From positions 62,001 to 126,000 of the forward strand of contig CATEFX010000019.1 of the NCBI GenBank assembly GCA_949499105.1: a DNA stretch of 64,000 nucleotides, read 5' to 3'. The notes beneath the pieces are model-generated. The model saw only the letters and a list, made by a program, of their open reading frames with translations, did no database searches and was not told the DNA's origin. The position numbers were made by a program, and so were the translations under genes. Numbering within the stretch: position 1 is the stretch's first letter; every line of letters starts with the position of its first letter. The DNA is from Formosa sp. Hel1_33_131 (GTDB lineage Bacteria > Bacteroidota > Bacteroidia > Flavobacteriales > Flavobacteriaceae). Below, in pieces: positions 1 to 64,000 of this stretch.

Positions 1-2798
1 GTTAAAATAAATCGAATTTTTTGACTGTATTGAGGTTGAGAGATTTCCCAACCAAGATTTGAATAAAATGGAAAATAGACTTCTAAAAAATCTGTAATTA
101 AATTTAACCGAACTCCAGAATCATAAACAAATTCGGGAGATTGAAATTTATTTTTGATTAATCCAATATCGCCGTACGCTTGAATATATTTCCAAATAGA
201 TGCACTTCCATTTAAGGTTGTAATCCACTGGTTCGCATAGGCTGTGTTTAATTTAGATTTAAAACCGCCTTCTGCCAAAATCACTTGCTGACTAAAGATT
301 CCTGTGGATTCAAACTGTCCTAAATAATTATATTCAATTAAATAATCATTGGGACGGTCTAATGCAAAATTAAAATTATTCACATCAGAAGGCGTGTTGT
401 TATACAAGAAACTTCCTGCGTAGAATCTCAGGTTGTACTGAAAGTTATTTTTGTTCCGTTGACGGACTTCATATTTTAAGGCAATCTTCCCAAAGGTTTT
501 TGAAAATTGAGTATCAAAAAACCAACTTTTAAATTTTATAAATTCATTATTAGAAAAACGGTAGTTCACATTAAAAACTTCATAGGAAGGAATTAATTTT
601 AGACCATTTTGAAACTGAACTTGTGTTTTATCAATCGAGACAAATCGGATACTCAAACGCTTAAAGGCATTGGACCGAAGGCTAAAAGGTTTTCGAAAAT
701 AAAAGTTTAAATAAGGTTCAAATTTAGTCAAAAACACATTTTCTGCAAGTGTAGATCGCCATAATGACACTCCGTATTTAATATTAAATAAGGGTTGACC
801 CTCAAAATAAGTTTGTTTTACAAGTTTAATAAACCCAGTTAATGATTTTGAGTTGACACTGTAATTTGGCGAAATTCCATAAATAAACGATTTCCTTAAG
901 AGTCCGTTATTATTTAGCGTCGCTCCCAGAGTCAACCCATCATAGATATTTCTAAATTCAACAATAGGATTTAAATAGAGCTGGTTATAATTTGGTGCTT
1001 CAACATCTTTAAACAATCGAATTTGAAAAGGTTTATTAAATACAGATTTCTGACTTAAAGATTTAAAGTTATTTCGAAAATTAAATTCAGGGACCTTTTG
1101 ACCAAAATTTAAAATGAGTTGGTCCTCTTGATTGTTGGGGATTGAAAATCTTTTTTCTTTTCCAATATCTTTCAGCCATATTTTAGAAATAACAACGGAG
1201 TCTTTTAAAGTAAAAAGGGAGATAGGAGTCGATCCTGATTTTTTGTTTTTTATATTAAATTCAATTGAATCTTTGGTGGTTTTGACCTTCGTAATTTTAT
1301 AATCGAGTTGTTTATTACTAATAAGATACTCATCAAAAAACCAATCAATATCCTTGGTAGTTTTTGAGTTCATATAAGACTTAAAATCCAAGCTAGTTGA
1401 AGGCTTTTGATTTGTGGAATGTATAAATTCAGTCATCCATTGGTACATTGAAGAAGTCCCAATATAGTCTTCAAGATATAGGAGTCCCAAAGCTGCTTTG
1501 TATTTACTAGATAAGGTTTCATTAAACTTTACCAACGCATCATTTTGAGAATTCAGTGCTTGATCGCGACCAATTCGGGCCATGTGCGCATACGATAAAC
1601 GGTATTGTTCATTGTAGTTTAATTTTGAAATGTTGTAAGCGCGTAATCCCCATAGTTTTGAAAGCTTTCCAATGATCTTTTGATCGGGATAAAATTGCGC
1701 CACATATTTCATTAAAAGCAAGGTTTCAAATCCAGATCTAAGCCAATGATCTTTTCTTGGATTCATGACTAATAGTTTTTCTATGTGCAACTGAATTAAA
1801 TTTTTAGCGATGGTTAGCTCGAATTCAAATTGTTTTGAAAAAGGGGTCAAGAAATCGGGTAGGATATTGAGACCATAGATAGGTGTTTTTTTGGTGTCTA
1901 TATCTGACAGTACTAGTTTTGAGTGCGGATAGGGAGAAAGTTCAGTATTTAGAAACTGAATGACCTTGTCAAACACCAATACTTGACCAATATCATTTAT
2001 GTTTTTATTGCGATAATTAGTTACAATTTCTAGGGAATCTATTTGGATACTTTCAAATGCAGTCTTTGTAATAAACAGTCGACTGTCAGTTCGGTTTTCT
2101 CCAAAAAACTGATAAGTAGCTCTATTATTTTGAACGATTTTAGACCTTAATTCTAGTTCCGAAATCACATGATATTGATCTGAGACATTGAGATTCATCT
2201 CTATCATTGAACTCGGAGTATAGGAGTCTCCTAAATTCTTGTTGCTAAACAGTTGCCATTGACTGTTTTCATAAACAGCTGGAGTGATGTACCAATAATT
2301 TAAGGCAAATTCTTGATTTTTATTCACACCATAGTCTGTAAATTTATCATTCTGAATGATTAGTGAATAGTCAAAATTTAGAACGGTGGTTGTATTGGGA
2401 TAAACAGGCTTGGTAAGTAAGACTTCAAGGATGTCACTTTGGTTTTTCAGATACTGATATTCTATTGTATTGAATTCAGAATCTAGGATCGACTCGATTT
2501 GAGTATAGCCACGATCTTTAGATTTTGCTGTAAATAAATCATCTTCAAACTCTTCAATAAATCGAGTTGCGAGGGGCGTAGTAGAGCTGCTAAAACTAGA
2601 TGTCCAATCATTAAAATACAGTACATTTAGAGTGTCATTAGACGTATTGTGATATTCGATTTTTTGTTTGAGGTGAACCGTTTTTGTTTCAGGTGAAATA
2701 TTAGCCTCAATTTGAATTGAGTGTTGAGACCACGTCAAGTTTACACTTGAACAGAGCATGAGAATTAGAAATGTTTTAAATAGATAGTTTAAATTCAA
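1..2798 (-). CDS. M1-peptidase-like exported protein, 3' end cut by window edge
   Basis: The reading frame stays open from 2798 to the left edge; I checked it at five places and saw no frameshift. A TTG start at 2796-2798 gives a clean signal peptide of about 25 residues (MNLNYLFKTFLILML, then CSSVNLTWSQ); the next ATG (2757-2759) would cut this in half. About 930 residues are present. The middle resembles the catalytic domain of Bacteroidota M1-like (gluzincin) proteins, with NPRKDHWLRSGFETLL near 1750-1775 and KDIDWFFDEYL near 1330-1350. The expected HExxH zinc site is replaced by HIEKL (codons from 1787 down), so peptidase activity is doubtful. The last visible residues (EVYFPFYSNLGWEISQPQYS) look like the end of the family, so few residues should be missing. 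It lies 64 bp downstream of the LOG-family gene. Family assignment is from memory of similar proteins. Confidence 0.75.
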   Translation of the reverse strand, partial: MNLNYLFKTFLILMLCSSVNLTWSQHSIQIEANISPETKTVHLKQKIEYHNTSNDTLNVLYFNDWTSSFSSSTTPLATRFIEEFEDDLFTAKSKDRGYTQIESILDSEFNTIEYQYLKNQSDILEVLLTKPVYPNTTTVLNFDYSLIIQNDKFTDYGVNKNQEFALNYWYITPAVYENSQWQLFSNKNLGDSYTPSSMIEMNLNVSDQYHVISELELRSKIVQNNRATYQFFGENRTDSRLFITKTAFESIQIDSLEIVTNYRNKNINDIGQVLVFDKVIQFLNTELSPYPHSKLVLSDIDTKKTPIYGLNILPDFLTPFSKQFEFELTIAKNLIQLHIEKLLVMNPRKDHWLRSGFETLLLMKYVAQFYPDQKIIGKLSKLWGLRAYNISKLNYNEQYRLSYAHMARIGRDQALNSQNDALVKFNETLSSKYKAALGLLYLEDYIGTSSMYQWMTEFIHSTNQKPSTSLDFKSYMNSKTTKDIDWFFDEYLISNKQLDYKITKVKTTKDSIEFNIKNKKSGSTPISLFTLKDSVVISKIWLKDIGKEKRFSIPNNQEDQLILNFGQKVPEFNFRNNFKSLSQKSVFNKPFQIRLFKDVEAPNYNQLYLNPIVEFRNIYDGLTLGATLNNNGLLRKSFIYGISPNYSVNSKSLTGFIKLVKQTYFEGQPLFNIKYGVSLWRSTLAENVFLTKFEPYLNFYFRKPFSLRSNAFKRLSIRFVSIDKTQVQFQNGLKLIPSYEVFNVNYRFSNNEFIKFKSWFFDTQFSKTFGKIALKYEVRQRNKNNFQYNLRFYAGSFLYNNTPSDVNNFNFALDRPNDYLIEYNYLGQFESTGIFSQQVILAEGGFKSKLNTAYANQWITTLNGSASIWKYIQAYGDIGLIKNKFQSPEFVYDSGVRLNLITDFLEVYFPFYSNLGWEISQPQYSQKIRFIL

Positions 2799-2862
2799 TG
2801 TTCTGAAATTGATCTCAAATATTGTTTTACAAATAAAGGGCCATACAATATAAAATTAGTTT

Positions 2863-3552
2863 CTAGAAATTCGGGCTCAATTCGTACTCCTTATAAAAGT
2901 TATTGAGGATGCCGATGACTTCCTCTGAAGTATCAACCACATGAATTAAATCTAAATCTTTGGCACTAATCGTTTCAAATCGTTCTAAGAGTGTGGCTTT
3001 AATCCAAACAAGTAAACCTTCCCAAAAAGTAGATCCGACTAATATAACTGGAAACTTTTCAATTTTTTTAGTTTGGATTAAAGTAATCGCTTCAAACAAT
3101 TCATCTAATGTTCCAAACCCTCCAGGCATGACAACAATTCCTTGAGAATATTTAACAAACATAACTTTTCTTACAAAGAAATAGTCAAAATCTAAACTCT
3201 TATCACGATCAATGTAAGGATTGTTATGTTGCTCGAAAGGCAAATCAATATTAAGGCCAACCGAGGTTCCACCGGCCAAATGGGCACCTTTATTTCCAGC
3301 TTCCATAATTCCGGGCCCACCGCCTGTAATAACGCCGTAACCAGCTTCTACAATGGCACCAGCAACTTCTGTAGATAATTTATAATAGTTATCTTCTGTA
3401 GGAGTTCTTGCGGATCCAAAAATGGATACACATGGACCTATTTTACTCATTTTTTCAAAGCCATTTACAAATTCTCCCATGATTTTAAAAATCGCCCAAG
3501 AGTCATTGGTTTTTATTGCATTCCATCCTTTATGTTTCTGTTCTGGTCCCAT
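2863..3552 (-). CDS. LOG-family nucleoside 5'-monophosphate phosphoribohydrolase
   Basis: A 229-residue protein of the TIGR00730/LOG family, often misnamed lysine decarboxylase. Characterised members split cytokinin riboside monophosphates or purine nucleotides into free base and ribose 5-phosphate. The two hallmark motifs are intact: GGGPGIMEA (about residues 77-85) and PGGFGTLDE (about 143-151), with an RK pair in FFVRKVMF just before the second one. No signal peptide, so cytosolic. It follows uvrA by 21 bp and is probably cotranscribed with it. The family call is secure; the substrate cannot be read from sequence. Confidence 0.9.
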   Translation of the reverse strand: MGPEQKHKGWNAIKTNDSWAIFKIMGEFVNGFEKMSKIGPCVSIFGSARTPTEDNYYKLSTEVAGAIVEAGYGVITGGGPGIMEAGNKGAHLAGGTSVGLNIDLPFEQHNNPYIDRDKSLDFDYFFVRKVMFVKYSQGIVVMPGGFGTLDELFEAITLIQTKKIEKFPVILVGSTFWEGLLVWIKATLLERFETISAKDLDLIHVVDTSEEVIGILNNFYKEYELSPNF

Positions 3553-3573
3553 GTATCGTTCTTTTATAGCTTA

Positions 3574-6405
3574 CTAATGTAATTCTTTTTTTAAAAATCG
3601 AGCGGTATGACTCAATTTGTTTTTAATAATAACCTCTGGAGTTCCTTTCACAATGATCGCTCCACCGCCGTTACCGCCTTCGGGACCAATATCTATTATA
3701 TAATCAACCGTTTTGATCACATCCAAATTATGCTCGATAATAAGGACGGTATTTCCTTTATCAACTAAGGTGTTTAAAACCCCCATCAATACGCGTATAT
3801 CTTCAAAATGAAGCCCAGTGGTCGGTTCATCTAAAATATAAATGGTGTTTCCCGTATCTCGTTTACTCAATTCTGTGGCCAATTTAATTCGTTGCGCTTC
3901 CCCACCAGAGAGGGTTGTGCTTTGCTGACCGAGGGTGATATACCCCAATCCAACATCTTTAATGGTTTTTAATTTTCTAAATATTTTTGGAATATGTTCA
4001 AAAAAATCAACACCTTCATCAATCGTCATATTTAAAACATCACTAATCGATTTTCCTTTGTATCTAATTTCTAAGGTTTCTCTATTAAATCGCTTCCCTT
4101 GACAAGATTCACATTCGACATACACATCTGGTAAAAAGTTCATTTCAATCACTCGCAAACCGCCTCCTTTACAGGTTTCACATCGTCCGCCAACCACATT
4201 AAAACTGAAACGCCCTAATTTATAGCCCCGAATCATCGCTTCAGGTATTTTTGCATACAAGGCTCTGATTTCCCCAAAGACCCCTGTATAAGTTGCAGGA
4301 TTACTTCGAGGTGTTCGCCCGATAGGCGATTGATTAATGTCGATTACTTTGTCTAAATTATCTAATCCCTTGATAGATGTATAGGGCATTGGTTCCATGA
4401 CCCCATGAAAATAATAATTATTTAAAATAGGGTAGAGGGTTTCATTTATTAAAGTCGATTTACCACTTCCTGAAACTCCCGTAATTCCAATCATTTTGGC
4501 CAATGGGAGTTTGATGGATACGTTTTTTAGATTATTTCCTGTACAGCCTTTTAGTTCTAAAAATTTCCCATTTCCTGCACGGCGTTTTTTAGGCACTTCA
4601 ATTTGTCGCACCCCACTTAAATAATCGGCAGTCATCGTACCACTATTTAATATCTGCTTTGGCGTGCCTTGACTTATAATTTCACCGCCATGTTTTCCGG
4701 CCATTGGACCAATATCGATCACATGGTCTGCTTGTTCAATCATGTCTTTATCATGTTCTACCACTATGACCGAATTTCCAACATCTTTTAAAGCGATTAA
4801 TGACTTGATTAGCTTTTCATTGTCTCGTTGATGTAAGCCAATACTGGGCTCATCTAATATATATAAAACTCCCACCAATTGAGATCCTATTTGTGTTGCC
4901 AATCGGATGCGTTGAGCTTCGCCACCAGAGAGTGATTTTGAACTTCGATTGATCGATAAATAATCCAATCCAACATCTAAAAGAAATTGTAATCGGGTCG
5001 AAATTTCTTTTAAAATCTCTCTTGAAATTATGGTTTGACTTTCTGAAAGATTGTTTGGAAGCACCTTGAACCATTCGACTAGATCCACCACATCCATTTC
5101 GGAGAGTTCAGCGATGTTTCTACCGTTTATTTTGAAGTATAAGGACTCTTTTTTAAGTCGTGAACCTTCACAAGTAGGACATTTAATTTTATCCATAAAA
5201 CCCTTTGCCCAACGTTTAATAGAGGTCGAGTCAGTATGCTTATACTGGCTTTCTATGAAATTAGCAATCCCCTCAAAATCAATACTATAATTACGTACAA
5301 CCCCTAATGTTTTGCTGTCGACCGAAAATTTATCTTTGCCACCATATAAAATAATTTCTAAGGCTTCCTTCGGAATTTTTGATATGGGATCTGTAAGTTT
5401 AAAACTATAGCGTTGTGCAATGAGTTCTAATTGTTTAAATATCCAAGAGTCCTTCTGATTTCCTTGAGGGGCGAGTCCGCCATTTTTTATGGACAGCGCT
5501 GAGTCAGGGATGATTTTATGTTCATTGACTTTATACAAGCTTCCAATTCCACTACAGTCGGGACAGGCGCCTTTTGGAGAATTAAATGAAAAGTTATTTG
5601 GCTCTGGGTTGGGATAGGAAATACCGGAAGTAGGACACATTAAATCTCGACTAAAAAAACGAACGTTTTTAGTCTCTTCATCAATAACCATTAATACATT
5701 TTCGCCGTGGTGCATTGCCGTATTAATACTTTCACTCAATCGACTCATGGACTGCGTAGATTCATCAATTTTAAGTCGATCAATTACAATTTCAATATCA
5801 TGCATTTTATAGCGATCGAGCTTCATTCCTTTGGAGATATCGACGATCACTCCATCCGTTCGAACCTTCACAAAGCCTTGTTTAGCAATTTGTTCAAATA
5901 ACTCTCTGTAATGTCCTTTACGAGAACGAATTACCGGGGATAATATGGAAATACGCTGCCCTTGAAAAGAGGCTAAGATGAGTTCTTTAATTTGAGCATC
6001 GTTATAGCTAACCATCTTTTCATTGGTATTATAGCTGTAAGCATCACTCGCTCTTGCAAATAATAACCTTAAAAAATCATAAATTTCAGTAATAGTTCCA
6101 ACCGTAGAACGCGGGGATTTACTAGTTGTTTTTTGCTCAATGGCAATGACGGGGGAAAGTCCATCAATTTTGTCAACATCAGGACGTTCTAAACTTCCTA
6201 AAAACTGACGTGCATAGGCAGAAAATGTTTCAATATATCGACGTTGCCCTTCCGCATAAATGGTGTCAAATGCGAGTGACGATTTCCCACTTCCAGAAAG
6301 CCCTGTAATCACCACCAATTGATCCCGTGGAATCTTAACATCAATATTCTTTAGATTGTGTACTCTGGCACCTTTTACTTCTATAAATTCATCAAACTTG
6401 CTCAT
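3574..6405 (-). CDS. uvrA: Excinuclease ABC subunit A (UvrA)
   Basis: A 943-residue protein of normal UvrA length. It is the damage-sensing ATPase of nucleotide excision repair and loads UvrB on lesions. Two ABC-type ATPase halves are visible: Walker A GLSGSGKSS at residues 35-43 and GVSGSGKST in the second half, with signatures SLSGGEAQRIRLATQ and TLSGGEAQRIKLATE and Walker B segments LYILDEPSIGLHQRD and IYILDEPTTGLHFED. CxxC pairs of the zinc modules are present (CPDCSG, CPTCEG, CETCKG, CESCQG). It sits between a Sua5-type gene (33 bp upstream) and a LOG gene. No uvrB or uvrC lies in the window. Confidence 0.98.
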   Translation of the reverse strand: MSKFDEFIEVKGARVHNLKNIDVKIPRDQLVVITGLSGSGKSSLAFDTIYAEGQRRYIETFSAYARQFLGSLERPDVDKIDGLSPVIAIEQKTTSKSPRSTVGTITEIYDFLRLLFARASDAYSYNTNEKMVSYNDAQIKELILASFQGQRISILSPVIRSRKGHYRELFEQIAKQGFVKVRTDGVIVDISKGMKLDRYKMHDIEIVIDRLKIDESTQSMSRLSESINTAMHHGENVLMVIDEETKNVRFFSRDLMCPTSGISYPNPEPNNFSFNSPKGACPDCSGIGSLYKVNEHKIIPDSALSIKNGGLAPQGNQKDSWIFKQLELIAQRYSFKLTDPISKIPKEALEIILYGGKDKFSVDSKTLGVVRNYSIDFEGIANFIESQYKHTDSTSIKRWAKGFMDKIKCPTCEGSRLKKESLYFKINGRNIAELSEMDVVDLVEWFKVLPNNLSESQTIISREILKEISTRLQFLLDVGLDYLSINRSSKSLSGGEAQRIRLATQIGSQLVGVLYILDEPSIGLHQRDNEKLIKSLIALKDVGNSVIVVEHDKDMIEQADHVIDIGPMAGKHGGEIISQGTPKQILNSGTMTADYLSGVRQIEVPKKRRAGNGKFLELKGCTGNNLKNVSIKLPLAKMIGITGVSGSGKSTLINETLYPILNNYYFHGVMEPMPYTSIKGLDNLDKVIDINQSPIGRTPRSNPATYTGVFGEIRALYAKIPEAMIRGYKLGRFSFNVVGGRCETCKGGGLRVIEMNFLPDVYVECESCQGKRFNRETLEIRYKGKSISDVLNMTIDEGVDFFEHIPKIFRKLKTIKDVGLGYITLGQQSTTLSGGEAQRIKLATELSKRDTGNTIYILDEPTTGLHFEDIRVLMGVLNTLVDKGNTVLIIEHNLDVIKTVDYIIDIGPEGGNGGGAIIVKGTPEVIIKNKLSHTARFLKKELH

Positions 6406-6438
6406 AAATCTTTTCTGTACTCACTTAATTATTAGTCT

Positions 6439-7059
6439 TTAAAATATGTCAATACTTCCTTTACCTTCTCTAATAACAGTAATTTCCGTCCCATTGACTT
6501 CAATAACGGTAGAGGGTTGATTATCACCAAATCCACCGTCAATAACCATCTCTACTTTGGAGCTCCATTTTTCGAAAATCAATTCTGGGTCGGTTGTGTA
6601 TTCTAGAATTTCATCCTCATCATGAATCGATGTTGAAACGATTGGATTTCCTAACGCTCTTACAATTTCTAAAGCAATAGGATCATCTGGAACTCGAATT
6701 CCAACCGTTTTCTTTTTCTTGAACGGATAAGGGAGTGAATTGGCGCCTGGAAGAATAAAGGTATAAGGGCCCGGAAGACTTCGTTTCAAAAGTTTAAAAA
6801 TGGGCGTTTCAATTTGTGTGACATAATCACTTAAATTACTCAAATCGTGACAAATGAATGAAAAGTTTGAGCGATCGAGTTTAACCCCTTTTATCTTGGC
6901 AATGCGTTCCAATGCTTTAACGTTCGTTATATCACAGCCCAATCCGTAGACAGTATCAGTAGGATAGATAATAAGTCCACCTTTCCGAAGCACATCAACC
7001 ACTTTTTGAATGGCTTTTGGATTTGGATTTTCAGGATATATTTTCAGAAGTTCAGCCAT
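6439..7059 (-). CDS. L-threonylcarbamoyladenylate synthase (Sua5/YrdC family)
   Basis: A 206-residue YrdC-domain protein, without the extra C-terminal domain of full Sua5. The family makes threonylcarbamoyl-AMP from threonine, bicarbonate and ATP, the first step of the t6A37 modification of ANN-decoding tRNAs. The N-terminal core GGLIIYPTDTVYGLGCDI and the later VSTSIHDEDE segment fit the family. It starts 14 bp after pcrA and ends 33 bp before uvrA, so the three are likely one transcript. Short YrdC paralogues (YciO type) exist, so the exact role is inferred. Confidence 0.87.
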   Translation of the reverse strand: MAELLKIYPENPNPKAIQKVVDVLRKGGLIIYPTDTVYGLGCDITNVKALERIAKIKGVKLDRSNFSFICHDLSNLSDYVTQIETPIFKLLKRSLPGPYTFILPGANSLPYPFKKKKTVGIRVPDDPIALEIVRALGNPIVSTSIHDEDEILEYTTDPELIFEKWSSKVEMVIDGGFGDNQPSTVIEVNGTEITVIREGKGSIDIF

Positions 7060-7073
7060 GTTAAATTTAAAAT

Positions 7074-9395
7074 TTATGAAATAATTTCAAGTTTAGCAAA
7101 ACGAAGTAACAGTTTTTTAACCCCTCCATTTTCAAATCTAATTTCAGCTTTTAAGTCTGCATTTTTTCCTTCAATACTTAAAACGTTGCCTTTTCCAAAC
7201 CGTTGATGATTTACCACATCCCCTACAATTAATTTATTATCAAATAAGTTAGATGTGGCTTTGGTTTCACTGACTTTCTTTAAGTTTTTAGGGGTCGAGA
7301 TTTGAAATTTCTCTTGAACCTTTGGTTTTGCTTTCGGATACGAAGGTTTCTTATACCGCACTGTATTGGGGTCGACATCTCCAAAAATATCCGCACTTAA
7401 CATGGGATTGAAACGGCGTTCTTCTTTCGGAGTGACAATCTCTACATATTGCTCATCTATTTCTTCAATAAACCTGCTAGGTTCTGCATCGACCAATTTC
7501 CCCCAACGGTACCGAGAGAGTGCGTACGTAAGATAGGCTTGCTTTTCGGCACGGGTTAAGGCTACATAAAATAAGCGTCGTTCTTCTTCCAATTCGCTAC
7601 GATTGCTCATACTCATTGCACTTGGAAATAAATCTTCTTCCAAACCGACAATAAACACATATTCAAACTCCAATCCTTTGGCTAAATGAATGGTCATGAG
7701 TGCTACTTTGTCACTATCATCCCCTTCTTCATTGTCCAAATCCGTTGCCAACGCAACATCCTCTAAAAACTCAGCGAGTGACCCTGTTGAATCCGCTAAT
7801 TCTTGCTGTTCTTCGACAAAATCTTTAATACCGTTTAGTAATTCCTCAATGTTTTCCATTCGAGTAATTCCTTCGGGGGTTCCATCTTTTTTAAATTCCT
7901 GAATTAGTCCACTAACTCTACAAACATGTTCGGCCAAATCAAATGCAGTGGCCGTTTGGCTCATCACCTGAAAACTCTCAATCATTGTGGTGAAGTTTTG
8001 CAGTTTGGTTTTGGTGCCGCCATTGATATTGATTGGAAGCTCATGAAGTTGTTTTAAAACTTCAAAAATGGATTTATTATGTTCATTCGCAGAAATAATC
8101 AATCGATCAATGGTGGTTTGTCCAATTCCACGTCCAGGAAAATTGATAATACGTTTGAGGGCTTCTTCATCGGATGGATTAATGATGATGCGGAGATAGG
8201 AGAGGACATCTTTTATTTCTTTTCGTTGGTAAAAAGAGAGCCCACCATAAATCCGATATTCCAGGCCTCGTTTTCTTAAGGCGTCTTCAATAGAACGCGA
8301 TTGCGCATTGGTACGATATAAAACTGCAAAATCACCATTCTTGGCTTGATTCTGCATTTTATTTTCAAAGATGGTACTCGCCACATAACGACCTTCATCT
8401 CCATCGGTTAAAGATCGATTGACACTAATTTTTTTACCTTCCTCATTGGCCGTCCAAACGACCTTGTCTAATTTGGTTTGATTTTTTTCTATAATTGAAT
8501 TCGCAGCGTTGACAATATTTTTTGTGGAACGATAATTTTGCTCCAATCGAAACATTTTGACGTTGTCATAATCTTTTTGGAAATTTAAGATATTGTTGAT
8601 GTTCGCGCCTCGAAATGCATAAATACTCTGGGCATCATCCCCAACAACACAAATGTTTTGAAAACGATCGGAAAGCGCTCTCACAATTAAATATTGAGAA
8701 TGGTTTGTATCTTGATACTCATCGACTAATATATACCGAAATCGGTCTTGATATTTAGCTAATACTTCTGGGAAACGCGTTAATAACTCATTGGTTTTAA
8801 GCAATAAATCATCAAAATCCATCGCCCCCGCTTTGAAGCATCTGGATACATATTCTTTATAAATCTCACCCATTTCTGGCCGCTTGGACATCACATCTGC
8901 TTCCTTTAGATCGGGATTTTGAAAATAGGCTTTCACAGTGATTAAACTGTTTTTGTAGGATGAAATTCGCGATTGGACTTGTTTGTATTTATAGATGTCT
9001 TTATCTAACTTTTTTTCTTTTATAATGGAAGAAATCAGACGTTGCGAATCTTGGGTGTCATAAATCGTAAAATTTGAAGGATAGCCCAATCGATCGGCTT
9101 CAATACGTAATATTTTCGCAAACACCGAGTGAAAGGTCCCCATCCACAGATTTTTGGCTTCACTATCGCCTACAATGGTCGAAATTCGTGTTTTCATTTC
9201 ACGAGCGGCCTTGTTGGTAAAGGTCAGTGATAAAATATTAAAGGGATCGATGCCTTCGCTCATCAAATAGGCAATGCGATAGGTGAGGACTCTGGTTTTT
9301 CCAGATCCTGCGCCGGCAATGACAATCATAGGCCCTTCCTTTTGTAGGGTAGGTGCCAATTGAGCTTCGTTAAGTTGACTTAAATACTGTTTCAA
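7074..9395 (-). CDS. pcrA: UvrD/PcrA-type superfamily 1 DNA helicase
   Basis: A 773-residue 3'-5' SF1A helicase of repair and replication-fork maintenance. Visible motifs: Q-motif LNEAQLAPTL, Walker A AGAGSGKT (about residues 27-34), TFTNKAAREMK (Ia), LVDEYQDTN (II), VVGDDAQSIYAFRGA (III), LEQNYRST (IV), MTIHLAKGLEFEYVF (V) and VALTRAEKQAYLTY (VI). The C-terminus NHQRFGKGNVLSIEG matches the PcrA/UvrD RNA-polymerase-binding Tudor-like end. The start is a TTG (9393-9395): there is an in-frame stop four codons upstream, and the first in-frame ATG lies only five residues before Walker A. It is the first gene of a run leading to sua5 and uvrA. Confidence 0.95.
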   Translation of the reverse strand: MKQYLSQLNEAQLAPTLQKEGPMIVIAGAGSGKTRVLTYRIAYLMSEGIDPFNILSLTFTNKAAREMKTRISTIVGDSEAKNLWMGTFHSVFAKILRIEADRLGYPSNFTIYDTQDSQRLISSIIKEKKLDKDIYKYKQVQSRISSYKNSLITVKAYFQNPDLKEADVMSKRPEMGEIYKEYVSRCFKAGAMDFDDLLLKTNELLTRFPEVLAKYQDRFRYILVDEYQDTNHSQYLIVRALSDRFQNICVVGDDAQSIYAFRGANINNILNFQKDYDNVKMFRLEQNYRSTKNIVNAANSIIEKNQTKLDKVVWTANEEGKKISVNRSLTDGDEGRYVASTIFENKMQNQAKNGDFAVLYRTNAQSRSIEDALRKRGLEYRIYGGLSFYQRKEIKDVLSYLRIIINPSDEEALKRIINFPGRGIGQTTIDRLIISANEHNKSIFEVLKQLHELPININGGTKTKLQNFTTMIESFQVMSQTATAFDLAEHVCRVSGLIQEFKKDGTPEGITRMENIEELLNGIKDFVEEQQELADSTGSLAEFLEDVALATDLDNEEGDDSDKVALMTIHLAKGLEFEYVFIVGLEEDLFPSAMSMSNRSELEEERRLFYVALTRAEKQAYLTYALSRYRWGKLVDAEPSRFIEEIDEQYVEIVTPKEERRFNPMLSADIFGDVDPNTVRYKKPSYPKAKPKVQEKFQISTPKNLKKVSETKATSNLFDNKLIVGDVVNHQRFGKGNVLSIEGKNADLKAEIRFENGGVKKLLLRFAKLEIIS

Positions 9396-9585
9396 ATTTT
9401 GTTTTTTCTAAGATGTGAAATTAAGTAATGTAATTCGTATTTTTAAGGCGAATACAGATAAATTATAAACAATTTATTAATGTTTATTTTGAAGGAAGAA
9501 TTAAATTGTAAGCCACGAAATTGTGTGTGTATATTGTTGAAAATTATTAACTTGGCATTTATTAATCAACACCAAAATTAATTAG

Positions 9586-10110
9586 ATGAAAACGGAGCTT
9601 TTTAGCCTTATGATGTATTGTATCCCTGCGGTTTTAACAGGAGCAATTGCTTATTTATTTTTCAAAGAATACACCAATAATGAAAACAAACGTCGTCATT
9701 ATATCCTTCATAAATCGCTTCAAAAGGAAATACTTCCCGTGAAGCTGCAGGCCTATGAACGGTTGACCTTATTTTTAGAACGGATGGCGCCCAATAATTT
9801 ATTGATCAGAATTCAACCTATTTCTCAAAGAAAGGAAAACTATGAGCAGTTATTGATTCAAAATATTGAGCAAGAATTTGAACATAATTTAGCCCAACAA
9901 ATTTATTTAACCGATGAATGTTGGAACATCATTGTAACCGCCAAAAACACCACTATTCAACAAATAAGAACCTGCGATAGCTCAAATTCGACAACGACGG
10001 CTGATAAGTTTCGCGAACTCATTCTTACAAAATCCTTGGATTCTCCATCGGCAAGCCGTGCTGCATTGGCGTATTTAAAAAACGAAGTTCATAATTTACT
10101 AACGTATTAA
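9586..10110 (+). CDS. Membrane-anchored conserved protein of unknown function
   Basis: A 174-residue protein with one N-terminal membrane segment (MMYCIPAVLTGAIAYLFF, about residues 9-26) followed by a soluble, probably cytoplasmic, helical part containing the conserved-looking stretches LQAYERLTLFLERM and EFEHNLAQQIYLTDECWNII. I recognise this as a Flavobacteriaceae/Bacteroidota-restricted family (possibly the one named DUF7935) but know no function. It is divergent from pcrA and lies 13 bp upstream of recG, so it is probably cotranscribed with recG. An ATG start follows an AT-rich 190-bp divergent promoter region. Confidence 0.8.
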   Translation: MKTELFSLMMYCIPAVLTGAIAYLFFKEYTNNENKRRHYILHKSLQKEILPVKLQAYERLTLFLERMAPNNLLIRIQPISQRKENYEQLLIQNIEQEFEHNLAQQIYLTDECWNIIVTAKNTTIQQIRTCDSSNSTTTADKFRELILTKSLDSPSASRAALAYLKNEVHNLLTY

Positions 10111-10123
10111 AGTGGATTAATTA

Positions 10124-12229
10124 ATGCAAAACACATTACTTCAAACCCCCATAGATTATCTCAAAGGAGTGGGGCCGAGTCGTGCTGAAGTATTGCGTAA
10201 AGAATTGGGGATTCAAACCTATCAAGATCTCATTCATTTGTTTCCGAATCGTTACATTGACCGCACTCGGTTTTATAAAGTTTCGGAACTCCAAGCCTCT
10301 AATGCTGAAATTCAGATTGTGGGTCAGATTACAGGGTTCAAAGAAATTGGTCAGAAGCGTGGCAAACGCCTCGTTGCTACTTTTAGAGATGAAACGGGGT
10401 ATTTAGAGTTGGTTTGGTTTAGAGGCCATAAATGGATTCGAGAGCAACTAAAAACACATACCGATTATGTGATTTTTGGAAAAATCAATTTGTTTAATGG
10501 AGTGTTTAGTATGCCACACCCCGACATTGAACTCAAATCTGATTATGACAAAAGTCTTTCTAAAGCCATTCAACCCATTTATCCATCGACCGAAAAATTA
10601 TCGAATCGTGGGATTTCAAATCGTGTAGTTTGTAAGATGATGGAGCAGCTCTTTTTACAATTGAATGGGCGTTTTGAAGAATCATTGTCATCAGAGATTA
10701 TAGAACATCAAAAACTAATTTCTAAAAGTGAAGCCCTCTTAAATATTCATTTTCCAAAAACTCAACACTTAATGAGTCTTTCTCAATTTCGATTAAAATT
10801 TGAAGAACTATTTTACATTCAATTGCAGTTGATTCTTAAAAATATCATTCATAAATCAAAGATTAAAGGCTATCGATTTGAGACCGTTGGGTCTTATTTT
10901 AATACGTTTTATAAAGATCATTTACCCTTCGAATTGACCAATGCTCAAAAACGGGTGTTAAAAGAAATTCGAATTGATATGGGAAGTAACGCCCAAATGA
11001 ATCGGTTGTTACAAGGCGATGTTGGCTCAGGAAAAACCATTGTAGCCCTGATGTCGATGCTGATTGCGATTGACAATAATTTTCAAGCCGCCTTAATGGC
11101 ACCAACCGAAATTTTGTCCATTCAACATTACAACGGTCTGAAACCATTTTGTGATTCTATCGGCGTTACAATTGCCTTACTCACTGGATCGATTAAAACG
11201 GCCGCCCGACGCGTTATTCATGAAAACCTAGAATCGGGGGCTTTGCAAATTCTTGTTGGGACTCACGCTCTTTTAGAAGATAAAGTTAAATTTAAAAACC
11301 TTGGCTTGGCAATTATCGATGAACAACACCGTTTTGGTGTGGCTCAACGCAGTAAACTTTGGAAAAAGAATGTCTCTCCGCCCCATATTTTGGTGATGAC
11401 TGCTACGCCGATTCCACGCACTTTAGCGATGTCGGTATATGGCGATTTAGATATCTCTGTGATTGATGAATTACCAGCTGGTAGAAAACCAATTAAAACA
11501 GTGCATCGATACGATAGTAATCGACTCAAAGTCATTGGTTTTATTAGAGATGAAGTTGCCAAAGGCCGACAAATATATATTGTGTATCCACTCATTAACG
11601 AAAGTGAAACCTTAGATTTTAAGGATTTAATGGATGGTTATGAAGGGATTGTTCGTGATTTTCCCATGCCAAACTACCAAGTTTCAATGGTACATGGTCA
11701 AATGAAACCTGCTGATAAAGAATTTGAGATGGAACGCTTTATTAAAGGAGAAACTCAAATTATGGTGGCCACCACGGTTATTGAAGTGGGCGTCAATGTG
11801 CCCAATGCGTCGGTCATGATTATTGAAAGTGCCGAACGTTTTGGACTGTCTCAACTGCACCAATTGAGAGGACGCGTTGGACGTGGAAGTGAACAGAGTT
11901 ATTGTATTTTAATGACCAGTCATAAGCTAGGTGAGAATAGTAAAACCCGAATGCAAACCATGGTCCGTACAAGTGATGGTTTTGAAATCGCCGAAGTGGA
12001 TCTCCGACTCCGAGGGCCAGGCGATATGATGGGCACCCAACAAAGTGGGGTTTTAGATTTGAAAATCGCCAATATTGTAAAAGATAAAGACATCTTGTCT
12101 TTAGCACGTCATTGGGCAAAAAAAGTACTCGTTGCAGATCCGAAATTAGCGGAAGTCAAGCACCAACCAATTGCACAAACCTATATCAAAATGGGGAAGT
12201 ATAAGAATATATGGAATTATATTAGCTAG
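10124..12229 (+). CDS. recG: ATP-dependent DNA helicase RecG
   Basis: A 701-residue RecG, the branched-DNA translocase that remodels stalled forks and Holliday junctions. The N-terminal wedge region starts with TPIDYLKGVGPSRAEVL, followed by an OB-fold (residues about 60-150). The SF2 motor has Walker A LLQGDVGSGKT, AALMAPTEILSIQHY (Ia), IIDEQHRFGVAQR (DEQH box), MTATPIPRTLA (III), and the C-terminal LRGRVGRGSEQSYC (VI). Length and order are normal. It begins 13 bp after the membrane-anchored unknown. Confidence 0.97.
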   Translation: MQNTLLQTPIDYLKGVGPSRAEVLRKELGIQTYQDLIHLFPNRYIDRTRFYKVSELQASNAEIQIVGQITGFKEIGQKRGKRLVATFRDETGYLELVWFRGHKWIREQLKTHTDYVIFGKINLFNGVFSMPHPDIELKSDYDKSLSKAIQPIYPSTEKLSNRGISNRVVCKMMEQLFLQLNGRFEESLSSEIIEHQKLISKSEALLNIHFPKTQHLMSLSQFRLKFEELFYIQLQLILKNIIHKSKIKGYRFETVGSYFNTFYKDHLPFELTNAQKRVLKEIRIDMGSNAQMNRLLQGDVGSGKTIVALMSMLIAIDNNFQAALMAPTEILSIQHYNGLKPFCDSIGVTIALLTGSIKTAARRVIHENLESGALQILVGTHALLEDKVKFKNLGLAIIDEQHRFGVAQRSKLWKKNVSPPHILVMTATPIPRTLAMSVYGDLDISVIDELPAGRKPIKTVHRYDSNRLKVIGFIRDEVAKGRQIYIVYPLINESETLDFKDLMDGYEGIVRDFPMPNYQVSMVHGQMKPADKEFEMERFIKGETQIMVATTVIEVGVNVPNASVMIIESAERFGLSQLHQLRGRVGRGSEQSYCILMTSHKLGENSKTRMQTMVRTSDGFEIAEVDLRLRGPGDMMGTQQSGVLDLKIANIVKDKDILSLARHWAKKVLVADPKLAEVKHQPIAQTYIKMGKYKNIWNYIS

Positions 12230-12273
12230 GATTTTATTACTTTCGTGCAACACCCGCCCTAAATAACACATTC

Positions 12274-13083
12274 ATGAAAGTCAACAAACGTATTGATCGT
12301 GACGGTCAAGCAGCCACAAAAATATTTGACAATCGCCGTTTAAAAGTAGATTATCGAACTTTAATACCTATCCTTAAAAAAGGAATGTTGGTTTTAGATG
12401 TTGGTTGTGGAACGGGTTCTATTTCAAGAGATATTGCAAATATCATTGGAGATGCTGGAAAAGTTATTGGTATTGATACGACAGAAAAATTTATTAAGAG
12501 TGGAAAAGAAACCTACAAAGCAACGCTCAATTTAGAGCTGATTCATTCAGACTTATTTAAGTTTAATCCTACTCAAAAATTTGATTTGATTATTTCAGCA
12601 AGAACCTTACAATGGTTGAATAATCCTAAAGATGCTCTCTTAAAAATGAAGTCATTATTAAATCCAAAAGGTGTCATTTCAATTCTTGACTATAATCATA
12701 ACACCATTGAATGGAACCCAGAGCCCCCTGTAAGTATGAAAGAATTTTATACTACTTTTTTAAACTGGAGATGTGACGCTGGAATGAACAACAGAATAGC
12801 TGATGATTTGCCTAAATTGATGAAAGATATCGGATTGATTGCTATTGAAAAAATTAATTCAGACGAACATTATGAAAGACAAAGAAGCGATTTCAAATCT
12901 AAAGTTGGAATTTGGTCCAAAGTAGCGGGTTCTAAGCAAATGGTATCCGAAGGGTATTTAGATGATAACTTAAGACTTAAAGCAATTAAAGAGTACAATG
13001 AATGGGTCGAAAACAAGGCCATTTCAATGACCATGAAACTGAATGAGGTGAGAGGCACATTACCCGACATTAAAAATATTTAA
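12274..13083 (+). CDS. SAM-dependent class I methyltransferase
   Basis: A 269-residue protein with a Rossmann-type methyltransferase core: motif I VLDVGCGTGSIS (about residues 40-51), acidic post-I residue in VIGIDTTEKF, and LIISARTLQWLNNPKDAL as motif IV/post-IV. The fold is that of small-molecule (UbiE/Methyltransf_11/25-like) enzymes. The substrate is not evident and the neighbours (recG upstream, a convergent ACP phosphodiesterase-like gene downstream) do not help. Its own promoter may be a TACTTTCG element at about 12238-12245, one mismatch from TAnnTTTG. Confidence 0.85.
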   Translation: MKVNKRIDRDGQAATKIFDNRRLKVDYRTLIPILKKGMLVLDVGCGTGSISRDIANIIGDAGKVIGIDTTEKFIKSGKETYKATLNLELIHSDLFKFNPTQKFDLIISARTLQWLNNPKDALLKMKSLLNPKGVISILDYNHNTIEWNPEPPVSMKEFYTTFLNWRCDAGMNNRIADDLPKLMKDIGLIAIEKINSDEHYERQRSDFKSKVGIWSKVAGSKQMVSEGYLDDNLRLKAIKEYNEWVENKAISMTMKLNEVRGTLPDIKNI

Positions 13084-13104
13084 AATAAAAACGGAGCGTT
13101 TAAA

Positions 13105-13686
13105 CTAGACCGCTAAAAAGTCTTTACTAAGCGTTTGAAGGTCATTAATAACCAATTTAAAGTCTGCTTCAAATAAGGTGTAAAATTTTTTTAATTCTCG
13201 GCCTGCTGTATCCATTCCAGATCTGTTTTTTGTGCGCCGATTCATGCCTGCCAAAACTCGGTCAATGCCATCGAGATCTGCATAAATTAATAGCAAGTTT
13301 CCTTCCATCATTATGGGAGCCATTTTTTGAATGTTTTCTGGAAGAATATCAAAATTATCAAGTAATAATTTATAAAACGATTGAATATACTCTTCTAATG
13401 GAATGTCCGAATACGTCGACCAGTTTTTAGCTAAAAAATGATCGTAAAATATATCCACAATGATTCCTGAATAATGACCATAATTTTCATGAAGGCGTTT
13501 GGTACTTTTTCTAAATGCTTGATGGGCATCTGTGGTAGAATCTATTTGTCGGTGTAATAAGATTCCTTTTTGAATTTCAGCAGAGTAGGAGGTGTATTTC
13601 TTGCCTTTAATGCTGTCCGCAATAAAGTTTCCAATCATAATATCGGGCTGTTCTCCAGAAAGAAAAATATGAGCTAAGTAATTCAT
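13105..13686 (-). CDS. ACP phosphodiesterase-like protein (AcpH/DUF479 family)
   Basis: A 193-residue protein starting MNYLAHIFLSGEQPDIMIGN, typical of the AcpH family, a member of the HD superfamily. E. coli AcpH removes the 4'-phosphopantetheine arm from acyl carrier protein. Family motifs include GNFIADSIKG, GILLHRQIDSTTD (His-Asp of the HD-like site) and DIFYDHFLAKNW. It converges with the methyltransferase (21 bp between stops). The biochemical role in Bacteroidota is inferred from homology. Confidence 0.85.
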   Translation of the reverse strand: MNYLAHIFLSGEQPDIMIGNFIADSIKGKKYTSYSAEIQKGILLHRQIDSTTDAHQAFRKSTKRLHENYGHYSGIIVDIFYDHFLAKNWSTYSDIPLEEYIQSFYKLLLDNFDILPENIQKMAPIMMEGNLLLIYADLDGIDRVLAGMNRRTKNRSGMDTAGRELKKFYTLFEADFKLVINDLQTLSKDFLAV

Positions 13687-13731
13687 ATGGCAATATTATG
13701 AATACATTTTAATATAATTGATTTGAAATCT

Positions 13732-13739
13732 TATATTTG
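13732..13739 (+). promoter_or_regulatory. Promoter -7 element for glmM
   Basis: TATATTTG matches the Bacteroidota TAnnTTTG consensus and lies 18 bp upstream of the glmM ATG. No convincing -33 TTG was seen. Confidence 0.6.
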
Positions 13740-13757
13740 TGAAAACTTATTATATAC

Positions 13758-15146
13758 ATGACATTAATTAAATCTATATCTGGAATTCGAGGTACCATAG
13801 GCGGTACTGTTGGCGATAATTTAACGCCTATAGACACGGTAAAATTTGCAGATGCTTATGGAACGTGGATTAAAGACCAACGCTCTAAAGAAAATTACAG
13901 AGTGGTGGTTGGAAGAGACGCCAGGATTTCGGGAGCAATGGTTCAAAATTTAGTTATGAATACTCTGATTGGGATGGGTATTGATGTGATTGATTTAGAT
14001 TTATCAACCACCCCAACCGTTGAAATTGCGGTTCCTTTAGAACATGCCGACGGGGGTATTATCTTAACGGCGAGTCATAATCCAAAGCAATGGAATGCCT
14101 TAAAGCTTTTAGATCAAAATGGCGAATTTTTAAATACCGAACACAGTCAACGTGTGTTAGATATTGCAGCAGCAGATTCTATGGAATTTGCGGATGTTGA
14201 TGACTTAGGAGCAATTACGATCAATCAAGCGTATTTTGATATCCATATTGATGAAGTTTTAGATTTAGAATTGGTGAATGTGAAAGCCATTGCAGACGGT
14301 AATTTTAAAGTCGTGGTAGATGCTGTTAATTCAACGGGGGGTATTGCAATCCCGCTTCTTTTAGAGCGATTAGGGGTCGAAGCCGTTAAACTCCATTGCG
14401 AACCGAATGGACAGTTTCCTCATAACCCAGAACCGCTTAAACAACATTTGACAGATTTATCTGAGAAAGTCGTCGCTATAAATGCTGACTTTGGAATTGC
14501 CGTTGATCCAGATGTGGATCGCTTGGCTTTTATGGATGAAAAAGGAATTATGTTTGGAGAAGAGTATACCCTTGTCGCTTGTGCAGATTATATTTTAAGT
14601 CAAAAACCTGGTAATACAGTGAGTAATTTGAGTTCTACACGAGCTTTAAGAGACGTGACTGAAAAACATGGCGGAACGTATACCGCAAGTGCCGTTGGCG
14701 AAGTAAATGTTGTTAACGCAATGAAAGCCAACAAAGCTGTTATTGGAGGCGAAGGTAATGGCGGGATTATTTATCCGGAGTCCCATTATGGACGCGATGC
14801 TTTAGTGGGGGTGGCCTTATTTTTGAGTTTATTAGCAGAACGTAAAATGGCGGTCAGCGAACTTAGAGCAAGCTATCCGTCTTATTTTATGAGTAAGAAA
14901 AAAATTGATTTAAACCCATCGATTGGTGTAGATGCTATTTTAGTGGCAATGGAAGCTAAGTATGCACATGAGCAAATTTCTACCATTGACGGCGTAAAAA
15001 TTGATTTTCCAACCGAATGGGTGCATTTAAGAAAAAGTAATACCGAAGCAATTATTAGAATCTATACCGAAGCGCCGTCTCAAAGTGCAGCGGATTTTTT
15101 AGCAGATAAAATTATTTCAGAAATTAAAGCAATCGCCGGGATTTGA
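13758..15146 (+). CDS. glmM: Phosphoglucosamine mutase (GlmM-type phosphohexomutase)
   Basis: A 462-residue alpha-D-phosphohexomutase. It should interconvert glucosamine 6-phosphate and glucosamine 1-phosphate on the way to UDP-GlcNAc for peptidoglycan and LPS. Motifs in order: catalytic phosphoserine loop TASHNP (Ser about 106), metal loop DPDVDRLAF, sugar loop GEGNGGII, and phosphate-binding RKSNTEAIIRIYTE near the C-terminus. The sequence is of the GlmM/ManB-like branch shared with archaea, so phosphomannomutase or phosphoglucomutase activity is a possible alternative. Single gene with its own promoter. Confidence 0.87.
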   Translation: MTLIKSISGIRGTIGGTVGDNLTPIDTVKFADAYGTWIKDQRSKENYRVVVGRDARISGAMVQNLVMNTLIGMGIDVIDLDLSTTPTVEIAVPLEHADGGIILTASHNPKQWNALKLLDQNGEFLNTEHSQRVLDIAAADSMEFADVDDLGAITINQAYFDIHIDEVLDLELVNVKAIADGNFKVVVDAVNSTGGIAIPLLLERLGVEAVKLHCEPNGQFPHNPEPLKQHLTDLSEKVVAINADFGIAVDPDVDRLAFMDEKGIMFGEEYTLVACADYILSQKPGNTVSNLSSTRALRDVTEKHGGTYTASAVGEVNVVNAMKANKAVIGGEGNGGIIYPESHYGRDALVGVALFLSLLAERKMAVSELRASYPSYFMSKKKIDLNPSIGVDAILVAMEAKYAHEQISTIDGVKIDFPTEWVHLRKSNTEAIIRIYTEAPSQSAADFLADKIISEIKAIAGI

Positions 15147-15154
15147 TGTCAATT

Positions 15155-15844
15155 TTAAATAGCATTTTTTAAAGGGGTCTTATCTTCAAGGAGGTTATTA
15201 TAATACAAATCAAGTTGTTTGTTTTGATGCCTCAAACTTGTGATGCTCACTGTTTGAAGGCCATACTCTTTCTTTAAAAACACGGAGTTATTAATCGGTT
15301 GTGCTACTTTTTTATGAAAATTGATCAAGTCGATCCATTGATTGAAATTGTTCAAAGAACTCTTAAAATCATTTTTTAAGCCTTGTTTTTTGGGTTCACT
15401 ATAAAGGGTGTCAGAACACCAAAGGTGTGGTTTTTTAGCATCTAATGTCCTGTTGATTAAATGAACTCCATTCCAATGGAAGCTTTCAAGTTTTGGAATC
15501 TCTAAAAAACAAACTTTTATCAATTGAAAAGGCGCGATTTTAGCTAAAGTTGATTTAGAAAGAATTTTTTTATCTTTTAAAAGTAATTGTATAGGAAGTT
15601 GTCCACGGCTAATTTTAAGATTTGGATCTGGTTGAGACCCATTGGCATTTAATAAGCAGATTATTTTTTTTTGTTTGGCATCGACAGCAATCCATGTGCC
15701 ATCATGCTCCATATCTTTCGGGTAAATTAAAGGTGTAGGATGAAGGTACGTCGCTGGCTCTAATGTTTTTCGTTGGTATTTTTCATCTCGGTTACTTGTA
15801 AAAAGGAACCCTTCAGAAGTTGGAAAAAAGGTTACGATGCACAT
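15155..15844 (-). CDS. NRDE (TANGO2-like) family protein
   Basis: A 229-residue protein beginning MCIVTFFPTSEGFLFTSNRDE; the SNRDE motif (residues 17-21), the N-terminal Cys2 and the later LLNANG segment define the NRDE/TANGO2 family. The Cys2 position recalls N-terminal nucleophile hydrolases. Bacterial function is unknown; the human homologue is linked to lipid and haem handling. It overlaps the upstream DinB-like gene by 13 bp and is the last gene of a five-gene minus-strand run. Confidence 0.85.
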   Translation of the reverse strand: MCIVTFFPTSEGFLFTSNRDEKYQRKTLEPATYLHPTPLIYPKDMEHDGTWIAVDAKQKKIICLLNANGSQPDPNLKISRGQLPIQLLLKDKKILSKSTLAKIAPFQLIKVCFLEIPKLESFHWNGVHLINRTLDAKKPHLWCSDTLYSEPKKQGLKNDFKSSLNNFNQWIDLINFHKKVAQPINNSVFLKKEYGLQTVSITSLRHQNKQLDLYYNNLLEDKTPLKNAI

Positions 15845-16344
15845 TGACGACGGTATAATTGTGTTGAAAATGCAACTCCAAAATCAGGATCTATGAAATG
15901 AATCAAATTTTGTTCTAAAAGGGCAATTTTAATAAGACTTTGATGATGAATACAGTGATCCATACAATAGATCAATTCTCTAAAAAATGAAGTTTGAACA
16001 CCTTTGTTTTTTTCATTTTCATTCTCCATACAATTATTCATTATCAACGGTTTGTCATCACGTGTTTCGAGTTGATTCAACCTGCCTAATAGAGTGTCAA
16101 TGGTGGCAATTCCGACCCTAATATCTATTTCAAGTTGTTTGTCCCTTTGACGGACATCATAATTCACGTTTTTAGTCCCTTTTTGGGAAAGACAACATAA
16201 GTAAAATTCAATAATATGTCTAAAATGTTCTCCAATAGACCCTCCAAAGAGCGTTTTGTTTTTATGACAAAATGAATCTACATCCATTTGAATTAATAAA
16301 TCTTTTAGATCTTGTAATACTTTTTTATGTGGGACTATATTCAT
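15832..16344 (-). CDS. DinB-like four-helix protein
   Basis: A 170-residue, mostly helical protein. The segment GGSIGEHFRHIIEFYLCCL and the later MDHCIHHQSLIKIALLEQ place His residues where DinB/YfiT-type four-helix bundles bind a metal (three-His pattern). The family includes thiol-S-transferases and many uncharacterised proteins. It overlaps the ATP-grasp gene by 4 bp upstream and the NRDE gene by 13 bp downstream, which argues for translational coupling. Superfamily call by motif only. Confidence 0.75.
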   Translation of the reverse strand: MNIVPHKKVLQDLKDLLIQMDVDSFCHKNKTLFGGSIGEHFRHIIEFYLCCLSQKGTKNVNYDVRQRDKQLEIDIRVGIATIDTLLGRLNQLETRDDKPLIMNNCMENENEKNKGVQTSFFRELIYCMDHCIHHQSLIKIALLEQNLIHFIDPDFGVAFSTQLYRRQCAS

Positions 16345-17372
16345 GTATAGGAGATTTGAGAGGCTCTTTTTTCATTCAACACCATTCTGGCACCGCTAAT
16401 AAATTCAAAAAGGGTGAGCGTTTGACTTTGATTATTTAGTTTTTGTCGACTGAGTTGATAAATGATATGCATATGTTTAAAAATGGCTTTATAGGCATTC
16501 CAAATGGAGAAATTAGGATCATAAATATGAATAGGTTCTGAGTTCACGCCATTAATTTCTAATATTTTTATTCCAGTTTTAGTTTTAAAAGAATTCCAGT
16601 TTTCAATTTTTAAATCAACACGACCATAGTCGAAACCAGGGAGATGCTGCACACAACTCACAACCCATTCTAACATTTCTTTTGAATAGTGATGCCGTGC
16701 ATCTAAAAATGTTGTGCCTCGATTGTGATTGCCAATAGGTTCTACAAGGACCGCTTCTCCTTTTGGGATGATTTGATTCCATTGAGTTTTGAACCGATTT
16801 TCTAGAATGGATTTTCGATGTGCAATCCGATGATTTGCATTGACGAGCGTTTTTAGTGTACGGGTTCCATCTCCAATCAGTTTACAAAAATCTTTTGTTC
16901 CAATCGAGCTTATTTGAGGGGCTCTATTGGTATCCCAATAAAATAGAATTCCAAGTTCAATAGGATAGTCGATATATTCTTGAATTAATACAGACTGATT
17001 TATAGTGGATAGATATGTTTTTAATTCATTGAGTGAATCCAGTTTTTCTACGTTTTTCCCACGTTCTCCCATATCAGGTTTTACAATTAATGGGAAATTT
17101 AATTTCATTCCTTCAAGTTGTTTCTTGATCGACTCAAAATCGTCTAAATCAGAAACAAGCATTGTAATTGGTTTCCATAAATCAGGAATAGTCTTTAAAT
17201 AGTGTTGCTTAGAACTCAAAAAGGCACCTCCAAATTTCATGCATGGATTTAACACAGAAAAATAAACCCATCGTCTCGATTTTATGGCTAAATAGAAATA
17301 ATAGATATAAGCCGGAAAATAAAAAATCCAAAAGGGCCAAAATTCATAATGCCATAGTCGTTTCCATTTCAT
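16341..17372 (-). CDS. ATP-grasp domain protein, substrate unknown
   Basis: A 343-residue protein with an N-terminal hydrophobic stretch (FWPFWIFYFPAYIYYFYLAI, about residues 12-31) and an ATP-grasp fold: FPLIVKPDMGERGKNVEKL (ATP-binding Lys and glycine loop), QEYIDYPIELGILFYWD, and metal-binding KILEINGVNSEPIHIYDP. ATP-grasp ligases join a carboxylate to an amine or thiol through an acyl phosphate. The closest general type is D-Ala-D-Ala ligase-like, but this is not Ddl. It starts 1 bp after DoxX and overlaps the DinB-like gene. The possible membrane anchor is unusual for this fold. Confidence 0.8.
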   Translation of the reverse strand: MKWKRLWHYEFWPFWIFYFPAYIYYFYLAIKSRRWVYFSVLNPCMKFGGAFLSSKQHYLKTIPDLWKPITMLVSDLDDFESIKKQLEGMKLNFPLIVKPDMGERGKNVEKLDSLNELKTYLSTINQSVLIQEYIDYPIELGILFYWDTNRAPQISSIGTKDFCKLIGDGTRTLKTLVNANHRIAHRKSILENRFKTQWNQIIPKGEAVLVEPIGNHNRGTTFLDARHHYSKEMLEWVVSCVQHLPGFDYGRVDLKIENWNSFKTKTGIKILEINGVNSEPIHIYDPNFSIWNAYKAIFKHMHIIYQLSRQKLNNQSQTLTLFEFISGARMVLNEKRASQISYT

Positions 17373-17373
17373 T

Positions 17374-17805
17374 CTAAACCGATTTTTTTTTGAATAGCTC
17401 TTTTGAAATCAATTGACCAAATGTGTATTGTTTATCTGTACAGTAGAGAATTAGACTAATAATGCTTAAAATAAATGCGATCAAAGCCATCATAAACAAC
17501 TGCCCATTATCGGAATTGCCATTCCATTTTATAACAACACCTAAAGGGGTGAACAAATGCGCTCCTAATGCTCCGATCATGAGTCCTATTGATCCAAATA
17601 GGGCACTAATTTTTGTTTTTGGTAGCAGAAGTGAAATCCCAACAATTAATTCAAAAAAGCCTAAAATAAATCGTCCCCAAGGTTCCACTCCAAGGGTTGT
17701 GAAAATATGAACGGCTTCGGGATGCCCGCTAAATTTAAAGTATAGAGATTGTAGTAAAATAATTGCTACAATAAGGCGTAGCACAAAATTTATTTTTGGT
17801 AACAT
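17374..17805 (-). CDS. DoxX-family membrane protein
   Basis: A 143-residue protein with four predicted membrane helices (LRLIVAIILLQSLYFKF, FILGFFELIVGISLLLP, ALFGSIGLMIGALGAHLF, QLFMMALIAFILSIISLILY). The pattern of a conserved FKF in helix 1 and an E in helix 2 fits DoxX/SURF4-like proteins. Function is unclear in bacteria; some members act with redox partners. It lies 12 bp downstream of the YHS-domain gene and 1 bp before the ATP-grasp gene. Confidence 0.85.
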   Translation of the reverse strand: MLPKINFVLRLIVAIILLQSLYFKFSGHPEAVHIFTTLGVEPWGRFILGFFELIVGISLLLPKTKISALFGSIGLMIGALGAHLFTPLGVVIKWNGNSDNGQLFMMALIAFILSIISLILYCTDKQYTFGQLISKELFKKKSV

Positions 17806-17817
17806 AAGCGTAGGGTT

Positions 17818-18279
17818 TTATTTGTTCATCCATTGATTCCAATTGTGATTGGCTTTGGTTTTGAGAGGGGTATTGTTTTTTACCCACTTCTTTTTGGTAT
17901 CCGTGAAAGTCGTTTTATAGAACAGGTATAATTTTTTATCTTCTATACTATAAGATTTGGGATTGACTTTTACTTTTTCACCATTAAAACCCATCGCATA
18001 AGCACACCAACCGCCATATTGAGGGGCAAAATAGCTTGGGTTTGCTTCAAAAAGCGTCTTGTTCGCTTCGTTTTTGAATAGATATATGGCATTTTGATAT
18101 TCGACTTGAAAATCGATATTTCCTAGTGTAGGCGCATGGTTAAAATACTCTACGGGATCATATCCAGCAGTAGCTCGTTTATTGGAGTTTAAATTTTGTT
18201 GCGAAAATGCATGGTAAGATGAAATTAGAAAAATACTGGAAATCACATAAAAACAGAATGTAGGTAATTGTTTTCGCAT
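17818..18279 (-). CDS. Exported YHS-domain protein
   Basis: A 153-residue protein with an N-terminal signal peptide (hydrophobic core FCFYVISSIFLISSYHAFS, cleavage near residue 26) and a YHS-like domain: AGYDPVEYFNH, then YLFKNEANKTLFEANPSYFA and YGGWCAYAMGFNG. YHS domains are short modules found in metal-transport and oxygenase systems; periplasmic stand-alone members are common in Bacteroidota. First gene of the YHS-DoxX-ATP-grasp-DinB-NRDE run, with a good -7 element 26 bp upstream of its start. Confidence 0.85.
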   Translation of the reverse strand: MRKQLPTFCFYVISSIFLISSYHAFSQQNLNSNKRATAGYDPVEYFNHAPTLGNIDFQVEYQNAIYLFKNEANKTLFEANPSYFAPQYGGWCAYAMGFNGEKVKVNPKSYSIEDKKLYLFYKTTFTDTKKKWVKNNTPLKTKANHNWNQWMNK

Positions 18280-18304
18280 AATGTAGGATTTGGGATAATC
18301 CTTA

Positions 18305-18312
18305 CAAAGGTA
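18305..18312 (-). promoter_or_regulatory. Promoter -7 element for the YHS-DoxX-ATP-grasp run
   Basis: On the minus strand this reads TACCTTTG, a match to TAnnTTTG, 26 bp upstream of the YHS-domain gene. Confidence 0.55.
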
Positions 18313-18371
18313 AGACTTTATTTTTTAATTGCTAATGTCAAATTACTAGGTACAAAATAAAGAAACACTTT

Positions 18372-19244
18372 TTAAAGTTCTCGATGTTTCCAACGCTTAT
18401 GCGTCCAGAGATAGTACTCTGGAGCTTCGTGAATTTGCGCTTCTACGCGTTTTAAAAAGTTATCTGTAATTTCATAATCCTTAAACGCATTTGGATCTTC
18501 TGCTAACGTATGAAAGGTGGCTTCATAATAGCCTCTCTTTTTGCGTTTCACTGAAAAAAACACGACTGGCATATCCAATTTTTTAGCAAGCATTTCAGCC
18601 CCTGTATGAACTGGCACATTGATTCCCATAAATTCATTCCAGTGATGGGCTTTATGCTTTTTAGGGGATTGGTCGGAAGCAAATCCATTGAGAGACAAGA
18701 CCCCCTTTTTTTTAGCATCTTCAAGAACCGAAAATGTTTCCTTGGTGGTAATTAAATAACTGTTATAGCGTGCTCGAATCGATTTAACTAAGCGATCAAA
18801 ATACTTGTTTTGTAGTCGTTTGTATATTGCATAGCCACGGTGACTCGTATAGGTTTGTAGGATAAAAATCCATTCCCAACTTCCATAATGAGCACACATC
18901 AAAACAATACTTTTGTTTTGTTTTTCAAAATCTTTAATAATTTCAAGATTTTTGAAAGTAAAACGCGCTTTCATGGATTCAACAGAAATAGTCATTGATT
19001 TAATCGATTCTAAAATCATATCGCAGAAATGGTGATAAAATTTTCTTGTAATTATTTTAATTTCTAGTTCAGATTTCTCAGGAAATACTAATTTTAAATT
19101 TGCTTTTACGGTTTTGGTTCTATAACCAAAAACATGGTACATCAAAACGTATAATGCATCTGAAACCGCATACAATAACCGAAAGGGAAGGATAGAGACC
19201 AACCACAAAAATGGGTAAATTAAAATGTACGTTAATAATTGCAT
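18372..19244 (-). CDS. LpxL/HtrB-type lipid A lysophospholipid acyltransferase
   Basis: A 290-residue inner-membrane acyltransferase. The N-terminus carries a hydrophobic anchor (YILIYPFLWLVSILPFRLLY) and the catalytic H(x4)E motif is seen in CAHYGSWEW. Other family features are FASDQSPKKHKAHHWNEFMG and a basic C-terminus YYLWTHKRWKHREL. LpxL-type enzymes add secondary acyl chains to Kdo-lipid A; Bacteroidota have several paralogues, some acting on aminolipids. An A8 run in the coding strand (DAKKKG) is present but shows no special context. It is divergent from the rhomboid gene. Confidence 0.87.
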   Translation of the reverse strand: MQLLTYILIYPFLWLVSILPFRLLYAVSDALYVLMYHVFGYRTKTVKANLKLVFPEKSELEIKIITRKFYHHFCDMILESIKSMTISVESMKARFTFKNLEIIKDFEKQNKSIVLMCAHYGSWEWIFILQTYTSHRGYAIYKRLQNKYFDRLVKSIRARYNSYLITTKETFSVLEDAKKKGVLSLNGFASDQSPKKHKAHHWNEFMGINVPVHTGAEMLAKKLDMPVVFFSVKRKKRGYYEATFHTLAEDPNAFKDYEITDNFLKRVEAQIHEAPEYYLWTHKRWKHREL

Positions 19245-19300
19245 TTAGAAATATTAAATTTACTTTCGCAAAGATATAGTTTATTTAATATGTAACCCTT

Positions 19301-19948
19301 ATGAACATTAGTATTTATACCCTGATTATTATTGCTATTAATGTACTTTGTTCCTTTAAAGGGTTCAAAGATGCTTCTTTTTTTGAAACGTATAAGTTTA
19401 ATGTAGGCGGCATCAAACGGGGCGAGCAACTTCGTATGTTGGTTTCTGGATTTCTACATGTGGACCTACAACATTTGTTGTTTAACATGATAACGCTCTA
19501 TTTCTTTGCGGATATTGTTTTAGCCAGTGTCGGTCCTTTTTATTTTTTTTTAATTTATTTCGGAAGTTTGATTTTTGGAAATTTGTTATCTTATTACTTT
19601 CATAAAAATGAATTGTATTACTCAGCGGTGGGTGCTAGTGGCGCTGTGACTGGGATTCTATATGCTGCGATTTTATTATATCCAGGAATGGAAATGTATC
19701 TGTATTTTATTCCGATCCCGATTCCGTCTTATGTTGTGGGCGTTGGATACATGTTATACTCCATATATGGGATGAAGTCACGTCAAGGGAATATTGGTCA
19801 TGATGCACATTTTGGGGGGGCAATTGGAGGCTATATCCTTACGTTATTAATAGCACCTCAAGTCATAGAATCGCATTTATGGATGGTTGTTATTTTAGCA
19901 GTTCCAATTGTGATTTTATTTTTAATGCATTACACAAAACGCATTTAA
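19301..19948 (+). CDS. Rhomboid-family intramembrane serine protease
   Basis: A 215-residue, six-helix membrane protein. The catalytic Ser113 is in GASGAVTG (111-118) and the partner His170 in HDAHFGGAIGG. The helix-2 HxxxxHxxxN pattern is present as HVDLQHLLFNM (from residue 53). Length is typical of minimal bacterial rhomboids without extra domains. Substrates are unknown. Likely promoter TACTTTCG at about 19261-19268, one mismatch from consensus. Confidence 0.92.
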   Translation: MNISIYTLIIIAINVLCSFKGFKDASFFETYKFNVGGIKRGEQLRMLVSGFLHVDLQHLLFNMITLYFFADIVLASVGPFYFFLIYFGSLIFGNLLSYYFHKNELYYSAVGASGAVTGILYAAILLYPGMEMYLYFIPIPIPSYVVGVGYMLYSIYGMKSRQGNIGHDAHFGGAIGGYILTLLIAPQVIESHLWMVVILAVPIVILFLMHYTKRI

Positions 19949-19967
19949 AACACCATAAACTATTATT

Positions 19968-20087
19968 TTATTCTTTTTCTGGTATTCGATTTGATCGAAT
20001 AATCAATATTGTAACGCTAATTATAACCAAACCACTCACTACATAGAGTTGAGTTTGTTGATCAATATTTAAAAGTGATAAAAACAT
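19968..20087 (-). CDS. Possible 39-residue single-pass membrane protein
   Basis: A short ORF in the gap between the rhomboid gene and pdxH, on the minus strand and convergent with the rhomboid gene (19 bp apart). The product begins MFLSLLNIDQQTQLYVVSG, continues with a strongly hydrophobic helix (LVIISVTILII) and ends in the charged tail RSNRIPEKE before a TAA stop. The N-out/C-in layout with a positive tail after the helix is what a real small membrane protein looks like. No ribosome-binding site (normal for this phylum) and no perfect promoter element. No homologue recognised. Confidence 0.45.
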   Translation of the reverse strand: MFLSLLNIDQQTQLYVVSGLVIISVTILIIRSNRIPEKE

Positions 20088-20222
20088 ATTAGAAAACAAG
20101 ACGCAAACGCCGTTATAATTAAGACAACCCCAATAATTAAACACCCATATATGAAATTAAAAATAGTTATCAACTATCTGAAATTTAATAATCTCTCCCC
20201 TGTGTAACCATTTATATTTACG

Positions 20223-20230
20223 TAAATTTG
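20223..20230 (+). promoter_or_regulatory. Promoter -7 element for pdxH
   Basis: TAAATTTG, a perfect TAnnTTTG match. It overlaps the upstream in-frame TTG (20228-20230), so translation cannot begin there; this sets the pdxH start at the ATG at 20249. Confidence 0.65.
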
Positions 20231-20248
20231 AGCATAAACAGCTATGTT

Positions 20249-20896
20249 ATGGAAAAAGATTTAGGCAACTACCGAAAATCCTACGAAAAAGGAGCTCTTT
20301 TAGATTCGTCGATTGCTGGGGATCCAATGGAGTTATTTCAACAATGGTTTTATGAAATTGATAACCATTTCAAAGAAGATGAATCTAATGCCATGACCCT
20401 TTCTACGATTGGATTAGATGGGTACCCAAAAAATAGAGTCGTACTCTTAAAAAAATTCACCTATGATGGCTTTATCTTTTATACAAATCACGAAAGTGAA
20501 AAAGGAAAAGCAATTGCGGCCAATCCGAATGTGAGTCTCTCGTTTCACTGGGCTTCTGCAGAACGACAGGTGATTGTAAAAGGCGTCGCTGTAAAAATCG
20601 CAGCCCACCTCAGTGATGAGTATTTTGAATCTCGTCCGAGGGGAAGCAAACTAGGAGCTATTGTTTCCCCACAAAGTTCCGTAATTACAAATAGATCAGT
20701 CTTGGAAGCAAAATTAGAATCCTTAGATTTAGAATATAAAAACAAGGACATTAAGCGTCCTAAGTTCTGGGGGGGTTATATTGTAAACCCCGTTGAAGTT
20801 GAATTTTGGCAGGGCAGAGCCAATCGTCTTCATGACCGTGTTCGCTATCAAATATTACCAAATACTTCCTGGAAAATTGAACGCCTAGCGCCTTAA
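20249..20896 (+). CDS. pdxH: Pyridoxamine 5'-phosphate oxidase
   Basis: A 215-residue FMN enzyme that oxidises pyridoxine or pyridoxamine 5'-phosphate to pyridoxal phosphate. Seen are LGNYRKSYEKGALLD at the N-terminus, MTLSTIGLDGYPKNRVVLLK and FYTNHESEKGKAIAANP (FMN binding), SRPRGSKLGAIVSPQSSVI, and the C-terminal EFWQGRANRLHDRVRYQ that is diagnostic for PdxH. The ATG at 20249 is chosen over a TTG seven codons upstream because that TTG is part of the -7 promoter element. The SixA-like gene follows after 6 bp. Confidence 0.94.
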   Translation: MEKDLGNYRKSYEKGALLDSSIAGDPMELFQQWFYEIDNHFKEDESNAMTLSTIGLDGYPKNRVVLLKKFTYDGFIFYTNHESEKGKAIAANPNVSLSFHWASAERQVIVKGVAVKIAAHLSDEYFESRPRGSKLGAIVSPQSSVITNRSVLEAKLESLDLEYKNKDIKRPKFWGGYIVNPVEVEFWQGRANRLHDRVRYQILPNTSWKIERLAP

Positions 20897-20902
20897 CTTC
20901 CT

Positions 20903-21391
20903 ATGAAATCGATCACTTTTGTAAGACACGCTAAATCGTCTTGGGAGTTTCAACTTCCGGATCAAAAACGGCCATTAAATAAACGTGGATTATTTGATTC
21001 GCAGTTCATGTCCTCTTTAGATATTGTAAAATCTGTTCATCCAGAAGCCGTATTTTGTAGTCCTGCAAAAAGGACCCGTGAAACTTGTCGAGCTTTTATT
21101 GAAAATGCTGTTTTTGAAGAATCAATAGTGTCATATTCAGATCAATTATATGATTTTAGTGGTGTTCATTTGGAGGCTTTTATCAAAGAGATTGACCCTA
21201 AGTTTTCTAAGGTGGTTATTTTTGGGCATAACCATGCGCTAACCGCTGTAGTGAATCAAATAGGGGACACTCCAATACAAAATATCTCAACCTGTGGCAT
21301 TGTAAAACTTAATTTTAATACCCATACATGGAGAAGTTGTAGCGATGGAACCCTAGAATTTAAGTTGTTTCCAAAAAAACTTATTCCGTAA
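20903..21391 (+). CDS. SixA-like histidine phosphatase
   Basis: A 162-residue member of the histidine phosphatase superfamily. The catalytic RHA motif is at residues 8-10 (ITFVRHAKSSW) and the second catalytic His lies in VVIFGHNHALTAVVNQ; CSPAKRTRETC supplies the phosphate-binding Arg. SixA of E. coli dephosphorylates phosphohistidine proteins. The substrate here is unknown. Likely cotranscribed with pdxH (6-bp gap). Confidence 0.85.
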   Translation: MKSITFVRHAKSSWEFQLPDQKRPLNKRGLFDSQFMSSLDIVKSVHPEAVFCSPAKRTRETCRAFIENAVFEESIVSYSDQLYDFSGVHLEAFIKEIDPKFSKVVIFGHNHALTAVVNQIGDTPIQNISTCGIVKLNFNTHTWRSCSDGTLEFKLFPKKLIP

Positions 21392-21401
21392 ACAGATCAA
21401 A

Positions 21402-21983
21402 CTATCCGTGAATAGTTTCGCTTTTACTTAAGGACTTCATGATGTTTGCTTCATAGTCTAGCAAGGCTTCCCATTTTTGATCTACTTCTTCTCGTTCGCC
21501 ATACTGTCTTGCAAAACCTAAAAAGGAGGTGTAATGATTTGCCTCACTAATCATAAGTGTTCTGTAAAATTTAGCTAATTTTTTATCCTCTAAATGTTCT
21601 GATAAGAGTCTAAATCGCTCACAACTTCGGGCTTCAATTAAAGCGGCATATAACAAGCGATGTACTAATTGCGTCGTACGACTTCCTCCTTTAGGGAAAA
21701 ATTGTAATAAACGGGATACATACGCGTCTTTTCGGTCGCGTCCGAGGATAAATCCACGCTCTAATAATATATCATGAACCATTTTAAAATGACTCATTTC
21801 TTCTTCTACTAAAGCAATCATTTCTTGGACCAATTCTGTATATTCTGGAAAACTCACAATAAGAGAAATGGCAGTACTCGCTGCTTTTTGTTCACAAAAG
21901 GCATGATCTGATAAAATTTCTTCTAAATTCTTCTCAGCGATGTTAACCCATCTTGGGTCCGACGGTAATTTTAATCCAAGCAT
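21402..21983 (-). CDS. miaE: tRNA-(ms2io6A)-hydroxylase-like diiron protein (MiaE)
   Basis: A 193-residue ferritin-like four-helix protein. Diiron ligands are apparent in EEEMSHFKMVHDIL, ALIEARSCERFRLLSEHL and MISEANHYTSFLGFA (repeated E and ExxH pairs). MiaE hydroxylates the isopentenyl group of ms2i6A37 in tRNA. Length and ligand order are those of the family. It sits 3 bp after dnaX and is likely in the same transcript. Confidence 0.87.
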   Translation of the reverse strand: MLGLKLPSDPRWVNIAEKNLEEILSDHAFCEQKAASTAISLIVSFPEYTELVQEMIALVEEEMSHFKMVHDILLERGFILGRDRKDAYVSRLLQFFPKGGSRTTQLVHRLLYAALIEARSCERFRLLSEHLEDKKLAKFYRTLMISEANHYTSFLGFARQYGEREEVDQKWEALLDYEANIMKSLSKSETIHG

Positions 21984-21986
21984 AAT

Positions 21987-23720
21987 TTATAAATCTAAAT
22001 CAAATGTTTTGCGTAACAGTTCGACGTGTTGGTTTTTTTCAACTAATTTTTGATACTTATCTTCTGGGGTGTATGCGTATTGTTTTTCAAGTTTTTCATT
22101 GACATGAATATCTAGAACAATCGAAAAGTTATTGACGGCCTTTCGCAGGTATTGTAATAAATCGAATTGCTGGCGTTCAACTTCAATTTTATTGGTTGTA
22201 TTTGGAAATTCTAATCGAATGGTATGCTCATTACTGAGTTTTGGGGTATCAATTTGAAGTATGGCCGCAAGGTTGTATTTGCCATCTGTTTCCAATTTAG
22301 TCACAAAAATATTCCAAAATTTCAAAAGTGTTTCTTCGGTAAACGGATCATTTGGCAAGTCTTCTTCATCAACCTTGACTTCCATGAGCTTAATTTGATG
22401 CTCTTTTTTCTTTCGAATACTACTCAACGACAATCCCGAAGAAGGTCTTTGTGTGGTTTGAATGATGGGTATAGGGTGTTCTTTTTTTGGATACGTTTCT
22501 TTTGGTTCTTCTACTTTTTCAACAACCGCCGGGATTTCCTTCGTATGTTCTTTGGTTAAATTTTCTGGAATTGTAACAGGGCGTGTTACTTTGACTTCAG
22601 GAAGATTTATTGATCTAAAATAGGATGCAGGAATTATGAACCCGCTAGGCTTTTTTTTTTCTCCATCAAAAGTGATAGAGGCAAGCTGCATTAAACAAAG
22701 TTCGACTAGAAGCCGCTGATTTTTGCTTGTTTTGTATTTGAGATCACAATCATTTGCGAGTTCAAGGGCATGAATTAAAAACCCTTGTGAAGTCGATTCT
22801 GATTGCGTTTTATAGGTGCCTTTGGTATCATCACCAACTTCTAACAATTCAATGGTTTGCGGCGTTTTGCTCACCAATAAATCTCTAAAGTGAGACGCTA
22901 AGCCTGAAATAAAATGATGGCCATCAAACCCTTTGGAAAGGATGTGATTAAAATGCACTAATAAATCGGGTATTTTATTGGCTAGAATTAAATCGGTAGC
23001 TTCAAAAAAGGTGTCGTAGTCTAAAACATTTAAGTTTTCAGTGACGGCCTGACGCGTTAAGTTTTTCCCAGAAAAACTAACAACTCTGTCAAATATAGAA
23101 AGGGCGTCTCTCATGGCGCCATCTGCTTTTTGAGCAATGATATGCAACGCATCATCTTCGGCAGTGATTCCTTGTTCTTGTGCAATGACTTTAAGATAAT
23201 TTTTAGCATCCGTCACTGTAATTCGTTTGAAATCAAAAATCTGACATCGCGATAGAATCGTTGGAATTATTTTATGTTTTTCGGTCGTCGCTAAAATAAA
23301 AATACAATGTTTTGGCGGCTCTTCTAATGTTTTTAGAAAAGCATTAAATGCCGAAGCCGATAACATATGAACTTCATCTATAATATACACTTTATAATTA
23401 CCAACTTGTGGTGGGATTCGCACCTGATCTGTGAGGCTTCGAATGTCATCTACAGAATTGTTTGAAGCGGCATCTAATTCAAAAATATTAAAAGCAAAAT
23501 CTTCGTTTTCATGTTCAGCACCCTCACTATTAATCATTTTGGCAAGAATACGAGCACAAGTGGTTTTTCCAACGCCACGAGGACCTGTAAATAAGAGAGC
23601 TTGGGCCAAGTGGTTTTGATCGATAGCATTTTTTAGAGTATTGGTAATAGCAGACTGCCCAACAACATCTTTAAATGTTTGAGGTCTGTATTTTAAAGCC
23701 GATACAATAAATGGTTCCAT
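21987..23720 (-). CDS. dnaX: DNA polymerase III subunit gamma/tau (DnaX), with A10 slippery run
   Basis: A 577-residue clamp-loader ATPase from the ATG at 23718-23720; a TTG six codons upstream is rejected because it belongs to the -7 element. Walker A is FTGPRGVGKTT, Walker B YIIDEVHML, sensor 1 ILATTEKHKI. The usual four-Cys zinc module between Walker A and the DAASNN motif is absent, replaced by a cysteine-free ENEDFAFNIFE stretch, as I recall for other Bacteroidota. A run of ten A (coding strand, 22651-22660) encodes EKKK at residues 354-357, right after the domain III end LMQLASITF. The C-terminal tau part (residues about 360-577) is normal. It is followed by miaE. Confidence 0.95.
   Translation of the reverse strand: MEPFIVSALKYRPQTFKDVVGQSAITNTLKNAIDQNHLAQALLFTGPRGVGKTTCARILAKMINSEGAEHENEDFAFNIFELDAASNNSVDDIRSLTDQVRIPPQVGNYKVYIIDEVHMLSASAFNAFLKTLEEPPKHCIFILATTEKHKIIPTILSRCQIFDFKRITVTDAKNYLKVIAQEQGITAEDDALHIIAQKADGAMRDALSIFDRVVSFSGKNLTRQAVTENLNVLDYDTFFEATDLILANKIPDLLVHFNHILSKGFDGHHFISGLASHFRDLLVSKTPQTIELLEVGDDTKGTYKTQSESTSQGFLIHALELANDCDLKYKTSKNQRLLVELCLMQLASITFDGEKKKPSGFIIPASYFRSINLPEVKVTRPVTIPENLTKEHTKEIPAVVEKVEEPKETYPKKEHPIPIIQTTQRPSSGLSLSSIRKKKEHQIKLMEVKVDEEDLPNDPFTEETLLKFWNIFVTKLETDGKYNLAAILQIDTPKLSNEHTIRLEFPNTTNKIEVERQQFDLLQYLRKAVNNFSIVLDIHVNEKLEKQYAYTPEDKYQKLVEKNQHVELLRKTFDLDL
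22643..22661 (-). promoter_or_regulatory. Putative programmed slippage/frameshift site in dnaX
   Basis: Coding-strand sequence G-A10-GCCTAG. In frame it reads GAA AAA AAA AAG CCT AGC and contains the heptamer A AAA AAG, identical to the E. coli dnaX frameshift heptamer. A -1 shift, or one inserted A, gives GCC TAG, a stop after a 358-residue product. Loss of one A gives a stop (TAA) after five further codons. Position at the end of domain III is where gamma should end. No clear stimulatory hairpin was identified. Functional use is inference. Confidence 0.6.
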
Positions 23721-23735
23721 AAAAAACTTAAAAAA

Positions 23736-23743
23736 CAAATTTA
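23736..23743 (-). promoter_or_regulatory. Promoter -7 element for dnaX
   Basis: Reads TAAATTTG on the minus strand, 15 bp upstream of the dnaX ATG. It covers the in-frame TTG that could be mistaken for a start codon. Confidence 0.6.
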
Positions 23744-23808
23744 AAACTTCATGGCCTAATGCCTAAATTAAAGGCTCTAAAATTCAAAGGACTTATTAAC
23801 AATTTATG

Positions 23809-23816
23809 TACTTTTG
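23809..23816 (+). promoter_or_regulatory. Promoter -7 element for rnpB
   Basis: TACTTTTG, matching TAnnTTTG; it ends 6 bp before the predicted 5' end of the RNase P RNA, the expected distance. Confidence 0.7.
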
Positions 23817-23822
23817 CCACAA

Positions 23823-24130
23823 AGCAGATCGCCTTATCGCTGTTCGTTTTTAACGAGGGGAGGAAAGTCCGGACACCATAGTGTATTATAGTGGCTAACG
23901 GCCACCAGTTGTGAGACTAGGAAAAGTGCAACAGAAAGAATGTACAGGTTAAGCTGTAGTGAAACCAGGTAAACTCTATAAGGTGCAATGTCATGTATAT
24001 CAGTGCTTGAGCGCGACACGTGCGATACTGAAGGGTAGGCAGCTAAAGTTTACTGGCAACAGTAAACGTAGATAAATGATAAGGGTCACATTTTGTGTGA
24101 TACAGGATCCGGCTTATAGATCTGCTTTTT
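23823..24130 (+). ncRNA. rnpB: RNase P RNA (class A)
   Basis: The catalytic RNA of RNase P, which trims tRNA 5' leaders. Diagnostic elements are present in order: P1 5' strand AGCAGATC (23823-23830), the conserved GAGGAAAGTCCGGACACC block (about 23860-23877), ACAGAAAG (about 23931-23938), GATAAATGATAAGGG (about 24071-24085), and ACAGGATCCGGCTTATAGATC before the closing P1 strand GATCTGCT (24119-24126). A T-run follows and serves as terminator. Length of about 305 nt is normal. It is divergent from dnaX and convergent with rsmD, whose stop lies in the T-run. Confidence 0.96.
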
Positions 24131-24133
24131 TTT

Positions 24134-24670
24134 TTAGTTTTCGAAAAAACTAAACCGATTCCCACCATAGCCTTTCACTTCGCTAAATTGGGGAGCTGAA
24201 GACAAGTCAGTTTGTTTGGAATGCTCAATAATGAGGACGCCATCTGCTTCTAAAAGTTTATTTTGAAACACAAGCTCTACAATTTTTAAAAACTTTTCAT
24301 GTTCAAGCTCGTAAGGGGGGTCTGCAAAAATAATTGTCTGTGGTTGTTTTGTTTTTTCTAAAAACCCAAAGACTTCCGCTTTAATCACTTGGATGGGCAT
24401 TTCAAACGCTTCTGAAGTTTGAGAAATAAATTTAGTACAATGAAAATTTTGATCCACGGCAACAATGGATTCCGTACCTCTAGAAGCAAATTCATAACTA
24501 ATATTTCCAGTCCCAGAAAACAGGTCTAAAAATGAGATGTCCTGAAAATGATACCGGTGGTTCAGAATATTAAATAACGCTTCTTTTGCCATGTCGGTTG
24601 TGGGTCTGACAGGTAATTTTTTTGGCGCCATAATTCGTCTGGCCTTGTATAATCCTGAGATGATTCGCAT
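24134..24670 (-). CDS. rsmD: 16S rRNA (guanine966-N2)-methyltransferase (RsmD)
   Basis: A 178-residue SAM-dependent rRNA methyltransferase modifying G966 of 16S rRNA. Features: N-terminal RIISGLYKARRI, VRPTTDMAKEALFNIL, SAM motif ISFLDLFSGTGNIS, and catalytic IIFADPPYELEHEKF (DPPY box). Length is typical. It overlaps the DUF3822-like gene by one base and converges with rnpB. Confidence 0.94.
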   Translation of the reverse strand: MRIISGLYKARRIMAPKKLPVRPTTDMAKEALFNILNHRYHFQDISFLDLFSGTGNISYEFASRGTESIVAVDQNFHCTKFISQTSEAFEMPIQVIKAEVFGFLEKTKQPQTIIFADPPYELEHEKFLKIVELVFQNKLLEADGVLIIEHSKQTDLSSAPQFSEVKGYGGNRFSFFEN

Positions 24671-25446
24671 TATAAGCTATTTAGGAGTGTGAAATGATTT
24701 GTGTTAGCATCGTTGCTGTAACGCATGGATTCTTCTGGTAACAAGCTAACATGTCGTATGTACTTGTAAGCGATTTGATATAATTCGTCACTTTTATTTA
24801 TGGACCCCATGAGGACTACTGGAATTTCTTCTGGATTGAGTTGAAGTTGTTCTATAGTAAATAATAAGTAATAAATGAAATCTTCTTTTGTTTGGTAGTA
24901 AAAACGGTTATAAAACTTTAAATGATTGTTGTCAATAGAAATGATTTCAAAATGAGACGATTCAATATTGAGATACATTTTGGGAGATTTTGAATTTTTT
25001 TCAAGGGTCAAAACACGGTTTAAGACAATGGTTGCACTGTGTTTGTATTCAAAACTTCCAAATCGATCAAATATAAAATTATTGACATTAACCAGTGGTA
25101 CATAAACCACCATTATATCTGCAATTTGTAAATTATCGTAGGTGATAAAATCGGTTTTTAAAATTTTTGTATTAAATTTTAAATAGTCCACTAAATTGGT
25201 TTCCTCAAACAAAGGTTTAGGAACAAGGGTCGCAAGTTCATTGTCATGAATGAGAGTTACTTTCTCAAAATCTTTTTGAAGTTCTTTAATACTATTAAAA
25301 CTATGGATGAGTTGATCTAACAGATTTTGGGGTGTTTGTTTTTTGTCAAAATTCACAGATTCAAGAAACTCAATTGTAGCATCTGTTGAATTTAAAACAA
25401 AAAAAGAAAGTCCACTCAAGTTAACTTGAATGGACAATTCATACAA
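24670..25446 (-). CDS. DUF3822 family protein
   Basis: A protein of about 258 residues with the N-terminal ELSIQVNLSGLSFFVLN and an actin-like/ASKHA feel typical of the Bacteroidota DUF3822 family, regularly found beside rsmD. Function is unknown. The start is uncertain: TTG at 25444-25446 is used here, but the frame remains open upstream (LKNNNISRSL...) and relatives often carry a longer N-terminus, which here would need an ATT or similar codon inside the upstream gene. Cotranscribed with the upstream membrane protein (13-bp gap) and rsmD. Confidence 0.82.
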   Translation of the reverse strand: MYELSIQVNLSGLSFFVLNSTDATIEFLESVNFDKKQTPQNLLDQLIHSFNSIKELQKDFEKVTLIHDNELATLVPKPLFEETNLVDYLKFNTKILKTDFITYDNLQIADIMVVYVPLVNVNNFIFDRFGSFEYKHSATIVLNRVLTLEKNSKSPKMYLNIESSHFEIISIDNNHLKFYNRFYYQTKEDFIYYLLFTIEQLQLNPEEIPVVLMGSINKSDELYQIAYKYIRHVSLLPEESMRYSNDANTNHFTLLNSL

Positions 25447-25459
25447 TGATCTTGATATG

Positions 25460-26194
25460 TTATTGTTCTTGAGAATAATTTTTTGGCCAGTTTCCGTTTG
25501 TATTTATTTCCTCCATAGACCCTACTTTAAGAGTTGGACCATTAACGCCTTCTACTGAAACGACTTCTGACTCAACATCTACCAAGTTTTTTTCTTGATC
25601 AAACAGTATAACAGATTTAGAAACAGAAGCTTCAAAAACAGGAATGTTGATTCCGTTTTGTTCCAAAACACCAGATTTTAATTCAAATTTTTGGCCTTCT
25701 TTGACTCCAGGAACATTCATCATTGTCTTGTAGCGAGGATCCGCTCCAAATAAAGAATCTTTTACTGGAACAAACCCTAGGGTATCGATGATGACAATAT
25801 CTTTGGTGGTATCCACTCCATAACGTCGGGTTAGGTCTTTATCAATTACTGTTGAATCTCTTCGTTGTGTAATTGTAAACTGTTCATTTTCAATAAAGGT
25901 AACCAACTTGCTCCAATCTCCTTGAAATTGCCCAGTCACAGTGCGATGTGCTAATTGAGCATCTCTAATATCTTTAAGATTTTCGATTGCAACTTTATAA
26001 CGTTTCTCTTTTAGTTGATTGAATTGAATAGGTCCATAAACAGACGTAAATGTTGAGTATCCTAAAAAGATTATTAAAATCCATAAGCCAACCAAAATAA
26101 ACGGTTTGCTTTTTTTAGGAAGATACTTATCAATTAGCCATACAATTCCTATGGTTAGAAGTATTACGGCGACTAATAGTGCGAAAATTTTCAT
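25460..26194 (-). CDS. Two-helix membrane protein of unknown function
   Basis: A 244-residue protein with two N-terminal membrane segments (ALLVAVILLTIGIVWLI, about residues 5-21, and FILVGLWILIIFLGYSTF, about 32-49) and a large soluble, probably periplasmic, domain. YKVAIENLKDIRDAQLAHR resembles the start of the soluble part of pseudopilin-like proteins, but no pilin cleavage site is seen. I know this as a conserved Bacteroidota gene next to DUF3822 and rsmD, without function. First gene of a three-gene run with its own -7 element. Confidence 0.8.
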   Translation of the reverse strand: MKIFALLVAVILLTIGIVWLIDKYLPKKSKPFILVGLWILIIFLGYSTFTSVYGPIQFNQLKEKRYKVAIENLKDIRDAQLAHRTVTGQFQGDWSKLVTFIENEQFTITQRRDSTVIDKDLTRRYGVDTTKDIVIIDTLGFVPVKDSLFGADPRYKTMMNVPGVKEGQKFELKSGVLEQNGINIPVFEASVSKSVILFDQEKNLVDVESEVVSVEGVNGPTLKVGSMEEINTNGNWPKNYSQEQ

Positions 26195-26225
26195 AATGTT
26201 TGTATTAAATTAATGTGAGACACCA

Positions 26226-26233
26226 CAAATTTA
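26226..26233 (-). promoter_or_regulatory. Promoter -7 element for the membrane protein-DUF3822-rsmD run
   Basis: TAAATTTG on the minus strand, 31 bp upstream of the start codon. Confidence 0.55.
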
Positions 26234-26279
26234 CGATTTTTTTTTATTCAATAAAGTGAATGTTAGTAAAAATCATTTC

Positions 26280-26287
26280 TATATTTG
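26280..26287 (+). promoter_or_regulatory. Promoter -7 element for the RecD-like helicase
   Basis: TATATTTG, matching TAnnTTTG, 28 bp upstream of the start codon. Confidence 0.55.
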
Positions 26288-26315
26288 AATAAATTTATAT
26301 TCTTGATTCAAACAA

Positions 26316-27740
26316 ATGAATGCTAATGCCTTTTTTAAATTACTAAAAACCTCTTTTCCCTTTACGCCAACGCTTAAGCAAGACATTGGTTTACAGCAAC
26401 TTTCCAACTTTGTATTTAGTACAGAAGCGAATGAACTCTTTGTTTTGAAAGGTTATGCAGGGACTGGTAAAACGACCATCATTGGTGTTTTAGTAAAAAA
26501 CTTATGGCATGCTCAAAAAGATGCGGTATTATTGGCGCCTACTGGACGTGCTGCGAAGGTGATTAGTAACTATTCCCAAAAAGAAGCATTTACAATTCAC
26601 AAGAAAATTTATGTTCCTCGACCTGAAAAAAATGGTAAAATGTCATTTGTGCTCGCTCCAAATAAACATAAAAAAACACTTTTTATCGTTGATGAAGCGT
26701 CCATGATTTCGGATATTTCAAATCAAGCAAAACTATTTGGGAGTGGTGCATTGTTAGATGATTTAATTCAGTATGTATATTCGGGATTTCAATGTAAACT
26801 TCTATTGATTGGTGATACAGCTCAGTTGCCCCCCGTTAAATTAGACTTAAGCCCTGCTTTAAATGAATCTAATTTAGAACTCAACTATAATAAAGAAGTC
26901 CTTCGATTAGAACTGGATGAAGTGGTGAGACAAGGCGAAGATTCTGGAATTCTTTTTAATGCAACTCTTTTAAGAGAAGCGATCTCAAATTCTTATTTTG
27001 AATCTTTTGAATTTAATCTAAAAGGGTTTAAAGATATTGTCCGGCTAAATGATGGTTACGAAATTTTGGACGCTATAAATGACGCCTATAGTACGCTAGG
27101 AAATGAGGATACGGCTCTAATTGTACGTTCAAATAAGCGTGCGAATCTTTATAACGAACAAATTCGTTCCCGAATCTTATTTAATGAAAATGAATTAACT
27201 GCGGGTGATTTTTTAATGATTGTTAAAAATAATTACTTTTGGTTAAAGCCCACAAGTGAAGCAGGATTTATTGCCAATGGCGATATTATTGAGGTACTGG
27301 AGGTTTTTAATATCAAAGAATTATATGGGTTCCGATTTGCAGAAGTTAAAATTAGAATGGTTGATTACCCCAAAATGCGCCCATTTGAAACGGTATTAAT
27401 GTTAGACACCATTAAACTAGAAACCCCGTCTTTACCTTATGAAGAATCTAATAAATTATACCAAGAAATTTTAAAAGATTTTGAAGACGAACCTTCGTCC
27501 TATAAAAAGTTTTTAGGGGTTAAGAAGAGTAAATACCTAAATTCTTTACAAGTAAAGTTTTCATATGCGATCACCTGTCACAAATCGCAAGGAGGGCAGT
27601 GGAATACGGTTTTTGTTGAGCAACCCTATTTACCAAATGGAATCGACCGTGATTACTTGCGATGGCTTTATACAGCGATGACGCGGGCTAAAGAAAAATT
27701 ATATCTTATTGGATTTCAAGATACTTATTTTAAACCCTAA
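26316..27740 (+). CDS. RecD/Dda-like SF1B DNA helicase
   Basis: A 474-residue 5'-3' SF1 helicase. Motifs: Walker A LKGYAGTGKTTIIG (about residues 44-57), LLAPTGRAAKVIS (Ia), LFIVDEASMISD (II), LLIGDTAQLPPV (III), and SYAITCHKSQGGQWNTVFV plus LYTAMTRAKEKLYLIG (V/VI) at the C-terminus. It lacks RecD N-terminal and RecB/C partners, so it is a stand-alone RecD2/Dda-like enzyme, common in Bacteroidota. Specific role unknown. Confidence 0.9.
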   Translation: MNANAFFKLLKTSFPFTPTLKQDIGLQQLSNFVFSTEANELFVLKGYAGTGKTTIIGVLVKNLWHAQKDAVLLAPTGRAAKVISNYSQKEAFTIHKKIYVPRPEKNGKMSFVLAPNKHKKTLFIVDEASMISDISNQAKLFGSGALLDDLIQYVYSGFQCKLLLIGDTAQLPPVKLDLSPALNESNLELNYNKEVLRLELDEVVRQGEDSGILFNATLLREAISNSYFESFEFNLKGFKDIVRLNDGYEILDAINDAYSTLGNEDTALIVRSNKRANLYNEQIRSRILFNENELTAGDFLMIVKNNYFWLKPTSEAGFIANGDIIEVLEVFNIKELYGFRFAEVKIRMVDYPKMRPFETVLMLDTIKLETPSLPYEESNKLYQEILKDFEDEPSSYKKFLGVKKSKYLNSLQVKFSYAITCHKSQGGQWNTVFVEQPYLPNGIDRDYLRWLYTAMTRAKEKLYLIGFQDTYFKP

Positions 27741-27781
27741 ATTATATGCTTTTCTTTCCATCTCATTAATCAAAAAATATG

Positions 27782-27789
27782 TATTTTTG
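27782..27789 (+). promoter_or_regulatory. Promoter -7 element for the kdsB cluster
   Basis: TATTTTTG, matching TAnnTTTG, 23 bp upstream of the kdsB ATG. It probably drives all four following genes, which overlap or nearly touch. Confidence 0.6.
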
Positions 27790-27812
27790 ATGTCGAATTA
27801 ATTTATGAATAA

Positions 27813-28547
27813 ATGAAAATAATTGCCATGATACCTGCGCGTTACAGTGCCACTCGATTTCCAGGGAAATTGATGCAAGATCTCGAAGGTAAAAGCGTGA
27901 TACTAAGAACCTATCAGGCGACCATGCAAACGAATTTATTTAGTGACGTATATGTCGTTACAGACAGTGAGATTATTTACAATGAAATTAAAACTCATGG
28001 TGGCCATGCCATTATGAGTCAGAAACAACACGAATCTGGAAGCGATCGAATTGCAGAAGCGGTCGAAACTGTAGACTGTGATATTGTAGTGAATGTCCAA
28101 GGAGATGAGCCTTTCACAGATCGTGAAAGTTTGCAAAAAGTACTGAATGTCTTTAAAGATGATGTGGCTAAAGAAATTGATTTAGCCTCTTTAATGGTGC
28201 ATATTACAGATCCCGATGAAATTCAAAATCCAAATACGGTAAAAGTTATTGTCGATCAACGTGGTTTTGCGCTTTATTTTTCAAGAAGTCCAATACCTTA
28301 TTACAGAGATAAAACGGTACAAACAACGTATTTTAAACATAAAGGTATCTATGCCTTTAGAAAAGAGGCTTTGTTAGATTTTACAAAACTTCCAATGCAG
28401 ATGTTAGAAGCTTCTGAAAAAATCGAATGCATTCGTTATTTAGAGTTTGGAAAAAAAATAAAAATGGTTGAAACCGATGTTCAGGGAGTTGAGATTGACA
28501 CTCCTGAAGACTTAGAACGTGCTAAAGGTTTATGGGGAAAGAATTAG
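27813..28547 (+). CDS. kdsB: CMP-Kdo synthetase (3-deoxy-manno-octulosonate cytidylyltransferase)
   Basis: A 244-residue nucleotidyltransferase that activates Kdo with CTP for LPS core synthesis. Hallmarks: [19 protein letters not shown] at the N-terminus, [19 protein letters not shown] (metal and nucleotide site) and [16 protein letters not shown] near the C-terminus. Normal length. The CAT-like gene overlaps its 3' end by 16 bp, and KdnB-like and PlsC-like genes follow, suggesting a Kdo-related cluster. Confidence 0.95.
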
Positions 28548-29182
28548 ACATAAATAAAACATTTAGAAAGATAGACTTAGATCGTTGGAATCGGAAGCAC
28601 CATTTCAATCATTTTAACGCCTTAGCAGATCCTTATTTTGCAGTAACGATCCCTTTTGAGGTGTCTAAAGCATACAAAAGATCAAAGGATACTAAAGTGA
28701 GTTTTTTTGCGATTTATCTTCATGAGTGTATGAAAGCAATCAATGCGGTTGAAAATTTTAAATACAGGATTATTGACAACGAAGTTGTTGAATTTGAGGT
28801 TATTAATGCATCTGCTACACTGTTAAGAGTTGATAAGACCTTCGGATTTAGTTTTATTAATTTTTCAGAACAATTTGAAGCATTTAATTCGAGTATTATC
28901 AAAGAAAAACAACGCATTCAAGAATCCTCTGAACTGTATCCGCCTGTTAATGGTTTGGATTGTATACATTGTTCGGCATTGCCATGGGTACGTTTTTCGT
29001 CCCATAAAGAACCTTTTTCAGGAACTAAGGATTGCGTCCCTAAATTTGCCTTTAGCAAGACCTATAATGAAGGCGGTAAATTATTAATGAATGTAGCAAT
29101 TAGTGTAAGCCATGCCTTAGTGGATGGGTATCATGTGGGTCAATTTGCAGAAATATTTCAAGAAAATTTGAATCGTCCATAA
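28532..29182 (+). CDS. Chloramphenicol acetyltransferase-like acyltransferase
   Basis: A 216-residue type A CAT-fold protein. The catalytic HxxxDG motif is seen as [13 protein letters not shown] near the C-terminus, and [15 protein letters not shown] with [11 protein letters not shown] matches the CAT N-terminus. CAT enzymes transfer acetyl groups from acetyl-CoA to hydroxyls. The chromosomal setting, overlapping kdsB and followed by a Kdo-dehydrogenase-like gene, makes a sugar or other native acceptor more plausible than antibiotic resistance; that is inference. Base composition does not differ obviously from its neighbours. Confidence 0.85.
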
Positions 29183-29207
29183 TTTTATGGATTTATAGTA
29201 GTTAAAT

Positions 29208-30293
29208 ATGAGTATGAGTTTTAAAAATTTCCCGATGGTATCCAAAGTTGTCTTTGGTCGCGGTAGTTTTACCCAATTGGGCGAAATTATGGCGCCCATG
29301 CGTCTGAACGAACGAGCACCCTTTATCTTTTTAGTTGATGATGTGTTTGAAAATAATTCACCCATGATCGCAAAGATTCCACTACTTTACAGTGATCATA
29401 TAATATTTATATCAACTGAAGAAGAACCTAAAACGTCTCAAGTAGATCAATTAGTAGAATCTATTATTTTAGGTTCGAGTATTTTACCATCCGGAATTAT
29501 TGGTATTGGAGGCGGTAGTCTTTTAGATTTAGCTAAAGCAGTTGCTTTGATGTTAACCAATAATGGTTCAAGCAAAGATTACCAAGGTTGGGATTTGATT
29601 AAAAATAAAGGAATTTATCATGTTGGAATTCCAACAATTTCAGGAACTGGCGCAGAAGTTTCAAGAACAACCATTTTGACAGGACCAACTATGAAATTAG
29701 GTCTTAACAGTGATTTCACTCCTTTTGATCAAGTGATCTTAGACCCAGAGTTAACCGAAGGCGTTTCTAAAGAACAGTGGTTCTATACAGGTATGGATTG
29801 CTACATTCATTGTATTGAATCTTTAAATGGAGAATTTATAAATTCCTTTAGTAGAACCTATGGAGAGACTGCTTTAGAGCTTTGTAAAGAAGTGTTTTTA
29901 GAATCCCTTGATCCTGAAGAAAGTCAAGATAAATTGATGATGGCCTCCTGGCATGGTGGTATGAGTATTGCCTACTCACAAGTCGGAGTCGCACACGCCA
30001 TGAGTTATGGAATGTCCTTTTTATTAGGGACTAAACATGGCATTGGGAATTGCATTGTTTTTGATCATCTCAAAGACTTTTACCCAGAAGGGGTGAAATT
30101 GTTTAAAGAAATGAAACGAAAGCATAATATTTATATCCCTAAAGGAATATGTTCAAATCTAACCGATAAAGAGTTTGATATTATGATTGATGTTGCTATG
30201 AGCTTAGAACCTTTATGGGAAAATGCTATTGGAAAGGACTGGAAAACCAAAATCACAAGATCTTTATTAAAGGGTCTATATTCTAAAATGTAA
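29208..30293 (+). CDS. Iron-containing alcohol dehydrogenase, KdnB-like (Kdo 8-oxidase)
   Basis: A 361-residue group III Fe-dependent dehydrogenase. Seen: VVFGRGSFTQLGEI, the NAD(P) loop GIGGGSLLDLAKAVAL, PTISGTGAEVSRT, and metal-site His residues in AHAMSYGMSFLL and TKHGIGNCIVFDHL. The N-terminus (FKNF, FGRGSF, FLVDDVF) recalls KdnB of Shewanella, which oxidises Kdo at C8 for 8-amino-Kdo synthesis. Being 25 bp after a CAT-like gene and two genes after kdsB supports this. No KdnA-type aminotransferase lies nearby. A second ATG at 29214 is an equally good start. Confidence 0.82.
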   Translation: MSMSFKNFPMVSKVVFGRGSFTQLGEIMAPMRLNERAPFIFLVDDVFENNSPMIAKIPLLYSDHIIFISTEEEPKTSQVDQLVESIILGSSILPSGIIGIGGGSLLDLAKAVALMLTNNGSSKDYQGWDLIKNKGIYHVGIPTISGTGAEVSRTTILTGPTMKLGLNSDFTPFDQVILDPELTEGVSKEQWFYTGMDCYIHCIESLNGEFINSFSRTYGETALELCKEVFLESLDPEESQDKLMMASWHGGMSIAYSQVGVAHAMSYGMSFLLGTKHGIGNCIVFDHLKDFYPEGVKLFKEMKRKHNIYIPKGICSNLTDKEFDIMIDVAMSLEPLWENAIGKDWKTKITRSLLKGLYSKM

Positions 30294-30838
30294 TGTTACA
30301 GTCAATTTCAAAGTTTATATACCATCGTTTATTGGGCTGGAAAGTGACGGGTTTTAAGGATTTTAAAAGTGTTCCAAAAGCGGTCATTATTGCGGCACCT
30401 CATACCAGTTGGCACGATTTTTACGTTGGTGTACTTCTTAGAACTGCCATAAATCTAGAATCCAATTTTGTTGGAAAAAAAGCGTTATTTAATCCATTGA
30501 CGGGTTGGTTTTTTAGAGCGCTAGGAGGCGCACCGATTGTACGGCATTCAAATGAAAAACAAGTTGATGCTATCGCACGATTATTTGAAAACAGAACCAT
30601 TTTCCGTATGCTTTTAGCACCAGAAGGGACTCGAGGCAAGGTTACCACTTGGAAAACGGGGTTTTATTACATTGCTAAAACGGCTAATGTACCAGTGGTT
30701 ATGTTGTCCTTTGATTTTGAAAATAAAGTAAATTGTTTATCTGAACCGTTTTACCCAACAGATGATATCGAAGCAGACTTTAAATTTATGCGCGCCTTTT
30801 TTGAAGGTGTCAAGGGGAAAATTCCAGAGTATTCTTAA
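30293..30838 (+). CDS. PlsC-like 1-acyl-glycerol-3-phosphate acyltransferase family protein
   Basis: A 181-residue acyltransferase. The catalytic HxxxxD is in APHTSWHDFYVG and the glycerol-phosphate-binding motif in LAPEGTRGKVTTWKTGF. It is shorter than E. coli PlsC and of the type often found in Bacteroidota near lipid or envelope genes. Its ATG overlaps the stop codon of the dehydrogenase by one base, indicating coupling. Acceptor lipid unknown. Confidence 0.87.
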   Translation: MLQSISKFIYHRLLGWKVTGFKDFKSVPKAVIIAAPHTSWHDFYVGVLLRTAINLESNFVGKKALFNPLTGWFFRALGGAPIVRHSNEKQVDAIARLFENRTIFRMLLAPEGTRGKVTTWKTGFYYIAKTANVPVVMLSFDFENKVNCLSEPFYPTDDIEADFKFMRAFFEGVKGKIPEYS

Positions 30839-31549
30839 TTACTCTTGCATGGTGTGGTAGACGAATTGTACATCATCATCTTCTTCCAATTTTTCCAATA
30901 ACTTTTCAACATCAGCTACTTGGGTCTCACTTAAGGGTTTTGTGACTTGAGGTATTCGCTCAAATCCAGAAGAAAGAATTTCAATCTCACGTGATTCTAA
31001 TTCAGCTTGAATAGCACCAAAACTTTCAAATGGCGCATAGATTAAAATCCCATCATCGTCAGCAAAGACTTCTTCCGCACCAAAATCAATAAATTCGAGT
31101 TCAATGTCGTCAACATCCAATCCGTCTGCATTAATTCTGAAATTACACGTGTGATCGAACATAAATACCACAGAGCCTGAGGTTCCTAAACTCCCATTAC
31201 ATTTATTAAAAAAACTTCTAACATTTGCAACAGTACGTGTATTGTTATCAGTGGCCGTTTCAACCAAAATTGCAATTCCATGAGGGGCATAACCTTCAAA
31301 CAAGACTTCTTTATAATCCCCTTGACTCTTATCACTGGCACGTTTAATAGCGCGTTCAATATTGTCCTTGGGCATATTCACGGCCTTTCCGTTTTGAATG
31401 ACCGCTCTTAATCTAGAATTAGTATCTGGATCAGGACCTCCTTCTTTGACGGCCATGACGATATCTTTTCCAATTCGTGTAAACGCCTTGCTCATTGCTG
31501 ACCAACGCTTCATTTTTCTTGCTTTGCGAAATTCAAAAGCTCTTCCCAT
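30839..31549 (-). CDS. yebC: YebC/PmpR-family protein
   Basis: A 236-residue protein with the family N-terminus MGRAFEFRKARKMKRWSAMS and a domain order of small helical N-terminal followed by two alpha/beta domains (YEGYAPHGIAILVETATDNNTRT in pieces). Family members act as transcription regulators or, as shown more recently, as ribosome-associated factors relieving proline stalls. The stop abuts that of the PlsC-like gene (convergent). Confidence 0.93.
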   Translation of the reverse strand: MGRAFEFRKARKMKRWSAMSKAFTRIGKDIVMAVKEGGPDPDTNSRLRAVIQNGKAVNMPKDNIERAIKRASDKSQGDYKEVLFEGYAPHGIAILVETATDNNTRTVANVRSFFNKCNGSLGTSGSVVFMFDHTCNFRINADGLDVDDIELEFIDFGAEEVFADDDGILIYAPFESFGAIQAELESREIEILSSGFERIPQVTKPLSETQVADVEKLLEKLEEDDDVQFVYHTMQE

Positions 31550-31629
31550 AAATTCTAGTGTGTTCTAAGTAATGTTTAACAAAAATATAAATGCTAGGAT
31601 GAAAAACAAATTTAATCAGACATAAAACG

Positions 31630-32457
31630 TCAAATCATATCTTCAAAGATATCGTCGCTGTACATTTGAAGGTGTTTTGGCAATGTGTTTTCCTTGGGTA
31701 AAACAGCTAAATACCGCTCATCATTCGTTGTATAGACATGTTTAAACTTCGGATTATGAGCACCCATTTTTGTGACTAGATCTTTGATGAAATCGTCATG
31801 ATGTACCAAGTCTTTGCTTCCTAAATGAAAAATACCAAATTTGTTTCTGTTGATGATATAATGCAATTGTTGGGTTACTTTTTTTTCTGTAGTGACATTC
31901 ATGATTAGATTTGGAAATAACTCAATGGGTTCCTCTAATTTGAGTAATAATTGAAGTTCATTGGTGCGGGGCGATTGTGGACCAAAAACCATTGGTAAAC
32001 GGATGATAGCAACTTTTTTACGAGGTAGTTTTAAGAATAATTGCTCAAGTCGAATTTTAAAATGTCCATAAATACTGTTACTAAGCGTGGTGTCATTTTC
32101 ATAACTTGGAAATTTGCTGTAGGCATCAAATACATTTGCAGAAGATAAAAAGATGATTTTACATTTTTTTAGATTTGAAATGTACTCATAAAGATGTTTA
32201 TGCGCTGTAATCTGGGCAGAAAATTCGCCTCTCAAAGCAGAGATTACAATGGTTGGTTTCACTACATTTAAAATCTCATATATATCATCTTCTTCAAAAT
32301 TATAATGATAAAATAGTTTGTTGTTTTCAAGTGTTGAATTGCTAGTTCGATACGTTCCAAAGGTTTTATAATAGGAGCAGAGTTCTTTATAAATAGCGCC
32401 CCCTAAAAAGCCACTTACGCCTAAAATTAGAATACGGTGTTTTTTAAATAAACCCAT
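31630..32457 (-). CDS. RmlD-like NAD(P)-dependent sugar reductase/epimerase
   Basis: A 275-residue extended SDR. The dinucleotide loop is GVSGFLGGAIYKEL (about residues 13-26) and the catalytic YxxxK is in SIYGHFKIRLEQL. The overall layout recalls dTDP-4-dehydrorhamnose reductases, but no other rhamnose genes are present, so the substrate is unknown. It follows gcvT by 9 bp, probably as a transcriptional passenger. Confidence 0.8.
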   Translation of the reverse strand: MGLFKKHRILILGVSGFLGGAIYKELCSYYKTFGTYRTSNSTLENNKLFYHYNFEEDDIYEILNVVKPTIVISALRGEFSAQITAHKHLYEYISNLKKCKIIFLSSANVFDAYSKFPSYENDTTLSNSIYGHFKIRLEQLFLKLPRKKVAIIRLPMVFGPQSPRTNELQLLLKLEEPIELFPNLIMNVTTEKKVTQQLHYIINRNKFGIFHLGSKDLVHHDDFIKDLVTKMGAHNPKFKHVYTTNDERYLAVLPKENTLPKHLQMYSDDIFEDMI

Positions 32458-32466
32458 TCCTTTCTA

Positions 32467-33552
32467 TTATTTGTGTTTGTAAAATGGAAGTTTCACGATT
32501 TTGGCAAGTACTTTTTGTTTTCGAATTGTAATGCGCACCTCGGTTCCAACGGCTGCATGATCTGAAAAAACATAGCCCATACCTATCCCTTTTCCAACAG
32601 AGGGCGCCATGGTCCCCGAAGTTACAATCCCTATAACATTTCCGGAAGTATCTTCAATGGTGTAATCCTTTCTAGGGATGCCACGTTCTACTAATTCAAA
32701 GCCTACTAAGCGACGTTTAGTACCTTCTTGTTTTTCAATTTTAAGTGCTTCTGAATTTGTGAATGGTTTTGTGAATTTAGTAATCCATCCCAATCCTGCT
32801 TCGATAGGAGAAGTTTGGTCATCAATATCATTTCCATACAAACAATACCCCATTTCTAATCGTAAGGTATCACGAGCGGCTAAGCCTATCGGTTTTATGC
32901 CAAAGGAGGCACCTGCTTCAAAAACCTTATCCCAAACCTGTTGAACTTCAGAATTCTTACAGTAAATTTCAAATCCACCACTTCCTGTATATCCAGTCGC
33001 TGAGATGATAACGTGTTCAATATCGGCGAAATCAGCTACCACAAAATTATAGAACTCAATGGAAGCTAAATCGACACTTGACAAGGATTGCATGGCTTCC
33101 ACAGCTTTGGGGCCTTGAATGGCTAATAATGAATAGGCCTCGCTAATGTTTTTTAGTTCAGCGCCCATTGTGTTTTTGGACACAATCCAATTCCAGTCTT
33201 TTTCAATATTACTGGCATTTACCACCAATAAATACGTGTCCTCTTTGATTTTATAGATGATTAAATCATCGACAATGCCGCCAGTTTCATTTGGTAAACA
33301 ACTGTATTGCGCATTTCCGACGGATAATTTAGAAGCATCGTTAGAGGAAACAGACTGAATAAGGTCTAGTGCATTTGGACCTTCAATAAGAAATTCGCCC
33401 ATATGTGAAACGTCAAACACCCCCACGCCATTTCTAACGGTTTCATGTTCGGCATTTACGCCAATGTATTGGACAGGCATAGTGTAACCTGCAAATGGAA
33501 CCATTTTTGCGCCTAATGCTTCGTGCGTAGACTGGAGTGCAATCGTTTTCAT
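32467..33552 (-). CDS. gcvT: Glycine cleavage system aminomethyltransferase (T-protein)
   Basis: A 361-residue T-protein, which transfers the methylene group from H-protein-bound aminomethyl to tetrahydrofolate and releases ammonia. Seen: [61 protein letters not shown] and [18 protein letters not shown]. Normal length. It lies 55 bp after thrC with two possible -7 elements in the gap, so it may be expressed with the thr operon and on its own. No glycine riboswitch seen. Confidence 0.96.
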
Positions 33553-33575
33553 AATTAATTAAATTTATAGGATTA

Positions 33576-33593
33576 CAAATCTAATCAAAAATA
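33576..33593 (-). promoter_or_regulatory. Two tandem -7 elements upstream of gcvT
   Basis: The minus strand carries TATTTTTG (33586-33593) and TAGATTTG (33576-33583), both matching TAnnTTTG, in the thrC-gcvT gap. At least one may give gcvT its own promoter. Confidence 0.45.
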
Positions 33594-33607
33594 GGAATCG
33601 ATACGGA

Positions 33608-34903
33608 TTATAGCTGCGTTAAAAATGCTTTAAATTCTGAATAGTCTTTAATTTCAGTGGCGACTTTTTGTTTATCAATGACCGATTGTATTTGTGGAGG
33701 TAATGGAATGTCGGCGTCGATAACTTCTTTAACTACATCCAAAAACTTAGTCGGATGCGCTGTTTCTAAAAACACACAATGCGCTTTTGGATTGGTTTTT
33801 AAATACGATTTACATCCCAAATAGCCGACCGCTCCATGAGGATCTGCAATATAATTTGTGGTTGTATAAATTTCATCCAATGCTTTTTTAGTTTCTTCAT
33901 CTGTGAAACTATAGGAGGAGAGGTTTGATTTTAAGGTTTCGAAGTCATTTTTATAAATGGCTTGAATACGAATAAAGTTACTTGGGTTTCCTACATCCAT
34001 CGCATTACTAACCGTTTGTACCGATGGTTTTGGATCGTAAGAGTTGGATTTTAAGAATCGGGTTACCACATTATTATCATTGTTAGAGGCGATAAAATGT
34101 TTAATTGGCAATCCTAGTTTTTGTGCAATCATTCCAGCGCATACATTTCCGAAATTTCCACTTGGCACTGAAAAAACAATTTCTTTATGATTTTTTTTCA
34201 ACTGTTTGTAAGCAAACATGAAATAAAACAATTGTGGAAGCCATCGCGCCACGTTGATCGAATTGGCAGATGTTAATTGCATTTTTGAAGTGAGTTCATC
34301 ATCAATAAATGCTCTTTTAACCATCTCCTGACAATCATCAAAAGTCCCTTCGACTTCTAAAGCTGTAATGTTTTGACCTAAAGTCGTTAATTGTTTTTCT
34401 TGAATATTACTAACTTTTCCACTTGGGTACAATATTACCACTCTTACCCCTTTAACGCCCAAAAAGCCATTCGCCACTGCACCGCCGGTATCTCCAGACG
34501 TAGCCACCAATACAGTGACTTCATTGGAATTATTTTGATTAAAATACCCTAAACATCTTGCCATAAATCGAGCCCCAACATCTTTAAAAGCCATAGTTGG
34601 ACCATGAAAAAGTTCTAAAGTTGAAATGGACTCCGTAAGTTTAACCACTGGAAAATCAAAGTTCAGAGTTTCGGAGACGATGGTTTTTAAAACAGCTTCA
34701 GGTATTTCTGGACTGATAAATTGTTGGATCGCTTCAAAGGCGATGTCTTCATTAGAAAGAGTTTCGATGTTCTCAAAAAAGGAGGGATCTAAAGGGGTGA
34801 TGCTTTCAGGGAAATATAAACCTCTATCTGGTGCCAACCCTTTGATGACCGCATTTTCAAATGTGGTGTCTGCTGCGATTTTATTTAAACTATAATAATT
34901 CAT
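33608..34903 (-). CDS. thrC: Threonine synthase
   Basis: A 431-residue PLP enzyme converting O-phosphohomoserine to threonine. The PLP Lys is in HGPTMAFKDVGARFMARCL; the phosphate-binding loop and product site appear as VATSGDTGGAVANGFLG and VPSGNFGNVCAGMIA. Length fits the type found in Gram-negative bacteria. Third gene of the thr operon, 8 bp after thrB. Confidence 0.97.
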   Translation of the reverse strand: MNYYSLNKIAADTTFENAVIKGLAPDRGLYFPESITPLDPSFFENIETLSNEDIAFEAIQQFISPEIPEAVLKTIVSETLNFDFPVVKLTESISTLELFHGPTMAFKDVGARFMARCLGYFNQNNSNEVTVLVATSGDTGGAVANGFLGVKGVRVVILYPSGKVSNIQEKQLTTLGQNITALEVEGTFDDCQEMVKRAFIDDELTSKMQLTSANSINVARWLPQLFYFMFAYKQLKKNHKEIVFSVPSGNFGNVCAGMIAQKLGLPIKHFIASNNDNNVVTRFLKSNSYDPKPSVQTVSNAMDVGNPSNFIRIQAIYKNDFETLKSNLSSYSFTDEETKKALDEIYTTTNYIADPHGAVGYLGCKSYLKTNPKAHCVFLETAHPTKFLDVVKEVIDADIPLPPQIQSVIDKQKVATEIKDYSEFKAFLTQL

Positions 34904-34911
34904 TGCTCGTA

Positions 34912-35835
34912 CTAGTTTATTTGTTTTATGCCGTCTAAATTAATTTTTGAAACATATATTTCAAACGGAATCTCTTGTGTTTTGTAAGTGTCTCTAATCG
35001 ATTGTTCAACTTTAAGAGCCGTTGCTTCACTTTTACATAGATTAAAAACTGAAGGACCAGAGCCAGAGATTCCAGTTCCTAAAGCGCCACTTTCTAAAGC
35101 TGCTTTTTTGATACTCTCAAATCCAGGGATTAATTGACTTCTAAAAGGTTCAACCACCACATCGTTTAAGGAACGACTGATGAGTTCATAATCGTTGGTA
35201 TGTAAACCGTGAATCAGGCTGCCTACATTAGACCATTGTGTGATTGCATTTTTTAAAGAAATCGTTTCTGGCAGTATTTTGCGGGCATCGGCTGTTTTTA
35301 TTTCTATCTGAGGGTGAATCACCACCGCAAATAAATCCGCGGGTGTTGGGATTTGAAGCACTTCTAAAGGGGCTAAACTTTTCACTAACGTAAATCCACC
35401 AAACAGGGCAGGAGCAATATTATCGGCGTGCTCACATTGACTTGCGACGGCTTCTCCTTTCATGGCAAAGGCCGTAAGTTCTAGTGCAGAGTAAGGATTT
35501 CCAAGCAAAACATTCATTCCAAACACACTTCCAGCAGCACTCGCAGAACTGCTACCCACGCCACTTCCTGGTTTGATGTATTTATAGATTTCGATTTCAA
35601 ACCCACAATCGGGATTCGCATCGTGATACATGGCAAGTGCCGAAACACCTGCAACATTTTTTTCAACTTCAAAGGGAAGGTCATAGCCTTCAATTTTGGT
35701 GATTTTAATGCCTTTTTTGATCGTTTTACGGATGATCATTTCATCTCCAATTGCATCGAGACAAAATCCCAACACATCAAATCCACAAGACACATTGGCC
35801 ACGGTTGCAGGAGAAAATAGTTTGACTTCGTTCAT
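34912..35835 (-). CDS. thrB: Homoserine kinase
   Basis: A 307-residue GHMP kinase. The ATP loop PGSGVGSSSASAAG (about residues 91-104) and the C-terminal GTGISGSGPSVFNL are diagnostic. It phosphorylates homoserine for ThrC. Its start overlaps the thrA stop by one base, implying translational coupling. Confidence 0.97.
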   Translation of the reverse strand: MNEVKLFSPATVANVSCGFDVLGFCLDAIGDEMIIRKTIKKGIKITKIEGYDLPFEVEKNVAGVSALAMYHDANPDCGFEIEIYKYIKPGSGVGSSSASAAGSVFGMNVLLGNPYSALELTAFAMKGEAVASQCEHADNIAPALFGGFTLVKSLAPLEVLQIPTPADLFAVVIHPQIEIKTADARKILPETISLKNAITQWSNVGSLIHGLHTNDYELISRSLNDVVVEPFRSQLIPGFESIKKAALESGALGTGISGSGPSVFNLCKSEATALKVEQSIRDTYKTQEIPFEIYVSKINLDGIKQIN

Positions 35836-38288
35836 TAGTTGGTATTTGAAATTCTAATGATATCTGCAAATAAACCGGAGGCGGTGACTTCAGCCCCAGC
35901 CCCAGCGCCTTTAATTATCATGGGTTGATCGGTATAACGATTCGTATAAAACATCACAATATTATCTTTTCCTTCAAGATTATAAAACGGGTGACCCACG
36001 GGAATCTCTTGCAATCCTACTTTAGATTTACCGTCTTTAAACGCTGCGACATATTTTAATTTACATTGGTTTGATTCTGCCAATGAAAAAAGTTTTTGAA
36101 AAACAGCTTCATTCGTTTTTAAGGTTTCATAGAACAATTCTACCGAAGCCGCTTCCATGCATTCTTTGGGTAGAAACGGGTCATTTTCAATGGCATCCAT
36201 TTCTAACATCTCGCCACTTTCACGCGCTAAAATTAATAATTTTCGAGCCACATCGACCCCACTCAAATCTATTCTTGGATCTGGTTCTGTAAACCCTTCT
36301 GCTTGGGCTTGTTTTACCACATCATGAAAGGTGGTGTTTTTATTAAAATTATTAAAAATAAAATTCAAACTTCCTGAAAGTACGGCATTGACCGTATGAA
36401 CTTTATCGCCAGAATTAATTAAATGTTTTAATGTATCGATGACGGGCAAACCTGCGCCTACATTGGTTTCAAACAAAAATGGCACATTGTATTTGTGCGA
36501 AAGCTGCTTTAATTCCTTGTAATTATCAACCGTACTCGAACATGCGATCTTATTACAAGCTACGACTGAAATACTCTGTTTTAGATAATGGGAATAGGTA
36601 TTTGCAATGGCTTCATTTGCTGTGATATCTATAAAAATAGAATTTCTTAAATTAAGATTCTTAGTTGCTTCAAAAAATGCCATTGGTTCTGTGGGTTGTC
36701 CCTTTTTTAATACGGATTCCCAGTCCTCTAAATCCAATCCATTTTCATCAAACACCATGGTTCTAGAATTTGAAAGTGCAATAACCTTTAACTTAATTTT
36801 TAAGGTTGATTTTATATATTTCTTTTGTTGCTTGATTTGCTCAATCAATGATTTTCCAACATTTCCAACACCAGCAATAAATAAGTTGACTTGTTTTGTT
36901 TCTTCTTCAAAAAATTGTTCATGCAAACAATTCAGAGCTTTTTTAACATCCGATTCAGAAATGACGGCTGTGATATTTCGTTCCGAAGCCCCTTGAGCAA
37001 TGGCTCTAATATTGACATTATTTTTACCGAGTGTACTAAACATTTTTCCGCTAATCCCTTGGTGGCTTTTCATTTTATCGCCTATCACTGCAACGATTGA
37101 TAAATGAGATTCAATGCCTAATGGGTCTATTTTAAATAATGAGATTTCATTTTCAAACTCTTTATCAATGACTGCTTTTGCTAACGGCGCATCTCTATCA
37201 GCAATTCCAATACAGATCGAATGCTCGGAGGAGGCTTGCGTAATAATAATGACATTTATTTTTGAATGTGCTAACGTTTCAAACAACCGTTTCGAAAATC
37301 CAGGAATCCCAACCATTCCATTTCCTTGAAGCGTTAATAACGACACATCATTAATATTACTAATTCCTTTGATAGGGGATTGGTGGCCGTTTTCGACAAT
37401 TTTAGTTATTAAAGTCCCTGGGTCTTTAGGAGCTAATGTGTTTTTTATAAGTAAGGGGATGTCTTTTCTAAGAACGGGTTGAACCGTTGGTGGATACAAG
37501 ACCTTCGCCCCAAAATGAGATAATTCGATCGCCTCTAAATAGGATAATTTATTTATAGGTTTCGCATTTTTTACCATTTTTGGGTTGGTTGTAAACATAC
37601 CACTGACATCAGTCCATATTTGAAGCACACTGGCATTCAGTGCAGCCGCAAGGATTGCCGCTGTATAATCCGATCCACCACGCCCTAAGGTTGTAATTTC
37701 ATCATTTTCAGACTTGGAAATAAACCCAGGTAAAATGGTGACCATCTTTTTATTACTTTCAAAATAGGTGGTGATATTGGCGTTTGTTTCTTCAAAATTA
37801 ACGGCTGCATTGGTAAAGTTTGAATCCGTTACAATTAGGTTTTGAGAATTTTTAAGTTGAACATTAACTCCTTTTGACTTCATCGCCTCATAAATGATTA
37901 AGGAGGAAATCAATTCTCCAAAACTGAGAAGTTTATCGGTTGTTCTAGGCGATAATTCATTGATTAAATACACACCATCTAATAATTTCTCAAGTCTTGA
38001 TAAATGGTTCAATACAATATCAGTTGTGATTTCGTGCACTTCTCTGGTTAGCAACCCATCAATCACTTCAATATGTTTTGATCGTAATGCCTCAAAATCT
38101 TCCTTATAACTGTGATCTTTGTTGATGGCTTTATCAGCAGCAATCAATAATTTATCGGTAATACCGCCTACAGCAGATACCACAACCGCAATGTTTTCTG
38201 AAGCAGATTCTTCTTTTACAATTTTTATAACCTTGGATATGTTTTTTGCGGAACCTACAGATGTTCCACCAAATTTTAAAACTTTCAT
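35835..38288 (-). CDS. thrA: Bifunctional aspartokinase I / homoserine dehydrogenase I
   Basis: An 817-residue fusion of the first and third enzymes of threonine synthesis. Aspartokinase is at residues 1 to about 290 (VLKFGGTSVGSAKNI; TLGRGGSDYTAAILAAAL), tandem ACT regulatory domains at about 310-460, and homoserine dehydrogenase from about 465 (NLFIAGVGNVGKSLIEQI; FLFETNVGAGLPVIDTL; EGFTEPDPRIDLSGVDVARK). The ACT domains imply threonine feedback. First structural gene of the operon, 63 bp after the leader peptide stop. Confidence 0.98.
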   Translation of the reverse strand: MKVLKFGGTSVGSAKNISKVIKIVKEESASENIAVVVSAVGGITDKLLIAADKAINKDHSYKEDFEALRSKHIEVIDGLLTREVHEITTDIVLNHLSRLEKLLDGVYLINELSPRTTDKLLSFGELISSLIIYEAMKSKGVNVQLKNSQNLIVTDSNFTNAAVNFEETNANITTYFESNKKMVTILPGFISKSENDEITTLGRGGSDYTAAILAAALNASVLQIWTDVSGMFTTNPKMVKNAKPINKLSYLEAIELSHFGAKVLYPPTVQPVLRKDIPLLIKNTLAPKDPGTLITKIVENGHQSPIKGISNINDVSLLTLQGNGMVGIPGFSKRLFETLAHSKINVIIITQASSEHSICIGIADRDAPLAKAVIDKEFENEISLFKIDPLGIESHLSIVAVIGDKMKSHQGISGKMFSTLGKNNVNIRAIAQGASERNITAVISESDVKKALNCLHEQFFEEETKQVNLFIAGVGNVGKSLIEQIKQQKKYIKSTLKIKLKVIALSNSRTMVFDENGLDLEDWESVLKKGQPTEPMAFFEATKNLNLRNSIFIDITANEAIANTYSHYLKQSISVVACNKIACSSTVDNYKELKQLSHKYNVPFLFETNVGAGLPVIDTLKHLINSGDKVHTVNAVLSGSLNFIFNNFNKNTTFHDVVKQAQAEGFTEPDPRIDLSGVDVARKLLILARESGEMLEMDAIENDPFLPKECMEAASVELFYETLKTNEAVFQKLFSLAESNQCKLKYVAAFKDGKSKVGLQEIPVGHPFYNLEGKDNIVMFYTNRYTDQPMIIKGAGAGAEVTASGLFADIIRISNTN

Positions 38289-38315
38289 TGTAATTTTTTT
38301 TATATTTAATTGAAA

Positions 38316-38337
38316 TATTGTTTGGGATCAAACAATA
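38316..38337 (-). promoter_or_regulatory. Hairpin between thr leader peptide and thrA
   Basis: A perfect 9-bp stem (TATTGTTTG / CAAACAATA, 4-nt loop) between the leader stop and the thrA start. It is followed on the transcribed strand by A/U-rich but not U-only sequence, so it is not a textbook terminator. It could be the attenuator arm or a structure covering the thrA start region. A second perfect 8-bp stem (CAGCACCC / GGGTGCTG, 38363-38382) lies inside the last leader codons; ribosome position on the leader would decide whether it forms. Confidence 0.5.
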
Positions 38338-38351
38338 CATTAGGACGGTAG

Positions 38352-38468
38352 TTATATAATCGCAGCACCCACAAGGGTGCTGATAATCGTTGAAATAGTT
38401 ACAATAACCATATTGCTTTGAATAGATTCCAAAGTTAAAAGAGTTGTAGTATTTTTTGAATATCGCAT
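38352..38468 (-). CDS. Thr/Ile-rich leader peptide of the thr operon
   Basis: A 38-codon ORF with ATG start 20 bp after the end of a TAnnTTTG element and 63 bp upstream of thrA. The product runs MRYSKNTTTLLTLESIQ, then SNMVIVTISTIISTLVGAAII. It has 7 Thr and 7 Ile codons, including a Thr-Thr-Thr run early and VTISTIIST near the end, plus two closing Ile. This composition is that expected of a ribosome-mediated attenuator sensing threonine and isoleucine charging, like the E. coli thr leader, which is similarly rich in Thr and Ile. Unlike the E. coli peptide (21 aa), it is longer and the hairpin overlaps its last codons. No sequence similarity to that peptide is claimed. Confidence 0.8.
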   Translation of the reverse strand: MRYSKNTTTLLTLESIQSNMVIVTISTIISTLVGAAII

Positions 38469-38487
38469 TATATCATAGTTTACTATT

Positions 38488-38495
38488 CAAAAGTA
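38488..38495 (-). promoter_or_regulatory. Promoter -7 element for the thr leader and operon
   Basis: Reads TACTTTTG on the minus strand. Transcription would begin about 13 bp before the leader peptide ATG and give a leader RNA of about 190 nt before thrA. Confidence 0.65.
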
Positions 38496-38724
38496 TTACT
38501 TTTACAGGTATAAAAAAATTAATATCTAAATTTTACATATTATTGAATTTAGGGGGTATATATTTCTAATAATTAAGCAAAAGGGGACCTTTGCTAAACT
38601 TTCATCAATCCCATGTAAAATTGCAATTATTTAATAAAAATAATAAGCTTAAAATGTTGATTACTATTTAATAAATAATCATTCAAAATGAAGTTTTTAT
38701 ATCAAATAATCTAATCTTAATTAT
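38496..38724. other. AT-rich divergent regulatory region between thr leader and glyA
   Basis: About 230 bp without a gene. It contains a small imperfect hairpin at 38576-38595 (AGCAAAAGG / CCTTTGCT) and many A/T tracts. I see no riboswitch consensus and no ORF of note. Confidence 0.35.
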
Positions 38725-38732
38725 TAAATTTG
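38725..38732 (+). promoter_or_regulatory. Promoter -7 element for glyA
   Basis: TAAATTTG, a perfect TAnnTTTG match, 28 bp upstream of the glyA ATG. Confidence 0.6.
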
Positions 38733-38760
38733 CAACTTAAATATTATTGAAACTAAATAT

Positions 38761-40032
38761 ATGCAACGCGACGAACAAATTTTTGAATTAATTGAAGCTG
38801 AAAAAAGCCGTCAACTCAATGGTCTTGAATTGATTGCTTCAGAAAATTTCACAAGCGAACAAGTCATGGAAGCGACCGGTTCGGTATTGACCAACAAATA
38901 TGCCGAAGGCTACCCTGGAAAGCGCTATTATGGTGGCTGTGAAGTGGTCGATGAAGTAGAGCTAATCGCTATTGATCGTGCCAAAACACTCTTTGGAGCG
39001 GTATGGGCAAATGTTCAACCACACTCTGGTAGTCAAGCCAATACGGCCGTCTTTCATGCCTGTCTGAAAGTCGGTGATAAAATCTTAGGATTTGATTTAT
39101 CTCATGGTGGACATCTGACTCATGGATCACCCGTTAATTTTTCTGGTCGTTTGTACGATCCTGTATTTTACGGCGTTGAAAAAGAAACAGGGGTTTTAAA
39201 CTATGATAAAATTCAAGAAATAGCCACCAAAGAACAACCAAAACTAATTATCGCAGGTGCCTCTGCTTACTCAAGAGATATTGATTTTGAGCGTTTTAGA
39301 GTCATTGCAGACAGTGTCGGTGCTATTTTATTAGCCGATATTTCGCACCCTTCTGGGATGATCGCCAAAGGCCTTTTAAATGATCCCATACCACATTGCC
39401 ATATTGTTACTACTACTACTCATAAGACTCTAAGAGGTCCAAGAGGTGGATTGATTATGATGGGGAAGGATTTTGAAAATCCGTTTGGAATCACTTTAAA
39501 ATCTGGAAAGGTACGTATGATGTCTTCTTTATTGGATTCTGCAATTTTCCCTGGCAACCAAGGCGGCCCTTTAGAGCATGTGATTGCTGGAAAAGCAATC
39601 GCTTTTGGAGAAGCATTAACCGATGAATTTTTACATTATATTTTACAAGTAAAAAAGAATGCGGATGCCATGGCGAAAGCGTTTGTAAAGCGTGATTATC
39701 ACTTAATTTCAGGTGGAACCGATAACCACATGATGTTGATTGATTTGAGAAATAAAAACATCACTGGAAAAGATGCCGAAAAAGCACTTGTAAAAGCAGA
39801 TATTACCGTGAACAAAAACATGGTTCCTTTTGATACTCAAAGCCCGTTTGTCACTTCAGGGATTAGAGTGGGTACTCCCGCAATTACCACGCGTGGATTG
39901 GTAGAATCGGATATGGAAACGATTGTGGATCTAATTGATGAAGTTCTTAACAATCATGAAGATGATGCAAAACTTGAAGCAATCTCAGAAAAAGTGAATG
40001 TGATGATGAGTGATCGTCCGTTGTTTTCCTAA
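38761..40032 (+). CDS. glyA: Serine hydroxymethyltransferase
   Basis: A 423-residue PLP enzyme interconverting serine and glycine with tetrahydrofolate. Seen: [35 protein letters not shown], the PLP Lys in [15 protein letters not shown], and the C-terminal [15 protein letters not shown]. Normal length. It has its own promoter and a strong terminator just after the stop codon. Functionally linked to gcvT on the other strand through one-carbon metabolism, though not in one operon. Confidence 0.98.
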
Positions 40033-40054
40033 ACACATATTTTATATAATATCT

Positions 40055-40084
40055 AACCTCCTAATTGTATTGGGAGGTTTTTTT
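40055..40084 (+). terminator. Rho-independent terminator of glyA
   Basis: Stem AACCTCC / GGAGGTT with an 11-nt loop, followed by a run of T to 40084. Confidence 0.85.
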
Positions 40085-40207
40085 ATGCCTTTTCTGGAAA
40101 ATGCGGACTGTAGTCCTAGTAACAAAAAAAACCGACTGGCTCAAGTTTATAACTCGTCCCTAGTAGAGACATACGTCCTCACTTTGTTAAAAAGATAGTA
40201 AAAAGTA

Positions 40208-40322
40208 CCCCGCTCCCGCCACGCTATAGCGTGGTAACGTCAAAGATTGGTAGGTCATGGTAAAAATAAAAGATATTTTCAGCTAGTTTACGGCCACTAA
40301 GTACAACTTAGCGGGAGCGGGG
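40208..40322. repeat. 115-nt structured inverted-repeat element
   Basis: Bounded by a perfect 12-bp inverted repeat, CCCCGCTCCCGC (40208-40219) and GCGGGAGCGGGG (40311-40322). Inside are a perfect 16-bp palindrome CCACGCTATAGCGTGG (40219-40234) and a REP-like hairpin CTAAGT-ACA-ACTTAG (40297-40310). Its GC-rich arms stand out from the AT-rich surroundings. If transcribed it would fold as a long stem with two internal hairpins. The right end directly abuts a truncated YoeB toxin frame. Could be a MITE or REP-type element; no target-site duplication was identified. Confidence 0.6.
40293..40316 (-). repeat. REP-like palindrome, copy A
   Basis: Minus strand reads TCCCGCTAAGT, loop TGT, ACTTAGTGGC. 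The same two arms occur at 49547-49573 on the plus strand with a 6-nt centre. Confidence 0.55.
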
Positions 40323-40433
40323 GATTTACAAGGGTATTGGTCCAGGAGAATAACATCAGAGCATCGATTGGTTTACAAGTATCAAAATGAACAAATTTTG
40401 ATAGCAGCGTGTCGTTATCATTACAGAAGGTAA
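40323..40433 (+). pseudogene. 3' fragment of a YoeB/Txe-family toxin gene
   Basis: A 36-codon open frame ending in TAA encodes DLQGYWSRRITSEHRLVYKY followed by QNEQILIAACRYHYRR. This is the C-terminal third of YoeB-type mRNA endoribonucleases, with the conserved GYWSRRI, EHRLVY and CRYHY (catalytic C-terminal His-Tyr) segments. The N-terminal two thirds and any YefM antitoxin are missing; directly upstream lies the structured inverted repeat. I found no N-terminal half on the far side of that element, so a deletion accompanied or followed insertion. It cannot make an active toxin as it stands. Confidence 0.8.
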
Positions 40434-40517
40434 AACTACCCAACTCGCCAAAACTACTTTATTACAAAAAAATAAATATTGATTTTATTAGCGAATGAAG
40501 TGGTAAAATAATTATAT

Positions 40518-40525
40518 TATCTTTG
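40518..40525 (+). promoter_or_regulatory. Promoter -7 element for the toxin-antitoxin pair
   Basis: TATCTTTG, matching TAnnTTTG, 21 bp upstream of the antitoxin ATG at 40547. It contains an in-frame TTG that should not be taken as the start. Confidence 0.55.
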
Positions 40526-40546
40526 TTTAAACGATATAACATTATT

Positions 40547-40786
40547 ATGGATATTCAATTAGAAAAATATAAGTTGATAGAATGGCTAATGAATCTTAAA
40601 GATGAGTCTGTAATTTCAAAACTAAAGACGATTAAAAGTAGTGTTTCCAAATCTTCTGACTGGGAAGGTGATATTTCCGATACGGAAAAATTATTGATAG
40701 AAGCGGGGTTAAAAGATATTGAGAAAGGGAACACATTTACTCATGAGCAAGTAATGAAAGAAATTAACGAAGTTTACGGTATTTAG
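40547..40786 (+). CDS. Antitoxin of a RelE/ParE-type toxin-antitoxin pair
   Basis: A 79-residue acidic, helical protein (MDIQLEKYKLIEWLMNLKDE at the start; ISDTEKLLIEAGLKDIEKGN and THEQVMKEINEVYG at the end). The central SVSKSSDW and the C-terminal helix match the small Bacteroidota antitoxins encoded just before RelE/ParE toxins. The N-terminal half probably dimerises and the C-terminal half wraps the toxin. The ATG at 40547 is chosen; the upstream TTG lies in the promoter. Toxin gene follows after 3 bp. Confidence 0.8.
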   Translation: MDIQLEKYKLIEWLMNLKDESVISKLKTIKSSVSKSSDWEGDISDTEKLLIEAGLKDIEKGNTFTHEQVMKEINEVYGI

Positions 40787-40789
40787 TCA

Positions 40790-41107
40790 ATGGAAATAGT
40801 TTGGACGAAACTAGCAAAGATTACTTATATAGAAGTCCTTGAAAATCTTAAAAAAAGATGGACAAAAAAAGAACTGAAAAACTTTAAGGACTTAACCAAC
40901 GAGTTATTGGAAAAGGTTAAAAATGAACAAGTAGAGCATTTAGTTGCAAATCAAAATTTAGGCGTTCGAAAAGGAGTCGTTCACAAAAATGTTTCTCTAT
41001 TTTATAGAGAAGATAGAAATAATAAAAAAATTTATTTGATTACTTTTTTTAATAATCGAATGGATCCAAAAACATTGAAAAATTTGTTGAAGCAAAAAGT
41101 GATATGA
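40790..41107 (+). CDS. RelE/ParE-family toxin
   Basis: A 105-residue basic protein with the RelE/ParE fold signature: IVWTKLAKITYIEVLENLKK (first helix), a central strand region VRKGVVHKNVSLFYRED and the C-terminal IYLITFFNNRMDP. Toxins of this type either cleave mRNA on the ribosome or inhibit gyrase; which of the two cannot be read here. Forms an operon with the preceding antitoxin, and a terminator hairpin overlaps its last codons. Confidence 0.85.
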   Translation: MEIVWTKLAKITYIEVLENLKKRWTKKELKNFKDLTNELLEKVKNEQVEHLVANQNLGVRKGVVHKNVSLFYREDRNNKKIYLITFFNNRMDPKTLKNLLKQKVI

Positions 41108-41124
41108 GAATATCGCTTTTTTCG
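41097..41124 (+). terminator. Terminator overlapping the toxin stop codon
   Basis: Stem AAGTGATAT / ATATCGCTT (one G-T pair), loop GAGA, followed by TTTTTT-like sequence. It includes the toxin's stop codon. Confidence 0.65.
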
Positions 41125-41364
41125 TTTAAAATAACTAGATCAATTCAGGACAAAAAATTGGCTTTGTGATGCAAGTGGGATGTTTAAAACTAAATATTGA
41201 AACTGTACCAAATTTAAGAATGGCATATTCCATAAAAGAGATGAAGCTCATAAAAATATGAGGTATTATTATCCCCACAGGCTGACTCAATTTTTCAACT
41301 CGTATCCAAGATACATATCACAACAAATAAAGAACCATCGTATTAAGTTATGGAAATATTTATT

Positions 41365-42930
41365 TTACTCCTCAAACTCAATCGCATTATAGGCCCCTAA
41401 ATCAGCAGGTGAGTGGCGTGTGGTGTTTGTGATATCTACGATTAGGTCTCCTGAGGCAATCCCAGCCCCTTCTGCAGGCGATCCAAATGGAATTTGTAAT
41501 TGATTTTTAGAAGGCTCTAAAAACTCTGGATCCGAGTTGAATTGGACATTTTCATAGTGGTCCGTATCATTAAAATCGTATTGTGGTTCTGAATAATAGC
41601 CTGTAGAATCCTCAAAATAGATTAAACTATTGGTGAATTTAAAATTAAAAATTTCGGAGGTTTCTTTTTCTAATAACAATTCCGGATTGTCATTACCGTA
41701 AATGATACAGTTGGTAAAATTAGCAGACTCCAAAGGGTTTGTAAATACGTTATTATCGGCATCTACAATAAAATTATTGAGTAGGAGGGCAGGGAATTGT
41801 CTAAAACTATTGGTCCAGTAGTTGGCGATGGTCGAATGCGTGAAATTATAATTTCCGCCGTAGGTCCCTGCAAAGGATGAAACGCCACTGTTATTAAGGA
41901 CTACATTTTCTGCATTAATCGAAGTTGCTCTTCCTAGAATACCAAAATTACTCGAATTATAAATCTGAGAATTTGTAATCACCAATTTAGAACTATCTTC
42001 TGGATTGCCATCACTTAAAACACCAACGGTTCCGTTTTTGATCGTCGCATAATTAAGGGTATTATCGGTACTCCCACTTAACAACCAAATGGTTTGCCAT
42101 TGCCCTGGAATGTCTTCATAAAGAGGTTCCAAGCGATCGCCCTGAAAAATCACTTCATTTTCTAAAAGTTCGGCATCTAAACTCGGTAATCCATTGACGT
42201 GCAATGATGAATTTTCAGTAATGAGAAGACCAGAATTCGCATGAAAGTGAACGCGAGCACCCGGATTTACAGTCAGTATTTTTCCATTTTCTACAGCTGC
42301 ATAGCCATAAATAACATAGGGTTTTTCATTAGTAAAGGTTAACTCGGAATCTTCTAAAAACCGCCCCTGTACATTGGTTTCATCCTCGATACCATCGCCA
42401 TCCACATCAAACTTTAAGGTTTCAACAACGCCCTCGGCATCTTTATTAGGGTAAATAAACACCGCATCTTTTATGAGAGTTACCAATTCTACCTTCTGAA
42501 TGTTAGATCCACTCCCAAATTCAATTGCATCGGTATATAAAAATTGTGTTTCATCGGCGACCAAAGGATCAATATCTACAGTGGTTTCAATAAATACATA
42601 CATGCTATCTTTGGCCAAAAGTTCGACATTTTCAAATTCTTTGCCCAACAGCGTTCCAAAGCCTGTCATACCATCTACAGTCAAACGGTAATTTGAGCTT
42701 TGCCCTTCACTTAATTTTAAACTAGGAATGCGTATATCAGTATCACTTGAATTATACACTTTTAAAGTATACGTACTCGACCCTATATTTGAAAAAACGG
42801 TGTCTAAATAAACCGTGTCTTTTGAAAAGGTGAGCGTGCCTGTACTTGGAATAAATTCAAAATCTTGGCGACAAGAACTCCAAAAAATGAGCATAAAAAA
42901 ACTTATTATAAAATAAAGGGAGCGTATCAT
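41365..42930 (-). CDS. Lipoprotein with predicted right-handed beta-helix
   Basis: A 521-residue protein with a type II signal peptide (IISFFMLIFWSSC, lipid Cys at residue 20). The body is rich in short strands and Asn-rich turns: repeated segments such as NTLNYATIKNGTVGVLSD, VITNSQIYNSSNFGILGR and VVLNNSGVSSFAGTYGG are typical of parallel beta-helix repeats (about residues 290-430). Calcium or glycan binding cannot be judged. Function unknown; probably outer-membrane surface or periplasmic. The 240 bp downstream of it, before the toxin-antitoxin terminator, hold nothing recognisable. Confidence 0.8.
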   Translation of the reverse strand: MIRSLYFIISFFMLIFWSSCRQDFEFIPSTGTLTFSKDTVYLDTVFSNIGSSTYTLKVYNSSDTDIRIPSLKLSEGQSSNYRLTVDGMTGFGTLLGKEFENVELLAKDSMYVFIETTVDIDPLVADETQFLYTDAIEFGSGSNIQKVELVTLIKDAVFIYPNKDAEGVVETLKFDVDGDGIEDETNVQGRFLEDSELTFTNEKPYVIYGYAAVENGKILTVNPGARVHFHANSGLLITENSSLHVNGLPSLDAELLENEVIFQGDRLEPLYEDIPGQWQTIWLLSGSTDNTLNYATIKNGTVGVLSDGNPEDSSKLVITNSQIYNSSNFGILGRATSINAENVVLNNSGVSSFAGTYGGNYNFTHSTIANYWTNSFRQFPALLLNNFIVDADNNVFTNPLESANFTNCIIYGNDNPELLLEKETSEIFNFKFTNSLIYFEDSTGYYSEPQYDFNDTDHYENVQFNSDPEFLEPSKNQLQIPFGSPAEGAGIASGDLIVDITNTTRHSPADLGAYNAIEFEE

Positions 42931-42997
42931 GTGATGGACTGTTTTGGTAAAAATATAACTTTTCGAGCTAATAAATATTGTGGATGTTTTAATTTTA

Positions 42998-43384
42998 TTA
43001 AAATACGTTTACAATCTCAGCAGTAATTCGTTTTGGTTTTTTGGTAGTGCCGTCTAATAAACACCAATTGGTTTCAGATTTAACAATCAATTTATCAGTG
43101 TCCTTATGATGCATTTCGACGATTCGAGTAGAAGTGACGCCTTTGGAACGTGTGACATAGGTTTTTAGGTGAATTTCATCGTGCAGTACGGCAGAAGATT
43201 TATACTCGATATGATGACTTAATAAGACCCATATATTTTCTTTTTGTTGGAGTGGGGTGGTGGCTGAAATCCAATGGTCCTTTGCAAGATCTTGAATCCA
43301 CTGCACATAACGCACATTATTCACATGTAATAACTCGTCTAAATCATCGTTGACAACCGTTCGAAAGGCTTCAAAAACCGTCAT
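42998..43384 (-). CDS. Hotdog-fold acyl-CoA thioesterase (4HBT type)
   Basis: A 128-residue single hotdog domain. The catalytic loop is visible in DELLHVNNVRYVQWIQDLAKDHW (split: residues about 16-38), with Asn and the long helix after it, as in YbgC/FadM-like thioesterases. Later strands carry SHHIEYKSSAVLHDEI and TRIVEMHHKD. Substrate unknown. Its start overlaps the stop of the glutaminyl cyclase gene by one base, so the two are coupled. Confidence 0.88.
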   Translation of the reverse strand: MTVFEAFRTVVNDDLDELLHVNNVRYVQWIQDLAKDHWISATTPLQQKENIWVLLSHHIEYKSSAVLHDEIHLKTYVTRSKGVTSTRIVEMHHKDTDKLIVKSETNWCLLDGTTKKPKRITAEIVNVF

Positions 43385-44418
43385 TAATTTTTAATGATTT
43401 TGACCTCAAATAATTTATCCCAGCGTTTTCCAGTCACAAATAAGGTTTTTGTTTTTGGGTTGTAGGCCATCCCATTGAGGACATCCAACCCTTGGTGTTT
43501 GGTGACTTTCGTTTTTAATTTTTTAAAATCGATGACCGCTTCAATCGCTCCATTTTGGGGGTTAATAATAGCCACGCCATTTTTTTGATAGCGATTGGCA
43601 TAAATTTTCCCGTCCACCCATTCTAATTCATTAAGATTTGTCAACTTTCCTTTATTGGTGTACGCTTGAATAGACCCTTCTTCGGAAAGCGTTTGAGGGT
43701 TTAGCGTCCAAATGTAAGCGGTTCCATCTGATTTGTAAAATTTCTCACCATCATTACACAAGCCCCAACCTTCTTTACTTTGTCCATAATTAAAGGTTTC
43801 AATTTGTTCAAAACGATCCACGTCATAGACCAATCCACGACCTTCTTTCCAAGTTAATTGATAAATTTTATCATTTAAAACAGAGAGCCCTTCCCCAAAA
43901 TAGGCTTTGCTTAAATCGATATTTTCAAGCACTTTCCCAGTCTTATACTCGAGTTTTCTAAGTTTCGATTCTCCATATTGCCCGGTACTTTCATATAAAT
44001 TTCCTTTATAAAATTCCAGTCCTTGCGTATAAGATGTGATATCGTGAGGGTAGGTATTTACAATCTCATAGGTATATAATTTTGGAGCCGTCGCACTCAC
44101 AATGGTTACTTTTTTTAAGGCGATTTCAAATTTTGAATCATAAAACACTTTGGCCTTGATTATTTTTTCACCCAAAGTTATGGATGCTAATGCCACGGAA
44201 GTCTCGATTTTTGAATTATCTAAGGTCAATTGAACGGAGTCAATTTTATAGTTTTTAGGATTGATCAATTCAACGCTAAGTGTATTTGCGTTCGAAATAA
44301 CGTTGGTCTCGCTGTTTATTTGGATCAAAAAGTTGGAGGATTTAGAGGATGCGTTGTTTCCACAAGCAGTCAATAATAGGCCAAACCCAATGAAGGTCAA
44401 TAGTTTGATGGGATGCAT
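43384..44418 (-). CDS. Glutaminyl-peptide cyclotransferase lipoprotein
   Basis: A 344-residue lipoprotein (lipobox LLLTACGNN, Cys19). The C-terminal two thirds form the plant/bacterial-type glutamine cyclotransferase beta-propeller: YPHDITSYTQGLEFYKGNLY, STGQYGESKLRKLEY, LTWKEGRGLVYD, GWGLCNDGEKFYKSDGT and LNELEWVDGKIYANRY. The family turns N-terminal Gln into pyroglutamate. The first ~120 residues are an extra domain found in Bacteroidota members. Lies upstream of, and coupled to, the thioesterase gene. Confidence 0.9.
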   Translation of the reverse strand: MHPIKLLTFIGFGLLLTACGNNASSKSSNFLIQINSETNVISNANTLSVELINPKNYKIDSVQLTLDNSKIETSVALASITLGEKIIKAKVFYDSKFEIALKKVTIVSATAPKLYTYEIVNTYPHDITSYTQGLEFYKGNLYESTGQYGESKLRKLEYKTGKVLENIDLSKAYFGEGLSVLNDKIYQLTWKEGRGLVYDVDRFEQIETFNYGQSKEGWGLCNDGEKFYKSDGTAYIWTLNPQTLSEEGSIQAYTNKGKLTNLNELEWVDGKIYANRYQKNGVAIINPQNGAIEAVIDFKKLKTKVTKHQGLDVLNGMAYNPKTKTLFVTGKRWDKLFEVKIIKN

Positions 44419-44494
44419 AGAGTCATATTAATTTTTAGCAATTTATTTATTTATATTCAGTTAAAAAAATCATTGTGAAAATATTAAAACTTTG

Positions 44495-44502
44495 TATATT
44501 TG
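44495..44502 (+). promoter_or_regulatory. Promoter -7 element for the SRP RNA
   Basis: TATATTTG, matching TAnnTTTG, ending 4 bp before the predicted 5' end of the RNA. Confidence 0.65.
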
Positions 44503-44506
44503 CCCT

Positions 44507-44606
44507 GGCAAGTCCTACACAACTAGCTCCTGTTGAATCCTCCAGGGCGGGAACGCAGCAAAGGTAAATGGTTGTAGCGGTGTGATGTAGGTAGCTTGCC
44601 ATTTTT
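44507..44606 (+). ncRNA. ffs: Signal recognition particle RNA (4.5S type)
   Basis: A small bacterial-type SRP RNA of about 95-100 nt. Outer strands GGCAAG (44507-44512) and CTTGCC (44595-44600) pair; the Ffh-binding apical part shows the conserved asymmetric loop sequences TCCTCCAGGGCGGGAACGC and GCAGCAAAGG around about 44539-44564. A short T-run follows (44602-44607). It partners Ffh in cotranslational membrane targeting. Confidence 0.93.
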
Positions 44607-44664
44607 TGTGCCCTTTAGTTTCCTCAATTCTTTTTATCTTTAGCACTCATTATAAAAGTATTAC

Positions 44665-45468
44665 ATGGCAAAAGTAGTTTTAATTACAGGCGGTTCTTCG
44701 GGTATTGGAAAATCAGTAGGGGAGTATCTAACGGATAAAGGATATGTGGTCTATGGTACGAGTCGCTCTCCAGAAAAATGTACAGATTCTAAGTTTCCAT
44801 TGTTAAAACTAGACGTCACTCAATCCGCTTCTATTGCAAGTTGTGTTTCGGAACTGATTTCTAAAACCAATCAAATCGATATTTTGATTAATAATGCTGG
44901 CGTTGGAATTACGGGCCCATTGGAAGAAATTCCAACCCAAGAAATGAAGGCTAATTTTGAAACCAATTTATTTGGTCCTATTCATATGATTAATGCTGTG
45001 TTGCCGTATATGCGCGCTCAAAAATCAGGGTTAATTTTAAACATTACGTCCATTGCGGGCTATATGGGATTGCCTTTTAGAGGCGTTTATAGCGCTAGTA
45101 AAGGGGCTTTAGAACTGATGACCGAATCGTATCGAATGGAACTCAAAGCATTTAATATCAAGCTCAGTAATATTGCGCCAGGTGATTTTGCAACCAACAT
45201 TGCTGCTGGCCGTTATCATGCCCCATTGCTCAAAGACTCTCCTTATAAAAAACCTTATGGGACGACTTTAAATTTAATGGATTCGCATGTAGATTCTGGA
45301 GAAGACCCCTTATTAATGGCTAAAATGATTCATAAAATTATCACGTCCAAAAACCCGAAAATTCATTATAAAGTGGGTGCTTTTTTACAAAAATTCTCGA
45401 TTGTTTTAAAACGAATCCTTCCCGATTTATGGTACGAAGCCCTTTTGTGTCGTTTTTATAAACTCTAA
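44665..45468 (+). CDS. SDR-family oxidoreductase
   Basis: A 267-residue classical short-chain dehydrogenase. NAD(P) loop ITGGSSGIGKSVGEYL, NNAGVG motif, catalytic Ser in ILNITSIAGY, and YxxxK in YSASKGALE. Arg or Ser following the first strand (YGTSRSPEK) suggests NADP. Substrate unknown; the nearest general type is retinol/3-ketoacyl-like SDRs. Single gene after ffs. Confidence 0.87.
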   Translation: MAKVVLITGGSSGIGKSVGEYLTDKGYVVYGTSRSPEKCTDSKFPLLKLDVTQSASIASCVSELISKTNQIDILINNAGVGITGPLEEIPTQEMKANFETNLFGPIHMINAVLPYMRAQKSGLILNITSIAGYMGLPFRGVYSASKGALELMTESYRMELKAFNIKLSNIAPGDFATNIAAGRYHAPLLKDSPYKKPYGTTLNLMDSHVDSGEDPLLMAKMIHKIITSKNPKIHYKVGAFLQKFSIVLKRILPDLWYEALLCRFYKL

Positions 45469-45517
45469 AGCATTATTTATTTATGGGGATTAGCTTTGTC
45501 TAAACAATAGAAAACTC

Positions 45518-45525
45518 TAATTTTG
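45518..45525 (+). promoter_or_regulatory. Promoter (-33/-7) for the FSA-type transaldolase gene
   Basis: -7 element TAATTTTG with a -33 TTTG at 45495-45498, 19 bp upstream: one of the clearest full Bacteroidota promoters in the window. Confidence 0.7.
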
Positions 45526-45555
45526 TCCTATTAATTAAACATAAAAATAAATAGT

Positions 45556-46209
45556 ATGAAATTTTTTATCGACACGGCAAATTTAGCTCAAATTAAAGAA
45601 GCACAAGACCTAGGGGTTCTTGATGGTGTGACTACCAATCCATCCTTAATGGCTAAAGAAGGCATCACAGGTTCACAAAACATTTTGAATCATTACAAAG
45701 CCATTTGTGCTATTGTTGAAGGCGATGTATCTGCCGAAGTTATTTCTACTGATTTTGAAGGGATGGTAAAAGAAGGTGAAGCCCTCGCAGCTTTACATCC
45801 ACAAATTGTGGTGAAACTTCCCATGATTAAAGATGGTGTAAAAGCCTGTAAATATTTTAGTGATAAAGGGATTAGAACTAATGTAACTTTAGTGTTTTCT
45901 GCCGGACAAGCCTTATTAGCTGCCAAAGCGGGTGCCACTTATGTGTCTCCTTTTATTGGTCGTTTGGATGATATTTCAACCGATGGTTTAAATCTAATTG
46001 CCGAAATTCGTTTGATCTATGACAATTATGGATTTGCAACCGAAATTCTAGCGGCGTCTGTGCGTCATACCATGCATGTGATTGACTGTGCGAAGTTAGG
46101 TGCCGATGTCATGACAGGCCCCTTAAGTTCTATTGAAGGTTTACTGCGTCATCCATTAACAGACAGTGGTTTAGCTAAATTCTTAGAAGATTATAAAAAA
46201 GGAAATTAG
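45556..46209 (+). CDS. fsa: Fructose-6-phosphate aldolase/transaldolase-like protein
   Basis: A 217-residue small transaldolase (FSA/TalC type). Seen: MKFFIDTANLAQIKEAQDLG, GVTTNPSLMAKEG, the Schiff-base Lys in IVVKLPMIKDGVKA, and TNVTLVFSAGQALLAAKAGA. FSA-type enzymes split or form fructose 6-phosphate, or act as short transaldolases; the two cannot be told apart here. Followed by a strong terminator. Confidence 0.9.
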   Translation: MKFFIDTANLAQIKEAQDLGVLDGVTTNPSLMAKEGITGSQNILNHYKAICAIVEGDVSAEVISTDFEGMVKEGEALAALHPQIVVKLPMIKDGVKACKYFSDKGIRTNVTLVFSAGQALLAAKAGATYVSPFIGRLDDISTDGLNLIAEIRLIYDNYGFATEILAASVRHTMHVIDCAKLGADVMTGPLSSIEGLLRHPLTDSGLAKFLEDYKKGN

Positions 46210-46241
46210 AACTCTAATTTCAAACCAATAATTTAACTGGT

Positions 46242-46320
46242 CGTCCGAAAAAACTCTTTCTTGAGAAGCTGAACTCATTTCAGTTTCTCATGTTAATTTA
46301 CTTTTCGGACGGCTTTTTTT
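46242..46320 (+). terminator. Terminator after the transaldolase gene
   Basis: Outer stem CGTCCGAAAA (46242-46251) / TTTTCGGACG (46302-46311), an inner imperfect stem GAGAAGCTGAA / TTCAGTTTCTC, and a T-run to 46320. The T-run reaches the stop codon of the convergent TlpA-like gene. Confidence 0.8.
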
Positions 46321-47725
46321 ATTTATATTCCTGAAGCGTTTTGTTTAAAGTAGGATCAAATAAATCGGCGGTTACATTTAAGATCAACCCCTCACGATCT
46401 ACAATCAAAACCTTTTTTATATAGTTGATTGCCAAGCGTTTTTTGGCATAAGACGGATCTGAAAATCGATACTCATTATTGATATTAAACTGATTGCCGA
46501 AGATCATATTACGCCATACATTGGTATGCATGGAGTTGATATTAATCGCAATAAAATCAATGGTTGGAAATTTCGCTTGTAAGGTTTTAACCTTAATATG
46601 ACTATTTTCAAAATGATAACGACTCGCATTATCCCAAAAATAAATAACCGTTGTTTTGTCAAAAATAGAATTAATATTTAAAGTTTCATTTTTATGGTTC
46701 ACCACTTCAATGGCCGGTAGTGGATACCCTGATTGAAGTCCTTGCGCATGTTTAAATAAATTTTTAATATATGTTTTATCCTTTTCAATAGTGCTTTTTT
46801 CTAAGAAGGATTGATATAAGATATAACTCTGATCGATGGATTTTGAATTCGAAATGAAGTTACGTGTCGTATATTTTAATAAATTATTTTTAATCATGGT
46901 ATTGGTCACCAAACTATTGATAAGCTCCAACTTGCGCATGGTGTAATCCAATGAATTGTGTTCTAATGTAAAATCTGCATTCGACCTTGTTAATTGATCG
47001 AGTGCGAGGTTATTAATATGCGGAAATAAAAAATTATAATAGGGATAAAAATCTTTCAGATCGATATCATTGTAAACGATATTTTCTCTAAACTCATAAA
47101 AAATAGCAGGAAGTTTCTTGAACTCACTCAGGTTATTTTTCCCATAGTGATGGAAAGGGTAGAGTTCTTTTTTGGTGAAATAATTGTAATTAATACTTGC
47201 TTGGGCTATTTTTTCAAAAAGTTCAGAGTTAGGGTTTTCTTTTAAAAACAACTGTAATTCTTTAGTGTTTTTTTCAATCAAACTTTCAATCGTGAAATGA
47301 TAATCAAAAGGAGATTTTTTATAATACACATTAATCTCACTACTTTCTTTTTCTAACTTCAGTAATAAGTTGATGAGAAAATTATTTTTTTTGGCGCCAA
47401 TCCCATTATACACAATCGATTCGTCAAAATCATGCGTATTAATGTGCATCATAATACTGTCATTGGCTTCGAGTAATATAGTTTGGTGTTTTCCACCATG
47501 CACAAATGAATGAATTCCAGGTTCAAAGGTTGTGAAATGGTGAAAAAATCGATTATTAGCATTTAAATAAAGCGTATCGATATTGTTTTGAGTATCATAT
47601 AACACCACATAGTTATTACTTGGATTAATGATGTCGCCTCCCACAAAAACAGCCTTATTCTCTCTGTGAGTGCTTTGGCAACTACAAAGGACTAAAAGTC
47701 CGTAAAGGAGGTGTATTGGTTTCAT
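46319..47725 (-). CDS. TlpA-like thioredoxin-fold lipoprotein without catalytic cysteines
   Basis: A 468-residue lipoprotein (LYGLLVLCSCQ, lipid Cys at residue 14 or 16). Residues about 340-468 follow the thioredoxin/TlpA pattern seen in Bacteroidota: LPAIEVVNHKNETLNINSIF, then TVIYFWDNASRYHFENSHIK where the usual FWxxWCxxC should be, then FIAININSMHTNVWRNM. Both catalytic cysteines are absent. The N-terminal part is the extra domain common in these proteins. It should be membrane-anchored in the periplasm. Redox activity is unlikely; a binding or chaperone role is possible. Confidence 0.8.
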   Translation of the reverse strand: MKPIHLLYGLLVLCSCQSTHRENKAVFVGGDIINPSNNYVVLYDTQNNIDTLYLNANNRFFHHFTTFEPGIHSFVHGGKHQTILLEANDSIMMHINTHDFDESIVYNGIGAKKNNFLINLLLKLEKESSEINVYYKKSPFDYHFTIESLIEKNTKELQLFLKENPNSELFEKIAQASINYNYFTKKELYPFHHYGKNNLSEFKKLPAIFYEFRENIVYNDIDLKDFYPYYNFLFPHINNLALDQLTRSNADFTLEHNSLDYTMRKLELINSLVTNTMIKNNLLKYTTRNFISNSKSIDQSYILYQSFLEKSTIEKDKTYIKNLFKHAQGLQSGYPLPAIEVVNHKNETLNINSIFDKTTVIYFWDNASRYHFENSHIKVKTLQAKFPTIDFIAININSMHTNVWRNMIFGNQFNINNEYRFSDPSYAKKRLAINYIKKVLIVDREGLILNVTADLFDPTLNKTLQEYK

Positions 47726-47848
47726 TTGTAATAATATCTGACGTATAATATCTTAGTTCTATCAAAAGTAAGCTTATAGACGATTCATTCTTGTTAAGGC
47801 GTTGTTAAATTACGAGGCTGTTTAATTTGGTGAGTGGTTTGATTTATT

Positions 47849-47856
47849 TACTTTTG
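47849..47856 (+). promoter_or_regulatory. Promoter (-33/-7) for the ABC-F gene
   Basis: TACTTTTG with a TTTG at 47826-47829, 19 bp upstream; start codon 17 bp downstream. Confidence 0.65.
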
Positions 47857-47873
47857 CAAAAATTATTTTAAGC

Positions 47874-49490
47874 ATGTTATCAGTTTCAAACTTATCAGTA
47901 CAATTCGGAAAACGTATTCTTTTTGATGAAGTCAATACGTCTTTTAATACCGGAAATTGCTATGGAATTATTGGCGCCAATGGGGCTGGTAAATCGACCT
48001 TTCTAAAAATCATCGCAGGCGTTCAAGAACCAACGTCTGGCCATGTACATTTAGAACCCGGAAAACGCATGTCGGTTCTGGAACAAAATCACAACTTATA
48101 TGATGAGCATACGGTTTTGGAAACGGTGATTATCGGAAACAAACCCTTGTTTAAAATAAAGGCCGAAATTGATGCGTTGTACAACGATTACTCAGATGCA
48201 AATGCCGATCGCATTGGAGAATTACAAGTCCAATTTGAAGAAATGAATGGGTGGAATGCCGATAGTGATGCCGCTTCAATGCTTTCTAATTTAGGCATTA
48301 AAGAGGAACATCATTACACCTTGATGAAGGATTTGGACGGTAAACAAAAGGTACGGGTCTTATTGGCGCAAGCTTTATTTGGTTCGCCCGATGTGCTAAT
48401 TATGGATGAGCCAACCAATGATTTGGATTATGAAACCATTTCTTGGTTAGAGCATTTCTTAGCCAATTATGACAACTGTGTGATTGTAGTATCGCATGAC
48501 CGCCACTTTTTAGATTCGGTGTGTACGCATATTTCTGACATCGATTATAATAAAATCAATCACTTTTCTGGAAACTATACCTTTTGGTATGAATCTTCTC
48601 AGTTGGCCGCCAAACAACGCGCCCAACTCAACAAAAAATCAGAAGATAAAAAGAAAGAATTAGAAGAATTTATCCGTCGTTTTTCAGCCAATATGGCGAA
48701 ATCCAAACAAGCCACCAGTCGTAAAAAAATGATTGATAAATTGGATGTTTCTGAAATCCGTCCATCGAGCAGACGCTATCCGGCCATTATCTTTGAACGA
48801 GACCGGGAGGCTGGGGATCAGATTCTGAATGTTGAAAAATTAGCCTTTGAATTGGAAGGGGAGACCCTTTTTGATAAAATCGATTTTAACTTAAATAAAG
48901 GCGATAAAGTCGTGGTATATTCAAAGGATTCTAGAGCCACTTCGGCATTTTATGAGATCGTTAAAGGAAATTTGGACGCTAAAAATGGAACGTTTCTTTG
49001 GGGCGTGACCACCACGCAATCGTATTTGCCGTTGGATAACAGCAGTTTTTTTAAGCAAGCGATGAATTTAGTCGATTGGTTACGTCAATGGGCAAAAACA
49101 GAAGAAGAACGTGAAGAAGTGCACATTCGAGGCTTTTTGGGGAAAATGATATTTAGTGGTGAAGAAGCGCTCAAACAATCCAATGTATTGTCGGGAGGCG
49201 AGAAGGTGCGTTGTATGCTTTCACGTATGATGATGATGCGTGCTAATGTTCTTATGCTCGATGAACCCACCAATCACTTGGATCTGGAAAGCATTACCGC
49301 TTTTAATAATTCTCTAAAAAACTTTAAAGGCACGGTACTGTTTACCACCCATGATCATGAGTTTTCACAAACCTTGGCCAACCGTGTCATTGAGCTGACT
49401 CCTAAGGGCGTTATTGACCGCTATACGACTTTTGATGAGTACATGCAAGATGCTAAGATTAAGGAGCTGCGAGCGAAGATGTATGGGTAG
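47874..49490 (+). CDS. ABC-F family ATPase with one degenerate ATP site
   Basis: A 538-residue duplicated ABC protein without membrane segments. ABC-F proteins act on the ribosome in translation or antibiotic protection. NBD1: Walker A GANGAGKST (34-42), Walker B VLIMDEP (174-180), but signature LDGKQ (154-158) in place of LSGGQ. A basic, helical linker follows (about 245-300, KKSEDKKKELEEFIRRF). NBD2: the P-loop is lost (VVYSKDSRATSAF at about 347-359), while signature LSGGE (439-443) and Walker B VLMLDEPTNHLD (459-470) are normal. Thus the site formed by NBD1 Walker A and NBD2 signature is canonical and the other is degenerate. Similar relatives exist in Bacteroidota as far as I recall (YbiT-like). 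Confidence 0.9.
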   Translation: MLSVSNLSVQFGKRILFDEVNTSFNTGNCYGIIGANGAGKSTFLKIIAGVQEPTSGHVHLEPGKRMSVLEQNHNLYDEHTVLETVIIGNKPLFKIKAEIDALYNDYSDANADRIGELQVQFEEMNGWNADSDAASMLSNLGIKEEHHYTLMKDLDGKQKVRVLLAQALFGSPDVLIMDEPTNDLDYETISWLEHFLANYDNCVIVVSHDRHFLDSVCTHISDIDYNKINHFSGNYTFWYESSQLAAKQRAQLNKKSEDKKKELEEFIRRFSANMAKSKQATSRKKMIDKLDVSEIRPSSRRYPAIIFERDREAGDQILNVEKLAFELEGETLFDKIDFNLNKGDKVVVYSKDSRATSAFYEIVKGNLDAKNGTFLWGVTTTQSYLPLDNSSFFKQAMNLVDWLRQWAKTEEEREEVHIRGFLGKMIFSGEEALKQSNVLSGGEKVRCMLSRMMMMRANVLMLDEPTNHLDLESITAFNNSLKNFKGTVLFTTHDHEFSQTLANRVIELTPKGVIDRYTTFDEYMQDAKIKELRAKMYG

Positions 49491-49546
49491 GAGGTTAGTA
49501 ATTTTTAGGTTACGTTCCTTTTTTGTTCTAAACTCATTTTTTTATG

Positions 49547-49573
49547 TCCCGCTAAGTCAGTAGACTTTGTGGC
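49547..49573 (+). repeat. REP-like palindrome, copy B
   Basis: TCCCGCTAAGT, centre CAGTAG, ACTTTGTGGC. Arms match copy A (40293-40316, opposite strand) with one difference. Located 57 bp after the ABC-F stop codon. Confidence 0.5.
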
Positions 49574-49582
49574 GCTAGGTTT

Positions 49583-49972
49583 TTATCTTTTTACTAAAGA
49601 AACCAATCCGTGTATTGAAACTCCTAATAAAATAAGATATAAGCTGATTCGTGTCAAAGGTCTTTCAATTTGTTCAGTTGGTAATTCCGTGAAAAAACCA
49701 TAAACAACAAGAAAAGTTGCACTAAAAATAATTATAGATGCAAAGAATTGAATTTTTTTCAACAATTTTATATTCGAAATTCTGAAATGAATTCCAAGTG
49801 AAACATTGATTAAACCAAAAAGTAAAATATATAAATGTCCAGCTCTAAATAATGCTCTATTCATTAATTCCATATTTCTCAAATGATCGTAATTATGATG
49901 CATATATTGTCCTGTCAAAAGAAAAACAATAATAATTACTATTCCCAAATAAAAATGAATTTTGCCAAGCAT
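49583..49972 (-). CDS. Four-helix membrane protein of unknown function
   Basis: A 129-residue protein with four hydrophobic segments (HFYLGIVIIIVFLLTG; LYILLFGLINVSLGIHF; IQFFASIIIFSATFLVVYGFF; ISLYLILLGVSIHGLVSL). His residues in QYMHHNYDHL and RAGHLYILL are notable and could bind metal or haem. No family recognised. The short ORF upstream ends 2 bp before it. Confidence 0.7.
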   Translation of the reverse strand: MLGKIHFYLGIVIIIVFLLTGQYMHHNYDHLRNMELMNRALFRAGHLYILLFGLINVSLGIHFRISNIKLLKKIQFFASIIIFSATFLVVYGFFTELPTEQIERPLTRISLYLILLGVSIHGLVSLVKR

Positions 49973-49974
49973 AT

Positions 49975-50157
49975 TTATGTTATTTCAACTTTCGGCTGTT
50001 GTTTCTTGAGATGATTGGTAATAGGTTTGTATTTGATTCCGTTACGTGAACCATTCATCAACTTTATCGTTTGAATAAGCTCATGATTACAAAAAAAAGA
50101 AATCTTACCGATTGATTCATCGCGAAGAGTCCTCAGGAGGCGCTTTAGGTTTTTCAT
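49975..50157 (-). CDS. Possible 60-residue basic protein
   Basis: ATG at 50155-50157 gives MKNLKRLLRTLRDESIGKIS, then a middle with FCNHELIQTIKLMNGSRNG and a basic tail. The frame is open for 21 further codons to a TTG at 50220, but that extension (rich in F, Y, W) looks non-coding. It ends 2 bp before the four-helix membrane protein. No family recognised; might be a fragment of a larger lost gene. Confidence 0.35.
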   Translation of the reverse strand: MKNLKRLLRTLRDESIGKISFFCNHELIQTIKLMNGSRNGIKYKPITNHLKKQQPKVEIT

Positions 50158-50260
50158 AGATAAAAACAGATTTGGGGCTGTTGTTTTCCAAAGGTAGTAA
50201 AAAAAGGAAAGCACTGACAATGAAGTTATTAATTTTATTAAAACTCATAACCAACAAGTA

Positions 50261-50297
50261 AAAAAAAAAGGATAAAAACCGAAGTGTATTATCCTTT
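50261..50297 (-). terminator. Terminator after the deleted fucosidase paralogue
   Basis: On the minus strand: stem AAAGGATAA / TTATCCTTT followed by at least eight T. It lies 20 bp past the stop of the T9SS sorting-signal remnant, so it is the original 3' end of that gene. Confidence 0.75.
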
Positions 50298-50317
50298 AAT
50301 CTGTTTGTTGCTATTCT

Positions 50318-50440
50318 TTATTTTATGAGAAGTTTAGTGGTTTTATATTGAGTCCTATCACTTTTAATTTTGCAGAAATACACCCCTGAACTTAGGCTCC
50401 CTCTGTTAAATTTTAGTTCATTTGCGCCAAACGTCGCTCC
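50318..50440 (-). pseudogene. Remnant of a type IX secretion C-terminal sorting domain
   Basis: In the +1 frame relative to the upstream N-terminal remnant, the minus strand encodes TFGANELKFNRGSLSSGVYF followed by CKIKSDRTQYKTTKLLIK and a TAA stop (50318-50320). The LSSGVYF..K..........TKLLIK pattern is that of the Por-secretion (T9SS type A) C-terminal domain that directs cargo across the outer membrane in Bacteroidota. Only the last ~40 residues remain. The frame joins out of phase to a fucosidase-like N-terminus, so nothing functional is made. Confidence 0.75.
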
Positions 50441-50672
50441 ATTTCATTTCAGCTTCAGTAGCATACAATTCTTTTTGCTGGGTTGCGTTGATATACATCG
50501 AAGAATCTTTGGCTGGAAAATGCCATTGTTTGAAGTCTAATTTAACTGGTTTCTTTTTTTCTTGGCTGTTCGCAACCACAGAAATAAGCATCATAGTCAA
50601 TACAATTGAATAGGATCGTTTAAAACAATTAGTCCTGTACTTTTTTGAAAAAAAATAATTAAATGGATTCAT
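50418..50672 (-). pseudogene. N-terminal remnant of a fucosidase paralogue
   Basis: An 84-codon frame, MNPFNYFFSKKYRTNCFKRS..., whose residues 49-78 (QWHFPAKDSSMY...ATQQKELYATEAEMKW) are nearly identical to residues 51-80 of the neighbouring GH29 fucosidase. It then breaks off (SDVWRK, stop). The signal peptide is kept but ends VVANSQEKK, with Ser in place of the lipobox Cys of the intact copy (LLNCQEKK). The upstream ~130 bp are also similar between copies, so promoter and 5' end were duplicated together. A deletion fused this end to a T9SS sorting-domain remnant. Confidence 0.8.
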
Positions 50673-50867
50673 TTATATTTAGATTAATAATTTTAGAATC
50701 ACAACATTGACCGATTCGTCAAAATCATGATTATGGATTATAAAATAGCTTGCTAAAAATATAAATTGGTTATGATGTAAATAGGCTAGCCATATTCCAT
50801 GTGTCTATAAAAAACACATCATTTAAGGGGCACCGCTCTTCATCGGTTTTCTTATCGTTAATAGTCT

Positions 50868-52730
50868 TTATTCAAAAGCATTAAAGGCATTAATTCGAAT
50901 TGATTTTGTGGACTTAGTAGGAGAAAATCGAAGTCCATAAATAGCGGCTCCATTTAGTTTAATTCGTAAACCTTCTCCAATATGTGTTCCTGTATAAACA
51001 GTCGTCCATTTGTTTTGTTTGTTTTTTACTTCGAGATGAAAGGCTCGGACACAGTGAGAACCCATGTGTTCATTTAGCAAAACTGTTCTTATTTTTTTAG
51101 GCGTTTTAAAATCTAATTGTATAAACTTATTTTTATCGTCATTTTTTGGTTCCCATGATGATTTTAAATGAATCCCTTCACTAAAAACATTTTTTACATC
51201 CGTAAAAAGAACATTTGCACTTTTCTTAGGACTTGTAGAAGAAGACTCTGAAATATCCAACTCATTTTTATTGATCGGATTCACGTTCCATGTTTCGATA
51301 CGATCAAAAGATGACGGATCTTCTGCGAGCGTTAATTCAACAATATTATCTATATTTTTATCAAAGGCTTCTTTATCAAAATGAAGAACTAGTTTTCCAT
51401 TTTTGATTTTGTAGTTTTGGAATCCATTAGTAATCCCTTTTGCTTTAATTATTTTTGTTGGTAAGAGGGGTAATTCAATAATTGGACTGGCGTTGTTAGC
51501 GAATCGTTGTAAGACATGAATGTAGAGTTTGTTACCAATTTGAGCAGAAGCTCCATAGGCACCTCCTATATAAATGCCTCGACGCGTATTTTTTATAGTA
51601 GGTCCATATTGTTTCATCCATTGGCCAATTTTGTAGGCCTCTTTGGCTTCCTTTTCAACAAATTCTCCTTTAGCGTTAGGGCCTATATTTAATAATAAAT
51701 TTCCGCCATTCCCTGCAATTTGAACTAAAATCCCAAGAACTGTTTCAAAAGGTTTAATAGGGCCAGTCGCAGTATATAACCATCGGTCTGTAAGAGTGAT
51801 ACAAGATTCCCAGTACCGGTGATGATTGACAGGACCTAATCCTTGCTCGGGAGTGTCATAGTCTCCACGATCTTTTAATGGCCAACCAAAGCCAGTTCGA
51901 GGATTTGAGAGGATGCCTGGCTGCCATTGTTTCATCTCCTTATAAAGGTTATAGGAATCCCATTGCCAGTATTTGGTTCCAAGATTGTCCCACCAAATTC
52001 CATCTATTTTGCCGTATTCAGTATATAACTGTTTGATGTGTTCTTTCATATAAGGCAGGTAGTTTTCATAATGCTTTTCACGAAGATTATCTGGGTGTGT
52101 CCAATCGGGTTGTGAATAGTACCAAAAAAGTTTGACTCCAGCTCTATGGGCTGCATCTGCAAGTTCTCTTGCAATATCTCTTTTGAAAGGCGTGTTCATA
52201 ATCGTATAATCCGAGTTTTTGGCATCAAAAAAGGCAAACCCATCATGATGTTTCACAGTAAAAACATAATAGTCGGCTCCAAAATCCTTAATTTGTTGCA
52301 TCCATCGGTCGGCATCAAAGTTTACTGGGTTAAATTTTTTGTATAAATTATCATAAATCTCAGGATCAACGCCATCTTTTGAAGGTCGTCCCGAACCAGG
52401 TCGTTCTCCATTACGTCCCCAACTGAGGCTTGTCGTTTCAAATAATGCAGGCCCCCAGTGAGAAAAAATACCGAACTTGGCGTCTTTGTACCATTTCATT
52501 TCGGCTTCGGTAGCGTACAATTCTTTTTGTTGGTCTGCTGTGACATACATCGAAGAATCCTTGGCAGGGAAATGCCATTGGCTTGTTCCAGTTTTCTTTT
52601 TTATGCTAGTTTCAGATTTCTTTTTTTCTTGACAATTCAATAATACGGAGGACAGAAGAGTACATATTACGATTTGTCTAAAATTCTTATAAACGTGTTT
52701 TTTCGATAAAAAATAATGGGGTAGATTCAT
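50868..52730 (-). CDS. GH29 alpha-L-fucosidase lipoprotein
   Basis: A 620-residue lipoprotein (lipobox LLNC, Cys33) with a GH29 catalytic barrel at about residues 70-400: KFGIFSHWGPALFE, YYVFTVKHHDGFAFFDAKNS, the nucleophile region YGKIDGIWWDNLGTKYW (Asp in WWDN), and GNGGNLLLNIGPNAKGE. A beta-sandwich follows (about 410-480), then an F5/8-type discoidin-like C-terminal domain (FIQLDFKTPKKIRTVLLNEH; GLRFSPTKSTKSIRINAFNA). It should release terminal L-fucose from algal or host glycans at the cell surface. No sulfatase or SusCD genes flank it; the only linked relative is the deleted paralogue downstream. Confidence 0.92.
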   Translation of the reverse strand: MNLPHYFLSKKHVYKNFRQIVICTLLSSVLLNCQEKKKSETSIKKKTGTSQWHFPAKDSSMYVTADQQKELYATEAEMKWYKDAKFGIFSHWGPALFETTSLSWGRNGERPGSGRPSKDGVDPEIYDNLYKKFNPVNFDADRWMQQIKDFGADYYVFTVKHHDGFAFFDAKNSDYTIMNTPFKRDIARELADAAHRAGVKLFWYYSQPDWTHPDNLREKHYENYLPYMKEHIKQLYTEYGKIDGIWWDNLGTKYWQWDSYNLYKEMKQWQPGILSNPRTGFGWPLKDRGDYDTPEQGLGPVNHHRYWESCITLTDRWLYTATGPIKPFETVLGILVQIAGNGGNLLLNIGPNAKGEFVEKEAKEAYKIGQWMKQYGPTIKNTRRGIYIGGAYGASAQIGNKLYIHVLQRFANNASPIIELPLLPTKIIKAKGITNGFQNYKIKNGKLVLHFDKEAFDKNIDNIVELTLAEDPSSFDRIETWNVNPINKNELDISESSSTSPKKSANVLFTDVKNVFSEGIHLKSSWEPKNDDKNKFIQLDFKTPKKIRTVLLNEHMGSHCVRAFHLEVKNKQNKWTTVYTGTHIGEGLRIKLNGAAIYGLRFSPTKSTKSIRINAFNAFE

Positions 52731-52921
52731 TTAGATTTAAATTAAGTTTAACATTAATAATTTCAAAAAAACGAAAATGAAGGGAACCTTCAAAATCGTG
52801 ATTAAGGATCAGAAATAGCTTAATAAAAATATAAACTGGTTAGGGTTTGAAAATAATGTACAATTATTTCTAAAGGAATGAAATTGATTGCAATCTCAAA
52901 ATAAAAAACTAAGATAACTTT

Positions 52922-54040
52922 TTAGCTATTCAACATTACAGGCATCACTAACATCGTAACGGTTTCGCCTTCATCCAAGCCATCAATAGGGGTTAAGATA
53001 CCTGCACGGTTTGGCATACTCATTTCTAATTGGACATCATCGGCATTTAAATTGCTTAGCATTTCAGATAAGAACCGTGAGTTAAATCCAATTTGCATAT
53101 CATCCCCTTGGTAATCACAGGTTAAGCGTTCTTCGGCCTTGTTACTATAATCGATATCTTCTGCAGAAATATTTAATTCGGCACCCGCAATCTTTAAACG
53201 AATTTGATGTGTCGTTTTATTTGAGAAAATAGAAACTCGGCGTACCGAATTCAAAAATTGGTTACGACCAATCGTTAAGTGATTTGGATTTTCTTTAGGA
53301 ATCACCGCTTCGTAGTTTGGATATTTCCCATCAATCAAACGACAAATTAATATCGAATTTTCGAATGAAAATTTTGCATTAGAATCGTTGTATTCAATTG
53401 TCACATCATCATCACTCCCAAGTAAAATCCCTTTTAATAAATTTAATGGTTTTTTAGGCATGATAAATTCTGCCGTTTCATTGGCAGTCACATCGGTGCG
53501 AGAATATTTCACCAATTTGTGAGCATCAGTTGCAACAAACGTTAAGCTCTCTGTTGAAAACTGAAAAAAGACGCCACTCATCACTGGACGTAAATCATCG
53601 TTACCGGCTGCAAAAATAGTTTTAGAAATAGCAGTTGCTAAAATATCCGCACTCAATACAGTCGTGCTTGGGCTCTCTAATGAAATGGCTTTAGGAAATT
53701 CATCGGCACTGGCATAAGCCAATGCATATTTTCCATGATTAGAACTAATTTCAATCGTGTTATTCTCTTCAATGACAAACGTGAGTGGTTGTTCGGGAAA
53801 GGTTTTAAGCGTTTCTAACAAAAGTTTTGCTGGAATTGCAACACTGCCTTCGCTATCACTTTCAACTACCAAGGTCGACGCCATGGTCGTTTCTAAGTCG
53901 CTCGCAGAGACGGTTAGTTTTGAATGCTCTAATTCAAATAGGAAATTATCTAAAATAGGCAGGGTATTAGAATTATTAATCACGCCACCTAAGACTTGAA
54001 GTTGTTTTAGTAAATACGTACTGGAAACTATAAATTTCAT
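52922..54040 (-). CDS. dnaN: DNA polymerase III beta subunit (sliding clamp)
   Basis: A 372-residue beta clamp of three similar domains. Seen: MKFIVSSTYLLKQLQVLGGV, VSASDLETTMAST, FVATDAHKLVKYSRT, and the C-terminal GLDEGETVTMLVMPVML (hydrophobic cleft-forming tail MPVML). As in many Bacteroidota it is not next to dnaA. It and dnaX, the clamp-loader gene, are both in this window but 30 kb apart. Confidence 0.97.
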   Translation of the reverse strand: MKFIVSSTYLLKQLQVLGGVINNSNTLPILDNFLFELEHSKLTVSASDLETTMASTLVVESDSEGSVAIPAKLLLETLKTFPEQPLTFVIEENNTIEISSNHGKYALAYASADEFPKAISLESPSTTVLSADILATAISKTIFAAGNDDLRPVMSGVFFQFSTESLTFVATDAHKLVKYSRTDVTANETAEFIMPKKPLNLLKGILLGSDDDVTIEYNDSNAKFSFENSILICRLIDGKYPNYEAVIPKENPNHLTIGRNQFLNSVRRVSIFSNKTTHQIRLKIAGAELNISAEDIDYSNKAEERLTCDYQGDDMQIGFNSRFLSEMLSNLNADDVQLEMSMPNRAGILTPIDGLDEGETVTMLVMPVMLNS

Positions 54041-54079
54041 CTGTGATTTCTGTTATAAATTTAATAAAATGGGTTCTTA

Positions 54080-54087
54080 CAAATATA
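54080..54087 (-). promoter_or_regulatory. Promoter -7 element for dnaN
   Basis: TATATTTG on the minus strand, 39 bp upstream of the dnaN start. Confidence 0.6.
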
Positions 54088-54170
54088 TCTTTTTGACGCT
54101 AATTATTAAAAGAAACTTATTAACATTAAGTTGATAGCTTTTTCACATGAATCAACTTCTTATTTTGGAC

Positions 54171-55007
54171 TTAATCTTTGAAAAAATTTACAGATATTGT
54201 ATCCATCATATTTAGTCCCAATAGAGTAGAGGCACTCCCAACAGTTGCTAAATTACTTCGGTACACGGCAATTTCAAGGTATTCAGATGAATTGAATACG
54301 ACCAAACCTCGACCTTCATCGTTCCGTGAATCAAACGGAATGTTAAAATCTACAATATCACTATAATGGTTAAAAATGCGTTTAAATTTGTGGTTTCGTG
54401 CCGAAATTTCAAAACGCCGTCCTTTTTGAACCGTTTCAAAAAAGCGTTTTTTGATATTGGTGACCACATTTCCGTAATGATCTATATAAATTACATTGCC
54501 GACTAATTGACAGGTATCGTCCTTTAAAATCGGCGTAATATTTTTTATGGGTTTGATTTCTGTGATCACTTTTCCAATCACTTCCAAAGTTCCACCACGA
54601 GCAATGTGTGCAGCCACTTTCACAAACACATCCAACACAGGAAAACTGGTCGAAATTTTATCGTGAATATTTATTTCTACAATTTTTTGAGGATTGATTT
54701 CTGTACAAATCATACTCATAATCCCATTATTGGCACAAATAAAATAATGATCATTCAACTGAATCGCAATGTGTTTATTTTCTTCACTAATTTCCGAATC
54801 AACGCCAATAATATGGATGCTTCCAACAGGAAAACTACTAAAAGCATTTTGAATGACGTAAGCAGCTTCTAAAATACTAAACGGCGAAATGTTATGGGAT
54901 ACATCTACAACTTTAGCATCGGGAATTTCAGATAGCAAAGCGCCTTTCACAGCAGCTGTAAAATGATCTTTTGTCCCAAAATCGGTCGTTAATGTGATGA
55001 TGGCCAT
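54171..55007 (-). CDS. SAM hydroxide adenosyltransferase (DUF62 family)
   Basis: A 278-residue protein of the fluorinase/chlorinase-like family that hydrolyses S-adenosylmethionine to adenosine and methionine. Seen: AIITLTTDFGTKDHFTAAVK at the N-terminus (Asp for ribose), VVDVSHNISPFSILEAAYV (conserved Asp-His region), and VIYIDHYGNVVTNI. The ATG at 55005-55007 is preferred over a GTG two codons upstream. It has its own -7 element and is divergent from phoH. Confidence 0.88.
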   Translation of the reverse strand: MAIITLTTDFGTKDHFTAAVKGALLSEIPDAKVVDVSHNISPFSILEAAYVIQNAFSSFPVGSIHIIGVDSEISEENKHIAIQLNDHYFICANNGIMSMICTEINPQKIVEINIHDKISTSFPVLDVFVKVAAHIARGGTLEVIGKVITEIKPIKNITPILKDDTCQLVGNVIYIDHYGNVVTNIKKRFFETVQKGRRFEISARNHKFKRIFNHYSDIVDFNIPFDSRNDEGRGLVVFNSSEYLEIAVYRSNLATVGSASTLLGLNMMDTISVNFFKD

Positions 55008-55066
55008 TGGCACAACGTATTGAATTGTTTAAAAATGTATTCAAAAACTTGATCGTTTAAGATATA

Positions 55067-55074
55067 CAAACTTA
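55067..55074 (-). promoter_or_regulatory. Promoter -7 element for the SAM hydroxide adenosyltransferase
   Basis: TAAGTTTG on the minus strand, about 60 bp upstream of the ATG. Confidence 0.45.
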
Positions 55075-55182
55075 CATATTTTTTGTTTTAAAATTTTATT
55101 AACAGTGCTAAATATTATACTAAATTGTCACTACTTTTATAACTTCATACGAAATCATAAACTAACTAATCCGTATACCCCT

Positions 55183-56136
55183 TTGAACGAACTAATTATT
55201 GAATTAACAGATATTACTCCCAAAGAGTTTTTTGGGCCTCAAAACAATAATATTGCACTTATAAAAACCTTTTTTCCGAAGTTGAAAATTGTTGCTCGAG
55301 GCACTAAAATTACAGCTTTTGGAGATGATGACATGCTTTTAGAGTTTGATAAACGCCTAAAAATGCTGCTAAGTCATTTCGAAAAATACAATAAATTGGA
55401 TGAAAACATGATAGAACGCGTCCTGACAAGTCACTCTAAAAAAGATTATGAAACGTCTAAAAAAAGTGGCGATGTCATCGTACATGGTGTGAATGGTCGT
55501 TTAATAAAAGCACAAACCGCCAATCAACGTAAATTAGTTGATAGTGTTCGTGAAAACGACATGGTGTTTGCTATTGGGCCCGCAGGAACTGGTAAAACCT
55601 ATACAGGAGTTGCGTTAGCAGTAAGAGCTCTTAAAAACAAAGAAGTTAAGCGTATTATTCTGACTCGTCCAGCAGTAGAAGCAGGGGAGAACCTCGGATT
55701 TCTGCCTGGAGATTTAAAAGAAAAACTAGACCCTTACATGCAACCGTTATATGACGCATTAAGAGATATGATTCCTCCTGAAAAATTAGAAAGTTATATC
55801 GAAAATGGCACGATTCAAATTGCACCATTAGCTTTTATGAGGGGCCGTACATTGGACCATGCTTTTGTTATTTTAGATGAAGGTCAGAACACAACACACG
55901 CTCAAATGAAAATGTTTTTAACTCGAATGGGAAAAGATGCTAAATTCCTCTTAACAGGTGACCCTGGTCAAATTGATTTGCCACGACGGACGATTTCAGG
56001 CTTAAAAGAAGCCCTTCTAATATTAAAGGACATAGAAGGCGTTGGCATGATTTTCTTAGACGACAAAGATGTAATTCGTCATAAATTAGTCAAAAAAGTA
56101 ATTGAAGCTTATAAACACATTGAAAACAGAGACTAA
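55183..56136 (+). CDS. PhoH-family ATPase
   Basis: A 317-residue PhoH protein from a TTG start (55183-55185), giving MNELIIELTDITPKEFFG, the N-terminus I expect for the family. The frame is open 26 codons further up, but that stretch (LNIILNCHYFYNFIRNHK...) looks unlike any PhoH. N-terminal KH-like region, then Walker A GPAGTGKTYTGVALA, TRPAVEAGENLGFLPGD, Walker B FVILDEGQNTTHAQMKMFLTR (split) and LTGDPGQIDLP. Likely an RNA-linked ATPase of ribosome or RNA metabolism; known members act with YbeY or as helicase-like proteins. purC follows after 9 bp. Confidence 0.9.
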   Translation: MNELIIELTDITPKEFFGPQNNNIALIKTFFPKLKIVARGTKITAFGDDDMLLEFDKRLKMLLSHFEKYNKLDENMIERVLTSHSKKDYETSKKSGDVIVHGVNGRLIKAQTANQRKLVDSVRENDMVFAIGPAGTGKTYTGVALAVRALKNKEVKRIILTRPAVEAGENLGFLPGDLKEKLDPYMQPLYDALRDMIPPEKLESYIENGTIQIAPLAFMRGRTLDHAFVILDEGQNTTHAQMKMFLTRMGKDAKFLLTGDPGQIDLPRRTISGLKEALLILKDIEGVGMIFLDDKDVIRHKLVKKVIEAYKHIENRD

Positions 56137-56145
56137 ATAAATAAC

Positions 56146-57099
56146 ATGAGTCATACCATTTCCGATACCAATTTTAAGTTCCCAAATCAAACGAACCTTT
56201 ACAAAGGGAAAGTTAGAGAAGTCTACTCTATAAATAATGATTTATTAGTGATGGTGGCTACCGATCGCTTGTCGGCATTTGACGTGGTGATGCCAAAAGG
56301 CATTCCGTACAAAGGTCAAATTCTTAATCAAATCGCCACTAAAATGATGGCAGCTACTGCCGATATCGTTCCAAATTGGTTGGTTGCTACGCCCGATCCC
56401 AATGTGGCTGTTGGTCATTTATGTGAGCCGTTCAAGGTTGAAATGGTCATTCGTGGTTATATGTCGGGTCATGCGGCTCGTGAATATGCATCCGGAAAAC
56501 GAGTCCTTTGTGGCGTCCAAATGCCCGAGGGTTTAAAAGAAAACGATGCCTTTCCAACACCACTTATCACTCCTGCGACAAAAGCAGAAATGGGCGACCA
56601 TGACGAAGATATTTCAAGAGAAGACATCATAAGTCGCGGAATTGTATCTGAAATTGATTATCTGGTTTTAGAAGAGTACACTAGAAAATTATTTCTAAGA
56701 GGATCTGAAATTGCAGCATCTAGAGGGTTAATCTTAGTGGATACCAAATATGAATTTGGTAAAACTAAACAGGGAGAAATTGTTTTGATTGATGAAATTC
56801 ATACGCCTGACTCCTCAAGATATTTTTATGCAGATGCCTATGAAGCACGACAAGTTGCAAATGAACCTCAAAAACAGCTTTCAAAAGAGTTTGTACGCCA
56901 GTGGTTAATTAGTCATGATTTTCAAGGTCTAGAGGGACAGACAGCACCCCAGATGAGTGACGATTACATTACAACCGTAAGTGAGCGTTATATAGAATTA
57001 TATGAAAATATTACGGGTGAAGTTTTTGTAAAAGCCGATGTAACTGATATTCAATCCCGAATAGAAGCGAACGTCCTTAAGTATTTAAAGACTTTATAA
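56146..57099 (+). CDS. purC: SAICAR synthase (PurC)
   Basis: A 317-residue phosphoribosylaminoimidazole-succinocarboxamide synthase, joining CAIR and aspartate in purine synthesis. Seen: [59 protein letters not shown] and [20 protein letters not shown]. It is the longer form common in Bacteroidota. Likely in one transcript with phoH. Its 3' end overlaps the convergent membrane protein gene by 23 bp. Confidence 0.96.
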
Positions 57100-58186
57100 A
57101 AACTTTTATCTTATAAGCTTTCTGTCTAAAAAAACCATATACTTGGGTATTTGCTTTAATGATATAAATAGAGATGAGGCTCACGGTTACTAAAAAACAA
57201 AAGGCACCGAATATGGCTTCAAATGGTGTAAGATTTTTTCCAAAGATTCTGTTGAGTCCCCAACCTGTAAAACTTCCATAAAGAAGGATAAAATGTATAA
57301 TGTAAATGGAGAGTGTTTTTTGACCTATCTTTAAAATAACAGGGTGTTTTAAATACGTTTCTAAGGCGTAAAACAATCCAAATAGAACCAAAACATTCCC
57401 GAGACGAATAAATAAATAATTATAATTAGCCACTTCTGTAAAAAGTGAACAGTCAGTTAGTAATGCAAGCCAATGTATTAGGCGGGTTGATCCATAAATC
57501 AATCCAAAGCCAACACCAAAAAAACCTGAAACTATCGCAGTTTTAAATTTTGGACGAATTAAATATCCATAAAATAAGGTGGCAATAAATGCTCCATAGG
57601 CTATGTATCCAAACCAAGGCACAATGGTAAAGACAGACCCGTTATCTTTCGTGAAATAATTGGCAATTGGCAATGGAAACCCTTTCGCAGCATAGTTCCT
57701 ATAGAGTGGTTCGGTTAAAAACACGACGGTTCCTAAACCTAAGATCACCATTGAAAATACCAATGTTTTTTTTTGAGTGATTGCATAGATAGATACAATC
57801 ATAATTAAGGAGAGTCCAATACATTGTAAGACATCAATTACCAAAAAATAAGTCCCAAACGATCCTGTAAACCATCTAAAAACTGGAATTCTGAGTGCAT
57901 ATCCAATACCAATCAACATCAATCCACGGATGACGCCTTTACGCATTCGGTATTTCAGAGTTCCTTTTTCTTTTGCCTTGATAAGCAAATAGGTGAAAAT
58001 TAAGCCTGAAATAGTGAAAAAAGTAGGGGCCGTGATGCCTCTAAAATAACGCCAAGTAGTGTAAGCCAAATTATTAGGGTCTCGAAATTCATCGGCTAAT
58101 AGCGTGTCAATGAAATGCCCTTGAAGCATCATTAAAATAGCAAAAGCTCTGACAGCGTCAATAAAATAAAGACGATTGATTTGCAA
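57077..58186 (-). CDS. DUF1624/heparan-acetyltransferase-like membrane protein
   Basis: A 369-residue polytopic membrane protein of about ten helices. The N-terminus [20 protein letters not shown] and the next loop [21 protein letters not shown] are like the DUF1624 (heparan-alpha-glucosaminide N-acetyltransferase catalytic) and acyltransferase-3 families; the His in QGHF is the candidate catalytic residue. The start is a TTG (58184-58186); an in-frame stop lies three codons upstream and the first ATG is past the conserved N-terminus. Substrate unknown. Confidence 0.8.
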
Positions 58187-58204
58187 AATTGGTTAGTTTT
58201 AATG

Positions 58205-58212
58205 CAAAGTTA
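58205..58212 (-). promoter_or_regulatory. Promoter -7 element for the DUF1624-like gene
   Basis: TAACTTTG on the minus strand, 18 bp upstream of the TTG start. Confidence 0.5.
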
Positions 58213-58306
58213 GGGTATAATTTTAACATATAATAGTTTGTATTTTTAGAATCAAAGACTCAGAGTATCTGAAAATTTATTAACTTCCCCATTAAATCTT
58301 AAAATA

Positions 58307-60208
58307 ATGATTTCATACCAACTCAAAAACAGGGAGTCCTACAATCAAAATTATATAAATTCTACAGAAAACCCTGAAGTCTTTTGGGCAGAAATCGCAA
58401 AAGATAATTTCGTTTGGAAACGTCCATGGGACCGGGTGTTGGATTGGGATTTCTCGAAACCAAAAATCAGTTGGTTTGAAGGCGCAAAACTGAATATTAC
58501 AGAAAATTGTATCGATCGTCATCTGAAAACTCAAGGCGATAAAACAGCCATCTTATTTGAACCAAATGATCCAAAGGAACCTTCCGAAGCAATTACATAC
58601 AAAGATTTACATAAACGTGTGAATGCATTTGCCAACGTATTACTATCAAAAGGCATTCAAAAAGGGGATCGAGTTTGTATTTACCTACCAATGATTCCAG
58701 AACTTGCAATTTCTGTGTTGGCATGTGCTCGAATTGGAGCCATTCATTCCGTTGTTTTTGCGGGATTTTCAGCAACAGCACTTTCTACAAGAATCAATGA
58801 TTCAGATTGTAAAATGCTGATCACAAGCGATGGTGGCTACCGAGGGGCAAAGACCATTGACTTAAAATCGATTGTGGATACCGCACTTTTAGAATGTGAC
58901 GGAATAGAAACGGTATTAGTGGCCAAACGAATTCATTCTGATATTCCGATGGTCTCAGGACGAGATTTTTGGTTGCAACCACTTTTAGATACTGCTTCTG
59001 ATCAATGTGAGCCGACGGTTATGGATGCAGAAGATCCGTTATTTATATTATATACCTCTGGCTCCACAGGAACTCCTAAAGGCATGGTGCATACCACCGC
59101 AGGGTATATGGTATATACTGCTTATACATTTAAAAATGTTTTTCAATACGAATCGGATGATGTGTATTGGTGTACGGCCGACATCGGTTGGATTACTGGA
59201 CACAGTTATATTGTGTATGGACCCCTTTTAAATGGCGCTACGACCGTAATGTTTGAAGGCGTTCCGAGTTATCCAGATTATGGACGTTTTTGGTCCATTA
59301 TCGAAAAACATAAGGTCACTCAGTTTTATACGGCTCCAACCGCTATTAGAGCCTTAGCGAAAGAAGGGCTTGGCGTTGTAGATCCCTATGATTTATCCTC
59401 TTTAAAAATTTTAGGAACTGTTGGTGAACCTATAAATGAAGAAGCTTGGCATTGGTATAATGATCATATTGGAAAACGCAAATGCCCTATTGTTGATACT
59501 TGGTGGCAAACGGAAACAGGCGGTATTATGATTTCGCCAATCCCCAACAGTTTTGAAGGAAAACCAACGTTTGCAACCTTACCGTTTGTAGGGATTCAAC
59601 CTACACTTATGGATGAAAAAGGGGAGGAGATGGATGGGAATTCGGTCGAAGGACGTTTGTGTATCAAATTTCCATGGCCATCCATGGCACGGACTATTTG
59701 GGGGAATCATCAACGCTACAAAGAGACGTATTTTTCAGCCTATGATAATTTATATTTTACTGGCGATGGCGCTTTGAGAGATGAAAACGGTCACTACCGA
59801 ATTACAGGGCGTGTCGATGATGTAATTATTGTATCGGGGCATAATTTAGGAACCGCACCCATTGAAGATGCCATTAATGAACATCCAATGGTCGCTGAAT
59901 CGGCAATTGTTGGCTATCCACACGACATTAAAGGCAGTGCCTTATATGGATTTGTAACCCTAAAAAATGAAGCGAATTCTAACGAGGCTTTAAAAGCTGA
60001 AATCAACCAATATATAAGCAAACAAATAGGGCCGATTGCAAAGCTTGATAAAATTCAGTTTACTTCGGGTCTTCCAAAAACACGTTCTGGTAAAATTATG
60101 CGTCGTATTCTTCGTAAGATCGCGATTAAGGATACTTCAAATTTAGGAGATATCAGCACCTTATTAAACCCTGAAGTCGTTGAAACAATTATGAAAAATT
60201 CACTTTAA
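58307..60208 (+). CDS. acs: Acetyl-CoA synthetase
   Basis: A 633-residue AMP-forming acetate-CoA ligase. Seen: RVCIYLPMIPELAISVLACA, GAIHSVVFAGFSATALSTRI, P-loop YTSGSTGTPKGMVHT, VDTWWQTETGGIMISP (acetate and AMP site), YFTGDGALRDENGHYRITGR and the C-terminal PKTRSGKIMRRILRKI with the catalytic Lys that is controlled by acetylation. Slightly shorter than E. coli Acs (652). Single gene; it feeds acetate into central metabolism. Confidence 0.95.
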   Translation: MISYQLKNRESYNQNYINSTENPEVFWAEIAKDNFVWKRPWDRVLDWDFSKPKISWFEGAKLNITENCIDRHLKTQGDKTAILFEPNDPKEPSEAITYKDLHKRVNAFANVLLSKGIQKGDRVCIYLPMIPELAISVLACARIGAIHSVVFAGFSATALSTRINDSDCKMLITSDGGYRGAKTIDLKSIVDTALLECDGIETVLVAKRIHSDIPMVSGRDFWLQPLLDTASDQCEPTVMDAEDPLFILYTSGSTGTPKGMVHTTAGYMVYTAYTFKNVFQYESDDVYWCTADIGWITGHSYIVYGPLLNGATTVMFEGVPSYPDYGRFWSIIEKHKVTQFYTAPTAIRALAKEGLGVVDPYDLSSLKILGTVGEPINEEAWHWYNDHIGKRKCPIVDTWWQTETGGIMISPIPNSFEGKPTFATLPFVGIQPTLMDEKGEEMDGNSVEGRLCIKFPWPSMARTIWGNHQRYKETYFSAYDNLYFTGDGALRDENGHYRITGRVDDVIIVSGHNLGTAPIEDAINEHPMVAESAIVGYPHDIKGSALYGFVTLKNEANSNEALKAEINQYISKQIGPIAKLDKIQFTSGLPKTRSGKIMRRILRKIAIKDTSNLGDISTLLNPEVVETIMKNSL

Positions 60209-60254
60209 AATTTATAATAATTAAACAGATATTAAATACTTAAAATAGATTCTT

Positions 60255-61301
60255 ATGAAAACCAATTTAATTTACACGATTCTCTTTGCTGTCTTATTTT
60301 TATCTTGCAAAACTGAATTTAAAACGTCGATAAACACGTCAAATACAGATTACTTAGACAGTTCTCAAAAGGACGATCAGTATTTAGGTGGTATAAAAAT
60401 GATTCCTATTTCAACTCCCAAAGGAGATTTTAAAGTTTGGACCAAACGCGTTGGAAACAATCCAACCATGAAAGTTTTATTACTCCATGGTGGCCCCGGA
60501 ATGACACATGAAATCTATGAAAGTTTTGATGGTTATTTTCCAAATGAAGGCATCGAATATTATTACTATGACCAATTAGGATCTTATTATAGCGACCAAC
60601 CTAAAGACTTGTCATTATGGGACTTAGACCGATTTGTTGAAGAAGTTGAACAAGTGCGAATTGCATTGGGATTATCGAGTGATAATTTTTATTTGTATGG
60701 ACAATCTTGGGGTGGTATTTTGGGCATGCAATATGCACTAAAATATCAAGAACATTTAAAAGGATTGATTATTTCCAACATGGTGCCATCGATTCCAGAT
60801 TACCAAAAGTATTCGGATGAAGTCTTAGCCCCTAAATTAGATCCAGACGTTTTAGAAGAAATTATGGCGTTTGAAAATTTAGAAGATTACACCAACGAAC
60901 GTTATATGGAATTGGTCGTCAATAATTATTACACCAAACACATTATCCGTTTGCCAGTTGATGAATGGCCAGAACCCTTAAACCGTAGTTTTAAACATAT
61001 CAATACCGATGTATATGTCACCATGCAAGGACCTAGTGAGTTTGGAATTAAAGGCGATGCTAATTTAAAAGAGTGGGATGTTAAAGCCGATTTACACAAA
61101 ATATCCGTACCGACTTTAAGCATTGGGGCCACTCATGATACTATGGATCCCGCACAAATGAAATTTATTTCTGAAGAAGTGCAAAACGGTCGTTTTTTAT
61201 TGTGTCCAAATGGGAGTCACTTATCACAATTTGACGATCAAAAAACCTATTTTGAAGGCTTAATTCAATTTATAAAAGAGGTGGATAACGGCACGTTTTA
61301 A
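60255..61301 (+). CDS. Proline iminopeptidase-family hydrolase lipoprotein
   Basis: A 348-residue alpha/beta hydrolase anchored as a lipoprotein (AVLFLSCKTE, Cys18). HGGPGMTHEIYESF gives the oxyanion region, GQSWGGILGMQYAL the nucleophile Ser, ATHDTMDPAQM the acid and NGSHLSQFDD the His of the triad. The HGGPG and cap pattern fits S33 prolyl iminopeptidase. It should cleave N-terminal Pro from peptides in the periplasm or at the surface. Ends overlap the convergent transporter gene by 4 bp. Confidence 0.88.
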   Translation: MKTNLIYTILFAVLFLSCKTEFKTSINTSNTDYLDSSQKDDQYLGGIKMIPISTPKGDFKVWTKRVGNNPTMKVLLLHGGPGMTHEIYESFDGYFPNEGIEYYYYDQLGSYYSDQPKDLSLWDLDRFVEEVEQVRIALGLSSDNFYLYGQSWGGILGMQYALKYQEHLKGLIISNMVPSIPDYQKYSDEVLAPKLDPDVLEEIMAFENLEDYTNERYMELVVNNYYTKHIIRLPVDEWPEPLNRSFKHINTDVYVTMQGPSEFGIKGDANLKEWDVKADLHKISVPTLSIGATHDTMDPAQMKFISEEVQNGRFLLCPNGSHLSQFDDQKTYFEGLIQFIKEVDNGTF

Positions 61302-62497
61302 ATCGTGCGTTCCAGTGGTTTGTTGAGAAGGAAAATTCCCATTGACACAAATCCACATCCCGTAAATCCAAGAAAAAGAGGCCATACAGTTGTGTCTACA
61401 TAAGCGCCTATAACGCTTGCAATGACTACTCCCATAACGGTTGAAATAAATCCATTGATGGCTGCTCCAACGCCCGCGATATGCCCAATGGGCTGCATTG
61501 CCAAAGCCCTAAGATTTCCAAATAGAAAACCAATGGAGAAGAATTGTAATGCGAAAAAGATTAATAAGATCCATAAAGGCGGATTCGATTGATTGAAAAA
61601 TAAAATGACATAAATTAAAGACGTTAAGTTAAAGGCTGCTAAGGAAACTAAGGCGATCCGTTTCATTCCTACTCTGACCACATACACGCCATTAAGATAG
61701 GTCGCAATTCCGACGCCCACAGCCAAACTTGCAAAAATTAACGGAAAGTCATCTCCTAAACCATATTGAACTTCAAAAATATGTTGAGTTGTGCTCAAGT
61801 AAACCATAAAAGATCCTGTGATAAACCCAGAAATTAGCGTAAAAGCAACTGCTTGTTCTTCTTTAAAAAATGCTTTAAAGCCTGAAATTAATACGGTTGT
61901 TTTAAATGGCGTTCTGTTAGCGAGTGCTAAGGTTTCGGGTTGTCGTTTCCAAAACCAAAAAATAACTAAAATTCCGAGTCCTAATTGTACATTAAAAATG
62001 GCTTGCCAGTTATAGGCATTCATTAAAAACTGACCAAGGGTAGGAGCAACAATCGGTATCAAGATAAAGATCATCACAATAAACGACATCACTTTAGCCA
62101 TATAATCACCTTCGTATGAATCGCGAATCATGGCGATGCTTAAGGTTCTTGGCGATGCCAATCCAATCCCTTGTAAAATACGACCTACAATCAGCACTTC
62201 GTAGTTATTGGTATTCACGCAAATAACACTCGCAACAGCAAACACTAAAAACCCCACATAAATAATTGATTTCCGACCATAGCTATCTGATAGTGGGCCA
62301 AATATCAACTGACCGAATCCTAAGCCCAGAAAAATCATTGTGATGAGTAATTGATGGTCTTGGGTGTCAGTAACTCCTAAATCGGTTCCTATAACCGCTA
62401 GAGCGGGAAGAATCCCATCAATAGATAATGCCACTAACGACATTAATAAAGCCATGATGGCAATAAACTCGATTTTGAGTGCAGGTTGGTTTTGCAT
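61298..62497 (-). CDS. Bcr/CflA-family MFS drug/sulfonamide efflux transporter
   Basis: A 399-residue, 12-helix major facilitator. Motif A GQLIFGPLSDSYGRKSIIYV follows helix 2, and GRILQGIGLASPRTLSIAMIRD is the helix-4 motif of the Bcr/CflA (DHA1) group. E. coli Bcr exports bicyclomycin and cysteine. Actual substrate unknown. The Nudix gene lies 19 bp upstream on the same strand and may be cotranscribed. Confidence 0.9.
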   Translation of the reverse strand: MQNQPALKIEFIAIMALLMSLVALSIDGILPALAVIGTDLGVTDTQDHQLLITMIFLGLGFGQLIFGPLSDSYGRKSIIYVGFLVFAVASVICVNTNNYEVLIVGRILQGIGLASPRTLSIAMIRDSYEGDYMAKVMSFIVMIFILIPIVAPTLGQFLMNAYNWQAIFNVQLGLGILVIFWFWKRQPETLALANRTPFKTTVLISGFKAFFKEEQAVAFTLISGFITGSFMVYLSTTQHIFEVQYGLGDDFPLIFASLAVGVGIATYLNGVYVVRVGMKRIALVSLAAFNLTSLIYVILFFNQSNPPLWILLIFFALQFFSIGFLFGNLRALAMQPIGHIAGVGAAINGFISTVMGVVIASVIGAYVDTTVWPLFLGFTGCGFVSMGIFLLNKPLERTI

Positions 62498-62516
62498 CCG
62501 GCGAAATTACTGCTAT

Positions 62517-63065
62517 TTAAATGACTTTCAATACCGCATCCATCACAAACTGATAATAAGGCATATCGGCAGGGACTATTGTGAACGTTGGGTGATTTTG
62601 AAGCATACACTCTTTGAGTTCTTCAAAAGAAAAAAGGCGTAGGTCATCCACTTCAGTCTCTTGAATGGTGAGATGAGAAACCGTTGTTTCTAGTTTTATT
62701 AAAAATACATGTTGAAATTCGCAGTCAATAATACCGGTATCAAAATGATTGGTATTTTTTCGGATATCAAAAGGGGTTAAATCCTTTTCAAGTATATCTA
62801 ACCCAATTTCTTCTTTTACCTCCCGAATCGCACCTTCAATAATGGATTCTCCTGCACTCACATGTCCTGCGACCGAAACATCCCAAAACCCTGGAAAGGT
62901 TTGTTTTGTAAGGCTTCGTTTTTGGAGTAAAAGAGCAGGAGCAGGAGTATAAAACCAAACATGCACTGTCGGATGAAACCAACCCTTTTGGTGGGCTTCA
63001 TCTTTTAAGCACGTTTTTCCTGTTGGCTTCCCTTCAGAATCCCAGATGTCTAAATATTCGTCCAC
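62517..63065 (-). CDS. Nudix hydrolase, IPP isomerase-like
   Basis: A 182-residue Nudix protein. The box fits perfectly: GHVSAGESIIEGAIREVKEE followed by IGL (GX5EX7REUXEEXGU). The N-terminal DEYLDIWDSEGKPTGKTCLK and HPTVHVWFYTPAPALLLQKR place it with the Idi-like Nudix subgroup (YfcD type) rather than nucleotide pyrophosphatases. The start is GTG at 63063-63065, since the next codons upstream include an in-frame stop (the stop of the M42 gene). Cotranscribed with it (6-bp gap). Confidence 0.88.
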   Translation of the reverse strand: MDEYLDIWDSEGKPTGKTCLKDEAHQKGWFHPTVHVWFYTPAPALLLQKRSLTKQTFPGFWDVSVAGHVSAGESIIEGAIREVKEEIGLDILEKDLTPFDIRKNTNHFDTGIIDCEFQHVFLIKLETTVSHLTIQETEVDDLRLFSFEELKECMLQNHPTFTIVPADMPYYQFVMDAVLKVI

Positions 63066-63071
63066 TAAAAA

Positions 63072-64000
63072 TTAATCAAAATAACTAAACGTTTCACCGT
63101 CTTTGATATTTAATAAAGTTTCGTAAATCATTTTAATGACATTCTCAACATCATCTCTGTGGACCATTTCTACAGTTGTATGCATGTATCGCAATGGTAA
63201 TGAAATCAGTGCAGAAGCAACGCCGCCATTACTATAAGCAAAGGCATCTGTATCAGTTCCAGTCGCTCTCGAAAGTGCGGCACGTTGGAACGGGATTTTA
63301 TGCGCTTCGGCTGTTTCTGTGATTAAATCACGTAATTTTTGTTGAACCGCAGGTGCATATGCTATCACAGGCCCTTTGCCCATTTCGCAATGGCCTTGGG
63401 TCTTTTTATCGATCATTGGAGTGGTGGTGTCGTGTGTCACATCAGTTACAATGGCAACATCGGGTTGAATAGTATGTGTAATCATTTCAGCGCCACGTAA
63501 TCCGATTTCTTCTTGCACGGAATTCGTGATATACAAACCAAAAGGAAGGGTCTTTTTATTTTCATGTAACAATCTAGCCACTTGCGCTATCATAAATCCA
63601 CCCATTCGATTGTCTAAGGCACGACACACAAAATGGTCTTTGTTAAGCACATGGAAAGTATCTGGATAGGTAATGACACACCCGACATGAACGCCCAATT
63701 CATCGACCGCTTCTTTCGTTTTACATCCGATATCAATAAAAATATTATCCGGTTTTGGTGCCTGTTCTTTTGCTAAACTCCGAGTGTGGATGGCTGGCCA
63801 CCCAAAGACACCTTTAACAATCCCCTTTTTGGTATGAATATTGACAATTTTGCTGGGCGCAATTTGATGATCGCTTCCACCATTTCGAATGACATAAATT
63901 AAACCGTCATCAGAAATATAATTGACATACCACGAAATTTCATCGGCATGACCTTCAATCACCACTTTAAATGGTGCATTTGGATTAATGATGCCCACTG
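63072..64000 (-). CDS. M42-family metallo-aminopeptidase, 5' end cut by window edge
   Basis: At least 309 residues of an M42 glutamyl/deblocking aminopeptidase, running off the right edge. Zinc-site residues are visible in order: EGHADEISWYV (His-Asp), CRALDNRMGGFMIAQVA (Asp), SVQEEIGLRGAEM (Glu-Glu), TDVTHDTTTP (Asp) and TTVEMVHRDDVENVI (His). The N-terminal 40-55 residues usual for the family lie outside the window, so the internal Met near the edge is not the start. A cytosolic tetrahedral peptidase by family. Confidence 0.93.
   Translation of the reverse strand, partial: VGIINPNAPFKVVIEGHADEISWYVNYISDDGLIYVIRNGGSDHQIAPSKIVNIHTKKGIVKGVFGWPAIHTRSLAKEQAPKPDNIFIDIGCKTKEAVDELGVHVGCVITYPDTFHVLNKDHFVCRALDNRMGGFMIAQVARLLHENKKTLPFGLYITNSVQEEIGLRGAEMITHTIQPDVAIVTDVTHDTTTPMIDKKTQGHCEMGKGPVIAYAPAVQQKLRDLITETAEAHKIPFQRAALSRATGTDTDAFAYSNGGVASALISLPLRYMHTTVEMVHRDDVENVIKMIYETLLNIKDGETFSYFD

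Follow-up and report, generated by a model that had tools for sequence, protein, structure and literature searches.

Threonine/isoleucine leader peptides upstream of thrABC in Flavobacteriaceae: a probable codon sensor joined to a candidate output module without a U-tract

The leader of the enteric thr operon, thrL, carries threonine and isoleucine codons. Leaders linked to Rho are known as well, among them tnaC, which senses free tryptophan. A comparative survey of attenuation that Lopatovskaya and colleagues published in 2010 may list Bacteroidetes. The toiL leader is likewise Rho-linked, senses antibiotics and, according to the accessible part of its description, acts first through the translation of the next gene (PMC12121999). 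In the same family as the organism considered here, the accessible part of a transcriptome study of Flavobacterium psychrophilum speaks of 'strong clues' that amino acid operons have leader peptide attenuation in their upstream regions and counts pheA and hisG among the structured 5' elements that are conserved in the family; in that part, pheA and hisG are named but not thrA, and no mechanism is given (PMC9723704). Furthermore, short ORFs reminiscent of leader peptides appear in the accessible text on Bacteroides thetaiotaomicron (PMC7366714), and a Bacteroidetes motif bears the name Bacteroid-trp in what is accessible of Weinberg 2010 (PMC2864571). Our search of the literature by title and abstract, with most subscription papers outside its scope, returned no description of a thr leader in Bacteroidota. 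The comparison presented below points to leader-peptide control of threonine synthesis as widely conserved in a phylum for which we found such control only mentioned in passing, with an output signal that does not fit the textbook terminator switch.

The window, that is the whole stretch of 64,000 nucleotides that was analysed, encodes on its minus strand thrA (35835..38288; bifunctional aspartate kinase/homoserine dehydrogenase I; NCBIfam NF006959, 1028 bits), thrB (34912..35835; homoserine kinase; NCBIfam NF002288 and TIGR00191) and thrC (33608..34903; threonine synthase; NCBIfam TIGR00260), the identities of all three being confirmed by NCBIfam equivalogs. Since thrABC is flanked by glyA (serine hydroxymethyltransferase; 38761-40032, plus strand), the divergent neighbour of the leader, and after thrC by a gene that appears gcvT-like by eye (32467-33552, minus strand), glycine and threonine genes cluster at this locus. 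Further along the window, two small adjoining ORFs (40523-41107, plus strand) resemble a RelE-type toxin-antitoxin pair by eye, and the genes for RNase P RNA (23821-24132, plus strand) and the small SRP RNA (44499-44605, plus strand) were noted.

Upstream of thrA, and on the same strand as all features described in the following, lies the octamer TACTTTTG (38488..38495, minus strand), which we take to be a promoter -7 element of the TAnnTTTG type. It precedes by 19 nt the ATG at 38468 of a 38-codon leader ORF, MRYSKNTTTLLTLESIQSNMVIVTISTIISTLVGAAII (38352..38468, minus strand), which contains 7 Thr and 7 Ile codons and whose frame is kept in relatives. Immediately before hairpin 1 this ORF is enriched in Thr and Ile codons, forming the cluster VTISTIIST (38376..38402, minus strand) that ends at an ACC codon in the hairpin itself. 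Hairpin 1, CAGCACCC-TTGT-GGGTGCTG (38363..38382, minus strand), indeed lies within the last codons of the ORF, at 38382-38363 inside 38468-38352, as had been predicted. It is followed by a YATAT element (38354..38358, minus strand) in a G-free, AU-rich stretch (38360-38347) that overlaps the last codons and the stop codon in the window, and then by hairpin 2, TATTGTTTG-ATCC-CAAACAATA (38316..38337, minus strand), with an AU-rich stem of 9 bp; neither hairpin is followed by a U-run in the window. The arrangement of promoter box, 38-codon ORF, two hairpins and thrA given in the original prediction therefore stands. Promoter box and leader ORF presumably belong to the same transcript as thrABC. 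The locus thus resembles enteric thrL in that a short Thr/Ile-rich ORF is located directly upstream of thrABC with its codons beside a hairpin, and the 197-nt leader folds with a z-score of -2.9.

An ORF in an AT-rich intergenic region might arise by chance, with a DNA or RNA element being the only thing conserved. Some ORF of at least 38 codons was present in 323 of 2000 dinucleotide shuffles of the window's thrA intergenic region, and therefore the length of the leader ORF alone is no proof. An ORF of at least 30 codons that is equally rich in Thr/Ile and has at least 7 Thr codons, however, occurred in 0/2000 of these shuffles. For the comparison with relatives, ThrA was searched for in 18 genomes of the genus, in 249 sampled genomes of the family and in a named collection; it was found in 18/18, in 202/249 (at E 1e-150) and in at least 573 stretches, respectively. 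From these we assembled 126 thrA upstream regions, namely 18 of the genus, 28 from the 202 positive family genomes (30 loci minus two genus members that were already included) and 80 from the at least 573 relatives of the named collection. The core of hairpin 1 was located in 104 of the 126 regions; the other 22, some of them judged by eye, did not enter the frame counts, three being repeats of a contig already included (L060, L062 and L076) and 19 being left out for want of a clear hairpin 1 (L019, L020, L055, L073, L075, L110, L111, L112, L115, L121, L122, L131, L132 and L134-L139), whereas L072, L092 and L097 were restored to the frame-count set by hand. As the loci are phylogenetically clumped, counts of loci are not counts of independent events.

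An ATG-started frame of at least 12 codons runs into hairpin 1 in the ACC frame in 100 of the 104 leaders, as opposed to 3 and 7 leaders for the other two frames. Over the 15 codons that lead into hairpin 1, the mean is 3.93 for Thr as compared to 1.55 in dinucleotide shuffles and 3.04 for Ile as compared to 1.33 (104 leaders), and at least two Thr are present among these codons in 95/104 leaders, the last ACC codon in hairpin 1 being Thr by definition of the frame. A TAnnTTTG box precedes an in-frame ATG in 92 of the 100 leader ORFs at a median of 18 nt, while in shuffled 200-nt regions it is found anywhere in 15%. The rest of the peptide drifts: nonsynonymous to synonymous codon changes relative to the three nearest relatives amount to 3:2, 3:2 and 11:1, the peptide as a whole gives no sign of conservation, as is expected of a leader, and leader length varies widely among relatives. 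In agreement with what characterizes leader-peptide attenuators, a short ORF thus stands upstream of the cognate biosynthetic operon and an excess of end-product codons is kept while the remaining sequence changes, so that the predicted ORF withstands the comparison. By this comparison the leader ORF of the window is genuine, and we regard a chance ORF as extremely unlikely. A thr leader of this kind is present in most of the Flavobacteriaceae examined and in some relatives. By eye, two members of the genus (L019 and L020) have lost hairpin 1 and most Thr codons, which suggests that they have lost this control.

The codon and hairpin anatomy, together with the long-established control by leader peptides, leads us to conclude that Thr/Ile would very probably be sensed by stalling of the ribosome on the leader codons. 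The balance between the two amino acids differs between groups of leaders. Among the last 12 codons, Ile makes up 37% and Thr 12.5% in the window's genus (16 leaders), whose balance is shifted towards Ile, whereas Thr leads with 34% over 20% for Ile in the 88 leaders outside the genus; besides threonyl-tRNA, isoleucyl-tRNA would be sensed, in this genus perhaps predominantly. Two stretches of the peptide that the original prediction had singled out must be viewed differently. The early Thr-Thr-Thr is part of the 38-codon ORF and yet is not conserved across the genus. The closing Ile-Ile was considered as a pair of regulatory codons and rejected, since it is explained by the conserved YATAT element that overlaps the last codons in the window: of 75 leaders with YATA(T) from outside the genus, 69 have it wholly 3' of the stop codon. 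The closing pair therefore does not speak for sensing of Ile, for which the Ile enrichment further upstream still counts.

What is conserved downstream of the codons is a hairpin, an AU-rich stretch and a second hairpin. The perfect 8-bp hairpin predicted as hairpin 1 is present in the window, but only the two nearest kin, L004 and L005, have a hairpin of this length; the conserved core consists of 4 bp, ACCC/GGGU with a loop of 3-5 (38378-38367 in the window), and is weak (-4.8 kcal/mol). Because hairpin 1 hardly varies in either of the two clades that were aligned and chosen by eye (22 Algibacter/Tamlana-like leaders, in which it is invariant, and 15 genus leaders, L011 being left out), covariation is unable to prove its pairing, and what supports the predicted pairing is complementarity that is conserved, together with variants of the loop and the stem in other leaders. 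The hairpin 1 picks used for the frame, codon, stop-codon, terminator, pairing and distance counts had been scored with the YATA motif, and the following YATA counts and base profile are consequently biased towards YATA. With these picks, G amounts to 0-2% at positions 8-17 and to 3-4% at positions 18-19 after hairpin 1 in the 104 leaders, and YATA follows 6-13 nt after the hairpin in 92/104 leaders and is absent there in 12/104; in 83 of these 92, YATA and the last G of hairpin 1 stand 8-12 nt apart. With hairpin picks blind to the motif, YATAT is found 6-16 nt downstream in 82/111 cases as compared to 10% in shuffled sequences, 29/111 being without it. A C-richer patch separates the YATAT stretch from hairpin 2.

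Hairpin 2 has a stem of at least 7 bp in 66/104 leaders, with its centre about 41 nt after hairpin 1 (interquartile range 39-43.5), and the best hairpin in this region beats shuffles in 88/104. In the 22 Algibacter/Tamlana-like leaders it covaries, with 6 of 8 pairs changed on both sides and 0/500 shuffles matching this; among the 15 genus leaders, changes on both sides are absent from every pair of hairpin 2. As judged from this covariation, hairpin 2 is a real RNA hairpin in one sister clade.

How would such a module act on thrABC? The original prediction had the operon controlled in the same way as its gamma-proteobacterial counterparts, and this holds for the Thr/Ile leader peptide upstream of thrABC but is not supported for the output, where no competition between antiterminator and terminator is detectable. 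A classical attenuator as in the enteric thr and trp operons, in which an antiterminator and an intrinsic terminator exclude each other and the terminator is merely hard to see, would use identical codon sensing, and the leaders of hisG and of PDT (pheA-type) in the window's own genome and in relatives are of just that kind. As observed outside the window, a textbook His leader, MKLSLFIYHHHLLTSDQAR, precedes hisG (L175) and a textbook Phe-rich leader, MTTVNYIFYSFYYFFFRKKNETLCM, precedes PDT (L187) in the own genome, each followed by a U-run terminator. These leaders resemble the thr leader in having an ORF rich in cognate codons upstream of the operon, but they mostly possess strong U-run terminators and competing pairings, and the thr leader shows neither. 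In control leaders from ten genomes, the window's own included, a strict terminator (stem plus five T) was detected in 8/10 for hisG and in 8/10 for PDT, as compared to 1/104 thr leaders. The predicted lack of an intrinsic terminator after the hairpins is accordingly confirmed in 103 of 104 leaders by the strict test, while by the loose test 33/104 thr leaders pass, along with 9/10 hisG and 8/10 PDT leaders. As only 2/520 shuffled thr regions meet the loose criteria, a weak intrinsic terminator may be present; most of the thr positives are hairpin 1 with a broken U-tract.

The search for competing pairings likewise speaks against a classical switch. In the 92 thr leaders with a hairpin 2, its 5' arm pairs with upstream RNA hardly better than expected by chance (z -0.5 on average, 22% below -1.5), whereas the 5' arm of the terminator and its upstream partner give a mean z of -2.5 in nine his and of -2.4 in eight phe leaders, with values below -1.5 in 9/9 and 6/8, respectively. 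These controls comprise 9/10 his and 8/10 phe leaders, as those without a visible leader terminator were left out, and they include L181 (phe), for which the wrong hairpin was picked (z 0.0). Two specific pairings were considered and rejected. Between the leader strand and the 5' arm of hairpin 2, the real partners pair no better than permuted ones (0.40 for the 22 Algibacter-like leaders and 0.82 for the 15 genus leaders); L048 and L053 had looked compensatory by eye, which is unsupported across the 22 sequences. An anti-hairpin in which the C-rich stretch downstream of YATAT would pair with the 3' arm of hairpin 1 equals shuffles, and permuted partners pair better. Thus, among the 104 thr leaders we find, by the strict test and with one exception, no terminator hairpin with a U-run before the first gene, and no mutually exclusive antiterminator pairing, and a concealed classical attenuator appears unlikely to us. 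Ordinary terminators do occur in the thr leaders of L136 (Mucilaginibacter) and of L215 and L218 (two genomes of one other family), which lends the classical reading some weight; the competing partner scores z -2.8, -2.1 and -0.9 (the last for L218) and is clear in two of the three. Like the window's leader, these are Thr/Ile-rich and located upstream of thrA; unlike it, they end in a T-run intrinsic terminator and by eye lack the module of hairpin 1 and YATAT.

We propose instead that the leader acts in cis as a ribosome-mediated attenuator of thrABC that would sense Thr-tRNA, and in which Rho would be the likeliest factor to terminate a paused polymerase, a proposal that in its entirety we consider evenly poised between right and wrong. 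RNA polymerase would pause when the 3' end of the transcript is near YATAT, and hairpin 1, lodged in the exit channel, would hold it there. With Thr and Ile plentiful, the ribosome would reach the stop codon, the leader RNA, poor in G and richer in C, would be left uncovered, and termination of the paused polymerase would follow with no need of a U-tract, Rho being its most likely agent. With Thr or Ile in short supply, the ribosome would stall on the codons beside hairpin 1 so that this hairpin does not form; the stalled ribosome would also block Rho, and the polymerase would escape into thrA. This output in full, pause and Rho together, is offered tentatively and with slightly more doubt than trust. 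In hairpin-stabilised pausing the RNA duplex is located 11-12 nt from the paused 3' end, according to the accessible part of the report (PMC12288461), and the spacing between hairpin 1 and YATAT, as measured in the sequence, is near that value. Rho, by its RNA-binding domain, is encoded in all 8 of the 8 genomes searched. The leader RNA contains more C (0.20) than G (0.11), a figure obtained without control leaders that may only reflect the ACN codons; to our knowledge, Rho sites are not recognisable from sequence. As with tnaC and toiL, the position of the ribosome on a short ORF would decide the action of Rho and no intrinsic terminator would be needed; as far as the accessible description of toiL goes, the window's leader differs from both in using starvation codons and in that for it we infer the involvement of Rho.

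Would the decision be taken at the level of translation instead? In such a case, a stalled ribosome would refold the leader and thereby change translation of thrA or reinitiation between leader and thrA, with hairpin 2 as the sequestering element. Such a role would fit the covariation of hairpin 2 in one clade and the position of its centre, which tends to fall 48-56 nt ahead of the thrA start codon (interquartile range; 66/104 leaders with a stem of at least 7 bp). In the window, however, 27 nt separate the end of hairpin 2 from the thrA ATG, which the hairpin leaves uncovered, the distances to the ATG vary from 38 to 220 nt for hairpin 2 and from 57 to 263 nt for hairpin 1, and the search for an alternative pairing found none. 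We consider translational control rather improbable. Given so wide a spread of hairpin 1-to-thrA distances, a block of thrA translation, which the original prediction had also entertained, is less likely than a transcriptional step; then again, the interquartile range of this distance is only 81-95 nt, and some constraint on it may therefore exist. Processing or stability of the RNA might depend on the ribosome as well, in that a nuclease would cut the AU stretch between the hairpins whenever no stalled ribosome protects it, the processed 5' end being capped by hairpin 2. The AU-rich, almost G-free stretch between two hairpins and the covariation of hairpin 2 as a structure without a terminator would be in line with this, but it does not predict the likeness of the spacing to that found with a paused polymerase, and we regard it as quite doubtful.

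Is the thr leader then representative of a separate class? The sensor is of a known kind; the conserved candidate output module would be a new variant. Unlike enteric thrL, the thr leaders have no strict U-run terminator (103/104), no detectable antiterminator pairing and a variable length, and the window's leader is without a match in Pfam or Rfam. The models for thr leaders are Thr_leader of Rfam and Leader_Thr of Pfam, neither of which it matches. Rfam returned no leader match in the window or in eight relatives, and Pfam and NCBIfam returned none for four leaders, very short peptides being hard for HMMER. A distinct attenuator class of the Flavobacteriaceae and some other Bacteroidia may exist, in which a starvation-sensing ORF would be combined with a fixed module of hairpin, AU/YATAT stretch and hairpin that halts or terminates transcription without a U-tract or refolding, seen so far on thr only, in cells whose his and phe attenuators rely on terminators; we hold this somewhat short of an even chance. 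As the his and phe leaders of the same genomes are of the textbook type, the thr leader provides a natural internal comparison for control of the polymerase without a U-run, be it by pausing, Rho or processing.

In a sample across the class, thrA was found in 19 of 90 genomes, two of them already known, and the 17 upstream regions were judged by eye. The module of hairpin 1 and CATATA was seen in L207 and L209, a Thr leader with a hairpin-1-like stem and no clear YATAT in L216 and L217, a Thr-rich leader with a different hairpin in L210, and terminators in L215 and L218, while L214 has an ORF that looks like a leader, with a stem resembling a terminator and an interrupted U-tract; no leader was seen in the remaining 9 of the 17. 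A general attenuator module of Bacteroidota was considered and rejected, as the covariance model is weak and the 20 of its other hits that were viewed lack a recognisable cognate-codon leader. In the own genome the thr leader ranks only fourth of 7 hits (E 3.1), whereas among the first-pass candidates scored, at most 150 per genome, it was found in 8 of 8 other genomes and was the top hit in 7/8. No cognate-codon leader was recognised by eye among 20 other hits of the model (6 of them in the own genome), one of which (L155) is found directly in front of a gene resembling that for glutaminyl-tRNA synthetase. In place of the thr-type module, the his and phe leaders, and some of the ilv leaders, have ordinary terminators, a terminator being present within 170 nt in 2 of the 9 ilvD regions examined (of 16 matches). 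Upstream of ilvD, Ile/Val-rich leader ORFs were noted in L192, L193 and L189, with U-run terminators in L192 and L193.

Two further observations concern the sequences collected here. The ThrA proteins of L115 and L122, MAGs labelled Pyrinomonadaceae without a clear hairpin 1, are 52-53% identical to that of the window, for which either a transfer or mislabelled bins are possible. In addition, a 61-nt interspersed repeat, without an Rfam match in the six loci scanned, occurs in 13 of 18 genus genomes in up to 11 copies, including G000:C19:43147-43205 and C26:60033-60089 in the own genome. It is also present upstream of ilvD in L190 and, as two tandem copies, upstream of thrA in L011, where it stretches the distance between hairpin 1 and thrA to about 260 nt.
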